Positions 1 through 46,583 of a DNA stretch of 46,583 bases are shown in pieces. How positions within the stretch are numbered: the first letter of the stretch is position 1; the number at the start of each line of letters is the position of its first letter. Below the pieces are notes generated by a model. It did no database searches. It was not told the DNA's origin and saw nothing but the letters and a program-made list of their open reading frames with translations. The DNA comes from Victivallales bacterium (GTDB lineage Bacteria > Verrucomicrobiota > Lentisphaeria > Victivallales > GWF2-38-69), in the NCBI GenBank assembly GCA_021733985.1, contig JAIPJT010000017.1, forward strand, positions 1 to 46,583, in the 5' to 3' direction. Both the position numbers and the translations under genes were made by a program.

Positions 1-1
1 A

Positions 2-211
2 ATTCAGTTCCTGACGTCGAGAACCGTATTTATTGAAGACCTAAAAAGGAAAAAAGAAATTGTCAATCAACCATTTTTATATTTTATAAAAATAATTTCT
101 TACTCTTTCATACTTTTCATAAAACTTTTGACACTACCACTACAATACAAAAACCGATTTAATTTATTTATCCATCACACCATACGGTATGACCTGTATC
201 GAATGATGTGA
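2..211 (+). CDS. Possible 3' end of a gene of unknown function
   Basis: One frame is open from the window edge for 69 codons to a TGA at 209-211. That is long for DNA this rich in A and T. The predicted tail is basic and contains a hydrophobic stretch (starting FLYFIKIISY and running on to about LLTLPL). Such a tail could end a membrane-associated enzyme, for example a family-2 glycosyltransferase, but nothing identifies a family. The last 18 or so codons overlap a copy of a dispersed intergenic repeat, which argues either that the frame is accidental or that the repeat has replaced the original end of the gene. No start is visible in the window. Confidence 0.3.
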   Translation: MQFLTSRTVFIEDLKRKKEIVNQPFLYFIKIISYSFILFIKLLTLPLQYKNRFNLFIHHTIRYDLYRMM

Positions 212-215
212 TGGA
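154..215 (-). repeat. Partial copy of dispersed repeat family 1 (copy A) with a hairpin
   Basis: Bases 172-207 are the exact reverse complement of 20282-20317 (36 of 36). Similarity continues more weakly to about 154. In this copy only, TCCATCAC (171-178) and GTGATGGA (208-215) form an 8-bp inverted repeat around the conserved core. The element lies at the 3' end of the convergent metallophosphoesterase-rubrerythrin gene. Confidence 0.75.
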
Positions 216-254
216 TCAATAAAAAAATCAATCGTAGTGTGTTTATTTATTTTT

Positions 255-1520
255 TTAGAAAACCGGAATGATTTTATCTTTTGGTGCGCCGCATACCGGA
301 CATTTCCTAGGCTTGTTTTTCATGTGGAATGTATAACCGCATGAAGAACACGTAAAATATTTCTCCTCTGGAATATCATTACCTGCTTTATAGTATGATA
401 ATGCCTTTTTTAGCAGTTTCTCATGAATTTTTTCCGCTTCTCGAGAATCAAAAAATGTATAAGCTGCAAGGCCATGGGAATTATTTTCAGCATAGTTCAG
501 ATAGTTTTTATACATTTCATTTACTTCATAATCCTCATTTCTGATACTGTCTTCCAGAAATTCTTCCATTCTTTTCAATTTGTTCATTACATAGAAATGG
601 TTCTTTGCATGGCGGTATTCGGAATCTGACAGCGCTTTAAAAAGCTTGGAAAGTCTTGGTAAATTACTGCTTTCGGAGAGCTCAGACAGTAGTTTATATC
701 TGAAATGCGCAACTGCCTCGTTTGAAAAAGCAGTTTCCAAAAAACTCAGAAGTTTACTGTCGGCAACTTCATTATCGTATTTAATGTTTTCTAGGTTTAA
801 ATATTCGTGTGTAAGTTCATTATCACTGTCAAAGTAGATTTTGACTATATGGTGCTGTACCTTATCTTTTTTCAGTACTGAATTTACATCTTCTATCCTT
901 GCACCTCCTCCGCCGGTAACAATCAAGGGAATCCCGTCTATGTTATCTTCGAAGTAGGAATGCACATGCCCTGATATAAAATATTTGATTTTGTCTTTAC
1001 AGGGAAAGTAAATATCCTTCATTTTCTGCCAGGCTTCGGCTGATACAGAATTACCTGTATAAGAGTTTGGCGGCGGTATATGGAAAACAACAATAAAGTT
1101 TTCACTTTTATTATTTTTCAGCGCTTTATTAAAAAAGTTCAATGTCTCTTCTGAAAAACTTCTCTCAGAATTATCCAGGACAATTACTGTTAGTTTCGGA
1201 TTTACTATCGCATAATTTCTCAAGCCGAAATATTCTTCATAAAATTTTGTATCATGGTTACCGCATACAGAATATACCGGAGTGCCGGCGATTTGGTTGA
1301 TAAAACATTTAACATTTCTATAGAACTGCCTTGAGCCGAAAGGAACTAAATCTCCGGCAATGACTGTTAAATCGAATTCATTGCCTATTAAAGCTTTTGC
1401 AAAAATGCTCATAGTTGCAGCACCAAGCCCGTCACAGCCGGGATCGCCGATAATATTAATTTTTTCTATATTTTCGGCTGCTATAATATTTTTGACAGGA
1501 GAAATTAATTTTTTATCCAT
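255..1520 (-). CDS. Metallophosphoesterase-rubrerythrin fusion protein
   Basis: A 421-residue two-part protein. Residues 20-230 resemble a calcineurin-like metallophosphoesterase: GD at 56-57, GNHD at 87-90, a lone His in FHIPP at 147, and GHVH at 184-187. The usual first motif (Asp-x-His) reads GDPG at 25-28, so its His is absent. Residues 250-360 look like a ferritin-like di-iron domain: E-A-V-A-H-F-R-Y, then ExxH in SEYRHA, then E..E..HE in SREAEKIHE. The last 35 residues form a rubredoxin-like knuckle with Cys 391, 394, 407 and 410. Rubrerythrins reduce peroxide in anaerobes. Phosphoesterases of this fold cleave phosphoesters, here of unknown substrate. The fusion may link oxidative-stress sensing to nucleotide or phosphoester hydrolysis (inference). 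It is transcribed alone, away from murE. Confidence 0.8.
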   Translation of the reverse strand: MDKKLISPVKNIIAAENIEKINIIGDPGCDGLGAATMSIFAKALIGNEFDLTVIAGDLVPFGSRQFYRNVKCFINQIAGTPVYSVCGNHDTKFYEEYFGLRNYAIVNPKLTVIVLDNSERSFSEETLNFFNKALKNNKSENFIVVFHIPPPNSYTGNSVSAEAWQKMKDIYFPCKDKIKYFISGHVHSYFEDNIDGIPLIVTGGGGARIEDVNSVLKKDKVQHHIVKIYFDSDNELTHEYLNLENIKYDNEVADSKLLSFLETAFSNEAVAHFRYKLLSELSESSNLPRLSKLFKALSDSEYRHAKNHFYVMNKLKRMEEFLEDSIRNEDYEVNEMYKNYLNYAENNSHGLAAYTFFDSREAEKIHEKLLKKALSYYKAGNDIPEEKYFTCSSCGYTFHMKNKPRKCPVCGAPKDKIIPVF

Positions 1521-1710
1521 TTATACTTTTGCTGTTAGGGGTTTATATTGTTATATTCAATATAATTGGAATTTCAAAAAATTAAGTATATGCCGAGTTT
1601 CAGTTATGCAGAACAAAAAAGAGAAAGCATACACTTATTAATATCTATTAAATATAATGGGTTGTTTTTTCATTTTAAAGCAATTTAAATTATTCGTTTT
1701 GGAGAAATGC

Positions 1711-1725
1711 AGGAGAATAGCTGTG
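1711..1725 (+). promoter_or_regulatory. Ribosome binding site selecting the GTG start of murE
   Basis: AGGAG at 1711-1715 lies 7 nt ahead of a GTG at 1723-1725. The protein then begins with the usual MurE opening (KLCSLL). Longer in-frame starts upstream add a hydrophobic, non-conserved extension and lack such a site. Confidence 0.7.
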
Positions 1726-3195
1726 AAACTGTGTTCTTTATTGAAAAATTATATAGAGACCAACATAGATATAGATATTTTAGGGATTTCTTCGGACAGC
1801 CGCAATATAGTACCGGGAAATTTATTTCTTGCATTTCCCGGAGAGGAAAATGACGGCAGGGAATATATAGACAATGCTGTGGAAAACGGTGCTTCCGCAG
1901 TTTTGGCAGAAAAAATTAGCGACAGAAAATTCACCACAGGAGTTCCAGTCTTTTATTTGAAAAATTTAAGAGACAGAGTTGGGGAAATAGCAGCTGAATA
2001 TTACAGGCGGCCGTCTGAAAATATACAGGTGATAGGAGTTACCGGAACAAACGGAAAAACTTCAACCTGCTTTTATATAGCTCAGATTTTAATTGAGATG
2101 GGCATAAAAACAGCAGTCATAGGAACTACGGGATATGGAATACCGAATAAACTCAGAGAAATTCAGAACACAACTCCAGGGCCTGTAGAACTTCAAAAAA
2201 TTTTCTATGAACTGAAAAAATCCGGAATTAAAGTTGCAGTAATGGAAGTTTCTTCTCATGCTTTGGCTCAACAGAGAGTTTCAAGTATTAAAATCGATGC
2301 AGCTGTTTATACAAACTTAACCCAGGATCATCTTGATTACCATATCGATATTGACCGTTATGCAAATGCAAAAAAAATGCTTTTTGATTTGCCGTCAGTT
2401 AAGTTTGTATCAATTAATATAGATGACGGTTTCGGCAGGAAGCTCTTTTATCAGCTGAAAGAAAAAAAACAAAATTTCATACTATACTCTGCCAAAAATA
2501 CGAACTTTCAGGTAACCGGTAATTATATTACTGCCGAAAATATCAAGCTTATCATGGAGGGATTGACTTTTAAAACAATTTTAAATAAAAATGAAAGTGC
2601 TTATATTAAAACCGTGCTTCTTGGGCACTTTAATGTTAGCAACATCCTTGCTGCAATATCAGTCCTTTCGCTGCTTGGTTACGATTTCAATAAAGTAACT
2701 CAAGCCTGCAATAAGCTTAAAGCTGTACCGGGTAGGATGCAGGTCATTAGAGCTGATTCAGGAAAATTTCCGGTTTCTGTAGTTGATTATGCTCATACAC
2801 CGGATGCCCTTGAAAATGCACTTTTAGCATTAAAAAAACAGTGCAGGAAACGGCTTATATGTGTTTTCGGATGCGGCGGCAACAGGGATAGGACAAAACG
2901 TCCAATGATGGCTCGGGCTGCTGAAAAGTACTCAGATATTGTTGTTGTAACGAATGACAATCCGAGATATGAAAATCCTGATACAATTATTGATGATATT
3001 AAAAAGGGATTTTTAAAAAAACAAAATATTGTTATTAAATCTGATAGAAAACAGGCGATTCAATATGCTCTCAACGAAGGGAATGTGGAGGATATAGTTC
3101 TGATAGCCGGGAAAGGGCATGAGGATTATCAGATAATTGACGGTTTTAAGCTTCATTTCAGCGATGCTGAAACTGTTTATAATTATATAAATTAG
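1723..3195 (+). CDS. murE: UDP-MurNAc-L-Ala-D-Glu:meso-diaminopimelate ligase MurE
   Basis: A cytoplasmic Mur ligase that adds the third residue to the peptidoglycan stem peptide using ATP. From the GTG start it is 490 residues, normal for the family. Visible motifs: GTNGKT (P-loop, 108-113), TTPGP, EVSSHAL, the DHLDYH region, YAHTPD, GCGGNRDRTKRP, and DNPR at 412-415. The DNPR motif is the signature of meso-diaminopimelate rather than lysine selection, so the wall is probably of the Gram-negative type. AGKGHEDYQ closes the C-terminal domain. It is followed 40 bp later by murD. The murF and mraY genes that usually lie between them are absent here; mraY is elsewhere in the window and murF is not seen. 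Confidence 0.97.
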   Translation: MKLCSLLKNYIETNIDIDILGISSDSRNIVPGNLFLAFPGEENDGREYIDNAVENGASAVLAEKISDRKFTTGVPVFYLKNLRDRVGEIAAEYYRRPSENIQVIGVTGTNGKTSTCFYIAQILIEMGIKTAVIGTTGYGIPNKLREIQNTTPGPVELQKIFYELKKSGIKVAVMEVSSHALAQQRVSSIKIDAAVYTNLTQDHLDYHIDIDRYANAKKMLFDLPSVKFVSINIDDGFGRKLFYQLKEKKQNFILYSAKNTNFQVTGNYITAENIKLIMEGLTFKTILNKNESAYIKTVLLGHFNVSNILAAISVLSLLGYDFNKVTQACNKLKAVPGRMQVIRADSGKFPVSVVDYAHTPDALENALLALKKQCRKRLICVFGCGGNRDRTKRPMMARAAEKYSDIVVVTNDNPRYENPDTIIDDIKKGFLKKQNIVIKSDRKQAIQYALNEGNVEDIVLIAGKGHEDYQIIDGFKLHFSDAETVYNYIN

Positions 3196-3235
3196 GAAAT
3201 ATCCTGATTTGCGTTAGTCGAAAATAAGAGGCGGC

Positions 3236-4567
3236 ATGAAAGAACAGGAGAAAAAGTATTTAGTTGTCGGTACAGGCAGGACAGGACTTTCCTGTATTGA
3301 ATATTTAATACGAAATAACAAAAAAGCTGTCATCGCAGATACAAGAAAAAGTCCCCCGAATGCTGAATTTATTAAAAAAAAGTTTCCTAATATAAGCTGT
3401 TGTTTCGGCCAAATAGAAGATAATATACTCGATAAAGCAGATTGTGTGATAATAAGCCCCGGTATTCCGTTAAGTGAGAAATTTGTCCAAAAGGCAGAAA
3501 GATCAGGGAAAGAAGTAATTGGTGATGTTGAACTGTTTATAAAGGAGGTAAAGGCACCAATCGCTGCTGTGACGGGTACTAACGGTAAAACTACTGTAAC
3601 AACTCTGATCGGGAAAATGGCTGAAAAGGCAGGCTTCAAAGCAGCTGTAGGCGGAAATATCGGAATACCTGTTTTGGACCTTCTTAAAGAGCCTGTCCCA
3701 GACCTGTATGTTCTGGAACTTTCTAGCTTTCAGCTTCAGTCTGCATATTCAATGAATTTTGAAGCAGCTGTTTTGTTGAACATTACAGAAGATCATATTG
3801 ATTATCACGGAACAGAAGTTGAGTATAGAAAATCAAAACTTAAAATTTTGAAAAACTGTAAAAATGCAGTTATTAACAGGAATTTAAATTATATACCTCG
3901 AAAAATAAATTATTACACCTTTTCCCTTAATGCTCCTGAAGCCGAAAATGATTACGGAATTGCTGTTTCTAACGGAATAAAATATCTGTCCAGTTATAAT
4001 AATAAAATTATGCCTGCAGCAGACCTTCAGATTGCTGGAAAGCATAATCAGGAAAATGCTTTGGCTGCTTTAGCCGCAGGCAGAATATTAGGTTTCGAAC
4101 AAAGTAAGATGGTCAAAGTGCTGAAGGAGTTTCATGGTATTAAACACAGGTGTCAGTTAATAGCAGAAAGAGAAGGTGTAAAATGGTATAATGATTCAAA
4201 AGCGACAAATGTCGGAGCTGCTATAGCTGCAGTAGAAGGATTAGGCCGCAAGGCGGGGAATATTATTCTGATAGCCGGCGGGATGGGGAAAAATGCGGAT
4301 TTCAAGCCACTGGCGTGTCCTTTGAAGAAATATGTTAAAAAAACAATTCTTTTCGGACGCGATGCCGGTTTGATCAGTAAGGTAATTCACTGCTGTACCG
4401 AAATAGAAATAGCAGATGATCTGAATAAAGCTGTTCAAGAGGCATTTTATTCAGCTCAAAACGGAGATATTATCCTTTTTGCTCCTGCATGCTCAAGTTT
4501 TGATATGTTTGAGAACTTCGAGCACAGAGGAAACGAATTTGAAAGGCTGGTCAAATATGTATATTAA
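3236..4567 (+). CDS. murD: UDP-N-acetylmuramoylalanine:D-glutamate ligase MurD
   Basis: This Mur ligase adds D-glutamate to UDP-MurNAc-L-alanine, the step before MurE. The 443 residues show an N-terminal Rossmann-like segment (VVGTGRTGLS, 10-19), the ATP-binding GTNGKTT at 114-120, a substrate region with NITEDHIDYH, GKHNQENALAA, HRCQLI with the following WYNDSKATN, and IAGGMGKNADF in the C-terminal domain. AAGAGG precedes the ATG by about 6 nt. It is probably co-transcribed with murE, 40 bp upstream. It converges on maf with a 45-bp gap that shows no clear terminator. Confidence 0.97.
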   Translation: MKEQEKKYLVVGTGRTGLSCIEYLIRNNKKAVIADTRKSPPNAEFIKKKFPNISCCFGQIEDNILDKADCVIISPGIPLSEKFVQKAERSGKEVIGDVELFIKEVKAPIAAVTGTNGKTTVTTLIGKMAEKAGFKAAVGGNIGIPVLDLLKEPVPDLYVLELSSFQLQSAYSMNFEAAVLLNITEDHIDYHGTEVEYRKSKLKILKNCKNAVINRNLNYIPRKINYYTFSLNAPEAENDYGIAVSNGIKYLSSYNNKIMPAADLQIAGKHNQENALAALAAGRILGFEQSKMVKVLKEFHGIKHRCQLIAEREGVKWYNDSKATNVGAAIAAVEGLGRKAGNIILIAGGMGKNADFKPLACPLKKYVKKTILFGRDAGLISKVIHCCTEIEIADDLNKAVQEAFYSAQNGDIILFAPACSSFDMFENFEHRGNEFERLVKYVY

Positions 4568-4612
4568 GACTCTGAAAAAAAATAATTTTTAATGTTGATA
4601 CTGGATACTAAA

Positions 4613-5170
4613 TTACCGGGAGAACTCGAAAAATTTAAGAAATTTCTCTGTAGGAAACCCTACTACATTATCTATGGAGCCGTAAATTTCTTCTATGATA
4701 ATATCTCCATGTTCCTGAACAGCATATCCCCCCGCTTTATCTAAAGGATTTACTTTTGAAAAATATTCTTTTATTATTTCGGAGTCCAGGATTTTAAATT
4801 TGATCCTGCTTTCCTCCATAAAAACAGTCTTTATCGGGACCTCATATCTGAGGAAACAGACACCTGAAATTACAGAGTGCCACTGGCCGGATAGTTCTAA
4901 TAGAAAATTTTGAGCTTCAATTAAATTATTCGGTTTACCTAATATACCATTATTGTAGAAAACGAGAGTATCAGCACCTACAGTTATTGTATCAGGATTT
5001 TCACAGCCTACTTTTTCGGCTTTTAGCTCAGCCAGTCTGCAAGGTAGAAAAGCCTGATTTCCATAGCACTGAAACTCTTCAGAAATATCGGCTGGAATAA
5101 CCTTAAACTTAAATCCCAGTCTGTTGAATATATCAATCCGTCTTTGGGATTTTGATGCAAGTATTATCAT
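4613..5170 (-). CDS. maf: Maf-family nucleotide pyrophosphatase
   Basis: The Maf family hydrolyses non-canonical or excess nucleoside triphosphates (dTTP/UTP or modified bases) to the monophosphate. The 185 residues start with ASKSQRR, the family's ASxSPRR signature with Gln in place of Pro. They continue with VGADTLV, a GKP turn, and DKAGGYAVQEHG, which holds the conserved acidic and glycine residues. Length is typical. It is the last gene of the minus-strand run that begins with the rodZ-like gene, 9 bp after the amaP-like gene. Which of the Maf or YceF/YhdE specificities applies cannot be told from motifs alone. Confidence 0.93.
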   Translation of the reverse strand: MIILASKSQRRIDIFNRLGFKFKVIPADISEEFQCYGNQAFLPCRLAELKAEKVGCENPDTITVGADTLVFYNNGILGKPNNLIEAQNFLLELSGQWHSVISGVCFLRYEVPIKTVFMEESRIKFKILDSEIIKEYFSKVNPLDKAGGYAVQEHGDIIIEEIYGSIDNVVGFPTEKFLKFFEFSR

Positions 5171-5179
5171 TCGCTTAGA

Positions 5180-5641
5180 TTATCCCTTGAATCTTCGAAG
5201 ATGGATATCAACCTTTTGTATTGACTCTACACCCAAGTTGTTCTTAATTGAATGAAGAATTTTATTTCTGATATTTTCTACCAGATTAGGAAAATCAACT
5301 TCTTTGTCATTCAGTTCAGCCGTAAGTTTCAGATAATAATTTTTCCTTTTTCTGTAAAGCTGTGTTTTAGTAATAAAAACCTGGCTAAATTCGGGTTCAA
5401 GTGATTTTACTAAATCTGAAATCGCTGAAGTTGAGACAAAAATATTTCCGGTTTCATCTTTTCCTGTAATACCGCTGCATTTAATATCCCTGCTCCTGAA
5501 AATTAAATAAAGAATTTTTAGAATTATAATAACTAAAACAATTAATACTGCTCCGGCAAGAAGACCTTTCTGAAAGGTAGGATTAAATATTATTCTCCAG
5601 TTATTGGAAATATAAACAATTGAAGCCTGTAAACTGTCCAT
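5180..5641 (-). CDS. AmaP-like membrane anchor for Asp23 proteins
   Basis: A 153-residue protein with one clear transmembrane segment (about residues 26-48) and a cytoplasmic C-terminal domain of about 100 residues. The latter has the alternating pattern LKLTAEL followed by a run ending in VDIHLRRF, as in the alkaline-shock-response membrane anchor AmaP. It lies 6 bp downstream of the second asp23 gene, the same association as amaP-asp23 in Firmicutes. The family's proposed job is to hold Asp23 at the membrane and help respond to envelope stress. AmaP of Staphylococcus has two membrane segments and only one is clear here. The assignment rests on context as much as sequence. Confidence 0.65.
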   Translation of the reverse strand: MDSLQASIVYISNNWRIIFNPTFQKGLLAGAVLIVLVIIILKILYLIFRSRDIKCSGITGKDETGNIFVSTSAISDLVKSLEPEFSQVFITKTQLYRKRKNYYLKLTAELNDKEVDFPNLVENIRNKILHSIKNNLGVESIQKVDIHLRRFKG

Positions 5642-5647
5642 TATATA

Positions 5648-6097
5648 TTATTCCTTATTTTCGTTTAATTGTTGTTCTTCAACTTCTTCAACTAATTTCG
5701 GGTCGTCAATTCCCTGGACTGTTACATCAACTTTTGTTACATTAAGGCCGGTGATGTTTTTCACTTCTTTTATAATTGTAGTCTGCACATCCAGTGCTAT
5801 TGCCGGTATGTTTTTGCCATACTCTGTGATAATCGTTAATTCTACTTCTGCTTTGTCTTCATCAAGATTTATACATACAGCGCTGTCACTTCTTTTTCTT
5901 GTGCCGAGTATGTCAACAATACTGTTTGCCAGGCTGCTTCCACCTAAACTTATAACACCCTTAACTGAACATGCAGCAGTACTGACAACTGAAGTAATTA
6001 CGCCTTCATGGAGTTTTATAGTGCCCTTGTCATTAACTTTTTCAGTACCATTTTCAAATGACAGGTCAAATTGAGCTCTACTATCTTTTGCTTTCAT
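5648..6097 (-). CDS. Asp23/Gls24 family envelope stress protein (second copy)
   Basis: A 149-residue Asp23/Gls24 domain protein. It shows the family's layout: GTIKLHEGVITSVVSTAAC, GVISLGG, an acidic strand (VELTIITEYGKNIP), and the final amphipathic helix and strand ending VTVQGI. Asp23 proteins are cytoplasmic, gather at the membrane, and are linked to cell-envelope stress in Firmicutes. The acidic Gln/Glu-rich tail (VEEVEEQQLNENKE) is extra. The upstream paralogue at 6157-6621 is clearly related, so this is a tandem duplication. The gene sits between that paralogue and the amaP-like anchor. Confidence 0.88.
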   Translation of the reverse strand: MKAKDSRAQFDLSFENGTEKVNDKGTIKLHEGVITSVVSTAACSVKGVISLGGSSLANSIVDILGTRKRSDSAVCINLDEDKAEVELTIITEYGKNIPAIALDVQTTIIKEVKNITGLNVTKVDVTVQGIDDPKLVEEVEEQQLNENKE

Positions 6098-6156
6098 TTA
6101 TAACCTCAAAAAATTTAAATTTAAAATCTAAATAGAAAAATAACAGTTAATTAAAT

Positions 6157-6621
6157 TTAATCCGAAGAATTTTCACTTTCTTTAGCGGGTGCTTCGATTT
6201 CCTGAATTTTAATATTAATTTTATTAGCCCGTAACCCGAGAAGATTCTTAATTTCATCACGGATTGTATTCTGTACTTTTGTGGCTACGTTCGGAATATT
6301 AACTCCATATGCAACATTTATTTTAACGTCAATTTCCAGTGTGCTGTCTTCATTTATAACCATTTCTATTGATCTGTCATAGGCTCTTTGGCTACTTATC
6401 ATTCCGGCAATGCTGTCCATAAAAGAACTGCCGGAAAGCCTTGTTACGCCTGAAACATTACAGACCGCTTTTTTGATTATCGATACGATAACAGTGTCTG
6501 TAAGTCTGATTTTTCCGAATTCATTGGGTTTTTCTATGAAATTAGCTTCGGCGTTAGCCGGTTTTTCAACCTGTTCCTTTTCGTGGTTTACAGATTTTTT
6601 TGCCTGTTTCATGTTATGCAA
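6157..6621 (-). CDS. Asp23/Gls24 family envelope stress protein (first copy)
   Basis: A 154-residue Asp23/Gls24 domain protein with a Lys/Glu-rich N-terminal tail of about 35 residues. Core motifs match the neighbouring copy: GKIRLTDTVIVSIIKKAVC, GVTRLSG, an alternating strand ending INVAYGVNIP, and NKINIKIQEI. It begins 21 bp after accC. The order accB-accC-asp23 is also seen in Firmicutes, where it continues to nusB; here it continues to a second asp23 and an amaP-like gene. A role in envelope maintenance is inferred from family and context. Confidence 0.88.
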   Translation of the reverse strand: MHNMKQAKKSVNHEKEQVEKPANAEANFIEKPNEFGKIRLTDTVIVSIIKKAVCNVSGVTRLSGSSFMDSIAGMISSQRAYDRSIEMVINEDSTLEIDVKINVAYGVNIPNVATKVQNTIRDEIKNLLGLRANKINIKIQEIEAPAKESENSSD

Positions 6622-6642
6622 GCTCCTCTGCTGTTTATATAA

Positions 6643-8019
6643 TTAATTAGTCTGGTTACTGTTTGACGATGCTAAGAATTTGTCGAAGACTTTTTCTATG
6701 TATCCGGTATCGTACTTTCCGGAAATAAAGTCGTCATGGCATAAGATATACCTGATCAGTGGTATGCTGGTTTTTACCCCCTTTATGTTTAATTCATCTA
6801 AAGCTCTCAAACATCGGATTATGGCTTCTTCTCTTGTTTCTCCGTGGACAATTAGTTTCCCAATCATACTGTCATAATAGGGAGGGATCTTATATCCGTT
6901 ATAGACATGGCTGTCAAACCTTATACCGGGTCCGCCAGGGACAATAAAATCCTGAATTGTACCCGGACTTGGAGTAAAGTTATGAAATGGATCTTCAGCA
7001 TTAATCCGGCATTCTATAGCATGCCCTACAAACTTTATGTCTTTTTGTTTTTGGGCTATTTTATCGCCTGCTGCAATTTGAATCTGTGCTTTAATCAGGT
7101 CGATTCCCGTTAATTCTTCGGTAATGGGATGTTCAACCTGTATTCTGGTATTCATTTCCATGAAATAATATTCTTTTTTATAATTCATGATAAATTCAAT
7201 AGTGCCGACACTTGAATAGCCGACAGCTTTGGCTGCTTTAACTGCCGCAGACCCCATAGATTCTCTCAGTTTCGGTGTCAGTGCAGGAGATGTTGTTTCC
7301 TCAATCAGCTTTTGGTGTCTTCTCTGGACACTGCAGTCCCTTTCGCCGAGGTGAATAACATTACCGTGTTTGTCAGCTAGAATCTGGAATTCAATGTGTT
7401 TTGGGTTTTCCAGATATTTTTCTATATAGCAATCGCCGTTGCCGAATGCATTTTCCGCTTCAGATTTTGCTGCATGATAACCTTTCACCAGAGAAGCGTT
7501 ATTATGTGCAATCCGCATTCCTTTGCCGCCTCCTCCGGCTGTTGCCTTTACAATAACCGGATAGCCTATTTTATTTGCAATTTCAATTGCTTCTTCTTCA
7601 TTATTTATCAGTCCTTCGCTTCCGGGAGTAATAGGGACGCCTGCCTTTTTCATTTTTTTTCTGGCAGATGATTTGTCACCCATAGAAATAATCTGTTCAG
7701 GAGTAGGCCCTATAAATTCAATATTACAACTTTGACAAATTTTAGCAAAATGGGCGTTTTCAGACAGAAAACCGTAGCCTGGATGAATAGCATCAACATC
7801 AAAAACTTCAGCTGCACTTATAATCTGACGATAGTTTAAATAGCTTTTATTTGATGGAGGCGGTCCAATGCAGACACTTTCATCAGCAAATCTTACCGGT
7901 AAAGAATCAGCATCACCTTCAGAATAAACGAGTACTGTCCTTATGCCGAGCTCCTTGCAGGCCCTGATAATACGGAGTGCTATTTCTCCGCGATTAGCTA
8001 TTAATATTTTTTCAAACAT
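6643..8019 (-). CDS. accC: Biotin carboxylase subunit of acetyl-CoA carboxylase
   Basis: AccC carboxylates biotin on AccB using ATP and bicarbonate, the first half-reaction of malonyl-CoA synthesis. The 458 residues are typical. Motifs: [16 protein letters not shown] at the start, the ATP-grasp glycine loop [50 protein letters not shown] with the catalytic Glu/Asn/Arg, and ECRINAEDP. It follows accB by 29 bp and precedes asp23 by 21 bp. The carboxyltransferase genes accA and accD are not in this window. Confidence 0.97.
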
Positions 8020-8048
8020 ATAGATACCTGTAATTATAGTTTAAACGT

Positions 8049-8510
8049 TTATTCTAAAACAAATATAGGAGTCCCGTACTCAACCGACTGAGCATTTTCA
8101 ATTAAGATTTCTTTTATGATACCGGATTTTTCAGCTTTAATTTCATTCATGACCTTCATTGCTTCAACAATGCCGACTACTGTGTCAGGTTCTACTCTGT
8201 CTCCAGTCTTAACAAAAGCTTCGGCATCCGGGCTGGATGCAGTATAAAAAGTGCCTACGATAGGTGAATCGATAGTTGTTCTACTCTTTTTTTCTTCTTC
8301 TTTTTTGGAAGGGACAGTATCTGTTATGTCTGCTGCTGCGGAAGCCTGTATTCCTGCCAAGGGTGCAGTCTGAGCTGGCTGCTGTACAACTGTATTAACA
8401 TTTAATTCTCGTTTAAGACAAAGCCTCATATCATCTGCTTCGACTTTAAATTCTGATAGATTATGTTTATCCATTAATTCTACAATCACTCTAATTTTAT
8501 CTATTTCCAT
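8049..8510 (-). CDS. accB: Biotin carboxyl carrier protein of acetyl-CoA carboxylase
   Basis: A 153-residue carrier protein. The N-terminal third is an amphipathic region, then comes a Pro/Ala/Lys-rich linker (about residues 40-80), then the biotinyl domain. The biotinylation site is EAMKVMNE, with the modified Lys at 119. PIVGTFYTASSPDAE is the typical start of the domain and includes the thumb-like insertion found in AccB. It delivers carboxybiotin from AccC to the carboxyltransferase. It is followed 29 bp later by accC. Confidence 0.97.
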   Translation of the reverse strand: MEIDKIRVIVELMDKHNLSEFKVEADDMRLCLKRELNVNTVVQQPAQTAPLAGIQASAAADITDTVPSKKEEEKKSRTTIDSPIVGTFYTASSPDAEAFVKTGDRVEPDTVVGIVEAMKVMNEIKAEKSGIIKEILIENAQSVEYGTPIFVLE

Positions 8511-8550
8511 AATAAATCCCTTTCTAAATAATATTTAGGTATTTAATAAA

Positions 8551-8988
8551 TCAAATTATTTCTAATAAAGCTTCGAGGGCAAGTTCATATCCCTTAACTC
8601 CGAAGCCGCATATCTGACCTTTACATGCTCCGGCTGTCAGAGATCTTTTTCTGAACTCTTCTCTGTTATGTATGTTGCTTAAATGTACTTCTACAGCCGG
8701 AATATCGACGGCTTTTAATGCATCATAAACAGCTACACTTGTATGTGTAAATGCGGCCGGATTGATAATAATACCATCATATTTCTTGTTAAAGATTTCA
8801 GCTAATTTATCTACTATTTCTCCTTCATGATTACTTTGAAAAAAATCTAAATTTATATTTTTATTATGTGTTTTTGATTTTTCAATTAAAGTATTTTTTA
8901 AATCATTAAGGGAGGATTTACCGTAAATAGCGGTTTCTCTTTTTCCTAAAAGCTGCAAGTTCGGGCCGTTAATTATACAAATTTTCAT
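8551..8988 (-). CDS. aroQ: Type II 3-dehydroquinate dehydratase
   Basis: A small dodecameric enzyme of the shikimate pathway that dehydrates 3-dehydroquinate by an anti-elimination. The 145 residues fit type II. Motifs: NGPNLQLLGKRETAIYG near the N-terminus with the catalytic Arg17 and Tyr22, SNHEGEIVD, NPAAFTHTSVA, and EVHLSNIHNREEFR with the second catalytic His. It lies 9 bp after the rodZ-like gene and 40 bp before accB, in the same run. Pairing of aroQ with accBC is common in bacteria. Confidence 0.96.
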   Translation of the reverse strand: MKICIINGPNLQLLGKRETAIYGKSSLNDLKNTLIEKSKTHNKNINLDFFQSNHEGEIVDKLAEIFNKKYDGIIINPAAFTHTSVAVYDALKAVDIPAVEVHLSNIHNREEFRKRSLTAGACKGQICGFGVKGYELALEALLEII

Positions 8989-8997
8989 AGCTGTCTC

Positions 8998-9732
8998 TTA
9001 GTCTTTTGTCTTTGGGGAAAATTTTAGTTGTGTTGGAGTCAGTGTCTGCGGAACCGCAATTTTTTCGATTTTCTTCTGTACCTGTTTTTTTTCAACAGAT
9101 TGATTTATATTCTTTACACGTTCACCGGTATTATCATTCTCAAAGGAAAAGTACATAATTAAAAATAGTATAACAGCAGCTAAGAAAGTTAAAAATATTA
9201 TCTTTATTATCAGTACTATTTTTTTTTCTTCTTTTTCATTAATCTGTTTAGATTCCTCAAGCTCCTGTAGAATAGAGTCTGATACGAGTTTATCATTTTC
9301 ATTCTGGGGCTTCAGCAGCTCCAATGCTTTGTTGTGATCAACGTTGTATAAATCACACAGCTTTTTTACATAAGCTTTTACATAAATATATGGCGGCGCA
9401 TTTTTTAGATCATCTCTTTCGATTGCTTCAATATAATGGACATTCAGTTTTGTTGTTATTGCCACCTGGCTTAAACTATAGCCCGATTTGACTCTCGCTT
9501 CCTGTAAATAGGCACCGAGGGTCAGAAAATTATCTTCAGAGGAATCCTGTCTGCCGGAGATTGTTTGATTCTGAAGGTTTTTGTAGCGGTTACTTGATTT
9601 CTTATATAAGTTTTCTGATGGATTTTGAGGAGGCACTTTTCCGCTGTCGTTATTATTAGTTTTATTCTCTTTGTTTGAAATCCTGTTAAAAAGGGGTAAA
9701 TCTTTATTTTTGTTATCTGAACGTCCAGGCAT
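8998..9732 (-). CDS. rodZ: RodZ-like helix-turn-helix membrane protein
   Basis: A 244-residue protein built like RodZ. It has a low-complexity Asn/Lys-rich N-terminal region (1-65), then a helix-turn-helix domain of the RodZ type (about 70-140: LGAYLQEARVKSGYSLSQVA, YIEAIERDD, YVKAYVKKL), a coiled linker, and one transmembrane helix (171-196). The remaining periplasmic part is only about 48 residues, so the larger beta-rich C-terminal domain of many RodZ proteins is absent. RodZ binds MreB and supports rod shape, consistent with mreC/mreD/mrdA at the other end of the window. It is the first gene of the aroQ-accBC-asp23 run; the SD is weak (GGATAAG). Confidence 0.78.
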   Translation of the reverse strand: MPGRSDNKNKDLPLFNRISNKENKTNNNDSGKVPPQNPSENLYKKSSNRYKNLQNQTISGRQDSSEDNFLTLGAYLQEARVKSGYSLSQVAITTKLNVHYIEAIERDDLKNAPPYIYVKAYVKKLCDLYNVDHNKALELLKPQNENDKLVSDSILQELEESKQINEKEEKKIVLIIKIIFLTFLAAVILFLIMYFSFENDNTGERVKNINQSVEKKQVQKKIEKIAVPQTLTPTQLKFSPKTKD

Positions 9733-9895
9733 TTTTTCTTATCCAATACTAAGATTTTTTTAATTATGAAGATACTATAAAAAATATCAAATGAATAACT
9801 TATTACAAATCAAGAGTGACTGTTTATAAATAAATATAGGATATGTTTACAGATAATTCAAAAATATTCTTTAAATTTGAGCCTATATTAATTTT

Positions 9896-11395
9896 TCATT
9901 CAAAAGAATAGTTTGGAGCTTCTTTTGTGATTTGAATATCATGGGGGTGCGATTCTTTAAGCCCGGCAGAGCTGACTTTTATAAACCTGCCTTTTTCTCT
10001 AAGTTCATCAACAGTTTTTGTGCCGCAATATCCAAGTGTATACTTTAATCCGCCTACAAACTGGTTAATAACCTGAAACAGACTGCCTCTAAAAGGAACC
10101 ATGCCTTCAATGCCCTGAGGTACAAGGTTGTCGATATTTTCTATGTCTTTTACTCCGTAACGTTCTCTGCTGCTTTCACTTTTCTTCATGGCACCGAGAC
10201 TGCCCATTCCTCTGTAAATTACGAAAGTTCTTCCTTTATGGTATATTTTTTCGCCCGGGCTTTCCTGAGTTCCGGCCAGGACAGACCCCATCATTACAGA
10301 TGATGCTCCGGCTACTATTGCTTTACCTGTATCACCTGATTGTTTGATTCCCCCGTCAGCTATTACCGGGATACCATAATCGACACCTTTAACAGTTTTA
10401 TATATGGCTGTAATTTGGGGGATTCCTACTCCTGCGACTACTCTTGTTGTACATATAGATCCGGGGCCTATTCCTACCTTAACGGCATCTGCTCCGGCCT
10501 CCATAAGAGCTTTGGCTCCTTCTTCGGTGCCTACGTTTCCTGCAACCACATCAATAATATTGGGAAAAGATTTCTTACATTCTTTAACAGTGTCAATGAC
10601 TCCCTTTGAATGTCCGTGTGCAGTATCTATCACAATGGCATCACATCCGGCATTTATCAGTTCTTCAACTCTTTCAAAGTCGTATGGCCCAACAGCTGCC
10701 GATACTCTTAATCTATGTTCATTATCTCTATTGTACATTGGATTTACGTTTTCAATTACAGATCTGACATCCTGCAGGCTGTAAAGACCTGCAAGCCTGC
10801 CTTCGCTGTCTACAAGAGGAAGTTTTCCTACTTTTTCCTGCATCATTTTTTCAAATGCTTTATTAAGAGGGGTATCATTTGGCGCTGTTACTAAATTTTT
10901 AATCATTACATCTTTTAGTTTCTTAGACTTGTCCGTTACAAATTTAATATCACGCCTGGTGATTATCCCGAGAAGCTTCTTATCTTCATCCACTATTGGA
11001 AAACCGGAAAAGGAATATTTTTTATCATTTCTGATTTTCTGCATTTTACTGACTGATATGTCCGGCGGGAACGTTACAGGATTTCTAATCAGTCCATTCA
11101 GATAATTTTTTACTTTAACTACTTCTTCGGCCTGCTTATCAGGAGAAAGGCTTTTGTGAATAACACCAATACCTCCTAACTGGGCCATGGCGATTGCCAT
11201 ATTGCCTTCTGTAACAGTATCCATAGCGGCACTTACAAAAGGGGTATTAAGTTCTATATTCCTGGAAAATTTAGATTTTACTTCTGTTTCGTTAGGCAGG
11301 AAATCTGCATATGAAATCACAAGGGATACGTCATCAAAGGTCAAACCTTCGTTAGTATATGGCTGCATAAAAGAGTTCAGTTCTTTATTTATCAT
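9896..11395 (-). CDS. guaB: Inosine-5'-monophosphate dehydrogenase
   Basis: Catalyses NAD-dependent oxidation of IMP to XMP, the committed step of guanine nucleotide synthesis. The 499 residues include the barrel N-terminus (LTFDDVSLV), a pair of CBS domains (about 105-220), IDTAHGHS, and the catalytic-loop [11 protein letters not shown] with Cys315. Next come [20 protein letters not shown], and the mobile-flap region (RYG, then VPQGIEG). Length is standard. It lies 21 bp downstream of ffh on the same strand and may be co-transcribed with it. A gap of about 160 bp separates its stop from the start of the rodZ-like gene. Confidence 0.97.
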
Positions 11396-11416
11396 AACTA
11401 TATTCTCCGTTCACAA

Positions 11417-12853
11417 CTAATTTTTCTTTTTCTTTTTATTTTTTCCATGAGCTTTCGGTTTTTTTCTTCTTTGCTTTTTTTTCATATTTTTAGGGCCCCT
11501 GGTCAGGCCTCCAGCAGCTCCGCCCATACTGCCGGGCATAGAAGGCATTCCCATTTCAGACATCATGTCATTCATCATAGAAGTTTTTTTCATCATCTTT
11601 TTCATAGTAAAAAATCGTTTGAGCAAAGAGTTTACCTGTTGAATATTAACACCGGCTCCTGCAGCAATTCTTTTCCTTCTTGAAAAGTCAATAATAGCGG
11701 GATTCGCCCTTTCTTTTTTGTTCATTGAACATATGACTGCTTCCATTTGAGAGAACTGTTTATCATCAATGTTGAATTTTGAAAGTTCCTTACCGCCGGG
11801 AAGCATTTTCATAATCTTGCTTAAGCCGCCCATTTTTTTCATTTGATTCATTTGGCTTAAGAAATCGTTAAAGTCGAACTGATTTGATTTTAACCTTTTT
11901 TCGAGCTTTTCAGCCTCTTCCGCTTCAATCTGTTCTGAAGCCTGCTCGACCAGGGATACAACGTCGCCCATTCCAAGTATTCTCGATGCTATTCTGTCGG
12001 GATGGAAATTTTCTATATCGTCAATTTTTTCGCCGACACTAACCATTTTGATAGGGCAGTTTGTGGTTTTTCTTATCGAAAGCGCAGCGCCACCTCTGGC
12101 ATCACCGTCAAGTTTGGTAAGAATTACTCCTGTGAGGCTGAGAGCTTTATGAAAACTGTCGGCGACTGAAACTGCTTCCTGTCCTAAAGCTGAATCCGCA
12201 ACCAGCAAGGTCTCGGCAGGCAGTACCATCTGGGAAATCAAAACAAGTTCCTGCACCATTTCAGTATCTACTTGATGTCTTCCGGCGGTATCAAGTATGA
12301 CTGCATCAAAATTCTCCTGTTTAGCTTTTTCTTTAGCTGACTTTGCGAGAAGGTCAACTCTCGGTTGAAATTTTTCAGAATAAACAGGTACACCAATCTG
12401 CTTTCCGAGACTTTCCAGCTGGTTTACAGCTGCGGGGCGATATATATCTGCAGCAACAAGAAGAACTTTTTTGCCCTGTTTCTTTAACTTTGCAGCAAGT
12501 TTTCCGGCAAAAGTAGTTTTCCCGTTACCGTGAAGGCCTATCAGCATAATTGTAGAAGGTTTTTTTGACAGGTCAAGTTCTTCACTTGTTGTGCCCATTA
12601 GTTCTACAAGTTTATCATTCACTATTTTTATAACCTGTTGGCCCGGGGTTACGCTTCTTAATACCTCCTGTCCTAGTGCATCTTTTTTTACAGAATCCAC
12701 AAATTCTTTTGCAAGCGGGTAACTTACATCGGCATCCAGCAGCGCAAGCCGGATTTCTCTCATGGCTTCAGAAATATTGTTTTCTGTCAAATAAGCCTGG
12801 CCTTTTAGTTTTTTAAATGTATCCTGAAGTTTATTTGAAAGGCTGTCAAACAT
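11417..12853 (-). CDS. ffh: Signal recognition particle protein Ffh
   Basis: The GTPase of the bacterial signal recognition particle; it binds signal sequences and 4.5S/6S RNA and docks with FtsY. The 478 residues contain the N domain (1-90), the G domain with GLHGNGKTT (106-114), DTAGRHQVD, TKLDGDARGG and GVGEK-like elements, and the Met-rich M domain (about 320-435; repeated MM pairs). GLHGNGKTT differs slightly from the usual GLQGxGKTT. The C-terminus ends in a strongly basic Lys-rich tail of about 25 residues, which may aid RNA contact (inference). It is followed 21 bp later by guaB and lies 120 bp after mraY. Confidence 0.97.
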   Translation of the reverse strand: MFDSLSNKLQDTFKKLKGQAYLTENNISEAMREIRLALLDADVSYPLAKEFVDSVKKDALGQEVLRSVTPGQQVIKIVNDKLVELMGTTSEELDLSKKPSTIMLIGLHGNGKTTFAGKLAAKLKKQGKKVLLVAADIYRPAAVNQLESLGKQIGVPVYSEKFQPRVDLLAKSAKEKAKQENFDAVILDTAGRHQVDTEMVQELVLISQMVLPAETLLVADSALGQEAVSVADSFHKALSLTGVILTKLDGDARGGAALSIRKTTNCPIKMVSVGEKIDDIENFHPDRIASRILGMGDVVSLVEQASEQIEAEEAEKLEKRLKSNQFDFNDFLSQMNQMKKMGGLSKIMKMLPGGKELSKFNIDDKQFSQMEAVICSMNKKERANPAIIDFSRRKRIAAGAGVNIQQVNSLLKRFFTMKKMMKKTSMMNDMMSEMGMPSMPGSMGGAAGGLTRGPKNMKKKQRRKKPKAHGKNKKKKKN

Positions 12854-12973
12854 CTTAATTTTCCTTACTTCTTTTCATGTAATGTCTAATTATTTTGTTA
12901 GAATATACACAGATTTTTGAAATTCTCCAGTAGCACTGAAATATATTACTAAAGTTAAGTTATCAGAGATTAT

Positions 12974-14074
12974 TTAACGGAGTTTTAATGTTGCAAGTCC
13001 AAGCAAAGCGAAAATTCCTGCCAGAATCCAGAATCTTACTACAATCTGGGTTTCTGTCCAACCTTTTCGTTCAAAATGGTGATGTATTGGAGCGCAAAGG
13101 AAAATTCTTTTCTTTCTGAGTTTAAAACTGCCAACCTGAAGTATTACAGACAAGGCTTCCATAACAAACACCCCGCCCACTAAAAGCAGTACTATTTCCT
13201 TTCTGACTAATACTGCTATAAGTCCTATAGAACCGCCAAGTGCCAGGCTCCCGGTATCTCCCATAAACATAGAAGCCGGGTAGCAGTTATACCAGAGAAA
13301 CCCTATTCCGGCACCGATTATGGAAGCTGCAAAAATACCGACTTCACCTGCTCCGGATATATAATGAATATCCAGATGACCGGCAAAAATATAATTTCCA
13401 GATAAATATGCAAAGATTGCATAAGTAAAAGCACAGAAAATTACCGGGCCGATAGCAAGACCGTCTTTTCCATCTGTTAAATTTACAGCGTTCGATGCTC
13501 CGATTACAACTAGAACCCCAAGCGGAAAAGTTATTAGAGCTCCATAAAATCCTGTAAGTACCGGTTCTTTATAGAATGGAACCATAAACTGATATATGTA
13601 GGGAGTATTTTGAGGTATAGTAAATAAAAGAAGAACAGACAAGACCGCAATTAACAGCTGAATTAAAAATTTCAGCTTTGCCGGTGTACCGTCTCTTTTT
13701 TTTAAAACCACTTTTGAATAGTCATCAATAAATCCTAATATACACAAACTGATGGTAGTGAATAAAAAAATGTAAGTATATGAAATTAGTTTTGCCCATA
13801 AAATCGTAGCGATAGTAATTGAAACGACTATTAATATACCTCCCATACTGGGTGTTTTGTCCTTGTTCTTATCAATGTATTCTTCAGGAATTAGGCCTTT
13901 ATGCCTTGACGGAGCATAAGTGTTGAGTTTTTTTAGTATTTGAATTGCAAAAGGCCCGAGTAGCAAGGTTATAAAAAATGCCGTCAGGAAAGCCCCGCCG
14001 GCACGTAGTGTTACATATTGAAAAAGCCTGAACGGTCCCCAAAAATTTTCTAGGTTGTGGAGTAAATATAACAT
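12974..14074 (-). CDS. mraY: Phospho-N-acetylmuramoyl-pentapeptide transferase MraY
   Basis: A polytopic inner-membrane enzyme that transfers phospho-MurNAc-pentapeptide to undecaprenyl phosphate to make lipid I. The 366 residues have about ten hydrophobic segments and the family motifs: GGILI near the N-terminus, DDYSKVVLKKRDG with the catalytic Asp pair, NAVNLTDGKDGLA, FMGDTGSLALGG, and the HHHFERKGW loop. NLTDGKDG carries Lys where Leu or Met is common. It is separated from murE/murD and lies upstream of ffh, so the division/cell-wall cluster is broken up in this genome. Confidence 0.97.
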   Translation of the reverse strand: MLYLLHNLENFWGPFRLFQYVTLRAGGAFLTAFFITLLLGPFAIQILKKLNTYAPSRHKGLIPEEYIDKNKDKTPSMGGILIVVSITIATILWAKLISYTYIFLFTTISLCILGFIDDYSKVVLKKRDGTPAKLKFLIQLLIAVLSVLLLFTIPQNTPYIYQFMVPFYKEPVLTGFYGALITFPLGVLVVIGASNAVNLTDGKDGLAIGPVIFCAFTYAIFAYLSGNYIFAGHLDIHYISGAGEVGIFAASIIGAGIGFLWYNCYPASMFMGDTGSLALGGSIGLIAVLVRKEIVLLLVGGVFVMEALSVILQVGSFKLRKKRIFLCAPIHHHFERKGWTETQIVVRFWILAGIFALLGLATLKLR

Positions 14075-14440
14075 AAAATGATAAGTAAATTTAAAATTAA
14101 TTTTAACTGGAATTTATTAAAATCATGGTTTTAACAAAAATCGAAAATTTAGCATTACTTGTAATTACTTAAATCTAAGAAGGTTACAAAAAACAAGAAT
14201 TAATAAATGAATAATTAAAAAAATAAGATAAAAAATAACATTTGCAAGGTGCTTTTTGGGCTTCCTGTTACAAATTTGGAGAAAAAAAACAATATTACCC
14301 ATTTGTTTTCCCTTTATGATGAAATTTAATTTCGCATTTAAGGTTTTTTAAATAGAAGGTGTTGTTAATTCATAAAACAAAAGTTAATTATTTAATATAA
14401 TATCAATTTTGAATAAACAAGAAGTGGAGAAAAGCTAAAA
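14075..14440. other. AT-rich intergenic region between mraY and the ketosynthase-like gene
   Basis: About 365 bp between divergently transcribed genes, very rich in A and T. It presumably holds promoters for both directions. I see no open frame, hairpin terminator or repeat that I can defend. GTGGAG at 14423-14428 is a possible weak ribosome site for the plus-strand gene. Confidence 0.5.
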
Positions 14441-15505
14441 ATGAATGATGTTTACATTGCCGAAGTAAGTACTGTTTTGCCTTGTAGTTATGATACTGAT
14501 TATATTGCTGATAGGCTGTACCCCTCCCAAAAATTTGACAAAAAGATAAATGAGCTTGCTCGGAAGTTGGCAACTAGATATGGCATTAAAAGGCGCACCA
14601 GTGTTATCGATTATGAATCATTTCCAGATATAGTTTTATCTGACCCGGAAGATCATCCCAGGGTATGGGGCAGAAAAATTGTTGATAAGCTGACACAAAA
14701 AATAGATAGAAATGAAATTGGTTTTTTCGGTTTAACATACAATGTTTCTCCTCATATTGATTATTTACCTAATTTAGCTTCTCAGATTGTTATGGACGCC
14801 CGACTTCAAAATGTGGATGAAAATGATGAAGTACCCTTTTACGGATGTGCATCGTCAATTTATTCGTTAGAGAAAGCCCTTAATTACTGCAGGGAACATG
14901 AACGTCCGGCAATTGTATTTACATTTGACCAGTGTACGACTATAAATTTGCAGCCGGAACGTAATGATCCTGACTTTAAAAAGTTATTAATATCTAATCT
15001 GCTTTTTGCTGATGCGGGAGTTGGGATGCTTTTAATTCCGGAAAAAATGAAACATTTGTATGAAAAGCCTTTGTTAAAAATTACTGATATTAGAAAACAA
15101 TATGTTGCCGGTGATCTTATCAAGATGAAAGATGGGAAATTCATCATGGAATCAACTTTGAAAGATGTTGTCCCTGAACTGGTTTCAAATAAACTTATGA
15201 AACCTTTTCTGATTGATAATAATTTGAGTACCGATGACATTAAACAATGGTCAATTCATCAGGGTGGGCCAAAAGTACTTAAGCAATTCTGCTCTAAAGA
15301 ATGTCTTAATTTATCTAAAAGTCAAATAAAGCCTTCGTTGGAAATGTTTTATAAGTATGGAAATACAAGCTCCGCGAGCTGTCTGCTTGTTTTAGAAAAT
15401 TTTTTCAACAGCAGTCAGACTGATAAAACATCCGGAACCAGGGGTATCGTAGTCGGCTTCGGTGCAGGTTATTATTTTGGTACATTACTTTATGACTGGG
15501 CGTAA
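14441..15505 (+). CDS. Chalcone synthase-like / KAS III-like ketosynthase
   Basis: A 354-residue thiolase-fold enzyme. The catalytic triad can be placed: Cys136 in FYGCASSI, His273 in SIHQGGPKVL (where plant-type enzymes have HPGG), and Asn308 in YGNTSSAS. The end FGAGYYFGTLLYDW resembles the GFGPG closing loop of type III polyketide synthases. Such enzymes condense acyl starters with malonyl units without a carrier protein. FabH-type enzymes use an acyl carrier protein. The short length and HxGG favour the type III-like or BcsA branch, but the substrate is unknown. No methyltransferase, desaturase or acyl carrier protein gene is adjacent, so the product cannot be guessed. It converges on the ROK kinase. 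Confidence 0.72.
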   Translation: MNDVYIAEVSTVLPCSYDTDYIADRLYPSQKFDKKINELARKLATRYGIKRRTSVIDYESFPDIVLSDPEDHPRVWGRKIVDKLTQKIDRNEIGFFGLTYNVSPHIDYLPNLASQIVMDARLQNVDENDEVPFYGCASSIYSLEKALNYCREHERPAIVFTFDQCTTINLQPERNDPDFKKLLISNLLFADAGVGMLLIPEKMKHLYEKPLLKITDIRKQYVAGDLIKMKDGKFIMESTLKDVVPELVSNKLMKPFLIDNNLSTDDIKQWSIHQGGPKVLKQFCSKECLNLSKSQIKPSLEMFYKYGNTSSASCLLVLENFFNSSQTDKTSGTRGIVVGFGAGYYFGTLLYDWA

Positions 15506-15545
15506 GAAAAATATTCTGTTATTTATTTTCCGGTAGAAAAATTAG

Positions 15546-15575
15546 AAAGGTGGGTGCGTAAGCACAACCCTTTTT
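15546..15575. terminator. Probable terminator between convergent genes
   Basis: GGTGC (15553-15557) and GCACAACC (15562-15569) form an imperfect stem, extended by outer AAAGG and TTTT, with a GTAA loop. A run of T follows at 15571-15575, and A-rich sequence lies on the other side. It sits between the convergent ketosynthase and ROK kinase genes, so it may act in both directions. Confidence 0.5.
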
Positions 15576-15594
15576 AAAAATAATAAACAGCCTA

Positions 15595-16488
15595 CTAAAT
15601 TGAATAATCCTGATTTTTGCAAATATATGCACCGCCTAATATCCCTGCATCATTCTCAAGACCTGCCTTTACAATTTTTATATGCTTATATGCAGGCAGA
15701 ACTGTATTTTGATAAATGCTGTTAACTTTATCAAAAAAATATTTTCCCTGAGCAGATATTCCTCCTCCAATAATGATTACTTCCGGGTCAAAAAAATAAG
15801 CAATCGTCCTTATGCCGGTAATTAAATAATTCAAAAATTCCATATAGACATATAGTGCTTCACTTTTTCTTTTTTTAACAAGTTTCATTAGTTCTTCACC
15901 GGTTATGGACTCACCCGTCAACAGTTCGTATCTTTTAATTAGCGATTTTGTTGAGCCGGTATTGTCAAAAACAAATTCATCGCTGCCGGGAACAGGTCCT
16001 CCAATTATAAGTCTCCCGAATTCCGAAGCAACTTCATGGGCACCCTTGTATAATTCTCTATTTATAATAACAGCACCGCCTACTCCGGTACCCAGTGTAA
16101 TACAGACTGAATACCTGAAATTTTTGCCGGCGCCTTTCCACATTTCACCGAGTGCTGCACAGTTTGCATCATTTTCCACTAATGTTTTAATTCCTGTTCC
16201 ATTTTCTACGGCTTCTACTATCTTACAGTTACTGAAATCAGGTAGGTTGGCAGTATAACCGACAAGGCCTTTAGTGCTGCTAACCTGTCCGGCTGTACTT
16301 ATTCCGATGTTTTTTAGATTATATTCGGAATTAAGACTGTTGGCTTTTTTAATTAACTCTGCAGGAATGGTTGTTTTACAATTCTCTTTAGGGGTATGAA
16401 ATTTATCCTTTAAAAGTATTTCGCCTTCATCATTAATTATTCCGTACTTTATAAAAGTGCCTCCAATATCATAGCTTAAATAATTCAT
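15595..16488 (-). CDS. ROK-family sugar kinase (glucokinase-like)
   Basis: A 297-residue actin-fold kinase. It begins YDIGGTFIKYGI (phosphate-binding loop), continues with ISTAGQV, and has ENDANCAALGE with the catalytic Asp. LGTGVGGAVI and EVASEFGRLIIGG come next, and IIGGGIS follows in the C-terminal lobe. ROK members phosphorylate glucose, N-acetylmannosamine, fructose or other sugars. The usual zinc motif (CxCGxxGCxE) is missing: the region after GRLIIGG has no Cys. This is known in some ROK subfamilies but makes the specificity uncertain. It has no sugar-transport or catabolic partner in the window. Confidence 0.85.
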   Translation of the reverse strand: MNYLSYDIGGTFIKYGIINDEGEILLKDKFHTPKENCKTTIPAELIKKANSLNSEYNLKNIGISTAGQVSSTKGLVGYTANLPDFSNCKIVEAVENGTGIKTLVENDANCAALGEMWKGAGKNFRYSVCITLGTGVGGAVIINRELYKGAHEVASEFGRLIIGGPVPGSDEFVFDNTGSTKSLIKRYELLTGESITGEELMKLVKKRKSEALYVYMEFLNYLITGIRTIAYFFDPEVIIIGGGISAQGKYFFDKVNSIYQNTVLPAYKHIKIVKAGLENDAGILGGAYICKNQDYSI

Positions 16489-17094
16489 TTTTACCCTTCC
16501 TTTTTAACATATAATAACATTTTCCGCGAAAAAGTGTTTTCGGGAGCATCCATGTTAAATGCTGGATGTTGAATTTATCGAATAAGCTTTTAAATTTTCA
16601 GAATACAGTAGATAGAATATATTAAAATCATCCATGATACAAGTAGACTTTTAACCTGATCTATTCATAAAAAAGTGAAAAATGATATTAGTTATTTATT
16701 ATAAGGTTATTATATCTTTTTATACGGAAAACTTTGTTTTTATTAGTTTTTTTCACTTTTTTACCAAAGGTGTGCCGGTTTTACCGTATCTACTTCGTTA
16801 ACTGCAACTCAAGTGCTGTCATATGACTGGTATACAGTACCAAGTACAGTTTCGTTTTTATGCCTTGTAGCTACAGCAAATCCGACACATGAATAATTCA
16901 GGGTAAAGGTAGCGTATTTCGTACTTAATATTTTTCAGAAAAGGTGATTTTTTTAAATAGGACGAATTAAACTGTATAAAAGCTACTGTAATGAAATTCT
17001 TAAATTAGAAAAAAGCTGATTGTAACTGCATTAAAAGAGTTTATTATTGTTAACTAATAAATTTATTTGTAAATATAATGAAAGGAATATGACC
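16489..17094. other. Long leader and intergenic region before leuC, with a less AT-rich island
   Basis: About 600 bp between divergent genes. Most is AT-rich, but about 16765-16925 has clearly higher G+C. That island includes a plus-strand frame open from 16747 to a TAA near 16892 with no start. It also has a minus-strand frame of about 35 open codons that continues past a single stop. Small inverted repeats occur (GGTATACAGTACC near 16829; TGTAGCTACA at 16866-16875). It could be a gene relic or a structured leader of leuCD; I cannot choose. No T-box signature or leucine-rich leader peptide was recognised. Confidence 0.35.
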
Positions 17095-18381
17095 ATGGGT
17101 AAAACAATTACTGAAAAAATATTTGACGCGCATTTGATAGACAAGCCGGATCAAGCTGTAAATGTGTTAAAGCTCGACAGAGTGTTTTGCCATGAAATAA
17201 CAACTCCAATAGGCATAAATGATTTGATATCAAGGGGTAAGGACAGGGTTTTTGATCCTGATAAGATAAAGGTCGTTATCGATCATGTAACACCGGCAAA
17301 AGATTCAAAGACGGCGATGCAGGGAAAAGTACTAAGAGAGTGGGCAAAGCGTAATAACATAAAGGATTTTTTTGACATAGGAAGAAACGGAGTATGCCAT
17401 GCTATTTTTCCTGAAAAAGGATTTGTCAGGCCGGGGTTCACAATAATAATGGGGGATTCGCATACATGTACTCATGGAGCCTTCGGGGCATTTGCTGCAG
17501 GAATAGGGACAACGGACCTGGAGGTTGGAATTCTTAAAGGTGTATGTGCTTTTAAAACACCGCAAACGATTAAGTTGGAAATTGATGGGCAGTTAAAGCC
17601 TGGAGTTTATTCAAAAGATATCATACTCCATATTATATCCCTGTTAACTGTCAGCGGGGCAACAAACAGAATAATTGAATTTACCGGACCTGTGGTGGAC
17701 TCTATGTCAATGGAAGCAAGGATGACACTTTGTAATATGGCAATTGAAGCGGGTGGTACCTGCGGGATCTGCTATCCCGATATGACTACTGTAGATTATT
17801 TATGGGATTATATTAAAGATGAATTTAAAACAAAAGATAATGCACTAAATAACTATTCAAAATGGATCTCAGATGAAGATGCCGAATATGATAAAACAGT
17901 AAATATAGATGTAACGGACCTTGAACCTGCAGCAACTTATGGTTACAAGCCTGATGAGGTAAAGTCTGTAAGAGAAATGCAAGGAACAAAAGTAGACCAG
18001 GTATATATAGGGTCCTGTACAAACGGGCGGATTGAAGATCTTAGAATTGCAGCTCGAGTATTAAAAGGGAAAAAGATCAGTAATTTTGTTAGAGGGATTG
18101 TTTCCCCTGCTACACCGAAAATTTATGAGCAGGCACTTGATGAAGGAATTATTAAAGTATTTACTGAAGCGGGTTTTTGTGTAACTAACCCAACTTGCGG
18201 AGCATGTCTCGGAATGAGTAACGGGGTACTTGCCGAAGGCGAAGTATGTGCTTCTACAACAAACCGAAATTTTAACGGCAGAATGGGTAAAGGAGGTATG
18301 GTTCACCTTATGAGCCCGGCAACTGCTGCCGCTACAGCCGTATCAGGATATATAGTTAATTCAGAACTGTATAAAGGATAA
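17095..18381 (+). CDS. leuC: 3-isopropylmalate dehydratase large subunit (LeuC family)
   Basis: Large subunit of the aconitase-fold isomerase that converts 2-isopropylmalate to 3-isopropylmalate in leucine synthesis. From ATG 17095 it is 428 residues, the short archaeal/LeuC2-like size. Visible: IMGDSHTCTHGAFGAFA, GIGTTDLEV, IGSCTNGR (first iron-sulfur Cys), and NPTCGACLGM with two more cluster Cys. AAAGGA at 17081-17086 is 8 nt ahead of this ATG and too close to the ATG at 17089. The same family includes homoaconitase and related hydratases. No leuA or leuB lies in the window, so the leucine role is likely rather than proven. Confidence 0.9.
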   Translation: MGKTITEKIFDAHLIDKPDQAVNVLKLDRVFCHEITTPIGINDLISRGKDRVFDPDKIKVVIDHVTPAKDSKTAMQGKVLREWAKRNNIKDFFDIGRNGVCHAIFPEKGFVRPGFTIIMGDSHTCTHGAFGAFAAGIGTTDLEVGILKGVCAFKTPQTIKLEIDGQLKPGVYSKDIILHIISLLTVSGATNRIIEFTGPVVDSMSMEARMTLCNMAIEAGGTCGICYPDMTTVDYLWDYIKDEFKTKDNALNNYSKWISDEDAEYDKTVNIDVTDLEPAATYGYKPDEVKSVREMQGTKVDQVYIGSCTNGRIEDLRIAARVLKGKKISNFVRGIVSPATPKIYEQALDEGIIKVFTEAGFCVTNPTCGACLGMSNGVLAEGEVCASTTNRNFNGRMGKGGMVHLMSPATAAATAVSGYIVNSELYKG

Positions 18382-18399
18382 TTGAAAGGAATATTAATT

Positions 18400-18924
18400 A
18401 TGAAAAAATTTGAAGGAAAAGTATTATTTTTAGATAGATCAGATATAAACACAGACGAAATAATACCCGCGAAATACCTGACAGAAATTTCTAAAGAGGC
18501 ATTGAAACCGCACCTCCTTGAAGATTTAAAAATTGAAGGCTTTGCTCCGGATAAAGATGTTAAGGATAAAGGCGTAATAGTAACAAAAACGAACTTCGGC
18601 TGCGGTTCTTCACGTGAACATGCCCCGTGGTCACTGGAGGTAAATAATATAAATGTTGTTATTGCTGAAAGTTTTGCAAGGATTTTCAGGCAGAATATGT
18701 ATAACTGTGGTATGCTTGCAATAGAACTTCCAGAGGAAACGATAAATAAAATTTTTAATAAATATTCCCGGAAAGAAACTTATATTAAAGTGGATATCGA
18801 AAATTCAGTTATAAATATTGCAGCTGAAGGTGAGCAGGAAGAAATAAAGTTTTCATTAAAAGGCTTTGACAGAGATTTGATCCTTGCCGGAGGCTGGGTC
18901 GATTATGTTGACAAAAAATATTAA
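18400..18924 (+). CDS. leuD: 3-isopropylmalate dehydratase small subunit (LeuD family)
   Basis: Small, swivelling subunit partner of LeuC. From ATG 18400 it has 174 residues. GAAAGGA at 18384-18390 gives good spacing and excludes the upstream in-frame starts. Motifs: DINTDEIIPAKYL near the N-terminus and NFGCGSSREHAPW, which lines the active site. The loop after YL (here YLTE) helps choose substrate in this family and does not match the textbook isopropylmalate or homoaconitate versions, so specificity is open. It follows leuC after 18 bp, clearly as one operon. Confidence 0.9.
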   Translation: MKKFEGKVLFLDRSDINTDEIIPAKYLTEISKEALKPHLLEDLKIEGFAPDKDVKDKGVIVTKTNFGCGSSREHAPWSLEVNNINVVIAESFARIFRQNMYNCGMLAIELPEETINKIFNKYSRKETYIKVDIENSVINIAAEGEQEEIKFSLKGFDRDLILAGGWVDYVDKKY

Positions 18925-19270
18925 GTTGTATTTTAGAAACAAAATTTAAATAGAATAACTTTTCGTCCAATTTAACACTATATTTGAATGCATCTTATCA
19001 GTTGATATTAGACCATGTTTTGTTTGCATTTGCCCAACTTGTAAATTGAAAAAATTTTCAAAGTGTACAGGTTTTTCTGTGTTTAATATATTAAAAGCGC
19101 TTTGGGGAGTACTGCTAAGCAAGTATTGCAGTCAGGAAAAAATAATAATATCATTTCCAGTTAATACCAGAGGGAAAACGTTATGGTCCAAAGCCGAAAC
19201 AACAAGGTACTCATTTAGGTTTATATAGCTTTTTCTATTCCTTTAAAAGGAACTTACACAGAAAGCCTTT
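18925..19270. other. Intergenic region between convergent leuD and purQ
   Basis: About 345 bp. A 60-codon frame at 19046-19228 has no ribosome site and no recognisable composition, so I do not call it. TTCCTTTAAAAGGAA (19236-19250) is a small perfect palindrome near the purQ stop. I see no strong terminator or repeat copy. Confidence 0.4.
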
Positions 19271-20071
19271 TTACAGCTTTTCTTTTATATATTCTACTGC
19301 GTTTCTAAAAATTAGTGTACCTGCTCCTTCACACCGGAGGGTTCCGGATTCTTTAGCGGTTCTCCAATTTGGGTGGTTATAAGGTGATAGATATGCTTCA
19401 GGGTGCGGCATAAGACCAAAAATTCTGCCGGTAGGATCACATATCCCTGCAATGTTGTTTAATGAACCGTTCGGATTATACGGGAATTGAGAAGTAGGCC
19501 GGCCGTTTTTGTCGGCATATCTGAAAGCAACCAGGTTTTCTGATTCAAGTTCATCCAGGATATCTTTTTCTGCTACAAATTTGCCTTCTCCATGTCTGAT
19601 CGGCAGTTCAATTTTATTTATATCTTTTATGAAAACGCATGGGGATTCAGGGTTAGTTTTCAAAGTAACCCATGAATCTCTGAATACTCCGCTGTCGTTC
19701 CAGTCCAGAGCTACCTTCTGAGATGTAAAATAATTTTCTTTCAGCCCTGGAAGCAAACCCATTCTGATAAGAGTCTGAAAGCCGTTGCATATTCCAATAA
19801 TCAGCTTTCCGCTTTTTATGAATTCAGTAATCTGTTCCTTTAATCCATATTTGACTTTATTTGCAAAAACGGTTCCTCCTCCCAGATGGTCGCCAAAAGA
19901 AAACCCGCCGATAAAAGATAGAATATGATAACTGTTTAAAATATTTTTTTCTTTCAGTATGTCATTAAGATGTATTAAATCACTTGTAGCTCCGCAGTAA
20001 TCAAATGCTGCTTTGGTTTCAGTTTCACAGTTAAGACCGTAGCCGGTTATAATTAAACTTTTAACTTCCAT
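19271..20071 (-). CDS. purQ: Phosphoribosylformylglycinamidine synthase glutaminase subunit PurQ
   Basis: Class I glutamine amidotransferase that supplies ammonia to PurL in purine synthesis. The 266 residues hold the triad Cys95 in GICNGFQ, His223 and Glu225 in MPHPE, with GGFSFGD and HGEGKF typical of PurQ. It is longer than the roughly 220 residues of Bacillus PurQ and resembles the amidotransferase part of single-chain enzymes. PurL and PurS are not adjacent. It converges on leuD. Confidence 0.93.
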   Translation of the reverse strand: MEVKSLIITGYGLNCETETKAAFDYCGATSDLIHLNDILKEKNILNSYHILSFIGGFSFGDHLGGGTVFANKVKYGLKEQITEFIKSGKLIIGICNGFQTLIRMGLLPGLKENYFTSQKVALDWNDSGVFRDSWVTLKTNPESPCVFIKDINKIELPIRHGEGKFVAEKDILDELESENLVAFRYADKNGRPTSQFPYNPNGSLNNIAGICDPTGRIFGLMPHPEAYLSPYNHPNWRTAKESGTLRCEGAGTLIFRNAVEYIKEKL

Positions 20072-20766
20072 TTTATCAAGCCTTTATATTATCCTGAAAT
20101 TATTCAGAGATATCTGTTATTATGATTAGATATTGAACGAAAAGGTTTCATGTTTTGAGGTATATACCAAAGTGTAAGCGGTTTTTTTAATCCGGCGTAG
20201 TTCCGCAATAACGAAAACGAAGCCGGAATGGTTTTTGTGTTTCGTAACTGAACTTGGACACACATTTTATTTTTCTACCTTATCATTCGATACAGGTCAT
20301 ACCGTATGGTGTGATGGTTAAATAAATCAAAACGTTTTGGGTATAAGCAAGAAAATTACTTGTACTGAGTTTAATTTCAATATTTTTTTTAAATTAAACC
20401 GGAAAATAACAGTTCGGTCATTTCAGCTACTACGGGTAATTATTTTATTTTTAAAGAGACCATAACAGAAAAGATATTTTAAGTTATGTCAGAGGCTAAT
20501 GAATAAGTTTTACTTGGAAAGTATACATTTTAAAACAAATATACAATGTACAACTGGTGAGTAAAATTAAATTATTTTTTACCTTAATATTGAAATTAAT
20601 GAAAGTTTTTATGTATAATACAATTAACAATTGTAGAGCGTGAGAGCTTTTTGTGTAATTTATAAATTAGACCTAAAACCGTATGATATTTTATAAAAAA
20701 ATTAATTTTAACCTGAATTCAAAGATTTAGGTTTAAGTTAAAAAAACTTTACCGGAGGCCCAATAA
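20072..20766. other. Long intergenic region between purQ and the chagasin-like gene
   Basis: About 695 bp between divergent genes. It contains a full copy of repeat family 1 (20163-20345). The remaining 420 bp are very AT-rich, with no defensible open frame; they probably hold the promoter of the lipoprotein gene. CCGGAGG just before 20767 provides a strong ribosome site for that gene. Confidence 0.5.
20163..20345 (+). repeat. Dispersed repeat family 1, full copy B
   Basis: Compared with 42373-42535, bases 20191-20293 differ at roughly 10 of 103 positions by eye. Bases 20282-20317 are also exactly present in reverse at 172-207. The left part can form an imperfect hairpin (TCCGGC at 20191-20196 with GCCGGA at 20222-20227). 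TATACC-AAA at 20163 and TTTGGGTATA at 20336-20345 are near-perfect inverted ends, which would suit a small mobile element. Confidence 0.85.
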
Positions 20767-21201
20767 ATGTTCCAAAATAAGCAAAACTTTAATAGACTGT
20801 TTCAGAGAATTTTGTTAATTCTGATATTGCTTAGCGTTGTGTTGACAATAAACTCATGTGCTTTATTTACTGAGAGCAGAAGAATTAATCTTGCAGGAGA
20901 GAGTAATGGTAAAACTATCAAAGCAGAAGTAGGGGATACTATCACAGTTAATCTTGCCGGAAATCCTGAAACCGGATGTGCCTGGATTCTAAAAAAGTAT
21001 GATGAAAAGAAAATAAAGTTTCTTAGTGTCCAGTATAAAAAAAGCAAATCCGAACCGAATAAATCCCAGTGGCAATGGATTTCAAGGTTTAAGGTAATAA
21101 AAACCGGTGAAAGTAAGATTGAATTTGTATATAAACATCCCTGGGAAGAGAATAAGCAGTCATTCGAAAATTATTATATAATAATTTCGGCAAAAAAATA
21201 A
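20767..21201 (+). CDS. Chagasin-like (I42) protease inhibitor lipoprotein
   Basis: A 144-residue protein with a signal peptide and lipobox ending at Cys31 (INSC), so probably a lipoprotein. The mature part matches the chagasin/I42 fold: a strand with VGDTITVNLAGNP, the loop NPETGCAW (66-73; usually NPTTGYxW), and later FKVIKTGESKIEFVY and HPWE, which corresponds to the RPWE loop. Chagasins inhibit papain-like cysteine proteases. Whether the target is the cell's own or a foreign protease is unknown. The Tyr-to-Cys change in the first loop is unusual. It is 6 bp ahead of the MobA-like gene, suggesting co-transcription. Confidence 0.82.
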   Translation: MFQNKQNFNRLFQRILLILILLSVVLTINSCALFTESRRINLAGESNGKTIKAEVGDTITVNLAGNPETGCAWILKKYDEKKIKFLSVQYKKSKSEPNKSQWQWISRFKVIKTGESKIEFVYKHPWEENKQSFENYYIIISAKK

Positions 21202-21207
21202 ATTTTT

Positions 21208-21786
21208 ATGCAAAGCAATAAACTTAAGATATCAGCATTAATTTTAGCGGCTGGCAAGGGAAGTCGTATTGGTCTTCCCAAATGGAAACTGGAGTATAAC
21301 GGGATATCATTCCTGAACATAATAAAAAATAGTTTAAAAAAAAACGGTATCAACTGTATTTACTGTACATATAGAACAAACTCAAAACCTGATATCTCTG
21401 AAATATATTATTTAGAAAATAAAGAGCCTGAATTAGGGATGTTCTCCTCTGTTTATTATGGGACAAGAGAGGTCAGCTCTACTGACGGTATTTTAATATG
21501 GCCCGTTGATCACCCGTTTGTAGAAGAAAATACAGTAACTGTCCTATTTGAAAAATTTATTAAAAACCCTGATAAAGTAATCAAACCCATATTTGAAAAA
21601 GCAGGAGGGCACCCGATTATTCTTCCATGGAAGTTGATAGAAAAAATAAAATTCCGGGATTATAATGGAGGGCTAAGGCAGTTTATTAATGATTCCGGCA
21701 CAGATATTTTAAAGGTACCGCTGGCAGACCCAAATATATTAAAGAATATAAATACTAAAACTGACCTGCATTTTAAACAACTTTGA
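21208..21786 (+). CDS. MobA-like NTP transferase (MocA family)
   Basis: A 192-residue nucleotidyltransferase of the MobA/MocA type. It starts ALILAAGKGSRIG.PK (nucleotide-binding loop, 13-24), with WPVDHPF (metal-binding Asp101) and GHPIILP. Family members attach CMP or GMP to molybdopterin or act on other phosphosugars. A cofactor role would fit the aldehyde:ferredoxin oxidoreductase 4 kb away, but no other cofactor gene lies nearby, so this is inference. The start ATG is only 6 bp after the chagasin-like gene, with no obvious ribosome site. Confidence 0.78.
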   Translation: MQSNKLKISALILAAGKGSRIGLPKWKLEYNGISFLNIIKNSLKKNGINCIYCTYRTNSKPDISEIYYLENKEPELGMFSSVYYGTREVSSTDGILIWPVDHPFVEENTVTVLFEKFIKNPDKVIKPIFEKAGGHPIILPWKLIEKIKFRDYNGGLRQFINDSGTDILKVPLADPNILKNINTKTDLHFKQL

Positions 21787-21894
21787 ACTAAGCTTTACGG
21801 TTTAGATTTACCAATTGCAATAAAACAAAACTATATACATATTATGCAAAAAACTTGATATTAGAGGTTAACTGTTTAATTTATAGTAAATAGT

Positions 21895-22042
21895 CAACGC
21901 TGTTGAATGAAGGCAAAATTATCGATTTTGCTTAGTTTACGGAAACAGGGGACTGGACCCAATCACCACCGCACATTCTGTGGTTTATGGCGGAAATTAA
22001 TCCTTTGTTTCCAAAAGCATAATCCTTAATTCAATGACATTG
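21895..22042 (+). mobile_element. Miniature inverted-repeat element, family 2 (copy D)
   Basis: The ends CAACGCTGTTGAATGAAGG (21895-21913) and the reverse complement of 22024-22042 (CAATGTCATTGAATTAAGG) match at 13 of 19 positions. The interior from about 21904 to 21955 aligns with the minus strand of 33016-33200, sharing CAAAATTAT, GATTTT and GGACTG blocks, and again around CATTCTG and AATCCTT. It is flanked by AGTAAATAGT (21885-21894) and AGTGATTCGT (22043-22052), 7 of 10 identical, which may be a decayed target duplication. It has no coding capacity. Confidence 0.7.
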
Positions 22043-22084
22043 AGTGATTCGTAATAAACAAAAAATAGATGATACGCAATAATT

Positions 22085-23020
22085 ATGGAAAAAACAGATA
22101 AACTTTATATTGCCGGACACAAAGGCATGGTCGGTTCTGCGTGTCTTAATTTATACAAAAGAAAAGGCTTTACCAATATAATAACTAAGGATAGCAAAGA
22201 ACTGGACCTTCGCGACTCTCATACAGTTTCATTGTTTTTTGAAACAGAAAAACCTGATTATGTAATACTTGCAGCAGCAAAAGTCGGAGGTATTAATTAC
22301 AATAGCAAACATCAGGCTGAGTTTCTATATGATAACCTAATGATTGAGGCTAATGTTATCCATAATGCGTACTTAAACGGCGTTAAAAAACTTTGTTACC
22401 TGGGGAGTTCCTGTATATACCCCAGCGACTGCCCACAACCCATAAGGGAAGAATACCTCCTTACAGGCCCTCTGGAACCGACGAACGAAGGTTATGCTGT
22501 AGCGAAGATAGCAGGTTTTAAGCTGGCGTATTATTATGCTAAACAGTATGGATTTAACACTATTTCTCTTATGCCGTGCAATCTTTATGGTGCTAATGAC
22601 TGTTTTGATCTTGAAAAATCACATGTTTTGTCTGCTCTGGTCAAACGTTTTGTAGACGCTGTGTCAGAAAAGAAAAGCTCAGTTAAACTCTGGGGAACAG
22701 GTATAGCTAAGCGTGAATTTCTGAATGTCCAAGACTGTGCCGAAGCTATTTATTATCTTATGGAAAACTGGAGTGACCCAAATTTTATAAATATAGGCAG
22801 CGGCAGAGAAATATCTATTGAAGATTTAGCTTTATTAGTAGCAAAAGAGACTGGTTTCAATGGGAGTATACAATGGGATTCAACCAAACCTAACGGAATG
22901 CTCAGAAAATGTATGGACGTTTCTAAGCTTAAGTCGACAGGTTTCAAGCCTAAAATATCTTTAAATGAAGGCATAAAAGAACTTATTAAAGAGTATAAAA
23001 AACTCAAAAATAAAAATTAA
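22085..23020 (+). CDS. fcl: GDP-L-fucose synthase
   Basis: An extended short-chain dehydrogenase of 311 residues that converts GDP-4-keto-6-deoxymannose to GDP-L-fucose. Motifs: the dinucleotide loop AGHKGMVGS, AAAKVGGI, GSSCIYP with the catalytic Ser, and YAVAK with Tyr and Lys. GIAKREFLNVQDCA and WDSTKPNGMLRK follow; the latter is typical of Fcl/WcaG. The partner GDP-mannose dehydratase (gmd) is not in the window. With cysD and the uronate epimerase nearby, it suggests fucose- and uronate-containing, perhaps sulfated, surface glycans (inference). Confidence 0.93.
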   Translation: MEKTDKLYIAGHKGMVGSACLNLYKRKGFTNIITKDSKELDLRDSHTVSLFFETEKPDYVILAAAKVGGINYNSKHQAEFLYDNLMIEANVIHNAYLNGVKKLCYLGSSCIYPSDCPQPIREEYLLTGPLEPTNEGYAVAKIAGFKLAYYYAKQYGFNTISLMPCNLYGANDCFDLEKSHVLSALVKRFVDAVSEKKSSVKLWGTGIAKREFLNVQDCAEAIYYLMENWSDPNFINIGSGREISIEDLALLVAKETGFNGSIQWDSTKPNGMLRKCMDVSKLKSTGFKPKISLNEGIKELIKEYKKLKNKN

Positions 23021-23131
23021 TAGGAATTGAATTTTATCAATGGAAAAAAGTAATTAATTATTTTTTATCTGATAAATTAAAGTATCAATACTGACATATT
23101 TTTCAAAAAATTAAACAGAAAAGCACTAATT

Positions 23132-24043
23132 ATGGAATCAAATTATAAAATTACTCATTTGAAACAGCTCGAATATGAATCAATTCAGATTATCAGGGAA
23201 GTGGCGGCAGAATTTAGCAATCCTGTTATGCTTTACTCTATCGGTAAAGACTCCTCTGTAATGTTGAGGCTGGCACAAAAAGCATTTTATCCAGCAAAAA
23301 TTCCCTTTCCGCTAATGCATGTTGATACTAACTGGAAATTCAGAGAAATGGTATTGTTCAGGGATAGAATGGCAAAAGAAGCCAACTTTGACCTGATTGT
23401 CTTTAAAAATCCTGAAGGTCTTGCAAATAATATTAATCCATTTGATCATGGTTCAGAAAAACATACCCAGATCATGAAAACCGATGCCCTTAAAATGGCT
23501 ATGGATAAGTATGGTTTTGATGCAGCGTTCGGAGGCGCAAGACGCGACGAGGAAAAATCAAGGGCAAAGGAAAGAGTTTATAGTTTTAGAAATAAATACC
23601 ACCAGTGGGATCCTAAAAACCAGCGCCCTGAACTCTGGAATATTTACAACAGTAAAATTAATAAAGGTGAATCTATAAGAGTTTTTCCTCTTTCAGATTG
23701 GACAGAACTTGACATATGGCGTTATATCCAAAAGGAACAGATCCCTATAGTACCTCTCTATTATGCAAAAGAACGGCCGGTTGTAGAACGTGAAGGAGCA
23801 CTCATTTTAGTTGACGATGACAGGATGAAGCTTGAATCGAATGAACAGGTTATGATGAAAAAAGTAAGATTCCGTACACTTGGATGTTATCCTTTGACGG
23901 GAGCTGTTGAATCTAATGCGGAAACACTGGAGGAAATCGTACAGGAAATGCTTCTGACAACTACCTCAGAGCGGCAAGGTCGCGTGATTGACTATGATGG
24001 TGCCGCTACTATGGAAGAAAAGAAAAAAGACGGTTATTTTTAA
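23132..24043 (+). CDS. cysD: Sulfate adenylyltransferase small subunit CysD
   Basis: The 303 residues match CysD, the ATP-sulfurylase subunit that makes adenylyl sulfate. It has the PP-loop [10 protein letters not shown] (36-45), [36 protein letters not shown] and [13 protein letters not shown]. CysD normally needs the GTPase CysN, and cysN normally follows directly. Here the next gene is on the other strand 1 bp after the stop, so CysN must be encoded elsewhere or be missing. Next to fcl, its product may feed sulfation of polysaccharide or assimilation. Confidence 0.95.
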
Positions 24044-24044
24044 A

Positions 24045-24674
24045 CTAATTTTTATCCTGCACAAATAACATAGGGAAGATAATGTCGCTTAAACAGCATG
24101 GCACCCACACGGCAATTAAAAGAAAGGTAAATATTAATATATAAGAGTATAATGACAACTGGACCGTCATAGCTAAGATAATATGGAAAGTTGATGCCCA
24201 GGTACTCAGCAGTACATGTCCGGCATGCGGGAATTTCGTTTTAGGCCATAAATAAGCAGTTAATACACCGAGAAAGGCAAGCGGATTTACAAGCCACCAT
24301 TTTTCAATGAAGCCAAGATGGATGTGCCTATTTGGTAAATTCAGTATCATCTCCCCTATATAAGGAATTATACAGTCACTAAGTGTTGCTATCCCTATTG
24401 AGCCAGCATAGCCTATTACAAGCAATGAAAGAAAATTACATCTTCCGGAGACACACTTCTTTCCAAAATGTTCACATTTATGCAGTTTAAAAATGGCTGC
24501 TGTAACAAGTGCGCTTAGATAAACATGCAGGGGATGCAGGATATAGAATATTTCAAAAGCAATATTTTCAGGTAATTTTCTGAAAACAAGAACAATTAAA
24601 ATTCCGGAAACTGCTCCCAGGGCAGTAAAAGGTAAATGACCTTTAAGTTCAGGGATTATTTTTTTAATTCCCAT
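24045..24674 (-). CDS. Unidentified polytopic membrane protein rich in His and Cys
   Basis: I do not recognise this 209-residue protein. It has about six hydrophobic segments (about 15-31, 44-63, 82-98, 130-145, 155-173 and 176-194). Between them lie candidate metal-binding residues: His47 and His50 (HPLH), His65, Cys67, His69, Cys74 and Cys79 (KLHKCEHFGKKCVSGRC), His116 and His118, His150 and His153 (PHAGH), His164, and Cys193-Cys194. WWLVNPLAFLG looks structural and conserved. It might move or bind a metal ion or be a small oxidoreductase anchor; there is no supporting context. It converges on cysD with a 1-bp gap and diverges from the epimerase gene. Confidence 0.75.
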   Translation of the reverse strand: MGIKKIIPELKGHLPFTALGAVSGILIVLVFRKLPENIAFEIFYILHPLHVYLSALVTAAIFKLHKCEHFGKKCVSGRCNFLSLLVIGYAGSIGIATLSDCIIPYIGEMILNLPNRHIHLGFIEKWWLVNPLAFLGVLTAYLWPKTKFPHAGHVLLSTWASTFHIILAMTVQLSLYSYILIFTFLLIAVWVPCCLSDIIFPMLFVQDKN

Positions 24675-24805
24675 AATTTATACCTCTGCAAAAAATATTA
24701 TAATTTTAGCTGATTAATATAACTTAAATTGTGTGAATTTACATGAAAATTTTACAGAAGCTAAATAATTTTTATATACAGCTTTTGTTTGGGGATTTTT
24801 TTATA

Positions 24806-24834
24806 TTGTAATATAAAGTTGTTAATATTATACT
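24806..24834 (+). promoter_or_regulatory. Candidate sigma-70-type promoter for the epimerase gene
   Basis: TTGTAA (24806-24811) and TATACT (24829-24834) are separated by 17 bp, about 35 bp ahead of the ATG at 24870. An AAAGGA ribosome site lies just before the start. In such AT-rich DNA chance matches are common. Confidence 0.35.
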
Positions 24835-24869
24835 GCATAATAAACAAATTAATAAAAGGAAATAATTGA

Positions 24870-25862
24870 ATGCATAATAATTATATTATAGTTACCGGCA
24901 GTGCCGGGTTTATAGGTTTTTCACTATGCAGAGAGCTTTTAAAGGAAGGACATAAAGTTATAGGAATAGATAACTTTAATGACTACTATTTACCTGTACT
25001 TAAAGAGGGCAGGGCTGAGCTGTTGAGGAAAAACAAAAATTACATAGAAAAAAGAGTTGATTTGGATGATTACAAGGGATTGGCCGCGGTGTTTAAAGAA
25101 TACAAAATAGAAACAGTTTGTAATCTTGCGGCACAGGCCGGGGTAAGGTATTCTATTGATCATCCATTTGTTTACGAGAAAAGCAATGTTTCAGGGTTTC
25201 TTAATATACTGGAACTTGTCAGGCATTTTGAGGTGCCAAGGCTTGTATACGCTTCAAGTTCAAGCGTATACGGAGGTAATAAAAAGGTTCCTTTTTCAGA
25301 AGCCGATCCTGTGGATAATCCTGTTTCTCTTTATGCAGCAACAAAAAAGGCTGATGAGCTGATGGCTCATTGCTATTCGCATTTGTACGGTTTCCAAAGC
25401 ATTGGATTAAGGTTTTTTACCGTATACGGCCCATGGGGACGTCCTGATATGGCTTTATGGTTGTTTACAGAAGCAATTACTTCTGGGAAACCTATAAAAG
25501 TATTTAATTACGGAAATATGAAAAGAGACTTTACCTATATTGATGATATAATTTCCGGGGTAAAAGCTTCCCTGTTTAAAAATGGTCTTAAAAATTACGA
25601 AGTTTTTAATTTAGGGAATAATAATACTGAACAGCTATTAGATATGATTTCTGTTATTGAAAACGAGCTGGGTATAGAGGCCGAAAAAGAGATGCTGCCT
25701 CTGCAGCCGGGGGATGTCCCTGCTACTTATGCTGATATTGAAAAAGCTCAAGCTAAGCTTGGCTTTAAACCAAAAACAAAAATTGAGGCTGGCATACCTC
25801 AGTTTATACAATGGTATAAACAGCATTCTTCTCTGGTTGAAAAAATTAAATCATCAAGATAA
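24870..25862 (+). CDS. UDP-glucuronate 4-epimerase-like NAD-dependent epimerase
   Basis: An extended short-chain dehydrogenase of 330 residues. The NAD loop is TGSAGFIGFS (9-18), with DNFNDYYLP after it. NLAAQAGVRYSI and SSSSVYGGN follow (catalytic Ser), as do YAATKKADE (Tyr and Lys) and RFFTVYGPWGRPDMA. RDFTYIDDI and LQPGDVPATYAD complete the pattern. The combination NLAAQAGVRYS/GRPDMA/QPGDVxxTxAD is characteristic of UDP-glucuronate to UDP-galacturonate epimerases (CapI/LpsL type). It supplies uronic acid for surface polysaccharide. Two hairpins follow its stop. Confidence 0.9.
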   Translation: MHNNYIIVTGSAGFIGFSLCRELLKEGHKVIGIDNFNDYYLPVLKEGRAELLRKNKNYIEKRVDLDDYKGLAAVFKEYKIETVCNLAAQAGVRYSIDHPFVYEKSNVSGFLNILELVRHFEVPRLVYASSSSVYGGNKKVPFSEADPVDNPVSLYAATKKADELMAHCYSHLYGFQSIGLRFFTVYGPWGRPDMALWLFTEAITSGKPIKVFNYGNMKRDFTYIDDIISGVKASLFKNGLKNYEVFNLGNNNTEQLLDMISVIENELGIEAEKEMLPLQPGDVPATYADIEKAQAKLGFKPKTKIEAGIPQFIQWYKQHSSLVEKIKSSR

Positions 25863-25901
25863 AGCAGTTTCATTGTTTTATGTATGAAGTATGGAAGCTT
25901 T

Positions 25902-25928
25902 GTCGAGGTATTATTATAATACCCCGAC
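25902..25928. terminator. Strong stem-loop after the epimerase gene
   Basis: GTCG-A-GGTATTA and TAATACC-C-CGAC form a near-perfect 11-bp stem with a single internal mismatch. The loop is tiny. It lies in the 113-bp gap between convergent genes; a second hairpin follows. Confidence 0.6.
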
Positions 25929-25935
25929 ATTTAAT

Positions 25936-25960
25936 AAAACAGAATCTTAAATTCTGTTTT
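25936..25960. terminator. Bidirectional intrinsic terminator
   Basis: AAAACAGAAT (25936-25945) and ATTCTGTTTT (25951-25960) form a perfect 10-bp stem with a CTTAA loop. The stem carries its own A and T runs, so it can work on both strands. It serves the epimerase (plus) and the aldehyde:ferredoxin oxidoreductase (minus). Confidence 0.75.
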
Positions 25961-25975
25961 ATACAACAAGAAAGC

Positions 25976-27853
25976 TTACATATCCAGAATTGTTTCCTGA
26001 ATTCCTTTATGTGTTTCATACCAGAAAGAAAGGGCTGCTTCATGTTTGTCCTTTTTAAAGAGGTCGATCCATTTTAACAGCTCTTTATCGTTGTTTCCTT
26101 CTACATCATGCTGCCTAATTAAAAAAGAGTTTATAAAATCAATATTTCTTTGAGATTCCCAGAAAGTTGATGAGTTTCTACAGCCGATTCTGTGACATAG
26201 TTTGTGTATATGAGAAACATATTCGTCCTGTAAACCATATAAAGAGCCTACAACTTCAGGCATCATTTCTTCTGCCCAGTTTCTATGGAATCTGCAGACT
26301 CCGATATTATCAAGTATAAGTTCTCCTTTCAAACGCTGAGCATCTTTTACACCCAACTTTCGCGGAGGAAGAAATTCAGCTTTATAATGCATATAATATT
26401 TTCCCATTATCGGCATTGGTGACAAAGCACCCGGTACCCAGTACTGGTTAGGGATCATCCAGCCGTTTCTTGCATAACCGATGAATACTAAGGAATCAAG
26501 TATCTCTTTATTTCTTTCCCGAGCCATATCGCGTGCAAATTTACGAGGACTTGTATTTTTAAAGTCAATAATTCCACGTCTTTCAATTATTGCATCGAGT
26601 AGTTCAATACCGACCTCTGCATTATGCATTGAAGTACCGACTACATCAAAGTCATCCAGGTTAAAAATGGGTTTTTTTGTCACCCCAAGTTCTTTGGGAG
26701 TAAAGTGCCCTTTATCGAGGCATTCCATTAACCATGAAACAAGTCCGCCGCCGGAAATTCCGTCAAACCCGTACATGTCTGCATGATGGTTCAATTTTTC
26801 AGCAGCTCTTTGATCAAAAATGCCTGAAAGAGGTCCCATGGTCTGATATGGTTCATAATCTTTCTTGAATTCATTATGCATTTTTTTGCATAATGCTACA
26901 CAGGGTTCTCCGCAGGTTTTCTGTAGTTTCGGTTTAATAGTTTCTTCATTGAATTGTTTTAGATAATGGTCAACAACAAATTTTTTATGGATCTCCTGAC
27001 GAGTTTCTTCCTTGAAGTAAACACTGTTGTAATTAAAAGAGAGCATTTTTCCGCCGAGTGTCTGGAAGTTTACTCCAAAAGTACCCCCTGTTTGAAATTT
27101 CGGCTCAAAACGATATTTTGTTGTAGACTCCAGGTCTTTTGCTGCAAGTTTTTTCTGATATTTATCAACAAACCATTTATCCGCAACTTTTCTGTCCCGG
27201 AAGTCTTCGTCAAGGAATGTACCGCCGTATATTACACCAACGATGTTATGTTCCTGATAGAGTTTTGAACCGAATCCGCCTCTGCCGGCCCATGTATCCA
27301 CATTGGTGATTTTGCCTTTTTCTATAGGGACAGAGCATACAGCGCCGATTTCCGTGCTTTCTGCAGCAGGGCCGACTGCCAATATTCTGGGGTCGGTTTT
27401 GTATCTTGAAGCGAATCTTTCGTATGTATGGTCCATTAATGAATAAACGCCCTTGCGTCCGCTTTGCCAGACGTTTTTTATATCAACGGGAGAAAGCTCA
27501 ACCTGTACTTCTTCACCGTGTGTTCTATTTAAATACAGTATTGAGGGAGTGGGAGCTTTACCTACGATAGAGAGCATGTTTATCCCGAGGTTTTCAAATA
27601 CAAGGCCTGCACCGCCCATTGAAGATATGTAAAAACCGCCCCAACACGGGGAAAATCCAGTAAACATTAGACGGTTTGAACCCGGGAAGATAGAACCGGC
27701 GAGTAAACCAACACCAATATTAAGGCTGTTGTATTGAGCAGCTAAATGGTAGCCTAAATCGATAGGCCCGAAAAACTTTCCTACTTCATACCTGTTCATT
27801 CTGTAGAATGCATTTGATGCATGAACTAAAAGGACCTTTTGTGTATTTTTCAT
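25976..27853 (-). CDS. Aldehyde:ferredoxin oxidoreductase family protein
   Basis: A tungsten-bispterin enzyme of 625 residues, which in this family oxidises aldehydes with ferredoxin. WAGRGGFGSKL (188-198) lies in the N-terminal cofactor-binding region. The cluster ligands appear as Cys314, 318, 322 and 520 (CGEPCVALC, then NIGVCRFH). Classical archaeal enzymes have Cx2Cx3C; here the first gap is three residues. The N-terminal cofactor-binding region with GGAGL and the central FDGIS region are both recognisable. AAGGAGG precedes the ATG. No ferredoxin or iron-sulfur partner subunit is adjacent. Its substrate is unknown; it indicates an anaerobic metabolism. Confidence 0.9.
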   Translation of the reverse strand: MKNTQKVLLVHASNAFYRMNRYEVGKFFGPIDLGYHLAAQYNSLNIGVGLLAGSIFPGSNRLMFTGFSPCWGGFYISSMGGAGLVFENLGINMLSIVGKAPTPSILYLNRTHGEEVQVELSPVDIKNVWQSGRKGVYSLMDHTYERFASRYKTDPRILAVGPAAESTEIGAVCSVPIEKGKITNVDTWAGRGGFGSKLYQEHNIVGVIYGGTFLDEDFRDRKVADKWFVDKYQKKLAAKDLESTTKYRFEPKFQTGGTFGVNFQTLGGKMLSFNYNSVYFKEETRQEIHKKFVVDHYLKQFNEETIKPKLQKTCGEPCVALCKKMHNEFKKDYEPYQTMGPLSGIFDQRAAEKLNHHADMYGFDGISGGGLVSWLMECLDKGHFTPKELGVTKKPIFNLDDFDVVGTSMHNAEVGIELLDAIIERRGIIDFKNTSPRKFARDMARERNKEILDSLVFIGYARNGWMIPNQYWVPGALSPMPIMGKYYMHYKAEFLPPRKLGVKDAQRLKGELILDNIGVCRFHRNWAEEMMPEVVGSLYGLQDEYVSHIHKLCHRIGCRNSSTFWESQRNIDFINSFLIRQHDVEGNNDKELLKWIDLFKKDKHEAALSFWYETHKGIQETILDM

Positions 27854-27963
27854 ATTTTGTGCCTCCTTTTGGTTAAAAGAATTTAAAATAAAATTAATTG
27901 TAAATATAAATTATAAAGGCAAAAACAGCTGTTGTCATTAGCGAAAAATTATAAATTTAAACT

Positions 27964-30102
27964 TTAGCTGAGAAGAGCCCATTTTTCATACTCATTTAGG
28001 AAATCATGAATAATATTTCTTTTATTGAATTTACTGATTTGGTAGGGTGTTCTCGAACCGCTTCTAACTACAACCTGCGCGAAACACTCTAATCTTACAT
28101 CTTTTGGATTGAACGAAGGGAATGAATAGTTAAACCTGTGGTATGCTTTTCCCCGGATGCCGTAATAAAGTTCTTCAATGCCGTTGTTGAAAACAATGAT
28201 TGAGGCCTGGTGTGGAGATATACTCATTCGGATTTTTCTGTCATACTTAATAAGCTCTTTTTCTATTGATATAAATGCAGGCTTGACAGTGTTAAAAATA
28301 AATTCCTTAAGTTTTTTATCTGCTTCATTTAATTTTTCTTTGGGGATTGTATCAGGCTGGCTGGTTAAATAATCCTGTTGCCTTCTGCTTTTCAGTCTTT
28401 CAAGCCTTTTTTCCCAGTTCTTAAAATCCTCCGAAGTGGAGGTTTCTGAGACTTGCTCCTGTACTGAAGTATGAACTCCTTCAGATTCCAGATCAATAGA
28501 CTCGCTGATAGGTGTTTCTACTGGCTGGACTCCGGGTACTGCAATAGAATCTTTTGACAGGAAAACCTCTTTTTCTGCTATACTTTTCCCGGCTTTTTTT
28601 ATCTCAGTTTCAGTTTTCAACGCTTTCCATAAACAATAGCAGATAGCAATCATAATGACGCAGAATGGTAATGCAGTTGTAATTACGGCAGTTTGCAGTG
28701 CAGTAAGACCACCGGCAACAAGTAGTATTATAGCTACGAGGCCCTCAGCATTTGCCCAGAAAATTTTTTGCCATACCGGCGGATTTTTTTTGCCCCCTGA
28801 CGTTAGAATATCAACGACAAGTGAGGCTGAATCAGAAGAAGTAACAAAGAAAAATACTACAACGAGTACAGCTAGAAAACACGTAATTGCCTGGAACGGC
28901 AATTTTTCCAGTAAAACAAATATAGCTGTAGAAATGTTATTGTTTACTGCAGTAACCATGCCGCCTTTACCGACGAGTTCCATATGCAAAGCTGTATCAC
29001 CAAATACAGTCAGCCAAATGAAAGTAAGAATTGTAGGGACAAGAAGGACTCCTGCGATAAACTGCCGGATAGTTCTTCCCCTTGAGACTCTGGCAATAAA
29101 CATACCTACAAAAGGGGACCATGCGATCCACCATCCCCAGTAAAAAAGGGTCCAGGTTTTCTGGAATTTTGTTCCATGAAAAATATCTGTTTGAAAAGTA
29201 GTTATTAAAAAAGTCTGTAAATAATTTCCGACATTTGCTGCAAAAGCACGCAGAAGAAAGGTTGTCGGCCCTGCAAAAAAAACGAAAGCGAGCAGAATCA
29301 GGCCTAAAAACAGATTTAGTTCGCTCAAACGTCTGATTCCTCTACCTACACCTGACACAACAGATATTGTTGCCATTAAGGTAATTGCAATAATTAAAAT
29401 AACCTGGTTCAGTGTTGAACTTGATAAAATATTCAGATGTGCAAGTCCGGAATTAACCTGCATAACCCCGAGTCCAAGTGAAGTTGCAACTCCGAAAAGT
29501 GTGCCGAGAACAGCGACTGTTTCAATTAAATTTCCCCAAAAACCAAAAATCTTTTCTCCAAGTACCGGGTATAAAGTAGATCTGATTTGTAGGGGAAGTT
29601 TATGTCGGTAGGAAAAATATGAAAGTGCCAAGCCTATAACAATGTAAATTCCCCATGCATGCAGTCCCCAGTGGAAAAAAGTATATTTCATTGCTTCTTT
29701 CGCTGCATTTATTGTTTGCGGTGAAGCAGCACCTCCAGGCGGATTATTATAAATCAAAACAGGTTCAGCAACGCTGTAGAACAGAAGACCTATACCCATT
29801 CCGGCACTGAACAGCATTGCAAACCAGGTTAACATGCTGAATTCAGGCTCATCATCATCGTTACCAAGTTTTATATTTCCAAATCTGCTGAAAAGCAGCC
29901 ATATAACAAAAAAAAGAAAACCTGCAACAGTTAAGATATACAGCCAGCCAAAATGAGTAGTGATAAAATCCTGTAATTTATTAACGAAATTACTAACCTG
30001 CACTGTAAAACAGGCTCCTATAAGCACAAAAACCAGTGCAATAAAAGCTGATGGAAAAAATACGTACGGATTTACTGCTAATTTCTTTTTCTTTTCTGAC
30101 AA
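27964..30102 (-). CDS. BCCT-family transporter (betaine/carnitine/choline) with long C-terminal domain
   Basis: A 712-residue secondary transporter. About twelve membrane segments fill residues 12-490. Signature elements: SAGMGIGLLFYSVAEP, HWGLHAWGIY, and the aromatic betaine-site motif WTLFYWGWWIAWSPFVGMF, continued by ARVSRGRTIRQF. FFVTSSDSASLVVD marks helix 10 or so. After the membrane part there is a cytoplasmic region of about 200 residues, charged and partly Ser/Glu-rich, longer than in BetP. The start is TTG at 30100-30102, supported by a strong AGGAGG site 5 nt ahead. It probably imports glycine betaine or a similar trimethylammonium compound for osmoprotection or methyl metabolism. 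Confidence 0.93.
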   Translation of the reverse strand: MSEKKKKLAVNPYVFFPSAFIALVFVLIGACFTVQVSNFVNKLQDFITTHFGWLYILTVAGFLFFVIWLLFSRFGNIKLGNDDDEPEFSMLTWFAMLFSAGMGIGLLFYSVAEPVLIYNNPPGGAASPQTINAAKEAMKYTFFHWGLHAWGIYIVIGLALSYFSYRHKLPLQIRSTLYPVLGEKIFGFWGNLIETVAVLGTLFGVATSLGLGVMQVNSGLAHLNILSSSTLNQVILIIAITLMATISVVSGVGRGIRRLSELNLFLGLILLAFVFFAGPTTFLLRAFAANVGNYLQTFLITTFQTDIFHGTKFQKTWTLFYWGWWIAWSPFVGMFIARVSRGRTIRQFIAGVLLVPTILTFIWLTVFGDTALHMELVGKGGMVTAVNNNISTAIFVLLEKLPFQAITCFLAVLVVVFFFVTSSDSASLVVDILTSGGKKNPPVWQKIFWANAEGLVAIILLVAGGLTALQTAVITTALPFCVIMIAICYCLWKALKTETEIKKAGKSIAEKEVFLSKDSIAVPGVQPVETPISESIDLESEGVHTSVQEQVSETSTSEDFKNWEKRLERLKSRRQQDYLTSQPDTIPKEKLNEADKKLKEFIFNTVKPAFISIEKELIKYDRKIRMSISPHQASIIVFNNGIEELYYGIRGKAYHRFNYSFPSFNPKDVRLECFAQVVVRSGSRTPYQISKFNKRNIIHDFLNEYEKWALLS

Positions 30103-30607
30103 AGTAACCTCCTTAGATAAATTAAAAAATACAATAAACTATTTTAGTATGTTACCGGTTAGGTTTAGTTAGTTATTTATGGCACGAAAAAAATTTTATA
30201 TTTGACGAGAACGAATAAGACAGTAAATTCTGCCGTTTATGCCTTCCCTTCTGTAAGCCGTTTTTTTGGCCTAACCGTCATTGCTGAAAAAATTCGGAAA
30301 TACAGCAATGGAATATTTTTAGAAAAGCCGAAATCGCTTCAAAAGAATAAGCTGCAGAGCATGAGATCTTTTCGTGTAACATTATCTATTTTAACAGCAA
30401 ATTGGAAGGTGTTCAAGTGAAGGGATTTTTTTATTTGTTTAATGTTTTTTTTAAATAATTGCATTTTAATTATTTGTTTTTAGAATATAATTAAAAGTTA
30501 CGCCAAAAGGATTAACTGTACTGAGTTCGTTTGAGGCTTTATTTTTTTGTGTGAAACTAATATAATTACAAACTGAATTTAAAATATAAATTATCATGGT
30601 GAAGTTA
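30103..30607. other. Intergenic region between the transporter and the response-regulator gene
   Basis: About 500 bp between divergent genes. Bases 30202-30420 carry a 72-codon frame starting with TTG and lacking a ribosome site, in DNA slightly less AT-rich than the flanks. It may be a relic but I do not call it. CATTGCTG (30279-30286) and CAGCAATG (30303-30310) form an 8-bp inverted repeat. Nothing else was recognised. Confidence 0.4.
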
Positions 30608-31003
30608 ATGAAAAATATACCTTTAGCTAAAAATAATGAAACTATACTTGTTGTTGATGATGAAGATTCTATTTGGGATTTTGTAATTGAAGCATTACAG
30701 AATCTTGGCTATACAGTAATACTTGCAGGAAACGGTCAGGAAGCCGTTGAAATATTTGAAACAAATCCAGGTGAGATAAATCTGGTTTTTCTGGATATGG
30801 TTATGCCTAAGCTTGGCGGGCACAGTACTTTTTATAAATTAAGGAAAATAAAACCTGATATAAAAATTCTTCTTTCAAGCGGTTATGTTTCTGAAGAAGA
30901 AATTGAAGATTTAATGGAACAGGGAGCAAGCGGTTTTATACCTAAACCTCATAAAGTAAGGGAGCTTGCTGTCGAAATACGAAGAATCCTTGACTCAGCT
31001 TAG
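30608..31003 (+). CDS. Single-domain response regulator (CheY-like receiver)
   Basis: A receiver domain alone, 131 residues from ATG 30608. The conserved sites are present: the acidic pair in VVDDED, the phosphoacceptor Asp in FLDMVMP (residue 63 from this start), Ser in LLSSGY and Lys in PKPHK. GGTGA at 30598-30602 is 5 nt ahead of this ATG; the upstream in-frame ATG (30596) has no site. No output domain or kinase gene is adjacent. Receivers of this style, with SSGY and FIPKP, are often fused to or paired with hybrid histidine kinases. Its partner is unknown. Confidence 0.92.
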   Translation: MKNIPLAKNNETILVVDDEDSIWDFVIEALQNLGYTVILAGNGQEAVEIFETNPGEINLVFLDMVMPKLGGHSTFYKLRKIKPDIKILLSSGYVSEEEIEDLMEQGASGFIPKPHKVRELAVEIRRILDSA

Positions 31004-31060
31004 CAGCTGAATATTTCATAATGATGTAGAAAATGAGCTTTATCTGATTATTGAGCACGT

Positions 31061-31096
31061 ATTATGCATAATTTGGGTTGAAAGCTGTAATTTGTG
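31061..31096 (+). repeat. Short repeat with ATTATGCATAAT palindrome (copy 1)
   Basis: The 19-nt string at 31061-31079 (palindrome ATTATGCATAAT plus TTGGGTT) is identical to 38468-38486. Weaker similarity (AAAG..TGTAAT) continues for about 15 nt. It lies between the convergent receiver and RACo-like genes. Confidence 0.6.
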
Positions 31097-31126
31097 TTTT
31101 TGTTATATAAGTTTGAAATTTCCTGA

Positions 31127-32986
31127 CTAAAAGAACATATTATCTACAAATTCATTTTGAAAATCGGGATGAGTAGACAATTCAATATGCTTTATTTTTT
31201 TGAAATCTGCATTTACTTTTTCTTTTGTATAATGTTTGTCGCAGAGGAATATTTTTGCGCCGCCGCCAGCAGCATTTCCAAGGGATATGATATTTGAAAT
31301 ATCAATTTCCGGAAACAGGGATATATTAAGAGCGTTTTTTTCACTGATAAAGTTACCGAATGCACCGGCCAGAAGGATTTCATAAATTTCATCCGAGTTT
31401 AGCCCTGCACTTTTAAGCAGTATATTTATTCCGGCGCGGATTGCCGCTTTTGCCAGCTGAATTTCCCTGATGTCTTTCTGAGAAATGGTTATGCTTTCAT
31501 TAAATTTAGTCTCTTCAGCAGGAACAATAATAATTTCTTTTTTCCTGCGCCCTTTTGAAATAATCCTTTTTCTAAGTGCTTCACTTTCAATTTCTTCAAT
31601 TTCTGCAAGTTTTCCTGACTTTTTTAGCAGGCCGGTTTTTTTTAACTCAGAAACTGCATCAATAAGACCTGAACCGCAAATACCTGTCGGAGGTATTCCC
31701 CCTATTGTTTTATACGTTATATTTTCGTCAATCCTGATTGAATTAATTGCGCCGTCAAAAGCCTGCATCCCGCAGGATATGTTAGTACCTTCAAAAGCGG
31801 GACCGGCAGCGGTTGAACATGCGAAAATTCCTTTATATGAGGAAAGAATGATTTCTCCGTTGGTCCCCAAATCAATGAGAATTCTGCATTCATGGAATTT
31901 TTCAATCAGGTTTGCTTCTATTACGCATCCAAAAGTATCTGCACCTATAAAGCCTCCTATATTCGGCAGAAAAGTCAATTTTGCATTTCTGTTTACGGTG
32001 TTAATCCCTAAATCACTTGCTTGAACTGAAATGCACTCCCTAAGAACAGGGTTGAAAGGAAGTTCTGATAATGTTTTAGGGTTAATACCCAGAAACAGAT
32101 GATGCATTGTTGTATTACCCACAATTACACAATCGTAGATATATTTTTTTTTGATTTTAGCTTCATCAGCCACAAATTTAATAAGTTTATTGAGGGCATG
32201 TCTAATGCATTTAGTTAATGTATTTGTGCCGGTTTTAAAATCGAGACAGTAGTTTATCCTTGATATGACATCAGCTCCGTATCCTCCCTGCGGATTTTGT
32301 ATTGACTGTACTGAAAGCTGTTCTCCTGTATTTAAATCCATGAGGTAACATGCAACAGTCGTAGTACCGATATCAATTGCTACTCCGTATTTATATTTAG
32401 TGGTGTCTCCATTGTCTATCGAAATTATTTCATTGTTGTATGAAGTTACTGTTACAGGCTTTAAAGTATTTATTCCGGATAATTTATTAGCTATTTTAAA
32501 AGGAAAATATTTCCCGTTAAGTTTTTTTGTAATACATTCTGTTGAAGAAAGTGAGTTTTCCAGCGTCGGCTTCTCGGGATTTATAAGTTGTTTAGATATT
32601 CTGCTGTTGGAAGGATACTGGGACTGAGAAGAAATAACTTCCTTAGTATGATTTCTCAGCGAAGTAGATAGAAGCTTTACTTCTGCAGCACTGTAAATAT
32701 AAGTTTCACATGCCAGACGGATTCCCTGTTTAATTTCGTCAGCAGATAAGATTTCCTTTTCAGCTATTGATAAAGGGTTAATATCTCCGTGTATAATGAC
32801 CCTGCATTTCCCGCATATACCCTGCCCGCCGCATGGAGCATATATTGCAATATTGTTTTCATTCAGTATTTCTAATATTGTCTTCTCGTGTCTGGCAATA
32901 ATTGTTTGATTTAGCTGAGGTAAGAACAATGAAACACTTGTAGATACTTCATCAGGCAAATTTGTATTAATTGTTTTATTAATCAT
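31127..32986 (-). CDS. RACo-like ASKHA protein with ferredoxin domain
   Basis: A 619-residue protein. The N-terminal plant-type [2Fe-2S] domain has Cys52, 58 and 61 (PCGGQGICGKC) and Cys93. A linker of about 80 residues follows. The C-terminal actin-like ATPase starts at VAIDIGTTTVAC and continues with GNTTMHH, GGFIGADTFG, LIDLGTNGEI, ICGSGLIDA and LAGAFGNF. This matches RACo/RamA-type reductive activators, which reduce inactive cob(II)amide proteins at the expense of ATP. That implies a corrinoid methyltransferase somewhere in the genome. None is in the window. The betaine-type transporter nearby makes methylamine or betaine demethylation an attractive guess. Confidence 0.9.
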   Translation of the reverse strand: MINKTINTNLPDEVSTSVSLFLPQLNQTIIARHEKTILEILNENNIAIYAPCGGQGICGKCRVIIHGDINPLSIAEKEILSADEIKQGIRLACETYIYSAAEVKLLSTSLRNHTKEVISSQSQYPSNSRISKQLINPEKPTLENSLSSTECITKKLNGKYFPFKIANKLSGINTLKPVTVTSYNNEIISIDNGDTTKYKYGVAIDIGTTTVACYLMDLNTGEQLSVQSIQNPQGGYGADVISRINYCLDFKTGTNTLTKCIRHALNKLIKFVADEAKIKKKYIYDCVIVGNTTMHHLFLGINPKTLSELPFNPVLRECISVQASDLGINTVNRNAKLTFLPNIGGFIGADTFGCVIEANLIEKFHECRILIDLGTNGEIILSSYKGIFACSTAAGPAFEGTNISCGMQAFDGAINSIRIDENITYKTIGGIPPTGICGSGLIDAVSELKKTGLLKKSGKLAEIEEIESEALRKRIISKGRRKKEIIIVPAEETKFNESITISQKDIREIQLAKAAIRAGINILLKSAGLNSDEIYEILLAGAFGNFISEKNALNISLFPEIDISNIISLGNAAGGGAKIFLCDKHYTKEKVNADFKKIKHIELSTHPDFQNEFVDNMFF

Positions 32987-33015
32987 TTATCCTCACATAT
33001 CTGTTATTAACACAA

Positions 33016-33200
33016 CAATGCCGTTTAATTAAGGGTTTTGCTTTCGGAATCATCAGCCGTCGTACAGAAATTGCTGTACTATGGCCCACACAGAAGGATT
33101 GTTTCCCTCCGCAAATGCAGAATGCTTGGTGGAGGGAACAGTCCACTGGTTCCGTGTACGCAGCAAAAATCAATAATTTTGTCTTAATTCAATGACATCG
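33016..33200 (-). mobile_element. Miniature inverted-repeat element, family 2 (copy E)
   Basis: The ends CAATGCCGTTTAATTAAGG (33016-33034) and the reverse complement of 33182-33200 (CGATGTCATTGAATTAAGA) match at 14 of 19 positions. Direct repeats ATTAACACAA (33006-33015) and GTTAACACAA (33201-33210) match at 9 of 10, as expected for a target-site duplication. The interior aligns with copy D but carries roughly 40 extra bases. A 64-codon frame crossing it looks accidental. It fills most of the 325-bp gap between tsaD and the RACo-like gene. Confidence 0.75.
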
Positions 33201-33311
33201 GTTAACACAAAGGGTTACTATATTAGTAATTTTCCGCTGAAATTTATTTTTTTCAACAACTATATATACAAAAAAACAGTTTTCCAGCCCCAAAAAATAA
33301 TATTTCTGCTG

Positions 33312-34400
33312 TTAAAGTTTTGGGACAAAAGGTATTTTTGAAAATTCAGGCAGGCGTGAGTAAGCGTCGAGATTAAAGTCGCTGAATATCCCTTTTCGGT
33401 AGTAGTGTTCGCCAAGGCCTGCTATCATAGCAGCATTATCACCGCAAAATTCTTTAGGGGTAAGTATGAAATTTATATCCCGGGGAAGCCTGTTTTCTAA
33501 TTCTTTTCTCAAAAGACTATTCTGAGCAACTCCTCCGCACAAAACCACAGATTGAGCGTTATAAAATTTAGCTGCCTTAACAGTTTTCAGACAAAGTACA
33601 TCAATTACAGCATATTGGTAGGATGCAGCTGTATCCTCAAGAAAATTCTTTTTAACATTTTTTATGCCTCCTTTTTTCTCTATATGATAAAGCAAAGAAG
33701 TTTTAAGTCCGCTGAAACTGAAATTAAACTTATTTGCTTTACTGACAGGTTTACCCCCGGCACCCATTAAAGACCTTGGGAAATTATATTTATTGATCTT
33801 GCCGCTTTTAGAAATTTTATCTATAATCGGCCCCCCGGGATATCCTAATTCAAGCAATTTTGCTCCTTTGTCAAGTGCTTCACCTGCAGCATCATCAATT
33901 GTTGTCCCGATTATTCTTGTACTTCTGTCAGCGTTAATTAATACAAGGGCTGTATGTCCACCCGACACAACCAATGACAAAATAGGATAGTTTGCTTTTT
34001 GAAATAGCATTCTAATATTATTACGGAGAAAAGCTGCATAAATGTGTGCAATAAAATGATTAATTCCAATTAACGGTATTCCCATTGCAGCAGAAAAACC
34101 TCTTGCGAAATTTAACCCCACAAGCAATGCCGGCATTAATCCGGGTCCATTTGTTACGCTGACTGCTTTTACATCTTTTATACTGACAGAGGCTTTTTTT
34201 ACTGCAGCATCAACGACAGGTTTTATTGCTTTCAGGTGCTCTCTTGCGGCAAGTTCCGGAACTACTCCGCCGTAAACGGTATGCTTGCTAATTTGGGAAG
34301 ATACAATATTGGACCTAACATCAAACCCATCTACAACAATTGAAGCCGCTGTTTCATCACAGCTTGTTTCTATACCCAGGACAATATTTTCTTTTATCAT
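33312..34400 (-). CDS. tsaD: tRNA N6-threonylcarbamoyladenosine transferase TsaD
   Basis: Transfers the threonylcarbamoyl group to A37 of tRNAs that read ANN codons. The 362 residues have the N-terminal GIETSCDETAAS, GGVVPELAAREH, and the metal-binding His115 and His119 in INHFIAHIY. LSLVVSGGHTAL, GGPIID, FSFSGLKT and CGDNAAMIA are also present. Length is typical. It follows the fabB-type gene by 19 bp. TsaB, TsaC and TsaE are not in the window. Confidence 0.97.
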   Translation of the reverse strand: MIKENIVLGIETSCDETAASIVVDGFDVRSNIVSSQISKHTVYGGVVPELAAREHLKAIKPVVDAAVKKASVSIKDVKAVSVTNGPGLMPALLVGLNFARGFSAAMGIPLIGINHFIAHIYAAFLRNNIRMLFQKANYPILSLVVSGGHTALVLINADRSTRIIGTTIDDAAGEALDKGAKLLELGYPGGPIIDKISKSGKINKYNFPRSLMGAGGKPVSKANKFNFSFSGLKTSLLYHIEKKGGIKNVKKNFLEDTAASYQYAVIDVLCLKTVKAAKFYNAQSVVLCGGVAQNSLLRKELENRLPRDINFILTPKEFCGDNAAMIAGLGEHYYRKGIFSDFNLDAYSRLPEFSKIPFVPKL

Positions 34401-34419
34401 AATCAGCTAAAGTAGAACT

Positions 34420-35655
34420 TTATTTTGATACAATCAGGCAGCAGTTTGTTCCGCCGAAGCCTAAGCTGTTGCTTAATGTATGGTTAATATTAACATTTCT
34501 AATTGTTTTTTTAATAATATTAGCCCATTCTGTTCCGGGTTCCGGATTTTCCAGGTTAATTGTTCCGCTGATAAAGTTTTTTTCCATCATCTGTGTAGAA
34601 TATATAAGTTCAACTCCAGCAGTTGCACCGATCATATGGCCTGTTTGAGATTTTGTACTGTTAATTTTTACCGACGGATTAGTTTCATAGAAAACCTGCT
34701 TAATGGCTTCAATTTCAACAGGATCTCCTACAGGGGTAGAGGTTCCATGTGTATTGATATAATCTATATCTGCTGGTTTAAGGCCGGCATCTGTAATAGC
34801 AGAATTCATTACGTCCGCACAAGATTCCGGATAAGGGACAACCATATCGGTAGCATTGCTGTTTGCTCCCAGTCCGGAAATTTTGGCAATTTTCCTTGCA
34901 CCTCGTTTTTCTGCATGCTCAGCTGATTCCAGAATTACAATTCCGGCGCCGCAGGCAATAACAAATCCATCACGGTCTTTATCAAAAGGCCTGCTTGATC
35001 TTTCCGGTTCGTTGTTAAATTTTCTTGAAATTGCTCTCATTGCATCAAATCCAACAAGGTGAACCCAGTTCAGCTCTTCAGCGCCGCCGGTGACAACAAT
35101 ATCATATTCTCCGGATCTTATAAGTCTTGAAGCAACAGCTGTTGCATGTGCACTGCTGGCGCAGGCAGAACTTATGTTATAGTTTTCACCTTTTAATTCA
35201 AAAATCAAAGAAACATTAGCGGAATTTGCAGACGGCATTGCCTGCGGGACGGTAAAAGGGCTGACCCTTTTTAATTTTTTTGTAGTATCAACTATTTTAG
35301 CACCTTTGTAAAGCTCCAGATGAGCGCTTCCGCCGTGGCCTAAAACTACTGCAACGCGTAATTTTTTAAACTCCTCAACAGTCAGGCCGGCTTCTTCCAT
35401 AGCCTGGTAAGTTGCCGCAATGGCAAAAATTGAACTCGGTGTTAAGAAGCGACGATTTTTTCGATTAAGAAGCGGACATTCAACTGAGCGTTCATAGATC
35501 ATACCGCTTACTCTGCTTTCTGCCCCGCAATCTTCCCACTCCTTTATATAAGTAATTCCAGATTTGCCTGATAAAAGTGCTTTTTCATTTTCTTTCAACC
35601 CTATTCCAAGAGGAGTAACAAGGCCCCTTCCAGTAATTATTACATCATTTCTCAT
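34420..35655 (-). CDS. fabB: Beta-ketoacyl-ACP synthase, FabB (KAS I) type
   Basis: A condensing enzyme of fatty-acid elongation, 411 residues. Catalytic residues are Cys165 (SSACASSAH), His303 (THGTSTPVGD) and His340 (KSQTGHMIGA). The details fit KAS I better than KAS II. The Ser after CAS matches the FabB CATSAH motif. GGAEELNW with the following FDAMRAISRKFN resembles FabB's GGGEELCW with FDAMGALSTKYN. The end SNSLGFGGTN also agrees. FabB supports unsaturated fatty-acid synthesis with FabA in Proteobacteria. It is co-directional with tsaD and follows cysS after 193 bp. It could still be a related KAS of broader type. Confidence 0.85.
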   Translation of the reverse strand: MRNDVIITGRGLVTPLGIGLKENEKALLSGKSGITYIKEWEDCGAESRVSGMIYERSVECPLLNRKNRRFLTPSSIFAIAATYQAMEEAGLTVEEFKKLRVAVVLGHGGSAHLELYKGAKIVDTTKKLKRVSPFTVPQAMPSANSANVSLIFELKGENYNISSACASSAHATAVASRLIRSGEYDIVVTGGAEELNWVHLVGFDAMRAISRKFNNEPERSSRPFDKDRDGFVIACGAGIVILESAEHAEKRGARKIAKISGLGANSNATDMVVPYPESCADVMNSAITDAGLKPADIDYINTHGTSTPVGDPVEIEAIKQVFYETNPSVKINSTKSQTGHMIGATAGVELIYSTQMMEKNFISGTINLENPEPGTEWANIIKKTIRNVNINHTLSNSLGFGGTNCCLIVSK

Positions 35656-35848
35656 ACAATGTTATACTCCTTATAAACAGTAAATATAGATTTATATATA
35701 AATATACAATCTAAAATAATAATACTTTTTAAACTAAAATCAATACGTTTATTTTAATATTGAACCTAATAGTATAAAAACATAAAATCTGACAGCCTGA
35801 GCCCCTTTGGCAAAATTTCTTTTGGGTGTTACTGTCTTTCCGGAAAAA

Positions 35849-37255
35849 TCAAATTTTTATAATTCTTGGGCCATCAGGTGTATCTTCAACCTGCCATCCG
35901 TTTTCTTTGATTTCATCTCTTAGTTCATCTGCTTTTGCGAAATCTTTATTTTTTCTTGCTGATTGACGTTCTTCAGCCATTCTAATAATCTTCTCAGGTA
36001 CTTCTATCTTCTTATCTTTAAATTTAAAAACTCCAAGTACTTTGTTGAATTTCTTATAAGTTTCGATAATTTTCTGTGCATCTTCTACGGATATACTGTT
36101 GCTGTCAAGAAGTTTATTAACCTCTTTCTGAAGGTTGAACACAGCACCGATGGTACCGGAAATATTTAAATCGTCACCGAGACATTTTGTGAACTCTTCA
36201 ATGGCTCCTTTTAAAATAGCTTCTATATTGATTGAACTTTGTTTTGTATTAGTAATATCGTTCAGACGCATAAACATATTATTAAAACCTTTTAAAGCTT
36301 CTGTAGCCTGTTCGCACGCTTTAAAGGTAAAATTAAGCTTTTTCCTGTAATGCGTTGAAATGAGGACCCATCTTATAGCTTCGGGCATAATATTTTTATT
36401 TAGTAAATCTCTTAAAGTATAAAAATTACCAAGTGATTTAGACATTTTTTTGTTGTCTACCAGAAGATATTCACAGTGCATCCAGTAATTTACGAATGTT
36501 TTTCCGTTAGCGGCTTCACTCTGGGCTATTTCGTCTTCATGGTGAGGAAACATATTGTCAATTCCTCCAGTATGAAGGTCGAATGTTTTTCCTAAGTATT
36601 TCATACTCATTGCACTGCATTCGATATGCCAGCCCGGCCTGCCTCTGCCCCATGGGCTATCCCAGTATACATCACCGTCTTCTTCTGTCCATGCTTTCCA
36701 TAATGCAAAATCTGCTACGGAATCTTTTTCATATTCATCGCTTTTTACTCTCTCGCCTATACGCTGATTTTTCATATCAATTTTTGCTAATTTTCCATAA
36801 TCGGGAAATTTGTTTATAGCAAAGTAGACTGATCCGTCTTCTGTCTGGTAACCAAATCCTTTTGCTATTAAAATTTGGATAAGTTTAATCATTTCTTTTA
36901 TATGATCTGTTGCGGCGGGATAAACTTCGGCTCTTTCAATATTTAGGGTATCTATATCTTCAAAAAAAGCCTTTTTAAATTTTTCTGTATATTGCTTGAG
37001 AGGTTCTCCTGCTATTTTGGAGTCTCTTATGGTTTTGTCTTCAACATCAGTCAGATTCATCACCTGTTTTATCTTAAAGCCATGAAACTTTAAAGCCCTT
37101 CTTAAAATATCCTCGAACATAAAAGATCGTAAATTCCCTATATGAGCAAAATTATAGACAGTCGGGCCGCAGGTGTAAATCCCGACTTCATTATCGTTGA
37201 TAGGAATAAACTCCTCTTTTTTGCGATTCAGCGTGTTATATATTTTAAAAGCCAT
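35849..37255 (-). CDS. cysS: Cysteinyl-tRNA synthetase
   Basis: A class I aminoacyl-tRNA synthetase of 468 residues that charges tRNA-Cys. Visible: the zinc Cys29 in YTCGPTVY, HIGN (38-41) as the HIGH motif, GRPGWHIECSAM, HTGGIDNMFPHHEDE with zinc ligands, and KMSKSLGN. A C-terminal anticodon-binding helical domain follows (EERQSARKNKDFAKADELRD). Length is typical of bacterial CysS. Transcription is away from the lipoprotein gene upstream. Confidence 0.98.
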   Translation of the reverse strand: MAFKIYNTLNRKKEEFIPINDNEVGIYTCGPTVYNFAHIGNLRSFMFEDILRRALKFHGFKIKQVMNLTDVEDKTIRDSKIAGEPLKQYTEKFKKAFFEDIDTLNIERAEVYPAATDHIKEMIKLIQILIAKGFGYQTEDGSVYFAINKFPDYGKLAKIDMKNQRIGERVKSDEYEKDSVADFALWKAWTEEDGDVYWDSPWGRGRPGWHIECSAMSMKYLGKTFDLHTGGIDNMFPHHEDEIAQSEAANGKTFVNYWMHCEYLLVDNKKMSKSLGNFYTLRDLLNKNIMPEAIRWVLISTHYRKKLNFTFKACEQATEALKGFNNMFMRLNDITNTKQSSINIEAILKGAIEEFTKCLGDDLNISGTIGAVFNLQKEVNKLLDSNSISVEDAQKIIETYKKFNKVLGVFKFKDKKIEVPEKIIRMAEERQSARKNKDFAKADELRDEIKENGWQVEDTPDGPRIIKI

Positions 37256-37578
37256 AATTTATAAACCTCATTTATGATTTATTTAATGTTTTTTATATGA
37301 AAAAAGATAAAATCTGCTCAAAAAACATTGAACATGTTGAAATTAATATAACAGCAGCCATTATTTGAACTGGCTGTATGCTAAAATCCTATGTGAAATA
37401 TAGCAGATTAACAGGAAATATCGACTTTATTTTTAAATTAAAAAACCTTTCAGGGTAATTTTAAAAAACTATATTGTTGATTATTTATAATATGTTATAA
37501 TATATATATAAGCTGTAAAGTATTATATAAGTCAAGTAACTATATTCTTATTTTATTCTCAAAGACGGAGGTTGATAA
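37256..37578. other. Intergenic region between cysS and the YHS-repeat lipoprotein
   Basis: About 320 bp between divergent genes. The right end is extremely AT-rich and contains a good candidate promoter (37474-37501). No repeat copy or RNA gene was recognised. Confidence 0.5.
37474..37501 (+). promoter_or_regulatory. Candidate sigma-70-type promoter for the YHS-repeat lipoprotein
   Basis: TTGTTG (37474-37479) and TATAAT (37496-37501) have a 16-bp spacer, about 78 bp ahead of the ATG. GGAGGT at 37567-37572 is a strong ribosome site 6 nt before the start. Confidence 0.5.
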
Positions 37579-38289
37579 ATGTGTTTTAAATTAGTGTCGA
37601 AAGAAAATCAAAATTTTTTTAAATCCGTTAAATACGTTTTGTTTTGTCTGTTTATAACTTCCCTCTTTTCAGGGTGTGCTACGACGGGTAAAACTATTCA
37701 TGCGAACGGTGATAATTATGGGTTGACAGTAAAATCCTCATATAACGGTAACTTGATTACAATTAATAAAAATACTGAATGTTTGAATTATAAAGGGAGA
37801 AATTTTTATTTTGAAAACGAGCTGAATATGTCAAAATTTCAGGATAACCCTGAAAAATACATAAACATACATCCGTTTAACCGTAGTCCTAAAAAAATTA
37901 AATCATTAAAATCTGACTGGGGTTTAAAAACAAACAGTTCTTATAACGGCGACCCTATAGTTGTCAGCGAATATACTCCGACATTATATTTTTTAGATAG
38001 AATTTATTACTTTGCACACAATGAAGAAGTAGAGGCTTTCAAACACGACCCATTAATTTTTATTGCAAAATACCCGGCAAACCGCATCCCTAAAACTATC
38101 TCTCCTCTTAAATCCGATTATGGAGAAAAAACAGTTTGCGGTTCATCGGGAAATCAAATCTTAATAGGTCCGCATACTCCGGCACTTGAGTATTTAGGTA
38201 GAGTATTTTATTTCAGCAGCCTTTATGAAATGCAGGTTTTTCAGCAGGATCCGCAGGCCTATGTAGCTAAGAGTTTTAATAAAAATTAA
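37579..38289 (+). CDS. Lipoprotein with three YHS-like repeats lacking Cys
   Basis: A 236-residue protein with a signal peptide and lipobox SLFSGC (Cys33), so probably a lipoprotein. The mature part consists of three repeats of about 49 residues with a constant period of 67 residues (47-95, 114-162, 181-229). Each reads roughly YGL-K-SS--G--I-------Y--R-YYF------F--DP--Y. That layout is like YHS/TRASH domains (YKGKTYYFC..C...F..DPEKY). However, the metal-binding Cys positions are replaced (ENELNMSKF, HNEEVEAF, SLYEMQVF). Linkers contain the repeated LKSD motif. Function is unknown; metal chelation by Cys is not possible in this form. A good promoter and ribosome site precede it. Confidence 0.75.
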   Translation: MCFKLVSKENQNFFKSVKYVLFCLFITSLFSGCATTGKTIHANGDNYGLTVKSSYNGNLITINKNTECLNYKGRNFYFENELNMSKFQDNPEKYINIHPFNRSPKKIKSLKSDWGLKTNSSYNGDPIVVSEYTPTLYFLDRIYYFAHNEEVEAFKHDPLIFIAKYPANRIPKTISPLKSDYGEKTVCGSSGNQILIGPHTPALEYLGRVFYFSSLYEMQVFQQDPQAYVAKSFNKN

Positions 38290-38565
38290 CTAACGCATGT
38301 CAAGAAGATATTTACAAAAGATAGGGTATGGCACAGTACAGGCGGCATTTAAAATTTATTAATGTAAACATCTGTGCCATTATTGTTGCATCTGCAGTTT
38401 AACATCTGATAAATTTGAAGCTTACAGGACATTGGTCTACAAAGATAATTTTCTTCTTTAAACCAGGATTATGCATAATTTGGGTTAAAGAATGTAATAT
38501 ATGATAGCTGTACCTTACTGTATTTTATTTTCCGGCATGATTGTTTAACCAAAAGGTTTTTGTAT
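38290..38565. other. Intergenic region before murA
   Basis: About 275 bp. TGGCACAG (38329-38336) and CTGTGCCA (38372-38379) form an 8-bp inverted repeat with a 35-nt loop, possibly a weak transcription stop. A copy of the short palindromic repeat starts at 38468. No gene is seen. Confidence 0.4.
38468..38503 (+). repeat. Short repeat with ATTATGCATAAT palindrome (copy 2)
   Basis: The 19-nt string at 38468-38486 is identical to 31061-31079. It lies in the gap before murA, after an inverted repeat. Confidence 0.6.
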
Positions 38566-39846
38566 ATGAGCAGCTTTGTTATAGAAGGAGGAAATTCTTT
38601 ATCAGGAGAGATTACAGTAAGTGGAAATAAAAATGCTGCTTTGCCTATGCTGGCTGCATCACTTCTGACTGAAGAGAAAGTAGTACTAAAAAATGTTCCG
38701 GAAATAATAGATATCGATATCATGCTTCAAATAGCAGAGTATATAGGGACTGAGATAACAAAGACAAAAAACACCCTCGAGCTGAAAAGTTCAAAAATAA
38801 ACAATACTGATCTACCCCGCAGTCTATGCTCTAAAATAAGAACCTCCATACTCTATACCGGACCATTGCTTGTTAGAGCAGGTGAAGCTTCTATATGGCC
38901 GCCCGGCGGCGATATAATTGGGCGAAGACGCTTAGACAGCCATTTCTACGGACTTACAGGATTGGGAGCAAGACTTGAGAAGCAGTATCCGTTTTATGGT
39001 TTTGAATTACAGCCGGAGAAATTAGTAGGTAAGGAATTATTCTTTGATGAAGCAAGTGTTACAGCTACTGAACATATTATGATGACAGCTGTATTAGCTA
39101 ATGGGACGACTGTTTTAAGGAACGCGGCTGCAGAACCTCATGTTTTTGATCTTGGTACTTTTTTGATAAAAATGGGGGCTAAAATTGAAGGTCTTGGAAC
39201 AAACACAATTACTATTACCGGTGTTGAAAAACTGCATGGGGCAGAACATATAATACAGGGTGATCATATCGAAGCCGGAAGTTTCCTTACACTTGCGGCA
39301 GCAACAGGGGGGGAAATAAAAATTAACGGTATAACTCCACGGCAGTTATGGATGACGCGAAGAGTTTTCGAAAGATTTAATATAATGATGAAAATATACC
39401 ATGATTATGTTTATCTTCCAGGTAATCAGGAGTTGTCCGTTAATTCGGACTTTGGAAATGCAATCCCCACTGTCTCGGACGGCACCTGGCCTCAATTTCC
39501 ATCAGATATGATGAGTTGTACAATAGTTATGGCTACACAGGCAAAAGGTACTGTGATGTTTTTTGAAAAAATGTTTGAAAGTAGAATTTATTTTGTTGAT
39601 AAATTGATAAGTATGGGGGCAAGTGCGATCGTATGTGACCCTCACAGGGCAGTAATTTCCGGGCCGTGTAAATTAAAGGGTACTGAAGTTTCAAGCCCTG
39701 ATATTCGTTCAGGAATGGCGCTTATTATTGCTGCGCTTTGTGCAGAAGGCGAAAGTATTATTCATAATGTGGAGGTTATTTCACGCGGCTATGAAAAAAT
39801 AGCCGAAAAAATAAGAATTTTAGGTGGCAGTATCTATGAAACCTAA
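38566..39846 (+). CDS. murA: UDP-N-acetylglucosamine 1-carboxyvinyltransferase MurA, Asp variant
   Basis: The first committed enzyme of peptidoglycan synthesis: it adds enolpyruvate from PEP to UDP-GlcNAc. From ATG 38566 it is 426 residues. GNKNAALPMLAASLL holds the conserved Lys22-Asn23. The catalytic loop reads PPGGDIIGRRRLD, with Asp116 where E. coli has Cys115. Cys is the residue alkylated by fosfomycin, and Asp at this site is known to make MurA insensitive in Chlamydia and Mycobacterium. Further motifs: GDHIEAGSFLTLAAATGG, SDGTWPQFPSDMMS (usual PG..TDLQP region), and DIRSGMALIIAAL. A TTG 6 nt upstream in frame is an unlikely start. It is followed by pheA. Confidence 0.95.
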   Translation: MSSFVIEGGNSLSGEITVSGNKNAALPMLAASLLTEEKVVLKNVPEIIDIDIMLQIAEYIGTEITKTKNTLELKSSKINNTDLPRSLCSKIRTSILYTGPLLVRAGEASIWPPGGDIIGRRRLDSHFYGLTGLGARLEKQYPFYGFELQPEKLVGKELFFDEASVTATEHIMMTAVLANGTTVLRNAAAEPHVFDLGTFLIKMGAKIEGLGTNTITITGVEKLHGAEHIIQGDHIEAGSFLTLAAATGGEIKINGITPRQLWMTRRVFERFNIMMKIYHDYVYLPGNQELSVNSDFGNAIPTVSDGTWPQFPSDMMSCTIVMATQAKGTVMFFEKMFESRIYFVDKLISMGASAIVCDPHRAVISGPCKLKGTEVSSPDIRSGMALIIAALCAEGESIIHNVEVISRGYEKIAEKIRILGGSIYET

Positions 39847-39902
39847 ATTGAGTTTATCTGAAATTATTAATGTTATATCTTATAACTGTGTGGGTATATT
39901 AA

Positions 39903-40739
39903 ATGTCTGAAGTTAATGAAGTCGCTTATTTAGGCCCTCAGGGAACATACTCGAATATTGTTGCAGCAAAACATTTCGGAAAGAAAATAAAATTAGTGCC
40001 GATGGCTTCGATCATAGATATATGCGAATATACGGCTGAAAGTGAATATAGAAGAGGTTTAGTACCGGTTGAAAATTCTTCAGGCGGGCCTATAGCTGAA
40101 ACAATTGATATTCTCCTTTACAATAACTATAAACTTGCTATAGAAGAATCTGTAAAGTTGTGTGTAAAGCTTGCTCTTATTGGAAGAAAGAAAGACAGAA
40201 TTAGAAAAATTTACTCACATTCTGTTCCTCTATTTCATTGTCGTGAGTGGATAAGGAATAATTTTCCCGAAGTAACTAAAGTAACAGTTTCCAGTACAGC
40301 ACAGGCTGCTAAACATGTTGTGGAAGAAAAAAATACAGCAGCAATCGCTTCTGTCAATTCGGCCGAACTGTATAGTCTTGATATACTTGTATACCCCCTA
40401 GTACAAAACATCCCAAACCAAACACAGTTTTATTCCCTTTCTCTTAAGCCGGAGGTACCATTGAGGGGAGAAGTGAAAACAAGCGTTGCTGCTTTTATAA
40501 ATGATACCCCTGGAAGTTTATACGATTTCCTGGAGCCGTTTAAGACTGATAAAGTTAATATGAGCAGAATAATTTCGAGGCCCATCTATGGTAAGCCTTC
40601 GGAATATGCATTTTATGTAGATATTTACGGAGATTCCAATAAACCGGGTCTGTTGAAAACGATTGATAAGATATCCAAAGCCTGTAAAACCTGCCGAATT
40701 ATAAGTTCTTATCCTGAAAATAAGATTTATAATTTATAA
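39903..40739 (+). CDS. pheA: Prephenate dehydratase
   Basis: Converts prephenate to phenylpyruvate for phenylalanine synthesis. The 278 residues show the catalytic domain (YLGPQGTYS at 9-17; GLVPVENSSGGPI; ASVNSAELYSL). A C-terminal ACT domain (about 195-275: TPGSLYDFLEPF, ISRPIYGKP) probably binds phenylalanine for feedback control. The family's NxTRF motif reads NQTQF at 172-176, so the Arg is replaced by Gln; the catalytic Thr174 is kept. The ACT motif ESRP reads ISRP. There is no fused chorismate mutase. It lies 56 bp after murA and 82 bp before def. Confidence 0.93.
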   Translation: MSEVNEVAYLGPQGTYSNIVAAKHFGKKIKLVPMASIIDICEYTAESEYRRGLVPVENSSGGPIAETIDILLYNNYKLAIEESVKLCVKLALIGRKKDRIRKIYSHSVPLFHCREWIRNNFPEVTKVTVSSTAQAAKHVVEEKNTAAIASVNSAELYSLDILVYPLVQNIPNQTQFYSLSLKPEVPLRGEVKTSVAAFINDTPGSLYDFLEPFKTDKVNMSRIISRPIYGKPSEYAFYVDIYGDSNKPGLLKTIDKISKACKTCRIISSYPENKIYNL

Positions 40740-40821
40740 ATTCAGAAATCTGGAATAGATTTTGCCTGTTACAGGTTTATATTAAAAACTTAAATATATA
40801 AAAATTTATTCGGTGAATTTT

Positions 40822-41391
40822 ATGGATATTATGGACATAAAGAAATTGGAAATAAAATACATCGGCGACGAAGTATTAACAAAAAAATCGAAAAACATAA
40901 CTGTCGACGAGAACGTTAAGGAACTGTCAAAAAATATGATAGAACTGATGTACAATAACAATGGCATCGGTCTTGCAGCTCCACAGGTTGGAATAAATAA
41001 CCGGTTGATTGCTATTGATATTAAGGAATATGGGGTAGAGAACCTCAAAACACCGGGGGAGATGCTTTTGTTGCCGCAAATGCCTATTGTCCTCGTCAAT
41101 CCTGAGATTACAGCTTTCAGCAGGGAAACTGCAGAAATGGAGGAGGGGTGTCTGAGTGTCCCGGAGATATTTGCTGTAGTTGAACGGCCTGTGGAAATTA
41201 ATCTCAGGGCTCAGTTCCTTAGCGGAGAAAAGCTTAACATTCAGTGTGGAGGTTTTCTCTCAAGGGTTTTACAGCATGAAATAGACCACTTGAACGGTAT
41301 ATTGTTTGTTGACAGATTGTCAGAGAGAGAAGCTAAAAGAATAAAATCAAAATTAAACAAATTGCAGAAGAAACTGTCAATAAAAAAATAG
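40822..41391 (+). CDS. def: Peptide deformylase
   Basis: Removes the formyl group from the N-terminal Met of new proteins. From ATG 40822 it is 189 residues. GGTGA at 40812-40816 stands 5 nt ahead of this ATG, which makes the overlapping GTG less likely. Motifs: GIGLAAPQVG, EGCLSVP with a metal-ligand Cys, and HEIDHLNG with the metal-ligand His pair and the catalytic Glu. The C-terminal helix is Lys-rich. An insertion around residues 75-95 (VENLKTPGEMLLLPQMP) is longer than in E. coli. It lies 9 bp ahead of the membrane-protein gene. Confidence 0.96.
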   Translation: MDIMDIKKLEIKYIGDEVLTKKSKNITVDENVKELSKNMIELMYNNNGIGLAAPQVGINNRLIAIDIKEYGVENLKTPGEMLLLPQMPIVLVNPEITAFSRETAEMEEGCLSVPEIFAVVERPVEINLRAQFLSGEKLNIQCGGFLSRVLQHEIDHLNGILFVDRLSEREAKRIKSKLNKLQKKLSIKK

Positions 41392-41400
41392 ATATAAAAT

Positions 41401-42351
41401 ATGGGAAAAAATAGTTTTTTTAAAATTCTTGCTTCAGTGTGCACCGGTACGAAGCTTTTTGATGAAATTTCTAAACATTCAGTATTCAGAACCCTGTGGC
41501 ATTTAATATTAATTGCTTTATTATTATCTGCAGTGTTTGTATTAGTAAGAACACCGGAGCTGAGCAGTGATATCTCAGACGTTAATACATTCCTTCAGGA
41601 AGAGTTCGGTTCTGTAGTAGTCAAATCGGACGGTGTATATCCTGAGATTAATCCGGAAAAGCCCAGGAACATAAATTACGACTTTACTGAGATAGGTTAT
41701 TATCCTTCTTTACCTAATAAACAAAATTTGGAATTAAATAATAAACTTAATGACAGGGGCTTTGTCTGGACTCCCAAAGGTATAACCGGTTGGATAAAAA
41801 TGACACCCGAAAAATATGTAGTTTATCAGGGACTTGCTTCAAATAAATCACCACAATGGTTCAATATGACTGATAAAAAAGGCCTGTACCCATATATAAA
41901 AAATAATCGTTTAAAGTCTTTTAACAACCTTTATACATGTTTATGTGCCCCGCTTTCCGGAGATATTCCCCTGTTCATGCTACTGTCGCCAATTAAAAAA
42001 GGGAATAATTATTTTTCTGATTTTTCCAGTAATATATATTGGTATTCTTCAATAATGACAGGTCTAAAGTTTGTGCTTATGATATTTTTTAATGCATTAT
42101 TCTATTCATTGCTTTTTGCTTTATTTTTCAGCATAACGGGCAGGCGGGACCCCCAAAGGGATTTTACTTTTAAAACAGCTTTTAATACTGCTATATATGC
42201 CGGATTCCCGGCAATGATAATCGGGATAGTTTTTACCATTTCAAAAATGCCATGGCTTGATTATCAGACAATTTATCTGCTGACCATGTTTGTTTATCTG
42301 ATTGTTATTATGCAGGGAAAAAGGAAAAAAGAATTTAACGGTAAAAAATAA
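41401..42351 (+). CDS. DUF1189-like membrane protein
   Basis: A 316-residue membrane protein. It has one N-terminal membrane segment (about 34-50), an extracytoplasmic domain (about 52-210), then three or more further segments (about 215-245, 258-280 and 284-304), and a Lys-rich end. The plan FFKIL...SVFRTLWHLI.., a soluble domain with QWFNMTD and LFMLLSP, and then several helices resembles DUF1189 proteins, whose function is unknown. It is 9 bp after def and probably co-transcribed. The next gene is separated by a repeat copy. Confidence 0.65.
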   Translation: MGKNSFFKILASVCTGTKLFDEISKHSVFRTLWHLILIALLLSAVFVLVRTPELSSDISDVNTFLQEEFGSVVVKSDGVYPEINPEKPRNINYDFTEIGYYPSLPNKQNLELNNKLNDRGFVWTPKGITGWIKMTPEKYVVYQGLASNKSPQWFNMTDKKGLYPYIKNNRLKSFNNLYTCLCAPLSGDIPLFMLLSPIKKGNNYFSDFSSNIYWYSSIMTGLKFVLMIFFNALFYSLLFALFFSITGRRDPQRDFTFKTAFNTAIYAGFPAMIIGIVFTISKMPWLDYQTIYLLTMFVYLIVIMQGKRKKEFNGKK

Positions 42352-42372
42352 AAGTAATTTAAGTGCAGCATT

Positions 42373-42535
42373 TATACAAAATGTATGCGGTTTTTTTTAA
42401 ATCCGGCGTAGTTCCGCAATAGCGAAAACGAAGTCGGAATGGTTTTTGTCCTTCGTAAATGAACTTGGACATACACTTTATTTTTCAACCATATCATTCG
42501 ATACGGATAAATAAACCAAATCGTTTAGGGCATAA
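42373..42535 (+). repeat. Dispersed repeat family 1, copy C
   Basis: Aligns with copy B (20163-20345) across its length. It lacks about 22 bases in the right part, where copy B has the block that is identical in copy A. Its TATAC...GGGCATA ends match the inverted ends of copy B loosely. It lies in the 215-bp gap between the DUF1189-like and Cdc123-like genes. Confidence 0.82.
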
Positions 42536-42566
42536 TTATTAAAAAATTTTATAATAAAGGTTTAAT

Positions 42567-43259
42567 ATGAAAAAGAACAAGAATATTTACGGTATCTCTA
42601 ATTGGTATCTGACTTTGGCAGACTATACTTTTCCCACTACTTTTGTTAAACTTAGAGAGTCTGATGTAAAATTGATAGCAGACGGAGTTAATGACGGGGA
42701 TGAAGTTAGTCAGATCAAAAAGAGAATATCAAATGCACAGAAAGCTTTTACCGGCGCTACCTTTATCTCGGCTGATATAGTTGTACCTACAGATACAGAA
42801 AGATTTAGGAGTAAAAAAGGCTCTGTTCATTCCGCGCAGAGCGCATGGGATAATCTTGTGAACAGCAAAAAAGTTAGGAAAGCCGCTGCTGATGGTAGAT
42901 TTGAATATTTATGCATAAGACCGTTCAGAAATATGACTCATGCCAGAGAGTTCAGATTGTTCATATGTGAGGGAGAACTGAAGCTTATGAGTCAATACTG
43001 GTTGTATAGAAAGTTTTACAGGCTTGATGACAGACGTGAAACGTATTGGAATAAAGCAAAAGATCTTGTTGAAGAGATATCGTGGCTTCTTCCTTCAGAA
43101 AATGTTGTTTTGGATATTTATTTTACATCCGGTGAGAAAATTATCTTAATAGATTTTAATAAATGGGGAGAACCTACAAGACCTCTTCTGGCGGAAACCT
43201 GGAACTTAGATTGGGATGAAGAGCATGGTATAAAAATTTTAGAAAAAGATAATGCCTAA
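42567..43259 (+). CDS. Cdc123/D123-like ATP-grasp protein
   Basis: A 230-residue protein that matches eukaryotic Cdc123 along its whole length by pattern. There is an N-terminal SNWY segment, then FVKL; FISADIVVPTDTERF aligns with the FVKLNWSAPRDA region. LCIRPFRNMTHAREFRLF matches the LRKW...EFRCFV block (EFR at 128-130), and GELKLMSQ matches NKLIGISQ. LDIYFTSGEKIILIDFN matches FDIY...WLIDFN (Asp183; IDFN 195-198). PTRPLLAETW aligns with the T.SLLFTW stretch. Cdc123 binds ATP and assembles eIF2 in eukaryotes; bacteria have no eIF2, so its role here is unknown. The stop overlaps the mreC start by 8 nt, which suggests coupled translation with the rod-shape operon. Confidence 0.82.
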   Translation: MKKNKNIYGISNWYLTLADYTFPTTFVKLRESDVKLIADGVNDGDEVSQIKKRISNAQKAFTGATFISADIVVPTDTERFRSKKGSVHSAQSAWDNLVNSKKVRKAAADGRFEYLCIRPFRNMTHAREFRLFICEGELKLMSQYWLYRKFYRLDDRRETYWNKAKDLVEEISWLLPSENVVLDIYFTSGEKIILIDFNKWGEPTRPLLAETWNLDWDEEHGIKILEKDNA

Positions 43260-44097
43260 TAAAAAAATTGTATATATCTTATTAATTTTATCTATTTTAA
43301 TATTACTTTCTATCCAGTATACGAGACGTGCAGTTTACAGAATCGCCGGAGATTTTTTCTACCCTTTTGTAAGTATGGTTTATAATATCGAGAGTTATGT
43401 AGATAAAAAATCCGGGTTAAGAAAGAGTAAGGCTGCACTGATTGATGAAATAGAAAAGCTTAAAAAAGAGAATCTTGTAGTTTCTGCAAAAGCGGAGACT
43501 GTCGATTTGCTGCGGCGTGAAAACTATGAACTGCACCAATTGTTAAAACTGAAAAGCAATCCCTTTTATAAATATATTTTCTCTGAAATTATCTCCAGGG
43601 ATCCGATAATGTGGTTTCAGGAATTTACTATAAACAAAGGTTCAAACAGCGGAATAGAAACCGGAGCATTGGTTATTGCCAGAATCAAAGATACTAAAAA
43701 TAGAAAAAATATAAGGTTCGGTGTTGTCGGGAGAATCAGTGCTGTATCAAATCACACTGCTGTTGTTGATACTATTATAAATAAAGACTGTAGATTGAGT
43801 GTTGTTATCCCGGAAAACGGCGCAACCGGAATACTCAAAGGAGGAGGTAGAAATGGCAGTCAGCTCTGGAGCGAGATAGGTTACCTTCCCCGCGATCTGA
43901 TTTACAGGGTGGATAGTATAGTAGAAACTTCAGGACTAAATAGCTTTACACCGCCTGCACTGAATGTAGGTCGAATCCTGGGAAACGGTGAAGCTGTTGT
44001 AAAAGTTTATAATGACCTTTATAAAAAAGCAAAAATCAAGCCGACTGTAGATTTCAACCATTTAAAATTTGTCCTTGTATTGGTAAAAAATGATTAA
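43252..44097 (+). CDS. mreC: Rod shape-determining protein MreC
   Basis: A 281-residue protein with a short cytoplasmic N-terminus, one membrane segment (about 6-24), a coiled coil (about 60-95), and the beta-rich periplasmic MreC domain. Recognisable elements include WFQEFTINKGSNSGI, a VVGRISAVSNHTAVV block and GILKGGG. MreC links MreB filaments with the elongation transglycosylase complex. It overlaps the Cdc123-like gene by 8 nt upstream and mreD by 8 nt downstream. The mreB gene is not in the window. Confidence 0.93.
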   Translation: MPNKKIVYILLILSILILLSIQYTRRAVYRIAGDFFYPFVSMVYNIESYVDKKSGLRKSKAALIDEIEKLKKENLVVSAKAETVDLLRRENYELHQLLKLKSNPFYKYIFSEIISRDPIMWFQEFTINKGSNSGIETGALVIARIKDTKNRKNIRFGVVGRISAVSNHTAVVDTIINKDCRLSVVIPENGATGILKGGGRNGSQLWSEIGYLPRDLIYRVDSIVETSGLNSFTPPALNVGRILGNGEAVVKVYNDLYKKAKIKPTVDFNHLKFVLVLVKND

Positions 44098-44611
44098 AAC
44101 AGCTTTTATTTTTCTTATAATTTTTTTTTCGATTTTCCTTGAACTCAGTTTTGGGGGGATTGGGATTGTTTTTCCCGCAACTGCATGTGCGGTTTTTTAC
44201 ATTTCAGTAAACTACGGCTGGAGGTTGACTGTTATTATTGCCCTTCTTTCAGGATTGGTAATTGATGTACTTTTTGGAAGACAAATATTTTATACACCTT
44301 ATACGTTATTAGTCATAACAGTATTTGGTAGATACTGGCTTCATAAAGGAGTACTCAAAGCGTTAAAAATACAGATATTTCCAGGACTGATTAATGGTGT
44401 GGTATATTCTGCACCTTTGTTTCTATTTCTATACGGAAGATATCAAAGCGGCTTTTTACTTTTCCTTTTTAATTTTTCCAATTTTTTACTGACTGTTGCA
44501 TTAGGCGGTATGCTTATGCCGTTTACAGTTTTGTTACTTGATACCTTGAGTGAAAAATTTGAGTTACCGATTTATACTAAAGCTAAAATAAATTTTTATC
44601 ATAGTAATTAG
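44090..44611 (+). CDS. mreD: Rod shape-determining protein MreD
   Basis: A 173-residue polytopic membrane protein with about five hydrophobic helices, the size and form of MreD. The pattern ALLSGLVIDVLFG (helix with an Asp) is typical of the family. It overlaps mreC by 8 nt (ATG at 44090) and is 8 bp before the PBP2 gene. MreD is a membrane partner of MreC in the elongasome. Sequence similarity alone is weak; position carries most of the weight. Confidence 0.88.
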   Translation: MIKTAFIFLIIFFSIFLELSFGGIGIVFPATACAVFYISVNYGWRLTVIIALLSGLVIDVLFGRQIFYTPYTLLVITVFGRYWLHKGVLKALKIQIFPGLINGVVYSAPLFLFLYGRYQSGFLLFLFNFSNFLLTVALGGMLMPFTVLLLDTLSEKFELPIYTKAKINFYHSN

Positions 44612-44619
44612 GTTAATAA

Positions 44620-46452
44620 TTGACTCATAAAACCCAAAATAGAACAAGAATCTTTATAATTGCAGGTATAATTATAATTTTCTATATTGTACTGATTTTA
44701 AGACTTGCAGATATTCAGCTTGAAAAAAGCGGTGAATATAAAAAGTCAATAGCTACTCAATGTATTAGAAAAGTAAGAATTCCCGCGATCAGAGGACGTA
44801 TTTATTCATCCGATGATAAAATAATTGCCGATAACAAAGTAAGTTATAATGCTGTTTTTCATATGGCGGAAATGCGTAAGGCCGGGAGTAGAACCAAAAG
44901 TGTAAATTATATTTATTCATGTGCTCAGCGCTTAGGAAAAGCTTTGCATAGAAAACTTGAAATTACAAAAAAAGATATAATTAAACAGATAAATATGCGG
45001 CCGGCTATGCCTATTACCGTTTTCAAAAATCTTACAAGAAAAGAATTAGCCGTATGTTTTGAGTTCAGCCCGCCAATACCCGGAATGGAAGTGGCTGCTA
45101 TTCCTAAAAGATATTATCCTTACAAAGAAATCGGATGCCACTTTATAGGTTATACCGGAAAAGATGACCCTGGCGAAGCACCCGACAGGAAAAAATATTC
45201 ATATTATATTCCTGACATAAAAGGACGAAGCGGAATAGAGAAACTTGCTGACAAAAAAATTGAACTCGGGGCTGGCTATAAAGGTCTAAGAGGGAAAGCA
45301 GGTAGTAAACTGCTCAGAGTTAATGTAAAAGGTTATGTCCATGATGATTTAGGTGTAACTACTTCTCCAAGAAACGGTAATAATATCGTTCTGACTATTG
45401 ACTGGGAGGCCCAGAAGGCTGCAGCTAAAGTTTTGCAAGGAAGAACAGGTTCACTTATACTTATGAATGCCGATACAGGGGCTGTCCTTGCAATGGCTTC
45501 CTCACCCGGTTTTGACCCGAATGAATTTACAGACGGTATCAGCTCTGAAAAATGGAAAAAATTACTGCACAATCCTAAAAGACCCCTTTTTAACAGAACG
45601 CTTATGGGAGAATATATGCCCGGTTCTATAATTAAACCGATTGTGGCCCTCGCAGCACTGAAAGCAGGGATTAATCCTGATGAAACTGTTTACTGTGACG
45701 GTTTCGCTAAAATTGGGAACAGCGGAATTCATTGCTGGATATGGAGATATGGAGGGCACGGCTACGAAAATATGGTAGATGCTTTAAGGGATTCATGTAA
45801 TGTATATTTTGTAAAAACAGGCTTAAAAGTTGGAATGAAAAAACTCCAGGCTATGTTTAAAGCTGCTGGTATTGGTAGAAAAACAGGCATTGGTCTGCCG
45901 GAGAGAAAGGGCATTTTGCCTTCCGTAAAGAAAAAAAAGGAAGTTTTCGGTACCAAATGGAGAAAATTTGATACAGGCCTGATATCTATAGGGCAGGGGC
46001 TGCTGGCTATTACTCCCATTCAGGCAGTAGTTTATACTGCTGCTATCGCAAACGGAGGAATAATACGGAAACCGTATATTATTAAATCAGTTAAAAATTA
46101 TAACGATAAACTTATATATCTGGCCTTTCCGCACAAAGCTGATAAACTTCCTGTAACTAAAAAAGAGTTAGACGTGGTAAGGGAAGGTATGTATGATTCT
46201 GTTAATGATGCAAACGGTTCAAGCAAAAGGGCAAGAAATAACTATATCACACTGTATGGTAAAACCGGAACCGCACAGGTGGGAGCTCCACCAAACAGAT
46301 ATAAGAATACATGGTTTATCGCTTTCGGGACTTATAAAGGGACTACTTATTCTATCGTTGTATCAATAGAACATGGAGTTGCAGGCGGACTTACAAATGC
46401 TCCCATAGCAAGAAAATTTTTCGAACTATGGCTGGGCGCCAAAGAGAAATAA
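44620..46452 (+). CDS. mrdA: Penicillin-binding protein 2 (elongasome transpeptidase)
   Basis: A 610-residue class B penicillin-binding protein. It has an N-terminal membrane anchor (about 11-28), a dimerisation domain starting near IRGRIYSSDDKIIADN, and the transpeptidase domain. Active-site motifs: SIIK (Ser336, Lys339), SCN (392-394) and KTGTAQ (548-553). HCWIWRYGGHGYENM before SCN is characteristic of PBP2 rather than FtsI. It cross-links side-wall peptidoglycan with RodA and MreC. The start is TTG at 44620 with a poor ribosome site, 8 bp after mreD, so coupling is likely. RodA is not in the window; the next gene is convergent. Confidence 0.95.
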   Translation: MTHKTQNRTRIFIIAGIIIIFYIVLILRLADIQLEKSGEYKKSIATQCIRKVRIPAIRGRIYSSDDKIIADNKVSYNAVFHMAEMRKAGSRTKSVNYIYSCAQRLGKALHRKLEITKKDIIKQINMRPAMPITVFKNLTRKELAVCFEFSPPIPGMEVAAIPKRYYPYKEIGCHFIGYTGKDDPGEAPDRKKYSYYIPDIKGRSGIEKLADKKIELGAGYKGLRGKAGSKLLRVNVKGYVHDDLGVTTSPRNGNNIVLTIDWEAQKAAAKVLQGRTGSLILMNADTGAVLAMASSPGFDPNEFTDGISSEKWKKLLHNPKRPLFNRTLMGEYMPGSIIKPIVALAALKAGINPDETVYCDGFAKIGNSGIHCWIWRYGGHGYENMVDALRDSCNVYFVKTGLKVGMKKLQAMFKAAGIGRKTGIGLPERKGILPSVKKKKEVFGTKWRKFDTGLISIGQGLLAITPIQAVVYTAAIANGGIIRKPYIIKSVKNYNDKLIYLAFPHKADKLPVTKKELDVVREGMYDSVNDANGSSKRARNNYITLYGKTGTAQVGAPPNRYKNTWFIAFGTYKGTTYSIVVSIEHGVAGGLTNAPIARKFFELWLGAKEK

Positions 46453-46463
46453 GGGCATTTGTC

Positions 46464-46583
46464 CTAGCTGGTCATCTGTCCCTGTTTTTCCATCATATAA
46501 TCAATATCTTTTTGAAAATTAGAATCATTTTCAATTTCATATTTTTCAATATTTTCTATAACGTAGCCTCTATTTTTATATAC
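46464..46583 (-). CDS. 3' end of an unidentified gene (partial)
   Basis: A minus-strand frame is open from the window edge to a TAG at 46464-46466, giving 39 residues rich in Asn, Glu and Lys with a tail ending MMEKQGQMTS. It converges on mrdA with an 11-bp gap. The composition resembles the other coding sequences here, but the fragment is too short to name. Confidence 0.55.
   Translation of the reverse strand, partial: VYKNRGYVIENIEKYEIENDSNFQKDIDYMMEKQGQMTS

Follow-up and report, generated by a model that had tools for sequence, protein, structure and literature searches.

A calcineurin-like metallophosphoesterase with an attached rubrerythrin in a Victivallales bacterium: a possible redox-guarded phosphoesterase

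The window analysed here, a stretch of 46,583 nucleotides from a Victivallales bacterium, encodes on its reverse strand (positions 255..1520, (-)) a 421-residue protein in which a metallophosphoesterase (MPE), a rubrerythrin and a rubredoxin-like domain are joined in one open frame. We read the product, tentatively, as a cytoplasmic metallophosphoesterase with its own rubrerythrin attached, in which the rubrerythrin/rubredoxin module may protect or re-reduce the metal site of the phosphoesterase. Taken as a whole, this is the reading we favour, as a possibility rather than a probability. Both halves are known domains, and no description of a rubrerythrin-metallophosphoesterase fusion was found in a search of the open full-text literature.

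The Pfam search returned all three domains in the order that the first-pass annotation had proposed. Metallophos (PF00149) covers residues 20-189 (E 3e-14, 54.2 bits against a cut-off of 21.5), and profile and Foldseek matches extend the MPE domain over about residues 20-242 (795..1463, (-)). The ferritin-like four-helix domain of rubrerythrin occupies about residues 255-379 (384..758, (-)), as judged from PF02915 (residues 260-373, E 8e-12), the match to Pyrococcus furiosus rubrerythrin (1nnq) and the ligand table. It is followed by the rubredoxin-like domain at about residues 388-418 (267..359, (-)), with cysteines C391, C394, C407 and C410 and a match to RUBY_RBDX (PF21349; residues 390-416, E 1e-8). 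Both C-terminal matches exceeded the curated cut-offs. An AlphaFold2 model of the whole protein, built with 31 homologues, had a mean pLDDT of 93.4 and a pTM of 0.86.

The same domain order was surveyed in 84,980 genomes, each representing a single species, and in supplementary group searches. This yielded 35 distinct full-length fused proteins from as many distinct genomes, the window's included, each encoded by one unbroken frame. As these frames come from different assemblies and phyla, we excluded an artefact in which a sequencing, assembly or frameshift error had joined two genes; nothing was found in its favour, and its probability is negligible. In the main alignment the relatives were 36-54% identical to the window protein. 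The fusion was found in Lentisphaerota/Verrucomicrobiota, Omnitrophota, Spirochaetota (Treponema, Spirochaetaceae) and Clostridia (Lachnospiraceae, Peptococcaceae and others), groups of anaerobes that agree with the setting suggested at first reading. It was present in 5 of 388 genomes of the window's own phylum, 3 of 237 in the Omnitrophota sample, 4 of 299 in the Lachnospiraceae sample and 2 of 247 in the Spirochaetota sample. The fused family is thus rare and patchy, yet conserved. One record labelled Paceibacterota (L030) grouped with Omnitrophota and may be mis-binned.

When compared with 16 stand-alone rubrerythrins, the fused rubrerythrin domains all fell on one side of a supported branch (SH-aLRT 97). 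Within a comparison limited to these 16 sequences, this placement is consistent with a fusion that arose once and was then inherited vertically, lost and probably also transferred. Neither an intact split version among the fused relatives nor a plasmid-borne copy was found.

We examined the MPE half motif by motif. Motif II (GDLV, with D57; 1344..1355, (-)), motif III (GNHD, with N88, H89 and D90; 1251..1262, (-)), motif IV (His147 in FHIPPP; 1080..1082, (-)) and motif V (GHVH, with H185 and H187; 960..971, (-)) were all recognised, and their general forms (GD, GNH[D/E], H and GHxH) were invariant in the alignment of the 35 fused proteins. Motif I (1422..1448, (-)) reads I-G-D26-P-G28-C29-D30-G within the stretch G25-D-P-G28-C29-D30-G-L-G33, so that Gly28 stands in place of the histidine of Asp-x-His. 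Every family member has glycine here, in the form GD[PS]G. The first-pass annotation had noted that GNHD and GHVH were kept while Asp-x-His was changed, and both features were seen in the window protein.

Eleven relatives from Omnitrophota (L053 and L074-L083) consist of the MPE alone, carry the same GDxGC motif and have no rubrerythrin. As the motif also occurs in these unfused proteins, it belongs to an MPE subfamily independently of rubrerythrin, and the notion that the glycine is an adaptation to the fusion was rejected. The two groups differ at residue 30, which is Asp or Glu in the fused proteins only and Thr, Ser or Arg in the MPE-only relatives. Across all 46 proteins (35 fused and 11 MPE-only), the invariant metal-capable residues are D26, C29, D57, N88, H89, Y103, H147, H185 and H187; H224 is kept in 45 of 46 relatives, and position 90 is either Asp or Glu. 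C29, Y103 and H224 lie outside the known superfamily positions, and the remaining conserved metal-capable residues occupy known ones.

Within the altered motif I loop, Cys29 and Asp26 are the sole invariant metal-capable side chains (Cys29 in 35 of 35 fused and 11 of 11 MPE-only proteins). On this pattern of conservation Cys29 is the leading candidate for the replacement metal ligand at motif I, because it is located in the altered loop itself. The invariant Tyr103 and the nearly invariant His224 could serve as alternative ligands. Tyr67 was considered as a stand-in and set aside, as this position is mostly Phe, Leu or Ile in the MPE-only relatives.

The known enzymes closest to the MPE half are the class III cyclic-nucleotide and glycerol phosphodiesterases GpdQ, Rv0805 and CpdA, in which motif I is Asp-x-His. 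GpdQ and Rv0805 were matched in profile searches, and Foldseek matched the same two enzymes together with purple acid phosphatases; NCBIfam gave weak similarity to the cAMP phosphodiesterases CpdA and SpdA. The class III enzymes share the GD, GNHD, H and GHxH motifs with the window protein; unlike it, they have no rubrerythrin, and its GDxGC motif I departs from their Asp-x-His. By analogy with the fold relatives only, the protein probably acts on a phosphodiester or a nucleotide.

A motif I that lacks histidine is nevertheless no anomaly for the superfamily. The first-pass annotation was right that the histidine is absent; its emphasis needs correcting in one respect, since GDXG is the form carried by purple acid phosphatases (PMC6515233). 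The invariant Cys29 was not mentioned in that annotation. These phosphatases also resemble the window protein in fold and in the motif set described in that study. They differ in that a tyrosine of GDxxY replaces the histidine, whereas this position is Pro60 in the window protein (His in one member) and the family has the invariant Cys29 instead. We therefore do not file the window protein among the purple acid phosphatases. A precedent for a cysteine ligand in the MPE fold is PhoD/Streptomyces phospholipase D, a superfamily enzyme in which a Cys thiolate binds Fe3+ (PMC4223295). In PhoD, however, the cysteine replaces the Asp ligand and the tyrosine is kept, while here the Asp is kept and the cysteine lies three residues on; PhoD is also extracytoplasmic and holds two Ca2+. 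If our reading is true, the metal chemistry of the MPE superfamily would extend to a new cysteine-containing motif, GDxGC.

The C-terminal half matched P. furiosus rubrerythrin both in sequence (1nnq, E 2e-35) and in structure (Foldseek TM 0.91 over the target, with 41% identity in the structural alignment). The two share the same di-iron and rubredoxin ligands; the P. furiosus protein stands alone, and here the module forms the C-terminus of a phosphoesterase. Di-iron ligands were assigned by alignment to the P. furiosus protein together with the numbering of Desulfovibrio vulgaris rubrerythrin (E20, E53, H56, E94, E97, E127 and H130). All seven are present in the window protein (E268, E301, H304, E329, E332, E363 and H366), as are the four rubredoxin cysteines, which bears out the earlier proposal of a di-iron and rubredoxin part. 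The di-iron site was intact in 26 of the 31 members of the main alignment and in three of four later members, which makes 29 of the 35 fused proteins. The fourth later member, an Omnitrophota protein (L073/L103), has one di-iron change only, H304 to Gln. All four rubredoxin cysteines were invariant across the fused family.

The main departure from this pattern is an Omnitrophota clade of five proteins (L029, L030, L032, L034 and L038) that has lost four of the seven di-iron ligands: E301 is Ala, E332 is Asp, E363 is Lys or Arg, and H366 is Tyr or Asn. These proteins retain every MPE motif and the rubredoxin cysteines. Their ferritin-like part is 33% identical to that of the main group, compared with 45% for the MPE; within the main group the corresponding values are 45% and 48%. 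The ferritin-like fold is still predicted for the degenerate clade (pLDDT 92.6; TM 0.93 to P. furiosus rubrerythrin). A second kind of loss was seen in Clostridia bacterium MS499-75, the genome of which holds an intact fused copy (L045) and a second copy (L050:1396-2203) whose intact MPE stops short of the di-iron domain; a rubredoxin remnant is present out of frame. The ligand loss in Omnitrophota and this domain deletion mean that an obligatory di-iron switch is ruled out. They also indicate that the phosphoesterase is the constant part of the family and that some lineages can do without the di-iron site.

A ferritin-like fold that outlasts its metal ligands might suggest that this part is mainly a scaffold on which the MPE dimerises or oligomerises, with redox chemistry secondary or absent. 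The degenerate clade speaks for such a scaffold, and P. furiosus rubrerythrin is a 16-mer according to the title of PDB 9qg1. However, 29 of 35 proteins retain all seven ligands, which suggests that most members are under selection to bind metal, and we consider a scaffold distinctly improbable as the main role.

The reading we favour, that of a redox-guarded phosphoesterase, would work as follows. Cys29, with Asp26, Asp57 and His187, would complete the first metal site, and the resulting MPE centre would be thiolate-ligated, probably iron-containing, and prone to inactivation by peroxide or oxygen. The attached rubrerythrin would clear peroxide, while the rubredoxin would hand electrons on, so that the MPE centre is kept in, or returned to, its reduced and active state. 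Hydrolysis would then be on in an anoxic cell and would drop once oxidant outstrips the capacity of the guard. Such a guard explains why the partner is a peroxidase instead of a ligand-binding sensor. It also explains the survival of the rubredoxin cysteines after the loss of the di-iron site, which would follow if the electron relay works for the MPE. Counting against the guard, the rubredoxin-like site could hold Zn as a structural knot, 33 fused loci showed no conserved neighbourhood, and di-iron loss in one clade implies that peroxide need not be removed in cis in every lineage. The more general proposition, that a Cys thiolate takes the place of the motif I histidine and that a joined peroxidase/rubredoxin relay sets or preserves activity according to peroxide or oxygen, strikes us as possible but doubtful. 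If the guard is real, calcineurin-like phosphoesterases would become a further case among the few enzymes that a built-in non-heme di-iron module controls or protects, and anaerobes would gain an oxidant-dependent phosphoester hydrolase.

A close rival, put forward in the first-pass annotation, is a peroxide or oxygen sensor, in which oxidation of the di-iron site or rubredoxin alters domain contacts and switches phosphodiester hydrolysis, so that an oxidant signal becomes a change in a nucleotide messenger. Neither site has lost a ligand in the window protein or, overall, in 29 of the 35 fused proteins, and the relatives of the MPE include Rv0805 and GpdQ, with the weak NCBIfam similarity to CpdA and SpdA. 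There is one functional analogue of a di-iron module joined to a nucleotide phosphodiesterase: in Bhr-HD-GYP a di-iron sensor is linked to a di-iron phosphodiesterase, which must be reduced to be active (PMC9388753). We count it as a precedent for the guard as well. Bhr-HD-GYP and Bhr-DGC, both c-di-GMP enzymes, resemble the fused protein in architecture, in that a redox module, a di-iron helical bundle, is joined to a nucleotide enzyme that depends on metal, and their activity is limited to one redox state (PMC9388753). They differ in having hemerythrin and not rubrerythrin, HD-GYP or GGDEF and not a calcineurin-like MPE, and no rubredoxin. Against a sensor, the Omnitrophota clade lost the di-iron site and kept the MPE, and signalling genes do not travel with the fused gene; we regard a sensor as somewhat unlikely.

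In addition to the fused gene, the genome of the window encodes three stand-alone rubrerythrins and a free rubredoxin. The fused module is therefore not the only peroxidase of its host. This would suit an arrangement of two uncoupled activities, in which a phosphoesterase with a house-cleaning role is tethered to an ordinary peroxidase driven by NADH, either by chance or so that the two are co-expressed, as would the shared motif of the MPE-only relatives and the unequal rates at which the halves diverge in one clade. Uncoupled activities sit less easily with a fusion that traces to one rubrerythrin clade and is retained in several phyla, never found in intact split form among the fused relatives, and we judge them unlikely.

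The guard and its rivals could be compared in a natural series, as intact, single-ligand-changed, four-ligand-lost and domain-deleted members together constitute a ready experiment on the importance of the di-iron site to the phosphoesterase. Members of the family include a cultured anaerobe, Murimonas intestini DSM 26524 (L043), and possibly a second, Clostridia bacterium MS499-75 (L045 and L050), which makes the proposal testable.

Genomic context was compared across 33 fused loci, and neither a consistent gene neighbour nor signalling genes were found near the fused gene; MPE-only genes likewise had no conserved neighbourhood. No riboswitch or other RNA family was found in the window. A perfect 7-1-7 inverted repeat, TTATATTCAATATAA, lies 30 bp upstream of the fused gene (window positions 1551-1565) and scores 12 of 14 against the PerR consensus. 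No comparable PerR/Fur-like palindrome was present in the relatives. A search of the window's genome, which is about 96% complete, detected no FUR-family protein, while 13 of 14 control genomes were positive. As the palindrome is unconserved and a FUR-family protein was not found, control by PerR/Fur was rejected and the repeat was treated as a chance occurrence.

Individual neighbours of the family are suggestive of oxidative stress, in an anecdotal and not a statistical sense. In a Lentisphaeria genome, the gene directly upstream of the fused gene, 99 bp away and on the same strand, is a flavin reductase-rubredoxin gene (L025:2144-2890), and its product is a plausible electron feeder. For three of the 11 MPE-only relatives, the adjacent gene encodes a ferritin, a VIT1 transporter or a fused MsrAB. 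As a separate observation, the fused gene of Lentisphaerae GWF2_44_16 has 148 bp upstream, on the opposite strand, another gene (L022:4318-5853) that matches a metallophosphoesterase and, weakly, a PHP domain.

Follow-up and report, generated by a model that had tools for sequence, protein, structure and literature searches.

A Cdc123-like ATP-grasp-fold protein of the Lentisphaeria and its local linkage to mreC in one family of Victivallales

INTRODUCTION

To our knowledge, eIF2 is not a bacterial protein, and CDC123 is an essential gene in yeast. Eukaryotic Cdc123 binds ATP and serves as a chaperone in the assembly of eIF2 (PMC8844851, PMC12860950), and in the structure of the human protein R111 contacts the beta and gamma phosphates (PMC12860950). 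Burroughs et al. (2015) proposed a role for CDC123 as a protein-tagging ligase of the R2K clade, which is named for and defined by two basic residues in the K104/R111 region (PMC4431377). They described two bacterial types, T6SS linked and effector, as sporadic and horizontally moved, and their bacterial group (R2K.1), which is of the same Pfam family as the protein described here, includes Lentisphaera araneosa (PMC4431377).

Here we analyze a Cdc123-like gene, D123, in a 46,583-nucleotide contig of a Victivallales bacterium (GCA_021733985.1, contig JAIPJT010000017.1; the whole stretch is called the window). An initial annotation had proposed that D123 encodes an enzyme tied to the rod-shape operon, and had stated that bacterial relatives of Cdc123 were already known; indeed, Lentisphaerae are among the carriers listed in 2015 (PMC4431377).

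RESULTS

D123 (positions 42567..43259, + strand) begins with an ATG preceded by a good ribosome-binding stretch and encodes 230 amino acids. The protein matched PF07065 (Pfam D123) with an E value of 6.2e-14 and a score of 52.3 bits, the curated cut-off being 24 bits. On its own, it found human CDC123 in the PDB by phmmer at 1.2e-5, with only residues 109-213 aligned, whereas a profile of its relatives reached the human protein at 6.8e-19 and a profile of the class did so at 1.9e-21, positions 8-217 aligning with human 29-286 (chain numbering). An AlphaFold2 model had a mean pLDDT of 94.4, and the best 10 PDB matches to it in Foldseek were all Cdc123 of human or fission yeast, with TM scores of 0.77-0.84 by query length. 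The full-length match to Cdc123 that had been claimed at the outset therefore holds with the relatives' profiles and the model. The profile similarity that had been asked for was found (6e-14 to 2e-21), the model gave a confident Cdc123 fold, and an ATP-grasp identity of the Cdc123 type is supported. Judged by these profiles and by the predicted structure, the open reading frame is a real CDC123 homologue, well above chance.

D123 was present in 49 of the 60 relatives of the window genome that we compared and in 103 of 144 genomes of the class, Lentisphaeria, usually as a single copy. Among 388 genomes of the phylum, the 98 positive ones all belonged to the same family, order or class, and no match lay outside the class. 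A further 69 loci were found in GTDB genomes with an alignment of a conserved subset of the family, a scan with the window protein alone having matched nothing. Almost all of them were named as Lentisphaeria, Lentisphaerae, Victivallales or Victivallis, a few being called only "uncultured bacterium", and they included those of Victivallis vadensis DSM 14823 and of strain zth2, whose genome is complete. In a tree of 54 D123 sequences, the order was set apart from the rest of the class with support of 100/100, and the 15 family labels required 16 changes, the minimum being 14, so inheritance has been essentially vertical. One contig labelled Candidatus Paceibacterota (L157:966-1664) carries a D123 of the Lentisphaeria type that falls inside the Lentisphaeria tree and is followed by AMP-binding ligase and oxaloacetate-decarboxylase-like genes; this contig may be mis-binned or mislabelled.

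A tail of the form G-D/N-V/I-x-V-S-F (GDVxVSF; for example, at L026:1861-1881) ends 51 of the 54 proteins, with a few variants such as GKLQVKF. All three D123 proteins of the window's family (f1) stop before it, a loss limited to f1 among the 54, and no remnant could be read downstream of the f1 stop codons in any of three frames. In the full-length model of the V. vadensis protein, the tail is an extended coil of fair confidence.

Upstream of D123 in the window lie def, encoding peptide deformylase (40813..41391, + strand; PF01327, 1.6e-49; TIGR00079 above cut-off), and a gene for a Yip1/DUF1189-like membrane protein, here called yip1 (41401..42351, + strand; PF06691, 7e-6, and PF04893, 2e-4, both below the curated cut-offs). 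The position of yip1 between def and D123 is fixed in relatives; it lies directly upstream of D123 in 37 of the 38 Victivallales genomes with mapped neighborhoods and at 65 of the 69 GTDB loci. Despite this fixed position, the Yip1-like proteins are only about 20-30% identical between genomes. Outside f1, the context is (tolC)-(gltX)-def-yip1-D123, with every gene on the same strand; tolC and gltX were named by sequence reading. As a background control, the 18-kb surroundings in 20 genomes contained almost nothing recurrent besides these five genes. We rejected the Yip1-like protein as an obligatory partner of D123: genus g19 has the def-yip1 pair without D123, and in family f11, where D123 is present, yip1 was not found, so neither is obligatory for the other. 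Elsewhere in the window, positions 37579-38289 encode a YHS domain protein (7.6e-10) with apparently three similar YHS-like repeats.

Family f11 of the same class has a different arrangement, map-ffh-D123, in all six of its genomes (for example, L203:4464-9768; also L211, L214, L216 and L200), with map and ffh confirmed as the TIGR00500 and TIGR00959 equivalogs. Among the 42 class genomes checked, map and ffh adjoin each other in these six and not in the remaining 36, so the arrangement was assembled separately. The window also contains an ffh gene (11585-12850, - strand), but about 30 kb away from D123; the two are not adjacent in this order. The recurrence of nascent-chain handling among the neighbors (deformylase, methionine aminopeptidase, SRP54) is suggestive. 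By a rough, post hoc estimate that counts about 12 such genes among about 3,000, with two neighbors on each side and seven independent contexts, the two independent placements would arise by chance in about half a percent of cases. The neighborhood argument is likewise post hoc, and the neighbors of D123 in some families (f9, f12-f14, f17 and f20) are unrelated; such unrelated neighbors include LpxK, DAHP synthase (named by sequence reading only) and UDP-glucose dehydrogenase. On this evidence our leading, still tentative, reading is that D123 is the orthologue of CDC123 in Lentisphaeria, a housekeeping gene passed on vertically and usually present once per genome, whose product would assist the assembly of a co-translational protein in an ATP-dependent manner.

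To compare the active sites, residue conservation was counted by alignment column over the 54 homologues, and human numbering was read off the printed PDB alignment after allowing an offset of 20 for the tag; D233 and D246xN248 then fall where PMC4431377 has them. The EFR, SQ and DFN elements pointed out in the initial annotation are present. The ExR motif, in the first strand of the PIPK-like domain (E128-F-R130, 42948..42956, + strand; human E177/R179), has its E and R in 54 of 54 sequences; Q143 (42993..42995, + strand; human Q192) and the acidic metal/phosphate residue D183 (43113..43115, + strand; human D233) are equally invariant, as is the equivalent of human Y235. In the terminal DxN metal motif (D196-F-N198, 43152..43160, + strand; human D246xN248), D is kept in 53 and N in 52 of the 54. 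An acidic residue in the PIPK-like strand together with an ExN/DxN motif is what the ATP-grasp superfamily displays, and D123 keeps the metal/phosphate half of the active site. In the ATP pocket, the human APRD motif (A109-D112) becomes APTD-like in the homologues, with an invariant D, and VPTD in the window protein (residues 73-76, 42783..42794, + strand), which has Thr at the R111 position and Ser (residue 68) at that of K104. The K104 equivalent, the conserved lysine of RAGNYA strand 2, is Lys or Arg in none of the 54 as aligned, Ser, Gly, Phe and others standing there instead; the second R2K position, in the following loop and taken as human R111, is Thr in 47 and Lys in 1. By profile and fold the class group thus belongs to the CDC123 family, yet as aligned it lacks the R2K lysine. 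Most Victivallales proteins have K83 or a nearby Lys/Arg, which may substitute at the second position, and it is possible that Lys83 or Arg121 compensates for the missing basic residues. Because the equivalents of K104 and R111 are missing, nucleotide use may differ or be lost.

These residues bear directly on the suggestion, made in the initial annotation, that the protein ligates or modifies a partner, and on the related reading that D123 is an active R2K-type ligase that tags a protein with a peptide or amino acid. The ATP-grasp fold, the weaker matches to structures of D-Ala-D-Ala ligase, RimK-like and LysX/ArgX enzymes, the retained ExR, D and DxN motifs, and the conserved basic R118 and R121 (with K83 in Victivallales), which could stand in, all favor a ligase. 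However, the two positions that define R2K (PMC4431377) are the ones replaced in the alignment, human R111 is in contact with the beta and gamma phosphates (PMC12860950), and we found neither a linked acceptor peptide nor a second R2K-type ligase. The suggestion is weakened accordingly, and we regard a tagging ligase as unlikely.

Less probable still is that D123 works with an AMP-binding (acyl or aminoacyl) ligase encoded behind it, for example, by transferring or controlling an activated acid. Such a gene lies 0-10 nt behind D123 in five of the six f11 genomes, which also have pdxJ after D123, and in one f13 genome; the D123-ligase order recurs in f12 and in L157. It is, however, absent from the mapped clusters of Victivallales, where D123 is most widespread, and the kinship of the enzyme to fatty-acid CoA ligases is only loose, with every NCBIfam match shown below cut-off.

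In the window, D123 is followed by mreC (43252..44097, + strand; PF04085, 3.2e-30), a gene for a 173-aa mreD-like protein (44090..44611, + strand) and mrdA, encoding PBP2 (44620..46452, + strand; PF00905, 3e-65; PF03717, 1.4e-26). The mreD-like protein had no Pfam match and only a weak profile match to the mreD of relatives, but it lies between mreC and mrdA; the mrdA orthologue of one relative, G002, is recognized by TIGR03423 (pbp2_mrdA). Since the mreC ATG is at 43252, the mreC start overlaps the D123 stop by exactly 8 nt (43252..43259, + strand; ATGCCTAA). The overlap that had been described is therefore real, and it is unique to the window genome: it is absent in G001 and G002, the two closest relatives, in which D123 and mreC are separated by gaps of 33 and 25 nt instead. 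Translational coupling of D123 and mreC, proposed from the overlap, is a matter of sequence inference.

The window genome also differs in the gap between yip1 and D123, which measures 215 bp there, 18 bp in G001 and 22 bp in G002. This gap holds a copy of an interspersed repeat of about 165 bp (42372-42535), of which eight copies were aligned, that begins near TATACAnAAGTGTATGCG-T8 and ends near GGTATA. About 40 full or partial copies, 78-95% identical, occur in the window genome, a second one in the window itself being at 20163-20293; the repeat had no Rfam match and looks like a small mobile element or a REP-like family. As it parts yip1 from D123 in the window genome only, D123 may be expressed there with the mre genes. 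No known RNA was found in the region, and a promoter scan of it gave sites no more numerous than in shuffled sequences.

The survey of neighborhoods that had been called for did find D123 next to mreC outside the window genome, in G001 and G002, but solely within f1: these three f1 genomes, with the order def-yip1-D123-mreC-mreD-mrdA, were the only ones with the adjacency among the 60 relatives compared. In the other 46 relatives with D123, mreC lay on a different contig or at a great distance, or no mreC was found, and the linkage was absent at all 69 GTDB loci. Comparison of the D123 and MreC positions led us to reject a general link, and linkage with mreC-mreD-mrdA was not seen beyond one family. 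The claimed tie to the rod-shape operon thus stands for three f1 genomes and falls elsewhere. That D123 is a cell-shape factor acting with MreC, MreD and PBP2 would fit the adjacency in all three f1 genomes, and the long f1 stem branch of the D123 tree (0.8 changes per column, the median end branch being 0.34) together with the loss of the tail could mean a new role. Against this, the 46 D123 genomes of the order and the 69 loci lack the adjacency, and mreC-mreD-mrdA occur together without D123 in all four relatives inspected, making this a highly improbable explanation. The f1 protein has diverged faster and is without the C-terminal tail. The f1 gene would rather have kept its place behind def-yip1, mreC-mreD-mrdA coming to lie behind it, and the mre link would be a local, secondary rearrangement, possibly with some change of role.

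Membership in a conflict or effector system, as for the T6SS-linked and Legionella-type proteins, the two kinds of bacterial CDC123 reported in 2015 (PMC4431377), is largely refuted and hardly credible, given that nearly all positive genomes have a single D123, that inheritance is vertical and synteny fixed, that the proteins are about 230-250 aa long with no long extension, and that the identified neighbors are housekeeping genes, none of them T6SS; a defense or phage origin was likewise rejected, as D123 had no PADLOC or PHROG match.

DISCUSSION

As an assembly factor, D123 would bind ATP-Mg in its cleft and serve in assembly or quality control, in the way that eukaryotic Cdc123 does for eIF2-gamma, whose domain III it binds. 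Because neither R2K basic residue is found at its aligned position, we slightly favor a chaperone-like, ATP-gated clamp over a peptide ligase. Candidate clients would be components of protein synthesis or early nascent-chain handling, such as an EF-Tu-family GTPase, SRP or an N-terminal processing enzyme. SelB, of the EF-Tu family, was rejected as a substrate on co-occurrence; it was above cut-off in only 3 of 43 genomes and does not track D123. A more specific version, which we consider possible but rather doubtful, is that bacterial CDC123 is a housekeeping factor at the handling of the initiator methionine and nascent chain (deformylase, methionine aminopeptidase, SRP), with a pocket that lacks the R2K lysines and a link to translation that predates or parallels the eIF2 role.

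Compared with eukaryotic CDC123 (PDB 8phd, 4zgn and 4zgp), the proteins of the class share the full-length fold, the ExR, Q, D and DxN positions, the occurrence as a single copy and a neighborhood in which genes of translation take part. They differ in being only about 19% identical, in the replacement of K104 and R111, and in having the GDVxVSF C terminus and no acidic or disordered inserts. Unlike the bacterial types of Burroughs et al., class D123 is inherited vertically, spread across the class and in synteny with def or with map-ffh, and in the alignment it has neither of the R2K basic residues. The window protein is not a member of R2K_2 or R2K_3, its C-terminal half giving a weak R2K_2 match (2.9e-4) that is below cut-off. 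The likeness to RimK, Ddl and LysX/ArgX ligases is one of fold at the superfamily level (Foldseek E values of about 1e-4 to 1e-5); TM scores by query are only about 0.35-0.53, and D123 has no RAGNYA lysine.

In the open-access literature, we found no other paper that joins CDC123 and Lentisphaerae and no link between CDC123/D123 and peptide deformylase; the housekeeping pattern, gene contexts, missing lysines and tail of Lentisphaeria D123 appear to be undescribed so far. A bacterial CDC123 orthologue would offer a simple, eIF2-free system in which to look for the kind of partner that CDC123 had ancestrally and to ask whether ATP is still used when the R2K lysines are missing. For such work, Victivallis vadensis is available as a cultured isolate of the class, and the genome of strain zth2 has been sequenced completely.
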